The notes below the pieces were generated by a model, which saw only the letters and a list, made by a program, of their open reading frames with translations, did not search any database and was not told the DNA's origin. From assembly GCA_958430865.1 (NCBI GenBank), contig CAUDNR010004572.1:1-45894 (forward strand): a stretch of 45,894 nt of DNA. The letters run 5' to 3'. Positions 1 through 45,894 of the stretch are shown here, in pieces. The DNA comes from Entrophospora sp. SA101. Its lineage: Eukaryota > Glomeromycota > Glomeromycetes > Entrophosporales > Entrophosporaceae. The position numbers were made by a program, and so were the translations under genes. The stretch's first letter is position 1. Each line of letters begins with the position of its first letter.

Positions 1-872
1 ATTTTAACTTTGAAATATATTTTTTAAAAAAAAATTAATGGACAATTTGGATTCCGTGATCTCTTAAATTTTAATAATAATAAGTTTGATATCCCGGATC
101 TACATAACAAATTTCTATCGTTGATCGGCGGACCACCAATTAAAATTTTTTAGGAGGTTGCGAAATCAATCTTTTATACATATTTCCGAACATAATAAAT
201 TTAATAGGAATGCAAATGTATTTCTTCACACTAGATAATAAATGATATAAGCGATGATATAAAAATGATGAGATAAATAAATACAGATGTATTTGTTCAT
301 GATTAGACAAGAATGTTCTCTAAATTCTGATGATATAACTGATGAGATAATAATATATTAATGCATTATTCATGATAAATCATCAAATGATTAAAGCGAA
401 AAAAGTTCTCTTTTAAAGTTAATTGACAAGAAAAAATGGATGTATGATCTGATGGAGGTAATAAAATATGAATGTAGCGAGAATGCTCTCTTGCTTCTAA
501 ATGATAGTTTTTTTACATCTATATTTTTATTACTAAAATAGTAATAGTAATGATGACCCTTCACATAATAAATATCACGTGAGACCGACTTATCGTGAAT
601 TCATTTAATTATACTTGGGCTAAGTGATTGACCGGACTTAGCGCTCATCGCGACTTTATATAGATCGCCGACTTATCGAGTTTACATATGTATTTATGGT
701 GTGGCTTGAGATTATTTTTGGCAAATTGATATAACTAAATTTGTAAAAATGCTATCCTGCAAAAGAGAATCAAATAAAAAAGGTGATAAAAAACTTTTTA
801 GGTTAATTTTTGTTTTTTTAAAATTTTTTTTCATCATTCATCCCAACAACAAATTTTTCATTCTATATAAAG
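1..872. other. AT-rich upstream intergenic region
   Basis: No coding frame is supportable here. The last 100 bases before the BTB gene hold T/A tracts and a short leader ending directly at its ATG. A stretch around 545-690 is less AT-rich and repeats short phrases such as 'gacttatcg', which suggests old repeat DNA. I could not assign it to a family. Confidence 0.5.
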
Positions 873-2566
873 ATGTCTGGAGGATTTTTATCTTTGGAAA
901 GTTTGAATGCGTTATTTAAAAGCATCATGGATATTTATGAAGATGCTTTACCATTAAAGCATATCAGTAAGACCTTAAATGATTTTACTGAATTGCTTAA
1001 CGGTTCAGATTTTTATGATGTAGAAATTAAAGTTGGTGGTGGAGTGGATGGTGATGAAGGAGATGTTAAAATGTATAAGGCTCATTCAATCATTTTGAAA
1101 GCAAGATCTCCATACTTTAGGGCAGCATTATCAAATAATTGGATAAAAAGATCCGAGAATGGGATAATTTTATTTGAAAAAAAAAATATTTCTTCAAATA
1201 TATTTGGGATTCTTTTAACGTAAGATTGATTTGATTTGATTTATTGCTTGATTGGTTGGTTAATTGGCTGTAATAAGTAAAAAATTTTATATATAATTAT
1301 TATTTTAAAAACATCAACATTATCAATAACGCCATCATCATCATTATTTTTATTTATAAAAAAAAAAGATATATTTACAATGGAACCATAAATGTGAATA
1401 AATTAAATCCAGATGAGATTTTTGAACTCCTCATAGCATGTGATGAATTAAACATCAACGAATTAATTGATGATTTGCAAAACTATTTAATCGTTAAAGA
1501 GGATAAGTGGATTCAACAGAATCTGATTGATGTTTACAGAGAATCGTCTGAGCATCAATCATTCACTTTGCTTCAAAGTTTTTTTGATAGAAATCCAGAA
1601 ATCTTTTTAAAATCTAGTGAATTGCCGTCAATTGACAAACCATTATTAAAAACCATAATTGGCAAAGACGATATAGAAATGGACGAAGTTGATATTTTTG
1701 ATTGCTTGATTAAATGGGGATTAGGACAATATGAAAGATTGAAAAACAAAAATTTTTTGGAGTGGAACAAGGAAGATTACGCAAAATTGAAAGTTGACTT
1801 GGAAGATGTTGTGCCATTAATAAGATTTAATGAGATTTCTACCAGAGATTTTTATCATAAAATCAAGCCATATAAAAAGGCAATTAATAAAGGTATATAT
1901 GAAGAGCTTCTTAAATATTATGTTACAGATGAATGGCAACCCAAATTATTACCACAGAATACTCCAAGAACCGGAGCAGGTAAATTGTTGACCCCAGAAA
2001 TGAAATGTTTAATCACAGGTTGGATAAATGGAAAAGATTATAACCAATACAATTTACCATACAAGTTCAAATTAATTTTTTCTGGGATCAGGGATGAATT
2101 TTCTAGATTTGTTTTCGAAGAAAAGTGCTATGATATTGAAAAAACCGTTTCGATTATTAAACTCAAAGAAACAAACGAATTAGTAGGAGGATATAATCCT
2201 GTTACTTGGAATCTTGATGAAAGAGATGAAGTTGAAGGTTATTCGATTGAATCGGACAAAAGCTTCATTTTTAAGATTGACAAAAATCAAATAAATAATT
2301 CAACCATAAGTCGAATTAGAAATTCTAAATATGCAATGTATCATTCTAAGCCAACTTTTAAGCATAGTTCGGACGATATGGTGTTTAAAGAAGGTTCTAT
2401 TAATTTTTGTGATTTACGAGTGTATAATTTTAGTGAAACTGAAGCCTATTGTTATTATAATTTCCAAAATTATTCTTACGAATGTGGCTTGAATCTTAGA
2501 AATAATGACAAAGAAGTTCATTTAATAGAAGAACTAGAGATTTATCGCTTAGTGGGAATACATTAA
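873..2566 (+). CDS. BTB/POZ-BACK-TLDc domain protein, two exons
   Basis: The gene is join(873..1219,1369..2566), giving 514 residues. Exon 1 alone stops shortly after GILLT. Splicing GTAAGA at 1220 to the AG at 1367-1368 restores the BTB phrase LLT-YIYNGTINVNKLNPDEIF in frame, which strongly supports the 149-base intron. Residues about 44-150 form a BTB/POZ fold (FYDVEIKV, then KAHSIILKARSPYFRAAL). Residues about 155-260 look like a BACK helical linker. A TLDc domain follows from about 322 to the end (KFKLIFSGIRDEFSRFVFEE, then ELVGGYNP). This architecture is greatly expanded in Rhizophagus. BTB proteins commonly act as cullin-3 adaptors and TLDc domains are linked to V-ATPase and oxidative-stress roles, but the function of this copy is not shown. 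All domains are complete, so it looks functional. Confidence 0.9.
1220..1368 (+). other. Intron of the BTB-TLDc gene
   Basis: A 149-base GT-AG intron with donor GTAAGA and an acceptor in an A-rich tract (aaaaaaag). Its removal joins AC|A to make Thr117 and keeps the BTB domain continuous. The phase and the restored family motif make this call secure. Confidence 0.85.
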
Positions 2567-2853
2567 TTTTTTTTTGGGGGGGGGTAAAAAAAATTCTTTT
2601 ATTTATTTTTATATTTATTTTTTATATTTTTTCAACAAGTGACATTTATTCTATTAATAAATATTCATTCTCCAATTTACTATTGGAAAACCAAAAATCC
2701 AATGAATAATCCATTATTTGATGAAAATTTCCATGATTTGCAACCGTGACAAAGTCTATCTTTCCCTGTAATCTTTCAATGATTTTTTCCATGAATATGA
2801 ACATTTCTGGAGAAAACATGGAATTTTTAAATCACGGATCAGTTTTTTTTACA
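2567..2853. other. 3' flank of the BTB-TLDc gene
   Basis: A T8G8-like homopolymer pair (2568-2584) follows the stop codon almost immediately. The rest is AT-rich with no supportable frame. Confidence 0.4.
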
Positions 2854-3366
2854 TGGTTGGTTTAGTACAGCAGATTGGTTCATAGTTATTATTATTGCCC
2901 ATAATTTTGCCATTTATAGTCACATAACCTTTTCATTGACGTCAGACGATGGGGATTGACTTTACAAATGAAACACTGTTTAAATATTTATTTATTTATC
3001 CGGTAAACGAATCGTAAATATTCAAATTAAATGTTCGCTTTTAAAATTGTAAATTGTTGAAAAAAGGTCGATAGTTTTGCGTATTGTAATAAGACACAAT
3101 TATCAACTCGCGTTTCTGCCAAAAGTAATAAAAAGTGTGTAGCTTTATATTTATAGACGGTTGAGATATCAGTTTTGTGTAATTGGAGTTTGTTTGATAA
3201 TAATATTGAATAAATATAAATACAAAACTCGGCACCTTTTCCCTTTATTATACGGATTTGAGGATCAATGTTCCGAATAATTAACTCTTGAGAAGTAGGA
3301 TGACAATACGGTCGAACCTTGTCATGGCAGATCTTGCCACAACGGACTATAATTAAATTCTTGTCA
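2854..3366 (+). repeat. 513-bp perfect direct repeat, copy 1
   Basis: Every base I compared from 2854 to 3366 matches 4350 to 4862 (offset 1496). The flanking bases differ immediately on the left. On the right the match drops from perfect to diverged in the middle of a MITE. The short open frames inside both copies are chance frames with no recognisable product. Confidence 0.9.
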
Positions 3367-3492
3367 CGAAATTATTGCCATATTAATATAAAACATATCA
3401 AAATCCGTTGTGGCGAGATTAGTAATCTTGCCACAACGGGATTTTAAATAAAATTTTCTTATGTATCCATCCGCTGTGGCAAGGTTTGACTG
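3309..3492 (+). mobile_element. TA-flanked MITE (pogo/mariner-like), copy 1
   Basis: A 184-bp element flanked by TA on both sides (3307-3308 and 3493-3494). The left terminus CGGTCGAACCTTG is the imperfect inverse of the right terminus CAAGGTTTGACTG. Inside, CCGTTGTGGCGAGATTA and TAATCTTGCCACAACGG (about 3403-3440) form an almost perfect hairpin. TA target duplication and CAGTCRAACC-type ends are characteristic of the pogo/Tigger/mariner superfamily. No coding capacity. Confidence 0.7.
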
Positions 3493-3535
3493 TATTCGTA
3501 TGTTGAGACAATTATTACCGAGTTCTGGTTATAAT

Positions 3536-4200
3536 ACAGTTAACCTCGTTTCAACGAACGAATTTTTGTTTGAATTTTAAGAATTTTTTTTATTAATAAA
3601 CAGATTTTGTATTACAGCAACAACGAATTTTTAATATATATATATATTTTTTTAATTTAAATTGATTGATATGCAAAATATAAAATCATTTACAGTGCGC
3701 AACTCCCCGCCGTTTTACCATAAATGATATTCTTTTGGAGCGACTTGGCATCGTACGATTTTTTATTAATAATTACTAATCGCGTTTCAACGAATTCACG
3801 TGATAATTGATTTGTAACAGTAGTGTTACGCCAACGAAAATAGAAAAATATTTCAAGCAATTAAAATAATGAAATCGAAATTTTGATCAGTGAATTACCT
3901 TTTTCTTCACCATTATCGGCAGAAGAATATATTTCGATCGATAATGGAGAAGAAGAAATTATTTCTTTATTGAAGAAGAAAAAACTGGAGAAAGCGGTAC
4001 ATAAACAACATCTGAAACTCCTACAGTTTCAACTAATGCTTGCTGCTGGCGCCTTTGGAAACAGCGTACAATGAATTTAAAAACCAACCAAACATATACT
4101 AGTAGTATTACATCATTTTTCAACATTTTTGATACTAACACATTTTATGTTATTTTTTAATAAAAAAATTTTTGTCGATCTGATCGTCTCAATAACAATT
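3536..4200 (+). mobile_element. Degraded pogo-like element region
   Basis: Begins with TACAGTTAACCTCGTTTCAACG, which resembles a pogo/Tigger terminal repeat; 'cgcgtttcaacgaattcacg' recurs near 3780. A frame at 3865-4074 (NEIEILISELPFSSPLSAEE and on) is acidic then basic. It resembles the tail that follows the DDE domain in pogo transposases, but the catalytic part is missing. Right-end inverted repeats were not found, so the boundaries are approximate. Confidence 0.35.
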
Positions 4201-4349
4201 TTTTAATAAGTGACCCGGCCAGTCCCATATACAAATTTCATTGCTCATTGGCGCAGATTACTAACATATTAATATCTCGGCAACTATTGTCCAATAATAA
4301 TGAATGTTTACATTTGTACCCTTATTTATATAAAATTAATTCATTGATC

Positions 4350-4862
4350 TGGTTGGTTTAGTACAGCAGATTGGTTCATAGTTATTATTATTGCCCATAA
4401 TTTTGCCATTTATAGTCACATAACCTTTTCATTGACGTCAGACGATGGGGATTGACTTTACAAATGAAACACTGTTTAAATATTTATTTATTTATCCGGT
4501 AAACGAATCGTAAATATTCAAATTAAATGTTCGCTTTTAAAATTGTAAATTGTTGAAAAAAGGTCGATAGTTTTGCGTATTGTAATAAGACACAATTATC
4601 AACTCGCGTTTCTGCCAAAAGTAATAAAAAGTGTGTAGCTTTATATTTATAGACGGTTGAGATATCAGTTTTGTGTAATTGGAGTTTGTTTGATAATAAT
4701 ATTGAATAAATATAAATACAAAACTCGGCACCTTTTCCCTTTATTATACGGATTTGAGGATCAATGTTCCGAATAATTAACTCTTGAGAAGTAGGATGAC
4801 AATACGGTCGAACCTTGTCATGGCAGATCTTGCCACAACGGACTATAATTAAATTCTTGTCA
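4350..4862 (+). repeat. 513-bp perfect direct repeat, copy 2
   Basis: Identical to 2854-3366. It lies 983 bp downstream in the same orientation, separated by the pogo-like debris. Total identity implies very recent duplication or conversion. Confidence 0.9.
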
Positions 4863-4994
4863 TAATAACAAATAATAATATTAATATTAATATAATAAAA
4901 ATCCGGCATGGAAACTAATCTTGCCACAATAACGACGGATTTTAAATAAAATTTCTTATGTGCCCCGTTCATCCTCTGCGACAAGGTTTGGCTA
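4805..4994 (+). mobile_element. TA-flanked MITE, copy 2
   Basis: A 190-bp relative of the element at 3309, with TA at 4803-4804 and 4995-4996. Its left 58 bases are identical to copy 1. The right part keeps recognisable pieces (TAATCTTGCCACAA, GATTTTAAATAAAAT) but has many substitutions and indels. Confidence 0.6.
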
Positions 4995-4996
4995 TA

Positions 4997-5894
4997 GTAG
5001 TATCATTGAAGTAGTTATAGAATTGTAAAATCGTAATAAACTTGCATTATTTAGTCTAAAACTTAGCACGCCTTGTTATTTCAAGCTTACATTACAAAAA
5101 CTTTATGTAGTGTATCTCATGAACATGAAAATGAACATATGTCAGATATATTTATGTTTACATCGTAGATATTTTAAGGAAGATTTTAAATTTTTTTTGG
5201 TTTGTTTAATTTACAATATAATCGATTTAGATGATGGATACACTAATCACTTAATATGATGTTTTATTCTTTAATTTACATTAGATCCTAGTAATGTTAA
5301 TTAGTTTTTGTTCGTATTATTCTCCCCAGATGGTAGAATTTCTTTTAAAATGTTAGTTCTGTGTCAGATGGTAGATCTTCTGGTATTGGTGTCTTTTGAA
5401 CATGCAGTGATTAAATCATTTCCTAAAAATTTTTTGAAATAAGTGAGCAAATTATGGAAACACTAAAAAAGAAAAGTAACTTCCCAAATATAAATGCATA
5501 AAAAGACGCAATAATGCCATAATAGCCAAAATGACTTTCTATTGTGGTTATAATCTATTTATCCGAATGATGAATATACATAATAATGATTATTCAAAAA
5601 AAAAAAAAAAATTTTTAAATATTATTACTTATAGCATTACTCCTATTATTATTTGTAAAATTGCTAACAAGGACACAATAAATTTTTATCGTGATGAAGC
5701 TGATTTGACTTAGCCGGCTGATTTTCTTTTTTTGTAAAAAAATTCAGAAGTCTTGTTTTTTAACAAAGATAAATGTATCTTTTTGATATCAAACAGTTGA
5801 GAATTTTATTAGCTAACTTTTTATTTCGATTGCTTAAAATCAGGAATGGAAAAGTTTATCCACTTGTTTAGTAAAATCAAAAAAAAAAGTAGTT
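4997..5894. other. Gene-free stretch before the hAT remnant
   Basis: AT-rich sequence. The only longer frame (5531-5713) crosses an A14 tract and has no recognisable protein features, so I do not call a gene. Confidence 0.4.
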
Positions 5895-6062
5895 TTACCA
5901 AGTCTTGCTGTGCAAGCAAGAATTTACTTAGCAGTACCGCCAAGTTCAGCGCCATCTGAGAGGTTGTTTTATCAGCTGGGAATGTATTATATACAAGAAA
6001 AAAGACTTGGTAAAATAGTATTCATAATCTTCTATTTTAAAAGAAAATTCAAAACCTTTTGA
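5895..6062 (+). pseudogene. hAT transposase C-terminal dimerisation-domain remnant
   Basis: The frame reads LPSLAVQARIYLAVPPSSAP, then SERLFYQLGMYYIQEKRLGK, and ends at TGA 6060. This matches the conserved hAT C-terminal block (A..YL.IP.SSAPSERLFS..G....KR). Only this roughly 55-residue tail is present. The zinc finger and DDE catalytic regions are absent upstream, so this is a dead fragment. Confidence 0.75.
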
Positions 6063-6357
6063 ATGATCTTATTAGATTTTTGATAATAAATAATTGATTT
6101 TTGATATAAATATATATTATTTATCCAAGATAAAAGATTTATACAAGTCCTTAGCTGTCTTGGCCAGCCAGCCAAGGTTTTAACGGCTGATACCACTAAA
6201 TTTTTAGCTACAGACATAAAAATAGCATTGAATGAAATTTGAACCATAATTTTTCAATTAAGTCGCTAACATAGTAAAACTTTTTGATAAACAAAGAATC
6301 AAAAAAATAATCGTTTAGTTTTAAAATATAGTAATAGGCCATGAGTACACATGGAGG
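6063..6357. other. Spacer with a GC-richer palindrome
   Basis: Contains the palindromic phrase CTTGGCCAGCCAGCCAAG (about 6158-6175) in otherwise AT-rich sequence. No supportable gene. Confidence 0.35.
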
Positions 6358-6454
6358 TTTATTAGGAAAATGCGAGGGCGAATTGCCTATTAAAAGTTTC
6401 TATTTATATATATATTTGATCAGTTATTTTGATGATCAATCTGCTGTTTCAGAA

Positions 6455-7369
6455 ATGAAGAAAATTGTAATTGTAAAAGAGTTTTATGAAATATCAGACA
6501 CCATTTCCCTAACTGCTTCCGAAAACAAAATTGTGCAACATGCTGAATTGCCCACGGTGAAGAACGAGCTTTCAGTGACTCTATATCTGAAACTTAAAAG
6601 TATTAGTTCTGATTGGCCCTGCATCTTTCGTAAAGGTTGGTTTTTGCAAGAATGAGTTCTGAACATCCCCAAGAATGCATTATTTAGTTGTCTAACACTG
6701 GTAAAAAAAATCGAATTTGACTTGGGTTAAACATTTGTTAAGATGTACAGTTTTCTGTCATCTCAACAAGCGTTGTAACTATTGTTTAATTTATTTTCTT
6801 TTACCAGTGTAAACTGGCGCTTTTCAAACTGAATAAAATATACACACCTTTAGGAATTTACGGTTCCACCCGTACTCCTGGTCTCTGGTTGACATCAAAT
6901 AATAAACTGCATCCTCGTTTCACAGGTAACTGGAATTGGAATGCTGGAATTGATGAGCTTGCTACTGAACTTTCATTGAATAAATGGTACCATATAAGTT
7001 ACACCCTTTCTGATTCTGAAAAGAGACTAGACATCTACATAGATGGTTTATGGGTCGGATTCTATGGCATCCAGGAAGTTCAAACACAAAAGGTTCTGTT
7101 CAATACTGAAGAACTGGTAATTGGATCTAATCTTACTGCTGAAATTAGGTACTAGTATTAAGCCAATCTATATTGTAGAAATCACAAAAATGTTAAATGT
7201 CCATTTTTATTAAATAGGAATTTTCGGTATTTTAACTGGCGTCTTACTCCTGAAGAAGTGGGGGAAAACATTTTGGTAGGATACTTTTAGACTTTTGCAT
7301 TTCTAGAATTTTTATTCATTTGCTCACAATAGTCATCCTTATTTTTAGCAACAAGGAGCCTTTAAATGA
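6455..7369 (+). CDS. LamG-like (concanavalin A-like fold) protein, copy A, four exons
   Basis: The gene is join(6455..6635,6854..7148,7218..7275,7349..7369), 184 residues. Every junction is GT-AG and phases agree: AAA G|GA gives KG, AG|G gives R, TTG|CAA gives LQ. Spliced, it reads from MKKIVIVKEFYEISDTISL through KGIYGSTRTPGLWL and LSLNKWYHISYTLSDSEKRL to DIYIDGLWVGFYGIQEV, EIRNFRYFNWRLTPEEV and QQGAFK. The order W-H-I-Y-T, D-I-Y-I-D-G and 'NFRYFNWRLTPEE' is the hallmark of LamG/jellyroll carbohydrate- or protein-binding modules. No signal peptide or catalytic site is visible; it is a single bare module. The open frame continues upstream to 6341, but 6455 matches the start of copy B. Confidence 0.75.
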
Positions 7370-7529
7370 TTTTATTAGGAGAATGTGAAGGCGAATTTGC
7401 TTATTAAAAGTTTCTATTTATATATTTGATCGACCACCCCGACGTTGTATTCAGTAACTTTTATTTTGCATTATATATATAAAAAAGGCCCTGTGAATTA
7501 TTTGATGATCAATCTGCTGTTTTCAGAAA

Positions 7530-8453
7530 ATGAAAAAAGTTGTAAAAGAGTTTTATGAAATATCAGACACCATTTCCATAACTGTTCCTGAAAACAAAAT
7601 CGTGCAACATGCTGAATTGCCCACAGTGAAGGATGAGCTTTCAGTGACTCTACATCTGAAACTTAAAAGCGTTAATTCTGATTGGGCCAAAATCTTTCAT
7701 AAAGGTTGGTTTTTGCAAGAATGAGTTCTGGACGTCCCAAGAATGCATTATTTAGTTGTCCAACATTAGTAAAAAAATCGAATTTGACTTAGGTTAAACA
7801 TTTGTTAAGATATACAATTTTCTATACACTTCAACAAGCGTTTAACTATTGTTTAATTTATTTTCTTTTACCAGTGTAAACTGACGCTTTTCAAACTGAA
7901 TAAAATATACACACCTTTAGGAACTGATCATTCCACCTGTACTCCTGGACTCTGGTTGACACCAAACAATAAACTGCATCCTCGTTTCACAAGTAACTGG
8001 GGTTGGACTATTGGAATTGATGAGATTGCTGCTACTGAGCTTTCGTTGAATAAATGGTACCATATAAGTTACACCCTTTCTGATTCTGAAAAGAGATTAG
8101 ACTTCTACATAGATGGTTTATGGGTCGGATTCTATGGCATCCAGGAAGTACAAATACAAAAGGTTCTATTCAATACTGAACCACTGCTAATTGGATCTAA
8201 TCTTACTGCTGAAATTAGGTACTAGTATTATGAAGTCCATCTATATCGTAGAATTCACAAAAATGTTAAGTGTCCATTTTTATTAAATAGGAATTTTCGG
8301 TATTTTAACTGGCGTCTTACTGCTGAAGAAGTGTGGGAAAACATTTTGGTAGGATACTTTTAGACTTTTGCATTTCTAGAATTTTTATTCAATTGCTCAC
8401 AATAATCACCCTTATTTTTTAAAAATTTTTAGCAACAAGGAGTCTTCAAATGA
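7530..8453 (+). CDS. LamG-like protein, copy B, tandem paralogue
   Basis: The gene is join(7530..7704,7921..8218,8291..8348,8433..8453), 183 residues. It has the same four exons, splice phases and ending (QQGVFK) as copy A, and starts MKKVVKEFYEISDTISI. Differences are mostly substitutions (NWGWTIGIDEIAATEL here, NWNWNAGIDELATEL in copy A) plus a one-codon indel. Both copies keep open frames and all splice sites despite clear intron divergence, which suggests both were under selection after the duplication. Expression as separate genes is inferred from the stop codon ending each unit; a fused two-module transcript is not supported. Confidence 0.7.
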
Positions 8454-8460
8454 TTTTATT

Positions 8461-9994
8461 AGAAAATATGAAAATTTTTAAGAATATTGCATGGTATTAT
8501 ATTAATATATAGTTTAATTAAATTACTAGCAATTTGTCTATAAATTATATTTATTAATAAAATAACCAAATACATCATTGCTATATGATTAATTGAGGTT
8601 TGGGTAGTTAGTGAAGGTAATTTTAGCAATAAAGCACCAGAATATGAAACCCAAAGATAGAACAACTCTTTTAATTATTAACAATCATATATAATTCTTG
8701 TAAATTCAGTTATTAGTTTCATCATCAGGAGATTAAAATGAATAAAAATGATGTTATCTTAACAAATTTATAAGTTTATCAATATGTTATTTTATCTCTA
8801 CAATAAGATTTATATTAAGCAATTATAAAAGGATATTTTTATTTTTATTTATAAATATATGTAAATTTATTTACATGTAAACGAAACTATTATTCTGTAA
8901 TTCTAAATTAAAGATTTTTCTAGAATCCATTAAACCTTCTGCAGGTTCTTTTGTGCTATTATTATTCCATCATCATCAATATCTTTATAATATATTTTTT
9001 TAGTTAAATTATATATGTAATCTGTGTAGAGAATAATGACTTCAAACTTTTGCATTCTCATAACTACATTCTCATCCTTCATTTCAATGCCATTTAGGAT
9101 CTAAAAACAAACTCACAACCGTCATTATATATACATTAAATTCTTTGAAGGGTTACCATTTGGTCATACTTTAGATACAATTTCTGAGACATAAGTATCA
9201 TTATTATCCATTGGTTTAGGCGAATTCTGTCTACACCATAATAGTCAACTTCGTCACATTCTTCAATTGCATCGCATTTATTTTCGGCAAGTGAAGAAAA
9301 GGAAACATTTCCTCATCAAACCTTCTTGAATCTTGTTTGTTCTTTAGTCTAACATTTTAATTTTTTTGGTTCGAAAAAATTTAAGCTCCTGAATTTGACT
9401 ATTTTTTATTATTTGTTGATTAGTAATAAATAATAGAAGTATTATACTATTAGAATACTAGTATCATTTAATTCTAAGTTAATTCTTGTGTGGAGAGATT
9501 AATTTGACTTTCGATTCCCGAAGGAAAATTTCAGACGGGGGGACTAAATTTTCTACTCGCATTACACTTTTTCTCTAGGTTTATCGATCTTTTGGTTGAT
9601 ATTATAAAGCTAATTTTTACAGGTTGACAACATAGTAGAAAGCCAAAGATTAGTCTAGTCGACAACCCATAAAAAATTTTGGTTGTAAAGGTAAGCATTT
9701 TTGTTAAGTTTGTTTTCTATGCATTAATAAAGTATTATTATAAACCTGATGATTCAATTAAACAGTTCTGCTCATACCTTCTTCTGCACTGTATTACTTT
9801 GTTGTTGATTTTCAAATAAACGGTTTTTCATATCGGTCTGAGAGTTGACAATGAACCCTTGGATTACATCAATCGAGTTTACAACTTGTTCAGTTTCCTT
9901 TTTCCATAATTAAATTCTGGAAAAGTACATCTTCACAAATTACCAATTAGTTCATTCCTTTAAAAAAAAAAACATAATATATAATATAAAACTA
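8461..9994. other. Gene-free region, possible old retroelement traces
   Basis: AT-rich. On the minus strand around 9360-9080 a broken frame contains RFDEEMFPFLHLPK, weakly like the end of a copia integrase. Stops and frame breaks are frequent and no other motif was found. Nothing here is annotated as a gene. Confidence 0.3.
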
Positions 9995-10118
9995 GGAGGT
10001 GAGTGTCGAACGTGCAGTTCGTAACCCAGTGCTCCAGCTTGCCGTTGAAAGAATTGGGATGTGCGTCAAACGAGCAGTTTATAACCAGTCGATTAGCAGT
10101 GTTCTAGCTTACCGCTAT
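9995..10118 (-). ncRNA. Two tandem tRNA-like modules (SINE-like)
   Basis: Read on the minus strand, two related units lie head to tail: GCGGTAAGCTAGAACACTGC (then GTTTATAAACTGCTCGTTTGAC-like sequence) and CGGCAAGCTGGAGCACTGGG (then ACGAACTGCACGTTCGACAC). The first parts resemble a tRNA D-arm/A-box and the later GTTCGAC resembles a B-box. They differ by an 11-12 base indel in the anticodon-arm position. A run of ten or more T follows downstream on this strand (about 9972-9962), a possible Pol III terminator. No complete cloverleaf with a 7-bp acceptor stem is evident, so this is not a functional tRNA call. Confidence 0.35.
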
Positions 10119-10738
10119 ATCCGAACTTAATTCCTTCTTCGGCCTTGCAAATTGAGACTTTACCCCCCTCATTCTACCATCTTACTACAATTGATGATCC
10201 TTTTTAGAGTTGACAATGCCTTCTAGATCTTTTTATCCTGTCTAATACTTTCTTAAGAGTAGACCATGCGTGGTTCAATATTCTTGTAATGTTCAACTAT
10301 ATTTTCACATGTCCATCGGCTAATGTTAAACTTGCTGAAAATTCATTGTAAAGAAAAAAATCGGTACAACGATTATATACTTATTACTATTATTTATTTA
10401 TTAAACATTAAATTTTCTCCCGACTCGCGAAATTTTGGCATCAGCGCGTTAATAAACTTTATACAAAACGGACAAAATTTTTGCAAGTTGTAAATAAAAC
10501 GAAAGAATATAACAGGATAAAATTTATTATATATACTTTTCTATATAAAAATGTTAGTCATTTATATAATATATATTAAAAAATAACAATAAATTGATTG
10601 TAAATTATTATAAATCTATAAAAATAAGTATTCCCCAATAAATCTACATAATATAATAAATCATTCAAGTTGTGTAGATTAGAAACCTACCAACATGAAG
10701 ATGGCTTATGATTTGATTGTCACCCGCATTTCAAGCTC
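10119..10738. other. 3' flank of the Asn-rich gene
   Basis: AT-rich, with no open frame worth annotating. The stretch next to the stop codon presumably contains the 3' UTR of the minus-strand gene. Confidence 0.4.
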
Positions 10739-13279
10739 TTATTTAATTATATTTTTGTTATAGAAACGATTTTTTAAATACACAATAAAAAGAATAGGTG
10801 GTCCAAGAAAAAAAGAGGTAATGAACAAGAGAAATATTGAGATTAAAGTAAAAGGCCAAAAGATAACACTTAATAACAGAATTATAGAAATTATTAAAAC
10901 CAAAGGATCTTGTTGTTTTTGCTGTCGTTGTTGATTGTTGTTATTATCTACTACCTCCTTTCCGCAAACGTTACCGCCAATTGATCGAGTATTGTTATTT
11001 TTAGAAATTTTATTATTATTGTGGTATTTATTTTTATTTTTATTAATTTGATTTGATTTTGGTATTTCTTTGTAAAAATCAACAGATTCTTTGGTAAATT
11101 TTCTTGGTGATGATTGATCTGAATAATCTGTGGAATCAACTGGTGTAATGGATCTTGACGATTCCTCCTCCTCTTCATCTTTTCTTTCTCCTTCATTATA
11201 TTCATCACCATCAATATTTTGATCAATATCGGTAGATTCATTAGATTCAGGGTTATTATGTTGATAATCATCAGCAATTTCAGTTAAAACAGTTTTGGTA
11301 GGGTGATGATGATAAGAAGAAAGAGGAGGATGTAGATGAGCAGTTGTTGCTTCTTCTGTTTGATCGTCATCAATGTTTTGATTTTGATTATCGTCAGTGA
11401 AACTATTAGAATCATAGGTAGTAGTAGTATTATTATCATCGTTGAATTTTTTATCAACAATTTCAGATGATGGTGACAACTCTTCTATCGTTGATTGAGC
11501 ATTATCATCATCATTATCAGAAGATCCAATATTAGTAACAATAATTTCTGGTTTATCATCTTGACTATCTTGTTGGTTGTTACCAGTATCGCTATCGTTA
11601 GAACTACCATCATCCTCGTTGACAGCTTCAATTGATTCTCTGTCGTTATTATTATTTTTAGTAATAAGGGTAGTAGTGGCGGGAGTGATAGATCCATTAT
11701 CATCAACTTCTGATTCTGTTGCTGACGTGTTATTATTATGATTATTAACATTATCAGTAGATGAGATAATTTCTGAATCATTCTCTTGTGCATTACTATT
11801 ATTATTATCTTGTTGATCAGTTGATTCAACAGTTATAGATTTGTTATCATTATCATCATCATCTTGAATCTTAACATCCAATTTCGTTGACATCATTTCA
11901 TTATTATCAGTAATTGGTGAAGTACGAGAGCTTTGATTATTACCTTGCTGGTTATTATTAGTGTTATTAGTATTAGAACTTTTATTGTTGTTGTTGCTTT
12001 TATCGTCATCGTCACTGCTCGCTATAATTAACTCAATTGTTGGTTTATAATTGGTACAACCAATAGTATCGTCTGTTTGATTATTGGTAGTATTATCTTG
12101 TTGGTAATTATTATCATGATCATGAAAAACACCATCATCGTTAACATCTACTTGAGTAGCATCATTTTCTTGTTTTTTATTATTATTGTCATTACTATCA
12201 TTAGTATCATCAATATTTTCATCATAAGTAGTAAGAGGAGGAGTAATTGGAGCATTAGTATTAGTATTTTTGTTTTTTCGGCTGCTACTGCTAATACTAG
12301 TATCGTTATAACCATAGTTATCTTGATATTCCTTATAATCGTCATTATTATTATCATCCTTGGTATTACTATCATTGCTGCTGTCTAGTTTCATAGCTAA
12401 TTCAATTGGTTGATTATTAACAGGATGATTTTGTTCCTCATTGATTGTTGTTTGATTAGTAGTGACATTATTATCACTAGTAATATAATCAAAATCACTA
12501 TTGTCATTATTATTACTATTATTATTATTTGTATTATTTGTATCATTTGTATCATTTGTATCATTTGTATCATTTGTATTATTTGTATTATTTGTTGTGG
12601 TAAAATTATCATCAGTTAAAGAAGAATGTTGATGATGATTTGAATTCGTCGTTGGTTCTGATATATTTTGAACAGAAAGAATTTTTTCAACATTTTCCTT
12701 TTTTAGAAATTCATTTCCTAAACTGTTTTTGTTTAAGCTCTTATTATCATTATTAGTATTGTTATTGCTTCTACCAAGAATTATGTTATCATCACGACTG
12801 TTTTTGATAGAAGCATCGATATTACCATCCTTAGAAAGAATGATTTTTTCAACTTCCTTATCTCTATGAAGTACATTTCCTAAACTGTTATTGATGACGT
12901 CATTATCATTATCGATATTGTTATTGCTGCTACTGTGAATTCTGTCAGCATTTTTGATATTACCATCGTTAACGTTGTAGAGGTTCTCGTGGTCGTCGTT
13001 GATGTTGCTGATATTGTTGCTGATATTGTCGGCTTTGGTAGCAGTATCAAAATGATCGTTACCGGTAGTAGTATTGTCATTAATACAATTATTGATCTTG
13101 ATATTTTTACCATCGTTTGTCTTGTCGAAAGTATCATTTCTCGTGTTTTTATCAATAATTTTAGTTTTAACAGCTCTGTCATCATTATCAGTGTCAATAA
13201 AACTTCCATCGTTACTAATATTATCATTATAGCTTTCAACACGATTAACACCATTAATATCATTATCATCATTTTTATG

Positions 13280-13311
<32 letters not shown>

Positions 13312-13582
13312 GTTGACGGTTATAATTGTTGTAGACTTCGTCGTCATTCATTGATTCACTAGTACTAGGTTCTTTATTTAGCCCTTCGTCTTTTAAAAAA
13401 AATATTTTTTTAAATTTAATTATAGTTAGAATATTTTGTAATAATTATTTTTTACATGTTTTATATAAAAAAAATGACATACTCGAATAAAATGATGATT
13501 TATTGTTATTGTCAGTATTATTATCAAGATGAATCAAAGGGCTGTGGTTACTCATTTCAAGATTTTTTTTGGAGAAACTCAT
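10739..13582 (-). CDS. Asn/Asp/Thr-rich low-complexity protein with C-terminal hydrophobic hairpin
   Basis: The gene is complement(join(10739..13389,13483..13582)), 916 residues. The long exon is open from 13389. An upstream exon starting MSFSKKNLEMSNHSPLIHLD joins it in frame through a 93-base GT-AG intron with a CTAAC branch site, so I prefer 13582 over the internal ATG at 13351. Nearly all of the protein is polar low complexity: Asn runs, DDDD and EEEE clusters, and a repeat of N-D-T triplets. Residues about 863-905 form two hydrophobic stretches around a WP and a GPP turn (IISIILLLSVIFWPF, then ISIFLLFITSFFLGPP), with a short basic tail. The visible facts suggest a long disordered cytosolic domain anchored by a C-terminal membrane hairpin. 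No family is recognised. The AAT/GAT-rich coding strand suggests trinucleotide expansion in AT-rich DNA. Confidence 0.75.
12531..12596 (-). repeat. 9-bp tandem repeat encoding Asn-Asp-Thr / Asn-Asn-Thr
   Basis: The unit ATTTGTATC (plus strand) and its ATTTGTATT variant repeat about seven times without interruption inside the coding region, giving a (T-N-D)n tract. A length-variable minisatellite is expected here. Confidence 0.75.
13390..13482 (-). other. Intron in the Asn-rich gene
   Basis: On the minus strand: donor GTATGT, branch-like TTCTAACTATA and acceptor TTTTAAAAG. Splicing joins A|AC to make Asn and leaves the downstream frame open through 880-odd codons. Confidence 0.7.
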
Positions 13583-16125
13583 TGCTTATTATATATATAA
13601 TAAATATATAGATTTAATTAATTTGTTTGTAAAGTGGTTTTTATACCAATGTAAATAAGAAAACAGACGAAAAAAGCAGACAAGAGATAATTTAAAACAG
13701 TATTTGTTAATAATTAAAATGCAAGGATAAAGAAATAGATCAGTAAAAGGTTGATAAATAATAACGAGGAGTAAGAAAAAGCAATCAGTAAAAAAGTTTT
13801 AATGATTTAAATAAATAATTCATTTATCATAATAGTTTTGTTTGATTTAATCTAGAAAAGTATAAATAATTTTTTCACAGTTTAATTAATATCTTTAATA
13901 TATGTACAGAACATATGATATATCTATATTGATATGATAATATAAAATAATAATTATTACATTGTTTTCTATCTCCTAAAGAATGATGATGTCACGAAAT
14001 GACATATTGTTTTCCCAAAACTTATCCTTATTGAGGTTTTTTTTTTCTCTAACAAAAATCACTTTTAATTATGGGATGCTATTTTCCACAAGTCAACCTC
14101 TGGTTGTATCCTTGTTTATTTGTATTCAATATAGAAGAAATAGACATAGTAGAATTCTTTTATTTTATTTTTTTTTAAAAAAAAAACAGGAAAATAGAAG
14201 GCGCTGCTGTCTTGAAAAGAAAAAGAAATAAAAATAGGTTAATACTTATTTGGGGCGTAGATCATTGACGCAGTAACCTTAATGTATATATAATAATAAT
14301 AAAGTTGACACACACACTAAAAATCAAAAATCAGGAGGTAATAATGTCGAGTGCACTCGCTACCTTTTTTACGTGTGATTACTCGTGCGCTTTCGAGAAA
14401 AAGGTATGTGCGCGGTACTTTTCAGTGTTATTATATATCAAGTATATAAGATTAGACCATTTTGACATTCACATTGACGTACATGGGAAAATGGAAACAA
14501 TTAATATAGTAATAAATGGTTAGAATATATATAAATTAAAAAGTCACATTGTACCACCATCGATAATTCTTCAATAATGGTAATAAGGCAAAATATCATT
14601 TTCATTCATGTTAGTCACCTTGTAATGGTTCCTTTTTTTGCTTGTTTGGCTCTTCAGCAAAGCTTATTTTAATTGATTTCCTTATTCCTTGTTCATAAAT
14701 CCATAATTCATTAGGAAAGTAAGGGTGCTATCAGACATATTTTTTTTTTCGATCTCTTCTTTAGATTTTTTAAACCAAATCTACGCACACCTCTATTTTA
14801 TAATTCTTTTGATAATTAATTGCGAGTAGATTTTCTCACATAATTCCAACACTTTTTCATATGATAATGATGACATGTAAAGCCTGCTCACAAGCTTCTT
14901 GCCAAACTCATAAAATTTCGTAGTATTGGTAGAGTAGTGACCAACATCTTTACCTGAATCTTCAATACCATCAACTAAGTATCATCCATACATTGAAGTA
15001 ATTGAGACATTCATATAGTCTAATTACCTCTCTATAACTTGATATTTCTGTAGATTGGAAACAATTGTAACATCAAAGTCCGTTCGCAGTAAAACTGATA
15101 AGAAAATATTTAAGATCACTAGTAGCTTTCTTTTGTTCATTGCCTTCTTAAGATCATCTACATTCACCCTGGTAGTTGCTTTGTCAGTTCACTCACTGGT
15201 CATGGAAAAAATAGTAAATATCATGAACTGTCATCATAAGAGGATGAAGGTGCTATTTTTTTAAATATTCCTGCCAAAATCACGCTTCCTTATTTTCATA
15301 ATGACTTTGATGTTACATTTACTTACCATCCATCTTCTCTCGCAGGGTCCAAGTTGCACATATAATAGTAATTCTCATACATTAATTCCAAAAAGATTGG
15401 AATGGCTTATTCATCACCATCAGTCCTTATAGACTATTTGGAAACACTTTTGTTCTGTATAAAACGATTACACCTATCGTACTTGTATCATCTGTAAAAC
15501 AGATTTCTAGTAGCAAATACCCTTTGTAACCAAACTATTCCGTAAATATCATAAATACTGTATATATTTGCAATTCTAATTCTTTAGAAATGATTGCTAA
15601 TAATGGTTCTAATCGAGGCAGACAAATTATTCAATGTCAAGAAATAAAAATGAACATTTGTGAAACTTGGTAACTTGCATTCTTATTTAGCAAATGAACG
15701 CAATAAGGATCATTATAATTGTAAATAATATCTCAGGATATCTTTCTTGAAATTCCTGATGATTATGACACCAAAAAATGTAAAAGTTAGTAGTAGCAGA
15801 CAATCTAAAGTTGATCAAATGAGCCTTCACGTCAACAACAACAACAAATTGACGCATCCTTGACTGTTACATTTATTTGTTGTAGGCTTTCGTTTAATAT
15901 CATAGAGAATCCGTGAAATGTTGTCAGATAGGTTTAGATGGCCAAATTGTATTGTAAATCAAAACTTTGATAATATATATTACAAAACGCAACAAATTTT
16001 TTATGGCTCGAATTTATGATAATAACTCTTGAAAAACTATAAAACTTTTTTCTTGTAGGAAAAATGATCTGTCATTTTTTAAATTTTAGATTCTTAAAAC
16101 GATCTAAAAATAAAATATATAGATG
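13583..16125. other. Gene-poor region with a decayed unidentified minus-strand gene
   Basis: No intact gene. On the minus strand between about 15560 and 14790, broken stretches look like former protein: ELMYENYYYMCNLDPAREDG followed by a GTAAGT, then VNVDDLKKAMNKRKLLV, then GIEDSGKDVGHYSTNTTKFY and EFGKKLVSRLYMSS. Stops and frame changes interrupt them, and I do not recognise the family. Confidence 0.35.
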
Positions 16126-16510
16126 GTGAGATTCAAAAAATTCGAAACTCGAAATACACTTGAAATACCCTTTCGAAATCGAAATCTATTCAAAAGTAAA
16201 ATCGAAATTGATTTATAAATAAATAAATACCTTCCTAGTTTCCAAATATAATAATTCTTCCACGACTCGAATTTTATTTAACAGGTTTGGAACGTTATAT
16301 TGAAACAACAACATTTGTTTTGTCAAATATTTCCTAGTCTTTGTTGCTTTATTCGAAAGTATCTCATTAAAGGTAGAGAGAAACAAAGTGCACTATTTTT
16401 TAAAAGGTAGACTTTTATTTCAAACTTCTATATATTTTAATTTCGATTTCGATTTCATATTTAATCGAAATGCTGGAATCCTGGTTTTCGAAATCGAAAT
16501 CGAACGAACA
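16126..16510. repeat. TTCGAAATCGAAA-rich inverted-repeat element
   Basis: The left part has gaaactcgaaat, TTTCGAAATCGAAATC and AAATCGAAATTGA. The right part has TTTCGATTTCGATTTC and TTTTCGAAATCGAAATCGAA. The hexamer CGAAAT and its complement occur about ten times within 380 bases, in both orientations. This is typical of subterminal repeats of a nonautonomous DNA element or foldback. No coding frame. Confidence 0.4.
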
Positions 16511-17418
16511 TAATCAATCATGTATTGATATGTTTTCTATGCAGATATCGCAGAACTAAAAGTATCGGTGGAATAGATATACTAACCGAATTTGGAAATT
16601 ATCAGTAAAAATTTATGTGTATGACGCAGTCAAATTTTACATCTGCATACTAAAAACGCACACTTTACAGAAGAATTGCCAGAAAACAGCGTCATTACTC
16701 TGAAAAATTTCCATTAATTCATGTGACGCTCTTTCACCTTGTTGCATTACAAAAATCAAGTTTATTAATACAAAAACAATTGTTTTAAGAGAATGCAATA
16801 TAGGCACTAAAAATAAATAATGACAATAATGACAATAATCTGTTGTGCAACTAAAAGATTAATGCAAAACGCTAATAATAATAATAATATAACGAGAAAA
16901 TTTTTTTTAAAAAAAATCGGAAAATTTTTAATTTTAATCTAATTGGTGATTTTTAATTATAAAAATTTTTTTTAATAAACTTATTAGGAAAGAAGAATTA
17001 ACAATTATTGAAGAGAAAAATTTTTTTTGGATTAAAACAAAGAATTTTTTTTTTTTGGGGAGATTTCTTGTTTAGGCAAGTATAAAATGTATTTTTCATG
17101 TGTTACTTATTTGTTATTATATCATTATATCATTATGATTTTTTGAATTTTTGATATTTATTACTATTACTAATACCTACAACACCAAAGTGAAAACTTC
17201 GCGCCACAATACAATTTCGGTGGTACAAAGTAATAAATTTGTTAAAATGTATTGTGATATCAATGTCACTCTTCAATAACTTTCATAGTATAAACTAAGT
17301 AATGATTCAAGAAAGAATACACCAGATAAGCGTTTAAATTTCTTTTCTACTTTCTTAAATTATACATATGATTATATTTATATGAAAATATAAATATGAA
17401 TTAATTTGCAAAGATCCA

Positions 17419-17577
17419 TAATGGAACCCAAGAGTGAAGTACTTTAAAAAAAAGAACAAGACAAAAGATTGCTCCTTATGTTTAAATCAATTGACACTCA
17501 TTTACTTGAAGATTATCCAAGGAAAGAGGGAATTACCTATGAAATTGCCAAGAAGAAAGAAAAATGATAAATACTAG
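17419..17577 (+). repeat. Dispersed 'MEPK' repeat-family fragment, copy 1
   Basis: The broken frame reads MEPKSEVL, stop, KKEQDKRL, then FKSIDTHLLEDYPRKEGITY. It aligns with 40328-40507 (MEPKNYSIIRSILKKEQ, then YLRKESITYEI). The shared order shows one ancestral coding repeat of unknown function; this copy has a stop and a frameshift. Confidence 0.55.
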
Positions 17578-20500
17578 GAAAAGAAAGCAGAATGAAAGTG
17601 AACATTATCTAATAAATCTTTGGAAGAAGTAAAATAATACGTGATGGAATCTTTGTTTTTTTTCAATATAAACAACAATAACTATAGCACTAAAACATTA
17701 AATACTAAAGTTGTATCTACTAATCATAATCAAATCAACTTGTGTGTATTTGAGGTATTCTGCTGCTTGCTTTGGGCAAAATCTTCATCTTTGAGATTAC
17801 TGACAGTAGTGGTAACATGGTAACATGGTAAACATGAAGAGGACCTGGACTTCTCAACACATTTATAACATAAATCCTTCTAGGAAGAAGATTTCCTTTG
17901 TTGCTTTAGGACTAGAATATTGAAATCAGGAAATTTGTTGTGAATAACTTCTCAATGGTAAGGAATAAATTTGTCATCAGCAATTTCCTGCCGGTGCTGT
18001 TATTCTATTTAGTTTGTGGAAACTGCCCGAAAATGTTTTTGATTTTAAAAGTGTTAAATGTAGAGGCTTGTTTGTACATGGTGGAGGGATTTTATAAAGA
18101 TTAAAACAAAACAGTCTTACTCATCTTTAAATGATTTCTAGCATCATTGCAACAATTTTTCTCTTTGCCCTAGTTCTCTAATAATACATACTTGTGATAT
18201 TTAAAATTCTGACGTCCTGTATTTATTTAGACAAAATAAAATTAAACATTAACTGTGTATGAAATAATTCATGTAAATTAATTATTATCTCAAAAATATT
18301 TCTTAGTAATTAACCTCAGAGTATCCAATGCTCTTCTGCTTTCGGCCATTTTCTACTCTATGTTGTTCATTTACTTAATACTTTTTTAGATTCTAGAAAA
18401 TTTTCAAAGATTTTTTTAAAAAAAACCCCTCTTTTGTACCCCTTTTGTATGCGTAAAAAATAATTGATAAATGAGCCAAAATTCAAGTTGTTTTCTTTGA
18501 AAATTGTCTTGGTTTTTACAACCTTTTTGAAGAAAAAGTTTAGAGGGGACAGAAAGATTTGTTACAATGGCTTAAGAATAGCTTAAAGGTGCCATTAAAA
18601 ATTTTTGGAACTCCAATTCCTACAAAAAATAAAGACTTTTTGGTCTTTAACGATTATATTTGTTTTTACTTTTGTCATTCCTTAAGGAAATGAATGCGGA
18701 AACAACAACATTTTTTTGAGAGTTTAAAATCGTTTAGTACCTTGAGATAATGCAAGAAGGATATGTGGAAAAATAGATGGAGAAATGTTTGATATGAGTA
18801 TGAGAATTGTTAAGGGCATGGTTATCAATTATGAGAGGGGATTTTTTTAAAAAGAAACGAAAATTTGAAGTAGAAGAGAAAGAATTTATCGAGAAGTATT
18901 ATGACATAAAGAATGAAATCGCTAAACGAAGTTCATGGCTCAATAGAAAATTCAGGATGTGGTAGGTTTCGAGTTTTATTAAAATTGCATCCAGGTTCTC
19001 TTCCATAATAAAGCAATTTTCGGGAACCTATCCCATGTTCAGGTTGCTAGGGACTCGAATAGATGTAGAAAAGATGGTCCTATTGACACCAAACTTAATA
19101 TACCATCTTGCCATAATTCTGAAATGAAACTTTATGATTTGTTCCTTTAAAAGTTTCTTTTATTCTTTCTTTTAAAAAGGATAATTAATGATCTTTTAAA
19201 ATTTAAAAAACAAAATAAATATATGTCAAATAACAACACCTCATCAACTGTCTTCACTGTTTCATTGAATAATTGCATCTTGAGGTGATGATGATAAGAA
19301 AAGAAAGTTAAGGAAATAGTCAAATGTATGATGACCTTTTTATCCCTCTCTAAGGAATTGTCCAAGCTTTAGGAGAAGATTTATTAAGGGAAATATCCTT
19401 CCATGGTAAATTTAAAACCTATGGTCAATTTCCTCGTGTAAATATGAATCTTCCCCAAATAAGAATGTCTTTTCTGATAAGTTTTTTATTTTACTGACTA
19501 TTCTTGTGATAGGAAAGCTCGAGGGCAAATTGTTTGTAATGGTAAATCCATTATAGTTACTATTATATTTCCCTTTCAAAAATTTCTGTTTTTATCAAGT
19601 AATCTCTCACTTTCATTCTGCTTCTTTTCCTAGTGTTTATTCTTCTTGTTGACTTTGTCCAGAAATATCTTCTTGATAAACTTATAAATAATTTTCTCTT
19701 GTCTTCCAAGCATCTGGGTATCATTTAAAAATACTTCTAATAGTGCTATTTTCATATAGGGAAACCTTATATATATCGCTCAGAAACCAGAAAAATATCT
19801 CTATTTACGAAAAACAACATCCGTCACCTTCATTGTTTTATCAACTAAAAGAAAAGGCTGAAAATTGAAACTGTCTGCGATTAGGATTAATTATGAGAAA
19901 TTTGCAGTACAAGAAGAATTTAGAAGCTATTGATTACTATTAGAAAGTTTCCGAGAAAAGCAGCAGTGGATTATGTGTTGATATTAGGACAAAGAATGCT
20001 AGCAATGAAGAAATAAAGAGACTTTTGTCCTTTGGGAAAATAAATGGCCACCACAAGAATTTATCTCAGAATTGCATATGCATCTTGTCATTTAGAAAAG
20101 AAAACAGTGTCTACAATGAGTAATAATAATAAAAGAAACCAGATATCGCAATTACGTTATTCGATAGTATAATTGTGGCGTTGAGCAACTTCGTACTACT
20201 AAAGTTGTATTGTGGCTGGAGTTCATGTAGCCACATTTATATTATCTCATGAGAGAGCCAAATTAGTGGATCTCTGCCAATCTAGTGGTAACGGTATTTA
20301 GTATAAATGTCAAAAATGACATGTTAAATGATGACGGCGAGGGCTGAGTGCGTAACCATAATGAGGTACCTGACTAAACTAATATAAAATTATTAAACAT
20401 TTGTTACTAAATTAGGGCTCACTCCTTATGCCAGCAGTCCTGATGACGGCAACGATGTTGATAATGATGAATATGATCTTCTGAGTAACAATAATCTATT

Positions 20501-23477
20501 TTTGAGGTAACAATATTTAACTGTTAAGGTACACATTGTTTTTTTGCATTGAAAGAGTTTCCATAATTAGAGGAAAATAGAGATTGTTAATAACTGGATA
20601 TTAATTAATAGATGGATAGATAGAGATATATATATTTATATAAGAAATTTGTAGGAAAGGGATAATTAATTAGTTTAAAGTTTAAAGGAGATGGGCGTAG
20701 GTTTAGACTTGGGAATGGTCCTGACTGATAGCTTGAACCAAAAAAAAATTATAGCCTTAAGAATATTATCAATTAAGGATTTTACCAATGATTATAATTT
20801 TATTTTTAAATTTTTCAGAAGCACAAGAATTTTTATTGATAAAATTCATGTGAATGCGTCCATTTTTAGAATTCTCGTGGCGTTATTTATTTGTTTGTTT
20901 ATTATTTATTGTTAATTATTTGTGGAGTCAATTATTTAATTATTTATCTATCACTATTGTTAATATTTATTAATCAACAGATAGACGTACACAGAGAGAA
21001 ATATAAAAGATACGATTGTTAAAAGAGATTTGATAGAGAGAATTATTGAATGACGTGAGAAAACAACAAAAGATTGTTTTTCTTACTGTCACTTGATTTT
21101 TTTTTTGTTTGTTTGTTTGGACCCTGTCCAAAAAAAAAAATATAATAAAACATGCATTGTGGTTTGGTTAAACATTCGTTTTTGGAAAAAGACAAATATG
21201 GTTAATATGAATGTCGATGGTACCGTGTATATATTTATTTGTTATCAACTGGTTGAAACTTGTTTTTTTTTTTTTTTTTTTTGAATATTTCTAAAATTTT
21301 ATTTATTCAAAAATTCATAGCCAGTTAATTATTTTAAACTTTTTGTTTCTATTATTATTGTTTATGTTTTTGTTAGTTTTGTGTATAAAGACGCTAGGCG
21401 AATTAATTTTGGCTGCTTAAACTAGTTTTGCCCAGGATCTTTAATTGAGCAGATTTTTTGAAAAAAATTATAACTATAAACTATTAAAAAAATTTTTCCA
21501 GTTTTGGTTTTTTGGAAAAAAAAATTTTTTTATGTAATACATATACCGTATTATACATAATAGGAATATTTTTCACAACGTTTTTTTTAACAATGCTTTT
21601 TTATACAATTGGACTATTGGAATTATTGGATAATGAATTAAAAATTCTGCAAACGCAATAAAGCCACGCGATGAAAAATAAATTTTTCTCCGTTACAACA
21701 TACCACCGTGATAACGCACACACACACACATACAAGTTGAGCATTTGTCATTACAAACTGAAAAAAAGCCAGTTTTTTACAAAACCTTTGTTCCGAATTA
21801 AGTTAATTTATTTTAAAGTTAATGATTATGTTGTGTAAATTTACACAAAGACCACGCATACATACATGCATGTTATTGTCGTTATCATATGAATGGGTTG
21901 AATGAATTTTCAATGACGGGAATGAACAATTGATAATAAAATAACAATAGAATAAAAAAATTTTAAAAACTTGTATCAACTCGTAAAAATAATAAATAAT
22001 AATAAAAAACCATTAACAATTATTGTTATGCACACGTTTTTTTTTTTTATTAATTTAATCTCCGATGTTTAAATTTTTTATGGGATTTTAGGATTCCAAA
22101 AACATACAGTAATTTACAGTTAATTACCGGCTATTATATATATTGTTATTATATATGAGAAAGTTTGACACATATTAGACAATTTTGGCATTTTATTACA
22201 TCATATACAATAATGTTGGAAATTGTATGTATTATTTTATGATGAATATATACATTGTGTGTATATATTCATTCATATATGCATCAAATAATGTCAAATA
22301 TATGTCAAAATTATTTTGAATGAAATTTTTATGTAGTAACTCGGGTGAGAAATAAATTAAAAAAGAAATTGTTGTAATATATAAATGAGAGATATTGGAA
22401 AAGGGAAGGAAATAGCATAGATTCGTGTTACCAGGCTGTCAAAAGATACTGTGATAATAACAATAAATAATAATATTGTTCTCCACAATTTTTTTAATTT
22501 TTTAATTTTTCTAGAATAGTAATGAAATGATTTATTTTGATTTGATTCATTGATTGAATTAATTGATTGAATTCGATTGGATTAGTTTTTCATGTTTGAA
22601 TTAGGGGTTTAAATTTATTTGGATGCAAAAAATTCCTCAATTTCATCAACATCATGAAAATATATTATTTATATTTAAAAGTTATTATTATAATAATAAT
22701 AGTTTGTAATGTAAAAAACTGGTTTTTTTTAAAATAAAAATTTAATTGATTATGATCTCAACATAAAAACTGTCAAAAATTTAAAGTTTTTAAACTTTAA
22801 AATAATTATTTTATGTTAATGTTAATTATTTTATGTTAATTGATTATTTTATTTTACACCTACTTGATTTACCTAATATAATTGATAAGGAAAAACTTGT
22901 GAAAGGTGTTAATAAATTGTTTTTATAATATAACAATTGTGGTGACACATATAGTCCTGATCCTAATAGGTATGTATAATCCTTCCTGATATAAAAATCA
23001 TATCCCACTTATTATTTATTATTATTTATTATTTTCTCTTTTATACATATATATATATATATATATAATTATCTCCTTCACCTATTTTCCGCCATCCACA
23101 CCATCTTCTAATTATCAACATCTTTCATTTATCAACATTAATTATCAACAACATTTTTCAATTATCAATTATCAACAATTTTTCAATTTATATCACCTTT
23201 TATTTTGTGTCACAAAGAAATAACATTGTTTGATCATATGTTGTTATTTGATGTAGCACACTCATTAACTTTATTTTGTTTATATGAATGAGGCTTTTTA
23301 AAGCTAAATAAACATAACAATAATTTGGCTAAAAAAAAAAAAAATAACGGATGATATTAGGCAAATAAACAAATATTAAATAAATATTGATAATTGCGAA
23401 TAATCATTAGGTAAATAAATAATAACAAAAAAAAAATCAATGCTTATTATTATGAATTTTTCCGTCATTGACAGTTT
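17578..23477. other. Long gene-free region
   Basis: Nearly 6 kb without a supportable gene. It contains homopolymer tracts (T17 near 21263), a short CA repeat (21717-21731) and, at 23040-23060, a TA microsatellite followed by a C/T-rich stretch. Short frames at 17641, 20691 and 21093 are low-complexity and have no family signature. Traces of former coding DNA between 18.5 and 20.1 kb could not be assigned. Confidence 0.4.
23112..23182 (+). repeat. TTATCAACA motif cluster
   Basis: AATTATCAACAT, TTTATCAACAT, AATTATCAACAA and AATTATCAATTATCAACAA lie within 71 bases, directly after a TA microsatellite and a pyrimidine-rich stretch. The spacing is irregular, so it is a cluster rather than a simple tandem array. 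It could be a factor-binding cluster or a former 5' UTR. Confidence 0.35.
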
Positions 23478-24232
23478 ACACTCACCTACCATAATAATAA
23501 GTATCCGGCCACCAAGGTCGTGTAACGTTAAATGAAAAGAGTCCTTACTAAAAAAAGTAACGTTTTCTTAAATAAAACCGTTTTTACTTTACTAAGTAGA
23601 CTTTACTTGATATCAAAATCTCTAAATTACAAAAGCTTCGAAAGGTCAGGTATGGTATTAATGGAAACATTTAGCAAATAGTCCAAAAAGGCAAATTTTC
23701 AATTGGAATCTTTACATATAATAAAGGTCAAATTTCTTCATTGTAATGTATATTATTTCATTAATAAAATGTGCTCAACGTAACAGATTACATATATCCA
23801 CAATATGAAAAGGGTTTAAAAAAGTAACCGACCACCCCATAATTTTATTATATAAAACACTTGATAAAGTTGACAAAATGCAAATTTTAAGGCTTTACGT
23901 TTTGTTGTCTATACTCGATCAAATTTTCTCAAATCTTAACCATATTTAATTCAAGATATTTTAAGTGGACTTACTTAACGACACAATTCATGATTCAACG
24001 GAGTTTTGATGGTTTTTACTAAGATCAAGGTTTTCATAAAAATCACGGAATTTTTTGTCTAATTTAAAATTTTCATTCAACAAGTTTATATGCAAATTAA
24101 CTTTTAAAAACATGTTTACTTAATGCATCAGTCCCCGGTTTGATTAATAAAATTTTGAACTGCACAAGGCGTAACGTTTCCGATTATTAAAATGATCATC
24201 AGGTGGGTCGGATATGGTAGGGGAGTGAGTGT
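23478..24232 (+). mobile_element. Putative nonautonomous DNA element, about 755 bp
   Basis: The left end ACACTCACCTACCATA and the complement of the right end ACACTCACTCCCCTACCATA match with a small indel, as do the following TATCCGGCCACC and TATCCGACCCACC. GTAACGTT recurs near both ends in opposite orientation. No coding frame survives inside. Superfamily not determined. Confidence 0.5.
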
Positions 24233-25697
24233 ATTCTTGATGACGAAATTACAATTATGAAAACATCATAATCGTCATAAAAGCAAAAAACGTATGATTG
24301 ATTATACACACAATATTGTTTGTTTTCAATTAACAAGTCAAAATATGTAAATTTCAAATGCTTTTTTTTCTACATATAGAATTCCTTTACGTAATAATAT
24401 TATTTAAAATCAAGATATTTACATATTATTTTTGTCCTATTATTCTTTAAAATTTCACACATAATATGCAAGATTTGATAATTATAGCAAAAAAGATTAC
24501 CTTAATTAGAAATGTCATACACTGATTTGATTGATTGATTAGCAAAAATTAAAAAGTTAATAGTAGTAAAATGGGTGACTTTTATATATAATTAGTTAAA
24601 TCATTTTGTCTTTTTCGGTAATTTAAATGATATTCTTTCATAATAAACGCATTGTAATTTTACATATCACCATCAATTATTTATAATTTACTTCTTTGAG
24701 GGATCAACTAGACACATTCATCATTTGATATAGCATATACTTAAATATAATATATATAATAAATAAATACAGTTCAGAAATATTCCAACAATTAGCCACG
24801 TTTTTTCATTTTCTTAATCTATAATAAATCACAAAGAATAAATAAATATTAATATTGTATACGTAAAAAGTTCTTTTCCTTATCTAGATCTACAACAAAA
24901 AATGAAAATAATGTAAATTCAAAATTCGTATTGTGTACATTCAATATTATTATCATTAGTAATTAATTATATAATGCAATATTATTATTATACAGTTTCT
25001 TGATCAATAACAAGTTTGTTATTTTGAAATTAACCGTAAATTATGCACGTGGTTTTAATAAAAGAGAAAAAAAAAAAATACTTTGGGATAGATAATTTTG
25101 AAATAGAATTATGATGATGTTTATACTGAGATGACGTTAATATTTTGTAATAAAATCATGAAAAATCGGACGAATTCGGAATATTGGTTTGTTTGTTTTT
25201 TTTGGTGTGGAGAATAAAAAAATTTATGGTGGAGAAAGGAGAAAAAGGTATTGTGAGAATATCGTGAATATTTTTTAATGTCTAATCTAAAAAAAGTTAA
25301 ACCCTAAAAAAAAAAGTGATTTCTACTTTTTCTTTCCTGACATATTATTTTTTAAACAATAAACTTAATTATATATGATTAGAAGGAATTCTTTACTGGT
25401 AATAGTAAAGGGAAAGAAAGGTGATATGGTTCGGTAAAGCCACCACCACACACAATATCATTAATATCACATGTATTAATTAAGTAAGCATATCGTTCCA
25501 AATCTAGAAAACACATACATACAATTTTTTATTTATTATTTATTTTTTTTTTTATATGAGAAAACACATCATATTCCACATATTTTTTTTAGAATAATGC
25601 TATATTAGTCCACGGCTAGTTCTGGGTACTAAACTGCTATTGTGAAAGATTATTCGATAAAATAAAAATATTTTTTTTATATTGAAATCTTTTCACA
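24233..25697. other. Distal upstream region of the CreA-like gene
   Basis: AT-rich with no supportable gene. Several T/A homopolymers and a CACCACCACACACA stretch at 25441-25454. Confidence 0.4.
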
Positions 25698-26803
25698 TGT
25701 TTTTTTTTTGTTGGTAAAATAATGTTCAACAATAATTTATAATTTTTAAGTTAAATTCATATTAAAATAAAATAATAATTGACAATTGGTTTTTTTTTTA
25801 TATATTCTTATAATTCTATTATATTCATTCTTATAGTACATACAATTAAATACTCATTATATAATATATAAATTTTATGGAATATAACCGTTAATATATG
25901 TATCATTATAAAAAAAAAATTAGACGTTATGCAACTGTCATTTTGTTGTTGCAAAAGTTTATATTTATAATATATTATTTAATAATTAAAAATATATAAA
26001 ATCGAATGTATTTTCCCAACTTTCAAAAATCGTTTCTTCTCATGATTTTTTAATTTGTTTCCAACGAACGATAAAAAATATTTCTTAAATATCATATTTT
26101 TTTCTAATTAAATAATTAAAAAGAAAAATAATAAATATTTTAATTTTTAAAATATTAAAAAAATTTTTTTTAATTATTTTTTTTTCTTCTCTCATCTCAA
26201 TTCAAAATTTCTATTCTCGTAGAACAACTCTCGCCCTTTTTAACAAATCTTCTTTACATACGAACCACTACCTTATATTTTTGACATTCACATTAACTTT
26301 CATCAATCAATACATATATATAGTATTACCTATATTCTTTAGTTTATCTTTTTAAAAAAAAATTTTTTTATTTTTATTTTTTTCAAGCAAAAAAGATACT
26401 TTACAATATACAATATATATATATATATATATATATATCAAGAAAGAAAATTAATTTTTCATTTTGTCACGAAATTCTAACGAATAATATATATATATAT
26501 ATAAAATAATTAAAAAGTTTTTTTTTCACGAATTATCAATCAATTAATAAAAATTTTTACAAGAATTAAAGAAGAATAAATAAAATCATGGCAGCTTTAT
26601 CAAATATTTTGCATCCACCAATGAAGAAGGCAGATCATTTTCGTTTTTATAATAACAATAGTAATTATAATAATTTTTATCATCAAAACGATGTTAATTA
26701 TTATCAAAAACAACAACAGGATTCCTATCAACATTATCATCAACAACCGCAAATTCACCAACAACATCAACCATTTCCTTTTACTTTTAATCAATCTCAT
26801 CAG
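25698..26803 (+). repeat. 1.1-kb duplicated segment, copy 1 (CreA-like promoter and 5' CDS)
   Basis: Matches 44793-45894 base for base as far as I compared, from the TG plus T10 run through codon 72 of the zinc-finger gene. The only difference seen is a microsatellite: (AT)13 at 26413-26438 here against (AT)11 at 45508-45529. Copy 1 is continuous with the rest of the gene, so it is the parental locus. Confidence 0.92.
26185..26587 (+). promoter_or_regulatory. Probable core promoter / 5' UTR of the CreA-like gene
   Basis: A pyrimidine-rich stretch (TTCTTCTCTCATCTC, CTCTCGCCC) at 26185-26240 precedes about 340 bases of AT-rich leader with (AT)13 and (AT)8 microsatellites. Such C/T-rich tracts often mark transcription starts in fungi. 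The ATG follows AATAAAATC with no upstream in-frame ATG. The start site itself cannot be fixed from sequence alone. Confidence 0.35.
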
Positions 26804-28516
26804 CATCAATTAAAGATGTTACCGTCTTTTGATAATTTTCATTTTTATAATCGTAAAAATCAGTATGGTAATTATAATAATTGTAATGATGGTAATTCTA
26901 ATGAGAGTAACAGCAGCAGCGGCAGCAGCAATGAAAATAAAGACAAGAATAGTTCCGACAACAACAACAATTCTAGTAACTCTAGTAATTCTAGCAATTC
27001 TACTAGCAATTCTAGCAATTCTACCAGTTCCACTACCACCAGTTCTTCTACTACTGCTGCCACCACCAATTCATCCACCAATTCATCATCTACTACTGCT
27101 AACAAGTCAAAGAAAAGATCCATAGACAAATCAGATGCTCCACGTCCTTATGCATGTACAATGTGTTCTAAAGCTTTCTTTAGATTGGAACATCAAACTC
27201 GTCATATTCGTACTCATACTGGTGAAAAGCCACATCATTGCGATTTTCCTGGTTGTGGAAAAAAATTCTCGAGATCTGATGAGTTGACAAGACACAAACG
27301 TACTCACAACGGCAATAAAAAAGATAAACGCAAACAATTAAACTCTCAAAGGTTTAATCAATACAATTTTCAAAATTTACAATTACAACAGCAGCAGCAG
27401 CAGCAGCAACAACAACAAATCATTAATCAACAACAAAATCTTGCAATAAATAATAGTCATTATTATGATGATGATGATGATTCTGTGATGATGTTTGGTA
27501 TTGGTGATGGACTTTTCCGTAGTAGAAGTAATAGTAATAGCTCTTCTACAAGCACTGAAAGTTCTTCTAGTTCTTCTAGTAATTATAGTACAACTAATGA
27601 TATTTTGTTCCAACAGCAACAGCAACAGCAACAGCAACAAAATCATCATTATAATAATTATCACCAATTTCCTAACCATCCTAATAATAGTAACGTAGCT
27701 GCTATTTCAATCCCTGCTAATAATACTCATAGTTGTTGTTTAACTTGTTTATCATTATCGTCGTCAACTCCTTCTCAACAACAAAAATTTCAAGATTTTA
27801 ATTTGATTGACCAACCGGTTAAAAAACGTCGTGTCAATCCTAATTATAATAATAATCATAACGACGATTATTTGTTATCACCACCTTTATCTGAAACTGC
27901 TACATCACCGCCACCTTCTTCATTATACTATAACAATATTCCTTCACCACAAATGTGTGTTGATAATGGATCAGATGAAGAACATGATCTAATGACTCCA
28001 AATCATTCACCCCATACTTCTCCTACTTTAGGACCTCGAGTTGTAGGATCAGATCATTTCAATAATCAAGATTCAAATCATTTCAATCGTCTTCCATCTC
28101 CACCATCTTCTTCGGCATTCCACAATCATAATAATGTTAGTAGCAATGGTCATTGTAGTAGTGGTTATTATCATAACAATAATAATATTCAATACAATCA
28201 TCAATATCATTCTTCATCAGCATCTTCATCGTTACCATTGCCAATCACTTCACCATTACCAATATTATCACAACAAACATCTCAACAACAACAGTCCAGT
28301 ATTAGTGATATTGTAAATGATTCAAGCCCTACCAGAAGATTACCACCTTTAGGAATAAATAACAATAATACCACTAATAGTATTAGCAATACTACTGTTG
28401 CTACCAATAATAATAATAGTTCATCGACATCATCATCTGGATCTGCCGTTGTTATTAGCCCTACTTCAACTTTCGGAGGATATCATCATCATTCATATCC
28501 ACTTTTTAAACTTTGA
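26588..28516 (+). CDS. C2H2 zinc-finger transcription factor, CreA/Mig1-like
   Basis: Single exon, 642 residues. Two adjacent C2H2 fingers occupy residues 186-240: finger 1 uses C190, C193, H206, H210 with helix RLEHQTRH; finger 2 uses C218, C223, H236, H240 with helix RSDELTRH; the linker is THTGEKP. This [21 protein letters not shown] pair is the signature of Mig1/CreA/NRG-type repressors, which bind GC boxes (SYGGRG) to silence genes when glucose is plentiful. Basic patches KSKKRS, KKDKRK and KKRRV could serve as nuclear signals. The rest is Gln-, Asn-, Ser- and His-rich low complexity with CAG/CAA runs and proline-serine clusters ([15 protein letters not shown]). DNA binding and a nuclear role follow from the fingers; carbon repression is inferred from family. 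Confidence 0.88.
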
Positions 28517-30600
28517 AAAATTTTTATATATTATTATATATCGATAATTTTTTACATATACACGACAAATTAATTAACGAAAAATCATCAAAAATCACGA
28601 ATATAAATAATATATATATATGGGTGGGCAAAAAGAAACAAACATAACATTGCAAATAATGATATTTCTTTCTTTAATTTTTTATAAATTAATAATCCCA
28701 TCTTTCATTCTTTTTTTTTTCTTTTTCAACACTCTCATTATCATTTCATCATTACATCAATCATCATCATCATTTTCATATATACTTCATATACATCATA
28801 CACACAAAAAAATTTTTAGATTTTTTATATTGGGTGGGTTTTTTTAAAAAAAAAAAAAAAAGGAAATAGAATTTAAAAAAAAATTTTTTTCATTTTTTTT
28901 TTGTAAATATTAGTAGATATATATATATATACGCACTTTCTTTTCTGTTATATATTTTTTTTTTTTCTTATTCATCTTTTTTTATTTTTATTTTTATTTA
29001 CAAAAAATACCAAATTTTCTTTACTTTTTTTTTCTTTACAATTTTCTTTATATACATATTAAGAAATAAGATTTTTAAGATAAAAGGAATTTAATAATTC
29101 CACACGATTTTCATTCTTTCAAAAAAAAATGAAAGATTTAAAAAAAAAAAAAAAAACGCGAAAAACAATTTTATGCAAAACAAGAAAATTTTAAAAAAAA
29201 CGCGTTTTTTTTTATGTACAGTTTTTTTATATATAGATTTTTTGATTAATATATACATATATAGATTTTTATTTTTAAATATGTAAATAGTTTATTATAT
29301 ATATGCTTTTTTATATTACATATATACATATATATGTATATTATATACACATATATGATTTTTTTTAGAAAATATAAGATTATAATGATTATAATTTATA
29401 TAAAAAATAAATTCTTCTACTAAATAGTTTTTAACTATTTTTTATTATTATAAATATTTTTTTATTTATTATTTATTATGTAAATATTATTATTATTCTT
29501 TTCTCTCTATATTATTCTCAATCCTATTTTTATTATTATTCTATAACGTTTTTATTTTATATATTGTTAAAGAAAATTTGGTATTATTTTGTAAAAAAAA
29601 AAAAAAAAGAAAAAATTATTTATTTTTTTCATTTATCATCAAAAAAAATTTTTTATCAATAAAAAAAGATTAAAAATATTTAAAAATATTTACATCATAA
29701 AAAAGTCAAATCATTATCTGATGATTGACATTGATTATTACTTATGTTACTTGGCAGTATAGGGTTTTTTTTGGTCTAGTTAAATATATACCTAATTAAA
29801 CTATATAGATCAACTCTTTTAGTTACATCATCCTTTGAAATATATTTAATATATTTTGACAAGGCACTTGATTTGTCATAATGTTGAAATGTGAAAGCCT
29901 AAATTGATGTTGAAAGTCTAAATATTTGAATTGTATAAAACTGAATATTTGCACCATCAATAATAAACATTAATAAATTTGAGAATAGAGCCAATTTTTT
30001 TTAATACAGTAATAATAATAATAATAAATAGTGCATTTTTTTTTATTGGAATTAACTGATTAATTGTATATACACTAAAAATATCAATTGCATTCATTTT
30101 TATCATTAACTTCACTGTGACACTCAAAGGAAATTTAAAAATTTTTTTTTTCATTATTTAATTCTTTATTCAAATTACATTGAAAGTATATCCAAATAAA
30201 TTTTTACTTGAATAAATGAATAAAACAAATACATAATTCAAATAAACAAATAATTCAAATAAACAAATAAAAAAATAGATGAATAATTCAAGTAAAATGA
30301 ATAATTTGAATAAATGAATAAAACAATAATTCATATAATCAGTTTCTTTATCTGAGTCTTCTTTACTTGATGCATATTCTAAATTTTTATTCAATTTGTT
30401 ATTTGATTTGTTTTAAATATGGAGTTTGCTTATTTCGTTTTGGCTTTTTTTAATTGGAAGAATTTAAATTTGTTAATTACAAAAAAAATATGATGATGGT
30501 TTTCTAAACTAAATTTTATAATTTGTTCTGGTCACGCGTTTAGAAGATCTTTTACTAAATAAGAAAGAACATACTGTGACAAATTTCATTTTTGATAGAA
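28517..30600. other. 3' flank of the CreA-like gene and gene-free region
   Basis: Extremely AT-rich, with many T and A homopolymers and TA microsatellites (28611-28620, 28917-28932, 29310-29340). Short frames at 28620 and 30170 (minus) are products of repetitive sequence. No gene is supportable. Confidence 0.45.
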
Positions 30601-30741
30601 CTCCAAGCCACTAAGACTTTTTTAATTAATAAAATTGAAAAAAACTCTCCATTTCATTGTTGCTTAGGTTCTAAAGATTGCAAAAATAGAGATTTTTTCA
30701 ATTTTATTAATTAAAAAAAAAAAAGCCTTAGTGGTTTGAAG
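30601..30741. repeat. Long near-perfect inverted repeat (foldback hairpin)
   Basis: The left arm CCAAGCCACTAAGACTTTTT, AATTAATAAAATTGAAAAAA (30603-30649) pairs with the right arm 30688-30741, which ends GCCTTAGTGGTTTGAAG. Arms of about 47 bases differ by few mismatches and A-tract length. The 38-base loop contains TCATTGTTGCTTAGG. It fits a foldback MITE or a hairpin RNA. Confidence 0.7.
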
Positions 30742-30782
30742 TTGTACAATTTTTTTGATGTTTTTAGATGACCTGCACAATA

Positions 30783-31110
30783 AAGACCTCCTATTGCTAC
30801 GCCATATGGCCAAATTTCAAAAAATAGCAGTTTTAAAATAGGACTTCACATGATTTGTTTTAAAAATTATTTCATACTGCCAAATTTAGATATGATAGTC
30901 TAAATTTACGTAGCAATGATCATAGTGGAAAATTCCTTGAGAGCATAGTAGCATAGTAAAGCACATGTTTTAAAAAAGCATAGAACTCTACAACAAATAT
31001 TTTTTTGAGAATATCTCATTATTACATTAAAACTGAAAACCTATTTTTTAAAAAGTAGGACACAAAGTGATTTCTATACTTTTAAAATTTGCCCAAATTC
31101 AGGAGGTCTT
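30783..31110 (+). mobile_element. MITE with TA target duplication, 328 bp
   Basis: TA precedes (30781-30782) and follows (31111-31112). The ends AAGACCTCCT and AGGAGGTCTT are perfect inverse repeats. The similarity continues inward as GGCCAAATTTCAAAA against GGGCAAATTTTAAAA (complement). No open frame. The TA duplication suggests the Tc1/mariner superfamily. Confidence 0.7.
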
Positions 31111-31112
31111 TA

Positions 31113-33212
31113 GACCAAGCCAACTATACAGTAAGTACAATTATAGATTCCACACAACCAACCCAAAAAAGGCATGTAAGTACAATTATCAATACCAAAA
31201 ATGGTTTGTATTATACTCACTGCACAAAGTGTACTGTTCTCGATCTAACACAACCAAATTTAGACAATAGTCTCACTGCCAAATTCTTCAATATTTTGGA
31301 AAAATACCTCTAATAGTAGTGTTATAATTTTTGGATTCCATTTCATATGAGTTGGCTTCATATTTGTGTTTATATTTTCATAGTCCTCCAAATTTTGGAT
31401 ACAAAAATTAGTATTATGAATAATGAAATATAAACAAAGCTAATTGAAGTTAACAAAGAAATTTTTTGACTTCCTCCAATGTGATTACATCATTTCTAAT
31501 AATACTGGCCATTATGTATATAATCCTTTGGAAAGGCGAAGAAATAATCTTAGTGATTATTTTGCTGCTTTGAAGTATGACTTAACTAATGAAACTGACT
31601 TATATAATTACACTAACAGATTGAAAACTTTCAAAAATCAAATATTGGTTTCAGATGAAGCATTAGAAGTATAGATTGAAGTAGGATTAAAAATAATAAT
31701 GTTTATTATACATGCTGTCAAAATTAATTTGTCTTTGATTCAATATGACTTGTCAAAAAGTCACCTGATTGAATCAAGTGATCAACTTATTGTATCTCTT
31801 AAACCGTACAAGTCACAAATTTGTGACTTATGATATTATTAATAAATAAGACTTTTGGCATGTGAATACAGTTTATGGAATAATGTTTATCATCTATGTA
31901 AGGAATCAAAATCCATCCAACTAATGTTGAACAAGAAAGAGCAAAGTGAAAGTAAAAGAAAATAAAGAAAAAATTCCAAGGAACATTTGTTGAATTGAAT
32001 GAAGCAGATGAACATATTAAAATCTCAGAAATAAAATTGGAAGATTAATCAATGAAGAGACAATAGATATTATTGGCAATTAATATTGCTCTGCTCATTC
32101 ATCAAATGAGGAAGGAAGTAGGAGACTCTATGGATTATTTAACGAAATTCTAGCATTAAAATGAGAGGTTAATCAATGGAATGAGTTATTGAAATAGGAG
32201 AACAAATATATGAGAAAGAAGTCAATCAATGAATGATAATCAATTACAAGAATTAACCACCTAGAAAGACCAACCAAGATAACGAATTAGCAAACTCAAT
32301 TTTTTCATCAGTCTTTAAAGAAGCAATTGAACTCTTTCAGAAACTGTTCATAATCCACAAAAGCCAAAATAAAAAATTAGTGCAAAAGTTTTGATAAAGA
32401 ATTAAACGAGAAAAAAATTATAATATCAATTCTTTAAAAGCAAAACTAGTAAATAGGATTAGCAAAGATACTTTAACTCTGCTCACCAGAATATTAATAA
32501 TCTGCCAAATGAAACAAATGGCCTCCAAACCACCGATCAAAGTCTCCATCCCACCAAGTCCAACAAAACCAAACAACAAGTTCACCAACGAATTTAGTGC
32601 TATAAAAAGAACAATTTACGAATACTGATATTCATAAAAAAAGGCTGGGCAAGAAAGAGATAATTTAGATACAAAAGGTGTCACTATAGAGAAAGTAATT
32701 GAAACAATTCAGTAACCTACGAGGATAAATAATTTACAAAATGCTTTTCAACAACAATTCTTCCGTTACCAAATCAAACAAAAGAGACAAGACCTGATTT
32801 GACCCAAATTCAAGAAAACATTCACAAGAAAAGGAATATTTATTAGAAGCGATCAAGCAGAAAATTCTCCAAGAAATGAGATATATTCTCCTGATCTAAA
32901 AAAAAAAGTTACTCAAGCATCATCCACTATTGTGTAAATTGTCAATGTTCATCAGAAGTTGAATCCAGCAAAATATTCTCTGAGCTCATTAAACCGAAAG
33001 AACGTTTAATTATTAACACAAAAAAGAAAGAGCAATTTCAATTAGTTTATTAATTAGCTTACTGATGCTAAGTTTGCTAACAATTGAAGGACTAATTTTA
33101 TGTTCATACGCATTCGTAGTCCTATATATATTAATAAAATATTTATTTATTTATCATAGTTTGCAAAATACAGTTATTAAAAGAAGTAATAAACTATATA
33201 CTAAGTTTGTTT
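31113..33212. other. Gene-poor region with an unrecognised short frame
   Basis: A frame at 31444-31674 (76 residues, including NNTGHYVYNPLERRRNNLSD) is the only one with normal amino-acid composition. It starts at a non-ATG codon and has no splice context I can support. YNPLERR faintly recalls a motif in fungal transposases. From 31.9 to 33.0 kb, A-rich, Lys/Glu/Asn-coding fragments are broken by many stops. Confidence 0.35.
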
Positions 33213-33360
33213 CGTAACAAGTCCTGTATCAGAAAACAGTCTTTCAGAAGCAACAGACGAAGAAATATTTTTCGACTGAAAAAGTATTGAAAATCTTTTT
33301 TCATTGCCACACCACCACTTTAACGGCTTGTTTTCCTCTATAGGAAGCGGTTGAGATGTA
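33213..33360 (-). pseudogene. hAT transposase C-terminal remnant, second family
   Basis: On the minus strand the frame reads PIEENKPLKWWCGNEKRFSI then SSSVASERLFSDTGLVTK. PL.WW...E..F followed by SVASERLFSD.G is the core of the hAT dimerisation domain. It differs from the fragment at 5895 and is a separate insertion. The remaining transposase is missing or unrecognisable. Confidence 0.75.
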
Positions 33361-34430
33361 CTTCAAATCCATCCAATTCAATTATTTCTTTTGCTGATAC
33401 AGAAAAAAAAAGATATCGTCGCAGAATTTTTTCTAATTACATGATCAGGCGTGTAAAAAAATTAGATGTATAATATTTTATATCTTCATATATAATCTTA
33501 AGTTCTGTCAAAGTATTCCTTACTTTATAATTATGGTTAACCAATTATTACACATTAAAAAAAAAAAAACAAAATACAGGTAATAAAACTTTTAAATTTA
33601 TAAATATAAGGCAAATTCTGATTTTTGAATCTCGAGTTCAAAAATGATGAAAATATAAGAGCACCATTAGGTGAAGCTCTAAATTTTTATTGCCTCAGAA
33701 ATTTGATTATTTAAGTTTTTTATTAATTCATGCATTGTATATCAAACCTGCAGTACAATAATTAGACCCACCTACTACTTTTGTTATCTCATAAAGAGAT
33801 AATTTTCAGGTAATTGTGTAATTAATTCCCATTAAGATATAATTCGGATAAACGTACTGTATACCTTCTCGTCTAACACCAAGTAGTTTAACGCCATTCC
33901 ACCTTGTGTTGTTTGCTTGAATAACATCAAAGATCAAATCATATCACCAATCTTGTCCTTGTGATTTCTATTTCTAATGTCCATTTGGTGATGCTTTTGC
34001 ATCTTGTTTTCCAAATTTTTTCATTTCCAAATTATTTTTTATATAGATAGATTGCTGGATAATTTCCTTGTTATATTCTTTGGTATTTTATGTTCTTCTA
34101 AGCATGTTCTATTTCAATTGGTACAAACCCTCTTAGTAATACCAAAGTTATTTGGTAAATCTAACATTTATTTTAAGGCTTTGTAATCAATCTTTCTTCT
34201 TTTTTTATATTGTTATTGCAGTATTGTTTTTTCCTCATCATTGATTGAACTTCAGTGTTACATACTAATTGCACAGATAATAATAATAATAAATTAGTGG
34301 ATACAATGTGAATGGGTGCGGATGATCCTAACTTCAAACCGGTTTTATACCAGTTGACGCATAATAATAATAAGTTCAAAACAAATAAACAGATCTTTAA
34401 AAAAAAAAAGAACTAAAGAAGGTTCTTCGA
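33361..34430. other. Gene-free stretch
   Basis: AT-rich. Minus-strand fragments at about 34120-33840 retain coding character but with many stops. Nothing assignable. Confidence 0.35.
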
Positions 34431-34720
34431 TTGATAATAAAATTAAAATTAAAATGTGAAACGGACCCATTCATATGTCTTCCTAAAGTATCAGAAAATG
34501 AATTTTCCAACTGGACTAATGAAAATTCGCTAATTACAATTGACAAATTTTTCAAAAAGCACGACGTTTATTATCTTACATTCAGTATAACATATATAGT
34601 TTTTTTCACCAAAACAAAATATATTGATAAAAGAGAGTTTTGAACAGTGTTTTCAGAAAAATGGAATGAAGGAATAAAGTGTTACAAAGATAAATCTTAA
34701 CTTTCGATCCGGCCCTGTGC
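34431..34720 (+). pseudogene. Protein-kinase N-terminal fragment 1, with nonsense mutation
   Basis: The frame reads CETDPFICLPKVSENEFSNW, TNENSLITIDKFFKKHDV, then TKTKYIDKREF, TGA, TVFSEKWNEG. It corresponds to the start of Rhizophagus protein-kinase-like proteins: an F.NWTSGN..IDKFI linker, then the glycine loop K.YI.KGGFGTVF.A.W. The TGA sits where a loop glycine (GGA) belongs and the glycines are replaced, so this is a dead copy. Confidence 0.65.
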
Positions 34721-34789
34721 TGTTTATTCTGAGGATAAAAAAGATGCAAAACAATTTTTTTTCATTGAGATGCAGATTTAATTGTTGTT

Positions 34790-36000
34790 ATTTGTATGGA
34801 GTACCCAATATCCTTTGACGTTGGAGTACATGCTTGTGGAACCGCATAGATTGTCTCCCCAAAGTATTAGCAATTGAGTTTGCCAACTGGACCAGTGGAA
34901 ATTTATTGAGAAGCACAATGTTATCATCTTACATTCAGTATCCTGAATGTAATTCCTTTACTGAAATAAAATATATCAATAAAGGAGGACTTGTTACAGC
35001 TTATTTTGCAAAATGTGACAAAAAATAAAATGTTTATCTGTGATAAATAGATGAAAGTAAATATCATATCACGGCCTGAAATTAAAACAATACAATTTTT
35101 TTCTTAAAAAGGTATAGGTTACGCCAAATGTTAATTTCCTTTAAACGTATATTTATAGCCAATATTAATTCATCTTATTTAAAGATTCGAGATCAATCTA
35201 ATTGTTGTCATTTGTATGGAGTTACCCAAGATATTTCGACCTTGGAATAACATGTTTATGCGCGCCACAAGGGATCTTCGATAATTCCTGCGGGAAAAAT
35301 CGATAAACTAACCTTGTTAATTAAAAAATTCGTGCCAAAGGGTGGGAAGGAGTACATGGTGACCTTCATTGTAGAAATATACAGTCAGACTCCTATATAG
35401 TCACATCCTATATAGTCACAACATAGTTTAGTCACATTTTTTTGTTAATTTGAAAAATTCCCTGCTACTAATTAATCATAGTAAAAACATGTCCTGTATA
35501 GTCACAAACACTATAGTCACCAAAATTCTTGAAATTTCATTTCAGTTTTGGGATATGTTGGCTGATAAATGAAATATGGAGTCATGCCAAGTCTTGGACT
35601 AGAGACACTTCGCTTTCAACCATCATATTTCCAAGTAGGAGACATTTATAGCCTAGGAATTATTTTATGGGAATTGGTTTGTGAAATTCTAGCATTTTCA
35701 AACAAAACACATGATGCACACCTAATAATAGAAGTCTTCGACTGAAGACATGTAAATTTGTTTTTATAACTTACTGAAAAGACCAAAAATCGATATGGTA
35801 ATAGAATTTATTCAAAAATTGTGTGCAAGAATCGAGATATCTGAATGAATCAAGTGAATTAATGAATTCACATTATACTACTATGAACTACATCATTATG
35901 AAATTGGAACCACACATTCCTGTTCCCTCACATGCAATTTATAAAAGTCGTTTGATATTACTGATGGAACCAATTATGAGAATCTTCAAAATAAAATGGA
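34790..36000 (+). pseudogene. Decayed protein-kinase gene with transposon insertion
   Basis: Pieces lie in order. EFANWTSGN is followed by SFTEIKYINKGGLVTAYFAK (34860-35028, glycine loop). A repeat of the upstream segment lies at 35188-35262. PSLGLETLRFQPSYFQVGDI and YSLGIILWELV (about 35585-35690) correspond to kinase subdomains VIII-IX (APE replaced by GLE, then DIYSLGI). The tail PSHAIYKSRLI (about 35930-35960) resembles the HPQAIYTSRLLNF tail of these fungal kinases. The catalytic HRDLK and DFG segment is absent and a pogo-like end lies at 35382. Clearly non-functional. Confidence 0.65.
35382..35525 (+). mobile_element. Pogo-like element end with TATAGTCACA subrepeats
   Basis: Starts after TA with CAGTCAGACTCCTATATAGT. 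The decamer TATAGTCACA or a close variant recurs about five times up to CACTATAGTCACC near 35520. CAGTC ends with TA target sites are typical of pogo/Tigger elements. A clear right inverted repeat is missing, so this may be a truncated copy. It lies inside the kinase pseudogene. Confidence 0.5.
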
Positions 36001-37276
36001 TCGTGGATATGACTCATGAAATATATGAGATACCGTGAGTTGGTACATGGAATTGTAATAATGCGGGTTGAGGTGGGAGATAGCGTTGGCCGCCAAAACT
36101 ATTTTGAAAAGGCGAAAGTCAAAACTAAAATTAAAAGTTATGACAATACTAAATCAAAAGTTAATAGTCAAAAATTAAAACTAGTTTCGACTTCGTACAG
36201 TTGCGAAACTCTCTAGTTTCGGAAAACAACACTAGTGGGAGCTATATAAAATGGCAAATAAGAAAAGATAATCAATATGCATCAAAAATAGTAAAGTCAT
36301 ATCTATTAATTGTATCATACTAATTTTTCGCCTAATTAACTAATTAACAGTATTTGTTTAATATCAATTACTTTGAGGAATGTTCTAAATTTTTTGATAC
36401 TATTTTCGTTCAATATTGGTATTTTTGGCTATAATAGCTGGACAATAAATATCAGAATTTTCCATGTTTTTTTGATATGGATGCAACTTTATTATCTACC
36501 AAACGTATAAAAGCATATATACATTTCCAATAATTTCTTTGGCCATATTTCCATCACAGAACTCAGGAAGGAGTAGATAGGTCATTTCTTCCGTATCTAT
36601 TTACGGCAAATGGTAGCTACCAACAGCTATTTACGACAATGGTAGCCACAAGTCCAATTATTTACGGAAAGTGTCTTTAATGGTGGCCGAAACTATCTTA
36701 CTTAGTGGGCCGAAATTGCTGAAATTAACTTGTACGAAACTAATTTTAACGGCTGAAATTGGGCAAAGTTTTTTAAAATAAAATAGATTGATTTAGATAT
36801 TTATTCATCAGGAAATTTTTCGCTGTAATAACACATTTGTAAGTTTTAATATGGAATGTTGTAATTTTTCCATAAAAATTATATAATATTTGCACTGAAT
36901 GTATAATTTTTTCCTGATGTTATATATTGGATGAAATTACTTTTTTTTTCAAAAATAATTTCGTCAACCACCACTAAATAATATCTTTTATCAATTAAAT
37001 TTAAAATAAGCACAATCTTGGTTTAGCAGATAGTTTGAGTAATTAGAAAATTTTTCCAAAATTTGTTATTATCCTTCTTGGATTAGTCAAGCAGAAGAGA
37101 ATATCAAGGCGACACACAATCAGTAAACATAATCCTTATATAATTGTTTTTTTATTGAATCACAATGTTTACAATAATGTCAAATTTAAGTAATGATAAA
37201 ATGTTCTGGATTACAGTACAAGATGTGGGAAGGGTAAAAAATAAATTAGATATATTAGATGTGAGAAAATTGGGAT
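36001..37276. other. Gene-free region with TTTACGG / TTTCGGCC repeats
   Basis: At 36595-36780 the phrases TATTTACGGCAAATGGTAGC and TATTTACGACAATGGTAGCC repeat in tandem, followed by GGCCGAAACTATC and GGGCCGAAATTGC. They resemble the family at 38209. The frame at 36016-36216 is low-complexity Lys/Thr/Ser and not called. Confidence 0.4.
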
Positions 37277-37463
37277 ATGGCCACCCAGCATGTTCCTGGA
37301 AATTTGGACTATGGATCTGAACCTATAATTATGTTATTGCCAGAACTTTGTAATATATTTCAGGTAATGACAAAATAATTTATCTGAGCTTGAACATGCT
37401 TTTTCTTATTTATTGCTTTTCTTGTAGGAGGGAGCTGATAAATTTATAATAAAAAAAGATTAA
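37277..37463 (+). pseudogene. Short spliced ORF, probable gene remnant
   Basis: join(37277..37363,37428..37463) gives 40 residues: MATQHVPGNLDYGSEPIIML, then LPELCNIFQ-EGADKFIIKKD. The intron has GTAATG and TTGTAG ends and a T-rich 3' part. HVPGNLDY weakly recalls a motif seen in large Rhizophagus repeat-associated proteins. Too short to be a typical gene; more likely the surviving piece of a larger one. Confidence 0.3.
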
Positions 37464-38208
37464 AGGTTAATATTAAACAATCTTTGTGAAAAATTTACTC
37501 TTGAGGAAGAGAGTCATATTCTTATGGAAGGGACAATGTTATCACCTCATATAGTAGTGTGAGATCGTAAATTGCAGACCAACCAATTGTCCCAGATAAT
37601 GTTGACCAATTAGAACAAACTAAAACAGTATTCATGTGATGTATATACTATATACAAATATGATCAACGATATATTTATTGTAACGGTTACTGCATATCG
37701 TGTAATATTATACTGTATATCTTTAAAATTTCGGAATGATCTTCCCTTGTGATTTTCTAAAAGGTTGATGATTGGCTTAAAAATTTTTAGTGATACAGAA
37801 AATCTTTCTAATAAAAGAAATCTAATTACTTAAATTAGAAAATCTTCTAAAATTTTAAATTTCAGACTGTGACATTTATAGATGACTTGAACCATATTCC
37901 TACTTATATATTATTGTATTACTCATTTGACATAAATATTTACTTAGCATCAGTAATCATTAATTAGTAAGCAAGTAATACAAAAAGTATCAATAATAAG
38001 CATATTTTATTGGACAAAATACTGTAAGTCATGCTATTTGCAATACCCCAAGAGGTAGGTATATAAACTTGGGTTTAGACCAAGTTAGAAGGATCATGTT
38101 CATAATAATCTATAACAATCTAATAATAAACCCTCTCCCCGTAATTAATAATTAAATAAATACATTTTACCTTATTATGGATTTTTGCATAGTTAAAGAG
38201 GATGAATA
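37464..38208. other. Gene-free stretch
   Basis: AT-rich, no supportable feature. Confidence 0.4.
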
Positions 38209-38428
38209 AGGTTTCTGGTCCAAACTATTTTCTCAAAGCCCAAAATAGTTTGGGCAATTTGGGCTTCTCAACATTTTTTATAAGCATGAACATTAAAAAA
38301 CTATATGAATAATTTCGCCCAATTTCAGCTAATAACAAAAAGTAGTTTGGGTTTATAAAAAAAAATTTTTTGCCTAAAGTATTTGGGCAATTTTGGCTAC
38401 CAATAGAAGCAGTTTCGGCCAGAAACCT
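38209..38428 (+). mobile_element. MITE with AGGTTTCTGG terminal repeats, 220 bp
   Basis: TA flanks both ends (38207-38208 and 38429-38430). The termini AGGTTTCTGG and CCAGAAACCT are perfect inverses, and the match extends imperfectly (TCCAAACTA against CCGAAACTG). Internal TTTGGGCAATTTGGGC and TTTGGGCAATTTTGGC phrases recur. No coding capacity. Confidence 0.7.
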
Positions 38429-38906
38429 TAATCATGAATTGTTCCATGATTCTTTCTGATGATTATTGGTTTGATCAGCCTTTAATAATTAGTTAGGAAT
38501 ACCTTTAATATCTTCATGTTGCTTGTAGGGATGCCTCAAGTGGTATAGTTGTAAATATTTATTTTTTATTATTCTTTTTGGGCTGTGTGCCTGTGATACT
38601 AAGGGAACTGTATCGGATTTGGGCTGTGTCTGTAGCACTAGAGTAATTGCACTGTTAGAACTCCTAGCTGTGTGCAGAGTGGAGAACTTCATAATTACTG
38701 GACTTCCACATATTTATTACTATATATTTTATCAGACACCCCTTGATTTTGTAATAAGAAATTACATGCTCACAGTAGCTTCTGAAGAGTGGATAGATTC
38801 ATCAGAAAAGTTAGAAATAATTACAATGCAAATTTTCAAAGTTCTGTAAGTGATTTTACCCATTATTTCATTATCATGCTACATTTGTAGAATTAATCAA
38901 TTAAGC

Positions 38907-39462
38907 TTAATTCGTAATCTGTGAAACAACTGCAAAAATTTGCCGATCATTAATATGTTTTTGTGGCGATAATAAACATTATAATTTTCAGGAGTTTTGA
39001 GAATCTGACAATACCTCACGTGACCAACGTGAGTCAAGAAAATTACATGACCACAATAATTTTTATTTTTTTTTAAAAAGAGTAACTATTAAAAACTAAA
39101 TAGAAATAACATATTCATATTTTCTTGGATAAAATTAATTCTACAACCATTTTTACATCATAAATATTTTTAGTTGCTTACTCAAACCTTTAAATTTATA
39201 TAGTAATTTTAGGCAGGAATCCAGTGATTCCTACATATAAACATAAAATATTTTATAAGAAATTCCCTTTGAAAATTTGTATATTTAAACTTCGAGGTTC
39301 ATATCATGTGTTAAAAGTACGATTTTAGTTTATATCAACATAAAGGGTGGTTACGTTGGGGATGAAAGTTGGAGTTCAGAAAATTTTAATTAGTGATCTG
39401 CAAAATTTTGTGCCAGATTCTGTTATGAAAATTTTGCAGATGTTTCACAGATCATGAATTAA
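38907..39462 (+). mobile_element. Putative nonautonomous element with long imperfect terminal repeats
   Basis: The left end TTAATTCGTAATCTGTGAAA, CAACTGCAAAAATTT matches the complement of the right end TTAATTCATGATCTGTGAAA, CATCTGCAAAATTTT over about 35 bases. A third, direct-oriented partial copy (GTGATCTGCAAAATTTTGTG) lies just inside the right end. A CACGTGACCAACGTGAG palindromic phrase occurs at about 39017. No open frame. Confidence 0.55.
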
Positions 39463-40303
39463 ACTATTTCATAGGTTTGTCATATGATTGCTTCCAACTT
39501 TTTAAATTCGAACCATTTGTTAACAAAACAACTGTTGGTGAAGTGATTGTTGACAAAATGAATCAATCAACATTTATTTTTACATTATCAATTTCACGAT
39601 TTTGATTGGCCCAATCAGCAATTGCATGGGTTAAAATTTTGTTACCTGTTATTGTTCCTTCACTCAAACAAATAATTGTCCACAATACAACATTATTTGG
39701 AATGTAATTGTTTTTTATGTGTCAATACTCAATAAACAAACATTCTGATCTTGGATAATTCTTGTTGTCTTTAATAGAAATAATCAATAAAGAATTAATA
39801 TAAACCTTGAAAAATTGAAAAACGAAAATTGGGTTATTTAAAGGACAACTTCATTGTCATCAAACTCTAGTGATGATTTTTTTTGATTCAACAATAAAAG
39901 AATTTCAGTATTCTATTTTTAAAACTTACAAATTCTGCACTAAAACCTGTCCTATGTGCTACATAAAAGTCATTCTATGTTGTTTCAAAGTCAGATACTC
40001 ATTGCATTTTTGTTTTATTAATAATATTATTGTGTATTACTATTATGCATCATTAACTTCTAATCAAAATTCGAAAAAAAATCAAGTTAACACAACTCAT
40101 GTGTATGTAAAAGTTGCTCTACTATTAATCAGAATTCCGTATGATATATGGGGCATGCTGTAACAAAACCAAACAAAGTGAACATTGGTATTACCAAAAA
40201 TTTCAGGGATCAAAATTTAGTTATTATCATAATTAGTTTTATAATGTCCCATCTGTCAAGTGATATATAGAATTACCTCTATATATATATAAAAATAGTT
40301 AAT
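39463..40303. other. Gene-free stretch
   Basis: AT-rich. The frame at 39870-40163 is Cys/Tyr/Ile-rich with no family features and is not called. Confidence 0.35.
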
Positions 40304-40327
40304 ATGAAGTTAATTTACGTTAGGTCT

Positions 40328-40507
40328 ACCATGGAACCTAAGAATTATAGTATTATCAGAAGTATTTTGAAAAAGGAACAAGGTGAAAAAATTGCACCTT
40401 ATATCTTCAAAATAAATGAAACTTACACACTTGAAACTTATCTAAGAAAAGAAAGTATTACTTATGAAATTTACCAAGAAGAAAGGAAAATAATAAGCAA
40501 TAAATGA
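40328..40507 (+). repeat. Dispersed 'MEPK' repeat-family fragment, copy 2
   Basis: Reads MEPKNYSIIRSILKKEQGEK, then YLRKESITYEIYQEERK, open for 60 codons to TGA 40505. Homologous to the broken copy at 17419 in the same orientation. Function unknown. This is the last sequence of fungal type before the bacterial-code block. Confidence 0.55.
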
Positions 40508-40576
40508 ACCTTAACATCAGCTCATGATGAACCAAGAAAGAAAAGAAGACTGGCAGAATAAACAATCAAATCATTA

Positions 40577-43500
40577 TTAATCATCATATTCATTATCCTC
40601 TTCTTCTAGTTCATCTGGGGAGTTTCATCATTGAGCAAGGAGTTTTCTTTTTCAAATCGCTCAAATAGTTCCGGCGAATAATAAGAGTAAGCCCAGTCCA
40701 CTTAGTCAAGCGGCAGGGTTATTAGTTCTTCAGAATCCTTCCTTAGAAGTAGGTTGGCTTTCAGTAGCTTTTTGTTTAGCATAACTATGGTTAATTCCGG
40801 CAAGTTTTTCGAAATAGTATTTTTTAATTCCGGCTTCAGTTGGACTAGCTCCATCCCCGTAGAGGTTCCAATCTAAGCTTTTAGCTTGGTCCGCTGGATT
40901 CCGATCAGCTTTCATTTCAGTTTCAATTTCTCCTTTCTTAGCACTGTCATGTTTAATGTGATAAGTTGCGGAGAAAGTAATGACATGTTGAGGAGGCAAA
41001 GTGAAGAAATATTCTTCTTTTTGATAATCACTAGCAGTATCAGCGGGAAATTCAGGAACTTTTTTACCTTTTAAATAATCCTTGAGTTCTGTGAAAAAAG
41101 TACTTTTATCTTCTAAGTTATTGAGAATGTTGCCAATCTCTTTAAGTTTATTAACATCAGTTTTGAAGAAGTTTTTATCACCATAATTTTTTCATTCCTT
41201 AACTAAAGAATTAGGGATATCCGCATCAGTTTTGAAAACTAACCGCAAGTTTTCAGCTCTTAATCTTGATTCAGTTAAGTAATTATTAATCGTCAATAGC
41301 TCTGCTTCTTCTTCCGAACTAAGACCTTGGTTTTGCCTAGCTTTCTCCAAAGCAATTTTAATCACCTCAAAGTAAGTTCTAATTCCTTTTTCTTCTAAGA
41401 CTCTTCCTTCGTTCTTTTCCAAATTATCTAATCTTTCTTGGAAATTGCTACCAAGTGCTTTCCAAGTTCCGTAAGTACTGAGAGTAGCATTGCGAACAGT
41501 CTCTAATTGTTCTACGCGAGTGAGATATCCTTTTTCAGTAGCCGTAAGGGGAGTTTCTAATTTGCCCTCATTTTCTAAATCAGTTAAGAAGTAAATCAAA
41601 GTTCTAATGGCAATTGTTTCTTGATAAGTGATAATAACATTTACATCACTTGGATTAGTTAGTTTATCTCCTAAATGTTTAAGTTGAGTTCGTAAATGAT
41701 CAATCCTTCCAGTTTCGAGGGCTTTGATTTGATTTTGGATTTGGATTAGTTTTTGTTCTTTGTCAGCTTTTTGAAGACTAATTTTAGTTAACTCACTTCT
41801 TTTTTTTCCTAATTCCGCATGAATGCTTTCTAAACCTACTCGTTTATCAGCAGTTATCATGTTTCATTTGTCTCACAAATTGATTGTTTCACCAGAAACT
41901 AAGTCTTCTAATTTACCTTTATCAGGAAGTAATCACTTCGAAACTTCTTGGTGGTGAACATACTCAAGTTTTCTAGTTTCTAACTCTTTAAGAGTTAAGC
42001 CTTTTGCATCAGTTCTAAACTTTGCATAGCCTCTTTTCATGGTTTGAAGTGCTACTTCTACAGCAATTTTCCCTCACTCTTTTTGAAATTTATCAATTTC
42101 CTTCTTGTCAAATATAGGATTTCCGTGGGCATCTCTTGAATTTTTGATTAAATCGCGAACATGTTTTTGATAATTATTCAAATGCAACATGATAGCCACA
42201 TGTTTCGAACCTGCTGATTTCACAAGTTTATCCTCGTAAACACTAATTTTACAAATTTTTTCTAAATCGACTCCCTTTTCATCTAGCACTTCACAATATG
42301 CACTAAAATTAATAGCATCATCTTTGTTGTAAACTTGTCAAAAGAATTCAGGGATTTGGCCATTAGCCCAAGTTAAGAGTTTTTCTTCAGCAAGAAAGGG
42401 AGCTTCAAGAATACTTAACTTTCCCCCATCCGTAACATAACTCTTTGTAATAATACTGGCATCTGCTCCTCGCCAATACACTTTAAAAGGAGTATCAATA
42501 CTCTTATCCGTATCATTAAACTGCAAACAACTCTTTTCACCTTTTTTTAAGAAAGGACTATTTTTTCATTCACTAGGTTTATTTTTAGGAAAGAGAGCAT
42601 GCATGATACAAAAGACATCACTTATACGAAATATTTCTTTTTTTACTTCTTCTACTTTTTCACTTTTAATTAAATTCATCACATGTGAAAAACCTCAACT
42701 AACCGCATCATCAGACACAAAGTGACCCATTCTATTCTGCAATCCACCATTTGAAAAAGTAATATCTTTTCGTTCTACAAACCGATTAAAAGCATCTTTA
42801 AACTCTTTCTTTTGGTTGGCAGTTAAGTGAGTGCAAGTAGAAGAACCAATATAAGCAAAAAGTTTATCTTTATCTATATTCTTAAGAATTGTTCAAATTT
42901 GACCTGGTAAATCACTTTCTAAATAAAGCGGATGAGTAAAAGGTTTAGAATTTCCATTATATCCCATTTGAATAACTGATGCATAACGGTCAACTGTTTC
43001 TGGTATATCAGCTCTATATTGCAAGTCACTATTTATTTTACCAATTTCAAGCATACAATCAAGAAACTTACGACCAGTTCCACCAGGTGCTAAATCATCT
43101 TTTAACTTTTGAACAATAGTAGAAATCTTTTTCTCTAACTCAGTTTGTTCTTGAAGTATTTGTTCGTTATATTTTTTCTCTAACTCTTCAACTTCCTTTT
43201 CTGTTTTTTCTTCTTCTTCTGATACTTTTGCAAAAGTGATTAATGCTTCCTTTAATTTTAAATCCAAAGTTTTATTGTTTTTTCTAAATAAAACTCTTTG
43301 GTATTCCTGCACCATTTTATCAACTCTTCCTTCCTCATTTTCATCTTTTTCATTAACTAATTGGTAAGCAATGGAGTTATTTCTCCTTTCTGCCATTAAG
43401 GAAACTAATAACTTATTACCATCATTACTAAGAACATCCGCACTTCGTTCAACTTTTAAATTAGTTTCCGCTTTTTTACAATCATTTAATAATTCAGCCG

Positions 43501-43654
43501 TATCCTGGAGAAGAGAAACATCCAAAGTACCATTAGGAGTTAAAAGATCACTATTAAAGATTTCTTTTTCTTGATCAGTAAGTTTACCACCATGATAGTC
43601 AGGATATTCCTTTGCTTTTTCGATTGTATCGATATCATTTTTATTGAATGTCAT
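40577..43654 (-). CDS. Large tail-anchored coiled-coil protein of endobacterial type (code 4)
   Basis: 1025 residues in one frame to TAA at 40577-40579. Under the standard code it breaks into six or more pieces. With TGA = Trp it is continuous, with TGA at residues 254, 320, 363, 439, 527, 574, 594, 597, 821, 975, 983, 998, 1001, 1009 and 1010, and about four TGG. The start MTFNKNDIDT follows AGGAAGT at 6 bases; an earlier in-frame ATG at 43693 lacks this. No N-terminal signal is visible. Coiled coils are likely at about 145-187 and 608-662. Residues about 984-1001 (LSGLGLLLLFAGTIWAIW) form a membrane helix, followed by KRK and a very acidic end (EEEDNEYDD). This suggests a large soluble body held to the membrane by its C-terminus. 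I recognise no enzyme or binding domain; function unknown. In a fungal nucleus it could not be translated in full. Confidence 0.85.
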
Positions 43655-43764
43655 GATTTTACTTCCTATATTATATTTTAATATTAATATCATTAAAAGA
43701 TTAAATATAAAGAATTTAATAAAAACTAATAAAGTAATAAAATTTGCAGTTGACTGAAATATTT
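43655..43764 (-). other. Intergenic spacer between the two code-4 ORFs
   Basis: 110 AT-rich bases between the TAA of the upstream ORF and the ATG of the large ORF. No strong hairpin terminator is visible, so co-transcription of the two genes is possible. Confidence 0.45.
43661..43667 (-). promoter_or_regulatory. Shine-Dalgarno deciding the start of the 1025-residue ORF
   Basis: AGGAAGT on the minus strand, 6 bases before ATG 43654. A TATAAT hexamer at 43675-43670 could be a -10 box, but it would place the transcript start almost on the Shine-Dalgarno, so the promoter call is tentative while the ribosome site is good. Confidence 0.6.
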
Positions 43765-44792
43765 TTATTCATTATCAGTATAGATTGGTTTGGGACAAGT
43801 GATATCTTTGTATTCATCTTTCACAAATGGGCGAATATTATGATAAAGATACTCTTGTCTTTTGTAGTCCAAAGGAGGTGGTGTTAACACTAAAATAGAT
43901 AAAGCTCTAATTTCTTCAAAAATATCTGATTTCTTGGTTTTCAATAAATTGAATTCAGTAAAAGGTCCATTAGCAACTTCTTGAACTTTGACCACACCAA
44001 GGTTAGATGCTTCAAAAAGAAAATGTTGATATTTTTGTATACTTGGTAATTTCTTGAAATAAATTCCCAAAATTGCTTTAATATCTAAATATTGAAAACC
44101 TTTTCCACCTTCATAACATTGAGCTCTATTCAATCCTGTTGGACTAGACTTTTTTACCACCTCAACCACATGATCCAAACAATCTACTCTGGTTCTTCTA
44201 TAGAGTTTTTTAATCATGCCAAAATTACCATCACATTTGAATTTGGTATGTCCTGGAACCATGAAATTTAATTCAATGCTTTTGTAATAACCACAAATTA
44301 CCAAATATAAATAAAATCAAATTGTTACATTATTTTTATTTTGTCCCCCAGCATTATCACAAGTAATCTTTAAATGCTTTTCACCTTTATTCAATTTCTT
44401 AATTCCATCAAAGATCAAACTAAGAGTTCCATTAGGACCTTTTCCTATAATTTCATCTTCATTAAGAACATAATTAATTTGCTCCCTTACTGCTTCATCT
44501 TGAATACCAAATAAATGAACTTTACATGGACTAAGGTAATAGATTTTACTTACTTGTTGATCTAAATGTGGTACATGAACATTTTGGACTCAATCATAAC
44601 TATAATGAGCAGTAGCATCAATGCTGCAATATTGGGTTTTACCCTTGGAATAATTTTGGTTAACTAATTTTTTTTGTTCTTCTGCTAATTTAGTATTTTT
44701 ATTATAATAATTTCTTTCTAATTTAGCCTTGGACAAATGTTCTTTAAATCTTTTGAGTAAATCTTTGGCTTCTTCCTCTTGGTGAGAATTGT
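43765..44792 (-). CDS. DUF7869 / eukaryotic transposase-like protein in code 4, 5'-truncated
   Basis: About 341 residues remain, open from the junction to TAA at 43765-43767. TGA must be read as Trp at 44592-44590 (HYSYD-W-VQNV) and 44319-44317 (NNVT-I-W-FYLYL). Motifs in order: CSIDATAHYSYDWVQNVHVP, KITCDNAGGQNKNN, ELNFMVPGHTKFKCDGNFG, MIKKLYRRT, then a tail with YLYHNIRPFV and CPKP. The CDN.GGQNKNN plus VPGHTKF.CD..FG order is the core of the DUF7869 family, found in eukaryotic transposon-related proteins and abundant in glomeromycotine fungi. The Asp residues of these motifs fit an RNase H-like catalytic fold, but activity is unproven. The N-terminus is cut where the fungal duplicate begins. 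Confidence 0.75.
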
Positions 44793-45894
44793 TGTTTTTT
44801 TTTTGTTGGTAAAATAATGTTCAACAATAATTTATAATTTTTAAGTTAAATTCATATTAAAATAAAATAATAATTGACAATTGGTTTTTTTTTTATATAT
44901 TCTTATAATTCTATTATATTCATTCTTATAGTACATACAATTAAATACTCATTATATAATATATAAATTTTATGGAATATAACCGTTAATATATGTATCA
45001 TTATAAAAAAAAAATTAGACGTTATGCAACTGTCATTTTGTTGTTGCAAAAGTTTATATTTATAATATATTATTTAATAATTAAAAATATATAAAATCGA
45101 ATGTATTTTCCCAACTTTCAAAAATCGTTTCTTCTCATGATTTTTTAATTTGTTTCCAACGAACGATAAAAAATATTTCTTAAATATCATATTTTTTTCT
45201 AATTAAATAATTAAAAAGAAAAATAATAAATATTTTAATTTTTAAAATATTAAAAAAATTTTTTTTAATTATTTTTTTTTCTTCTCTCATCTCAATTCAA
45301 AATTTCTATTCTCGTAGAACAACTCTCGCCCTTTTTAACAAATCTTCTTTACATACGAACCACTACCTTATATTTTTGACATTCACATTAACTTTCATCA
45401 ATCAATACATATATATAGTATTACCTATATTCTTTAGTTTATCTTTTTAAAAAAAAATTTTTTTATTTTTATTTTTTTCAAGCAAAAAAGATACTTTACA
45501 ATATACAATATATATATATATATATATATCAAGAAAGAAAATTAATTTTTCATTTTGTCACGAAATTCTAACGAATAATATATATATATATATAAAATAA
45601 TTAAAAAGTTTTTTTTTCACGAATTATCAATCAATTAATAAAAATTTTTACAAGAATTAAAGAAGAATAAATAAAATCATGGCAGCTTTATCAAATATTT
45701 TGCATCCACCAATGAAGAAGGCAGATCATTTTCGTTTTTATAATAACAATAGTAATTATAATAATTTTTATCATCAAAACGATGTTAATTATTATCAAAA
45801 ACAACAACAGGATTCCTATCAACATTATCATCAACAACCGCAAATTCACCAACAACATCAACCATTTCCTTTTACTTTTAATCAATCTCATCAG
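44793..45894 (+). repeat. 1.1-kb duplicated segment, copy 2 (CreA-like promoter and 5' CDS)
   Basis: Begins at TG plus T10 exactly where similarity to 25698 begins and runs to the window end. It follows bacterial-code DNA directly. It lacks 4 bases relative to copy 1 in the AT microsatellite and otherwise matches. Confidence 0.92.
45679..45894 (+). CDS. CreA/Mig1-like gene, second copy, 5' part only (window end)
   Basis: Starts [20 protein letters not shown] and continues 72 codons, to residue 72 of the gene at 26588, without a difference. The zinc fingers (residues 186-240) would lie beyond the window. It is cut by the window end, so it may be a complete second gene, a fragment, or the same locus assembled twice. 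Confidence 0.75.
   Translation, partial: MAALSNILHPPMKKADHFRFYNNNSNYNNFYHQNDVNYYQKQQQDSYQHYHQQPQIHQQHQPFPFTFNQSHQ

Follow-up and report, generated by a model that had tools for sequence, protein, structure and literature searches.

A code-shifted DNA transposon family in the genome assembly of the fungus Entrophospora sp. SA101, with signs of an endobacterial source

Mollicutes, including the mycoplasma-related endobacteria of arbuscular mycorrhizal fungi, translate with table 4, and the fungal nucleus does not. How, then, does a contig of fungal DNA come to hold an open frame of 1025 codons that exists only if TGA is read as tryptophan? The window analysed here is the whole of one contig (C2065; 45,894 nucleotides) from an Entrophospora sp. 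SA101 assembly of 101,348,593 bases in 2123 contigs. SA101 was sequenced from sorted nuclei, with prior phi29 amplification and a PCR screen against bacteria (PMC6987183); a separate survey gives endobacterial contigs as present in 19 of 389 public fungal assemblies (PMC11423566).

A reading made from the letters of this DNA (hereafter, the sequence-only reading) took the frame for one endobacterial gene, either transferred very recently to the nucleus or joined to fungal DNA during assembly. Its observation is real and rare, but the phenomenon is wider: a code-shifted transposon family, not one transferred gene. Here we show that the element belongs to a dispersed DNA transposon family whose members have a DUF7869 transposase and end in a common terminus; some copies lie amid host genes. 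We consider it fairly likely that this is a Mollicutes endobacterial transposon that colonised the fungal nucleus, with the 1025-codon frame as the cargo of a multi-gene DNA transposon. A high-copy element in a nucleus unable to read its genes would suggest either repeated DNA traffic from endobacterium to nucleus or a novel reading of TGA, and either opens to experiment the question of how DNA from an endosymbiont enters a host genome and multiplies there.

The cargo frame and its setting in the window

The frame lies on the minus strand (43654..40577), where translation of the window with table 4 gives 1025 residues followed by TAA. It contains 15 TGA and 4 TGG codons and no internal TAA or TAG; the plus strand of 40577..43654 is stop-rich throughout. 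Everything that had been described of it (fifteen in-frame TGA codons, the lack of TAA and TAG, the terminal TAA and the Shine-Dalgarno-like start) was reproduced, on the minus strand, the earlier description having given no strand. From stop to stop, the code-4 open stretch in the window runs to 1064 codons, against a maximum of 259 codons in 40 random first-order Markov sequences of window length. When six other copies are compared, 13 of the 15 TGA codons align to tryptophan in one or more of them, and the remaining 2 align to Tyr or Arg. The protein is predicted at low confidence (model mean pLDDT 53) to be helical and coiled-coil, with a C-terminal membrane helix and an acidic tail. The features of the window are as follows.

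40146..44792, minus strand: transposon copy in which the 5' part of the transposase is absent, delimited by the joint start and stop of similarity to other copies
43765..44792, minus strand: 3' part (~339 of ~590 codons) of the DUF7869 transposase, from Pfam and alignments, with 2 TGA at conserved tryptophans
43662..43667, minus strand: Shine-Dalgarno-like AGGAAG, 7 nt upstream of the cargo ATG
40577..43654, minus strand: cargo gene, 1025 codons with TGA as tryptophan
40304..40561, plus strand: small gene, 85 aa, tail EPRKKRRLAE, with one CGA-to-TGA change (R/W) relative to other copies
40150..40186, no strand assigned: element terminus with the motif CAAAGTGAACAT, which also occurs inverted near the opposite end of other copies
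44793..45894, no strand assigned: near-perfect copy of 25698-26803 (zinc-finger locus) abutting the broken transposase, a probable assembly join
17353..17616, no strand assigned: decayed fragment of the terminal region of a related element, 72-78% identical to terminal regions

Similarity to other copies begins jointly at ~40140-40148 and stops at 44792, and the end at 40146 is common to other copies; the edges of the block are placed at 40146 and 44792, as against the ranges of 40.4-40.7 and 44.7-44.9 kb given previously. The surrounding DNA is fungal, as had been proposed, with TLDc and C2H2 zinc-finger genes on the rest of the contig. A 4-mer score gave no clean signal at the block edges and did not set the transposase part apart from host DNA. 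In the decayed fragment, the terminus motif recurs with one mismatch at 17594. Two direct duplications were also observed in the window, pairing 6424-7389 with 7498-8472 at 90% identity and 2854-3464 with 4350-4961 at 95%.

The last 1102 bases of the window match 25698-26803 at 1102 of 1106 positions, with one difference in the length of an AT repeat, and this copy of the zinc-finger locus starts exactly at the end of the foreign block. Breakpoints within the transposase gene differ between the window and other copies, and two contigs (C185 and C1739) have the same fungal flanks around cargo genes separated by a dS of 0.21, which together make assembly within the element repeats unreliable; the right-hand join at 44792/44793 is therefore probably an assembly fault. 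Mixed assembly, one of the two origins offered by the sequence-only reading, is not supported for the block as a whole and is likely at this join only. The differing cargo of C185 and C1739 (L027, L028, L031 and L032) may mean that copies have recombined or that the assembly is misjoined here. Contig C1424 has a perfect 2-kb inverted repeat (20001-21993 and 46709-48701), of a kind producible by amplification or assembly.

A dispersed family of DUF7869 transposons

In the assembly, the cargo has 18 matches on 13 contigs. Full-length cargo genes with TGA as the sole stop occupy eight places, the window included, at identities of 99 to 32%; the copies on C1424, C1061 and C313 are broken. Besides the window's copy, six sampled copies (C313, C1798, C1838, C185, C1739 and C1424) have a DUF7869 gene or fragment upstream of the cargo on the same strand. 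The cargo on C1010 has no adjoining DUF7869 gene among those listed, C1289 starts in N and contig C1398 stops at the cargo leader. When copies that carry cargo are aligned, their similarity ceases together at the right terminus, and a 29-base stretch of that terminus occurs at 1140 sites with up to two mismatches (reversed control, 0). The one candidate for a terminal inverted repeat is an inverted 12-base motif near both ends. Host genes accompany some copies, including protein kinase ORFs at the site shared by C185 and C1739 and the fungal genes of the window.

Transposase matches in the assembly exceed 100, and six further copies were drawn from the eight best of these for anatomy. An unbroken 590-codon frame is present in three of the six (C1574, C145 and C636), with shorter frames in C1539 and C1667 and a frame change in C1353. 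Downstream of the transposase, five of the six carry smaller TGA-rich cargo genes; C1667 instead has ORFs with TGG only. For one smaller cargo, scoring of 118 of 214 candidates gave at least 117 matches, many of which contain several TGA. The smaller cargo genes (L037, L039, L041 and L042) are TGA-rich; their products, of ~290-360 aa and of 200-230 aa, are constant at the start and variable in the middle, the shorter class being cysteine-rich at its start.

Many dispersed copies of differing ages with a common terminus leave hardly any probability to a single very recent transfer, or to endobacterial and fungal DNA merged during assembly, even though endobacterial DNA is present in the assembly and the join at 44793 looks artificial. 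As an account of the locus, this proposal of the sequence-only reading is not supported, in view of the 18 cargo matches on 13 contigs, the high-copy transposase and terminus and the copies that adjoin host genes.

Against DUF7869 (PF25273; cut-off, 26 bits), the window's transposase fragment scores 64.9 bits and a full copy 62.6. On sequence grounds the element is a member of the DUF7869 transposases, with the code, the cargo and the small gene as what is new. DUF7869 proteins of fungi (for example Rhizophagus irregularis P0122), Desulfobacterota and other bacteria are homologous over the entire transposase and alike in conserved motifs. Those of Candidatus Moeniiplasma glomeromycotorum (P0050 and P0098) are shorter and ~55% identical to the element's transposase. 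The predicted model of the transposase shows an RNase H-like core whose nearest structure is Mos1, which is in keeping with transposition but is not proof of it; Foldseek returned no match at E 0.001, and the comparison with the Mariner transposase Mos1 and retroviral integrases is one of predicted fold only, at a sequence identity of 11%. The transposase had no relatives in viral contigs. DUF7869 proteins (L001-L010) were also found in genomes or MAGs of Desulfobacterota, Thiomargarita, Legionellales, Nitrospirota and Verrucomicrobiota.

Tryptophan codons and selection

Transposase and cargo are in code 4 and lie in a row on one strand. Among 39 transposase matches of at least 300 residues (119 of 1090 candidates scored), none is without TGA, 21 have TGA as the sole stop and 18 also contain TAA or TAG; some shorter matches are stop-free, one of which (C2060) spans the place of two tryptophans. 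Two of the five transposase tryptophans are TGA wherever data exist (9/9 and 10/10 copies) and the other three vary, being TGA in 2/9, 2/9 and 4/12; an apparent TGA at 586 was left uncounted because it looks like an alignment shift, the window codon there being GAT. Between the window cargo and the C1398 copy, which are 32-33% identical, 12 tryptophans align, eight of them TGA in both and four codon-switched. The transposase, the cargo and the small gene are under purifying selection, with dN/dS of 0.125 for the transposase (median of 100 pairs with enough overlap), 0.30-0.53 for the cargo (21 pairs) and 0.10 for the first 61 codons of the small gene (median of 42 pairs). Switching between TGA and TGG at conserved tryptophans under constraint requires that TGA be read as tryptophan.

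The same switching, together with the strong constraint, speaks against the idea of a dead fungal transposon, in which the TGA codons are true stops derived from a master copy and the copies are mobilised in trans. Intact standard-code DUF7869 genes do exist in the genome, as such a history would have it, but the TGA codons fall at conserved tryptophans and we assign this explanation a very slight probability. This second and more distant DUF7869 set, 36-43% identical to a Moeniiplasma protein, yielded 20 long matches (122 of 790 candidates scored): 12 stop-free in the standard code, 6 with one TAA and 2 with one TGA. Unlike the element's transposase, the intact members of this set and the bacterial DUF7869 ORFs use the standard code.

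Fungal mitochondria also read TGA as tryptophan. A mitochondrial home, with these organelles as the place where the element resides or its genes are translated, would account for the identical code change; it is very unlikely in our view, given that the relatives are endobacterial and other bacterial and that AGGAAG stands upstream of the cargo. A search of the assembly for cox1 gave no match.

A probable endobacterial source and signs of nuclear residence

In a transposase tree of 39 rows, from which the second DUF7869 set was left out, the element clade (17 rows) is sister to a clade of seven rows, both Moeniiplasma proteins among them, with support of 99/97, to be read with the caveats that long branches are flagged, P0098 fills 40% of the columns and one short row was left out. 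Outside both clades lie that of the Rhizophagus row and then other bacteria. Mollicutes-type DNA is present in the assembly, as indicated by bacterial rpoB genes with in-frame TGA on three contigs (C2074, C555 and C1799) and, on ten more, by EF-Tu-like and ABC matches in which TGA is the sole stop. The three rpoB genes all differ, and this DNA is probably of three kinds. Among the matches listed, none of the 13 bacterial-marker contigs bears a copy of the element.

A protein search for the cargo (7992 candidates scored) found six homologues, five from Entrophospora sp. SA101 and one from Entrophospora candida. The sequence-only reading had looked to Candidatus Moeniiplasma proteomes; all six come from Entrophospora assemblies and none from a named Moeniiplasma proteome. 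Their gene models omit the TGA-bearing stretches, as if the predictor had called introns. In practice, copies of the element are annotated as spliced fungal genes, and they may be taken for contamination. Searches of GTDB species contigs and of viral contigs confirmed no cargo relatives, and none were found in phages (DNA or protein search), in plasmids (protein search) or, with E values of up to 0.1 admitted, in PHROGs or NCBIfam; matches to Pfam were at chance level, as were, at most, those to PDB sequences. The titles and abstracts searched held no description of such an element, and 'DUF7869' was absent from the texts searched.

The earlier interpretation stands in part: TGA as tryptophan, the fungal rest of the contig, TGA-bearing rpoB on three contigs and the position of the transposase beside the Moeniiplasma-holding clade speak for it. 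Mollicutes-related endobacteria and arbuscular mycorrhizal fungi are also the partners of a gene exchange described as running from fungus to endobacterium, and the bacterial donors identified for R. irregularis were not known endobacteria of the Mollicutes-related kind (PMC5982333).

The CpG observed/expected ratio (o/e) is 0.03-0.14 in the transposase (nine copies, all CpG-poor), 0.08 in the small gene (pooled over ten copies), 0.10-0.38 in the smaller cargo genes and 0.19-0.61 in the 1025-class cargo, where the window copy is highest and has a step at the cargo start. Within 40577-44792 of the window, the ratio is near zero across the transposase and steps up to ~0.6-0.7 in the cargo; it is 0.81 in the window's host DNA and 0.12 in a kinase ORF adjoining copies. 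In three near-identical cargo copies, CpG transitions make up 6/26, 1/42 and 1/33 of the private changes, which in the latter two lie mostly in patches suggestive of recombination or of switching during assembly. One explanation is that the endobacteria are CpG-poor and this cargo is a newcomer; the other is that the transposase evolved in the nucleus, and its strong CpG depletion would also fit a long nuclear evolution with TGA as tryptophan.

This bears on an alternative that is unlikely, though less so than the others considered: a nuclear-resident transposon whose TGA codons the fungus itself reads as tryptophan, through a suppressor or imported tRNA or by readthrough. The high nuclear copy number speaks for it, as do the bacterial-marker contigs without a copy among the matches listed, and a CpG-poor transposase that keeps its constraint has a counterpart in the neighbouring host kinase ORF. 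Yet several sampled host ORFs adjoining elements use TGG only, the stop codon of the window's zinc-finger gene is TGA, the second DUF7869 set is in the standard code and ARAGORN found no tRNA within the element in 14 loci. Against the endobacterial-transposon reading that we favour stand the Moeniiplasma relatives, just ~55% identical, the CpG depletion of the transposase, as expected of long residence in a CpG-depleting genome, the 13 marker contigs that bear no copy among the matches listed, and a clear Shine-Dalgarno at the 1025-aa cargo alone, other cargo starts having a weak one or none.

Under an endobacterial source, transposase and cargo would be written for Mollicutes-type translation, with TGA as tryptophan, and their proteins made in an element-carrying Mollicutes endobacterium. 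The cargo would act in the bacterium or at its surface, as a coiled-coil protein that evolves fast and is anchored in a membrane. The DNA of the element, perhaps with the transposase and the small protein, would enter the fungal nucleus and insert, and nuclear copies, not fully expressible by standard translation, would decay there.

More speculatively, and with considerable doubt, we suggest a selfish element of two compartments: its genes use TGA as tryptophan, yet it is high-copy, CpG-depleted and constrained in a nucleus where TGA is a stop. It could be kept alive by endobacterial translation or by a fungal TGA-reading device, and its movement between bacterium and nucleus could be aided by a small nuclear-targeted protein readable in both codes. 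The small gene, on the strand opposite the cargo, encodes 82-91 aa, in which a constant core is followed by dissimilar, mostly basic tails (that of C313 is shifted). Among the tails of the best 120 of 995 homologues, 35 are PRKKRK-like and 59 KRKH..NKKQK-like, and K[KR]x[KR] occurs in 114 of 120 (shuffle mean 52, maximum 66). It is the one nuclear-signal pattern tested that is in excess: a bipartite pattern is present in 19 of 120 tails, where shuffles give 20.0, and a stretch of six residues with four basic ones is present in 91 of 120 (shuffle mean 80.9, maximum 93). The resemblance of the basic tail to a nuclear localisation signal is suggestive, the related sequences not being independent. 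Most copies of the small gene have no tryptophan and are therefore readable in both codes; of 150 scored matches (1119 candidates), 130 are stop-free and 11 contain TGA. The CGA-to-TGA change of the window's small gene is found in two other copies.
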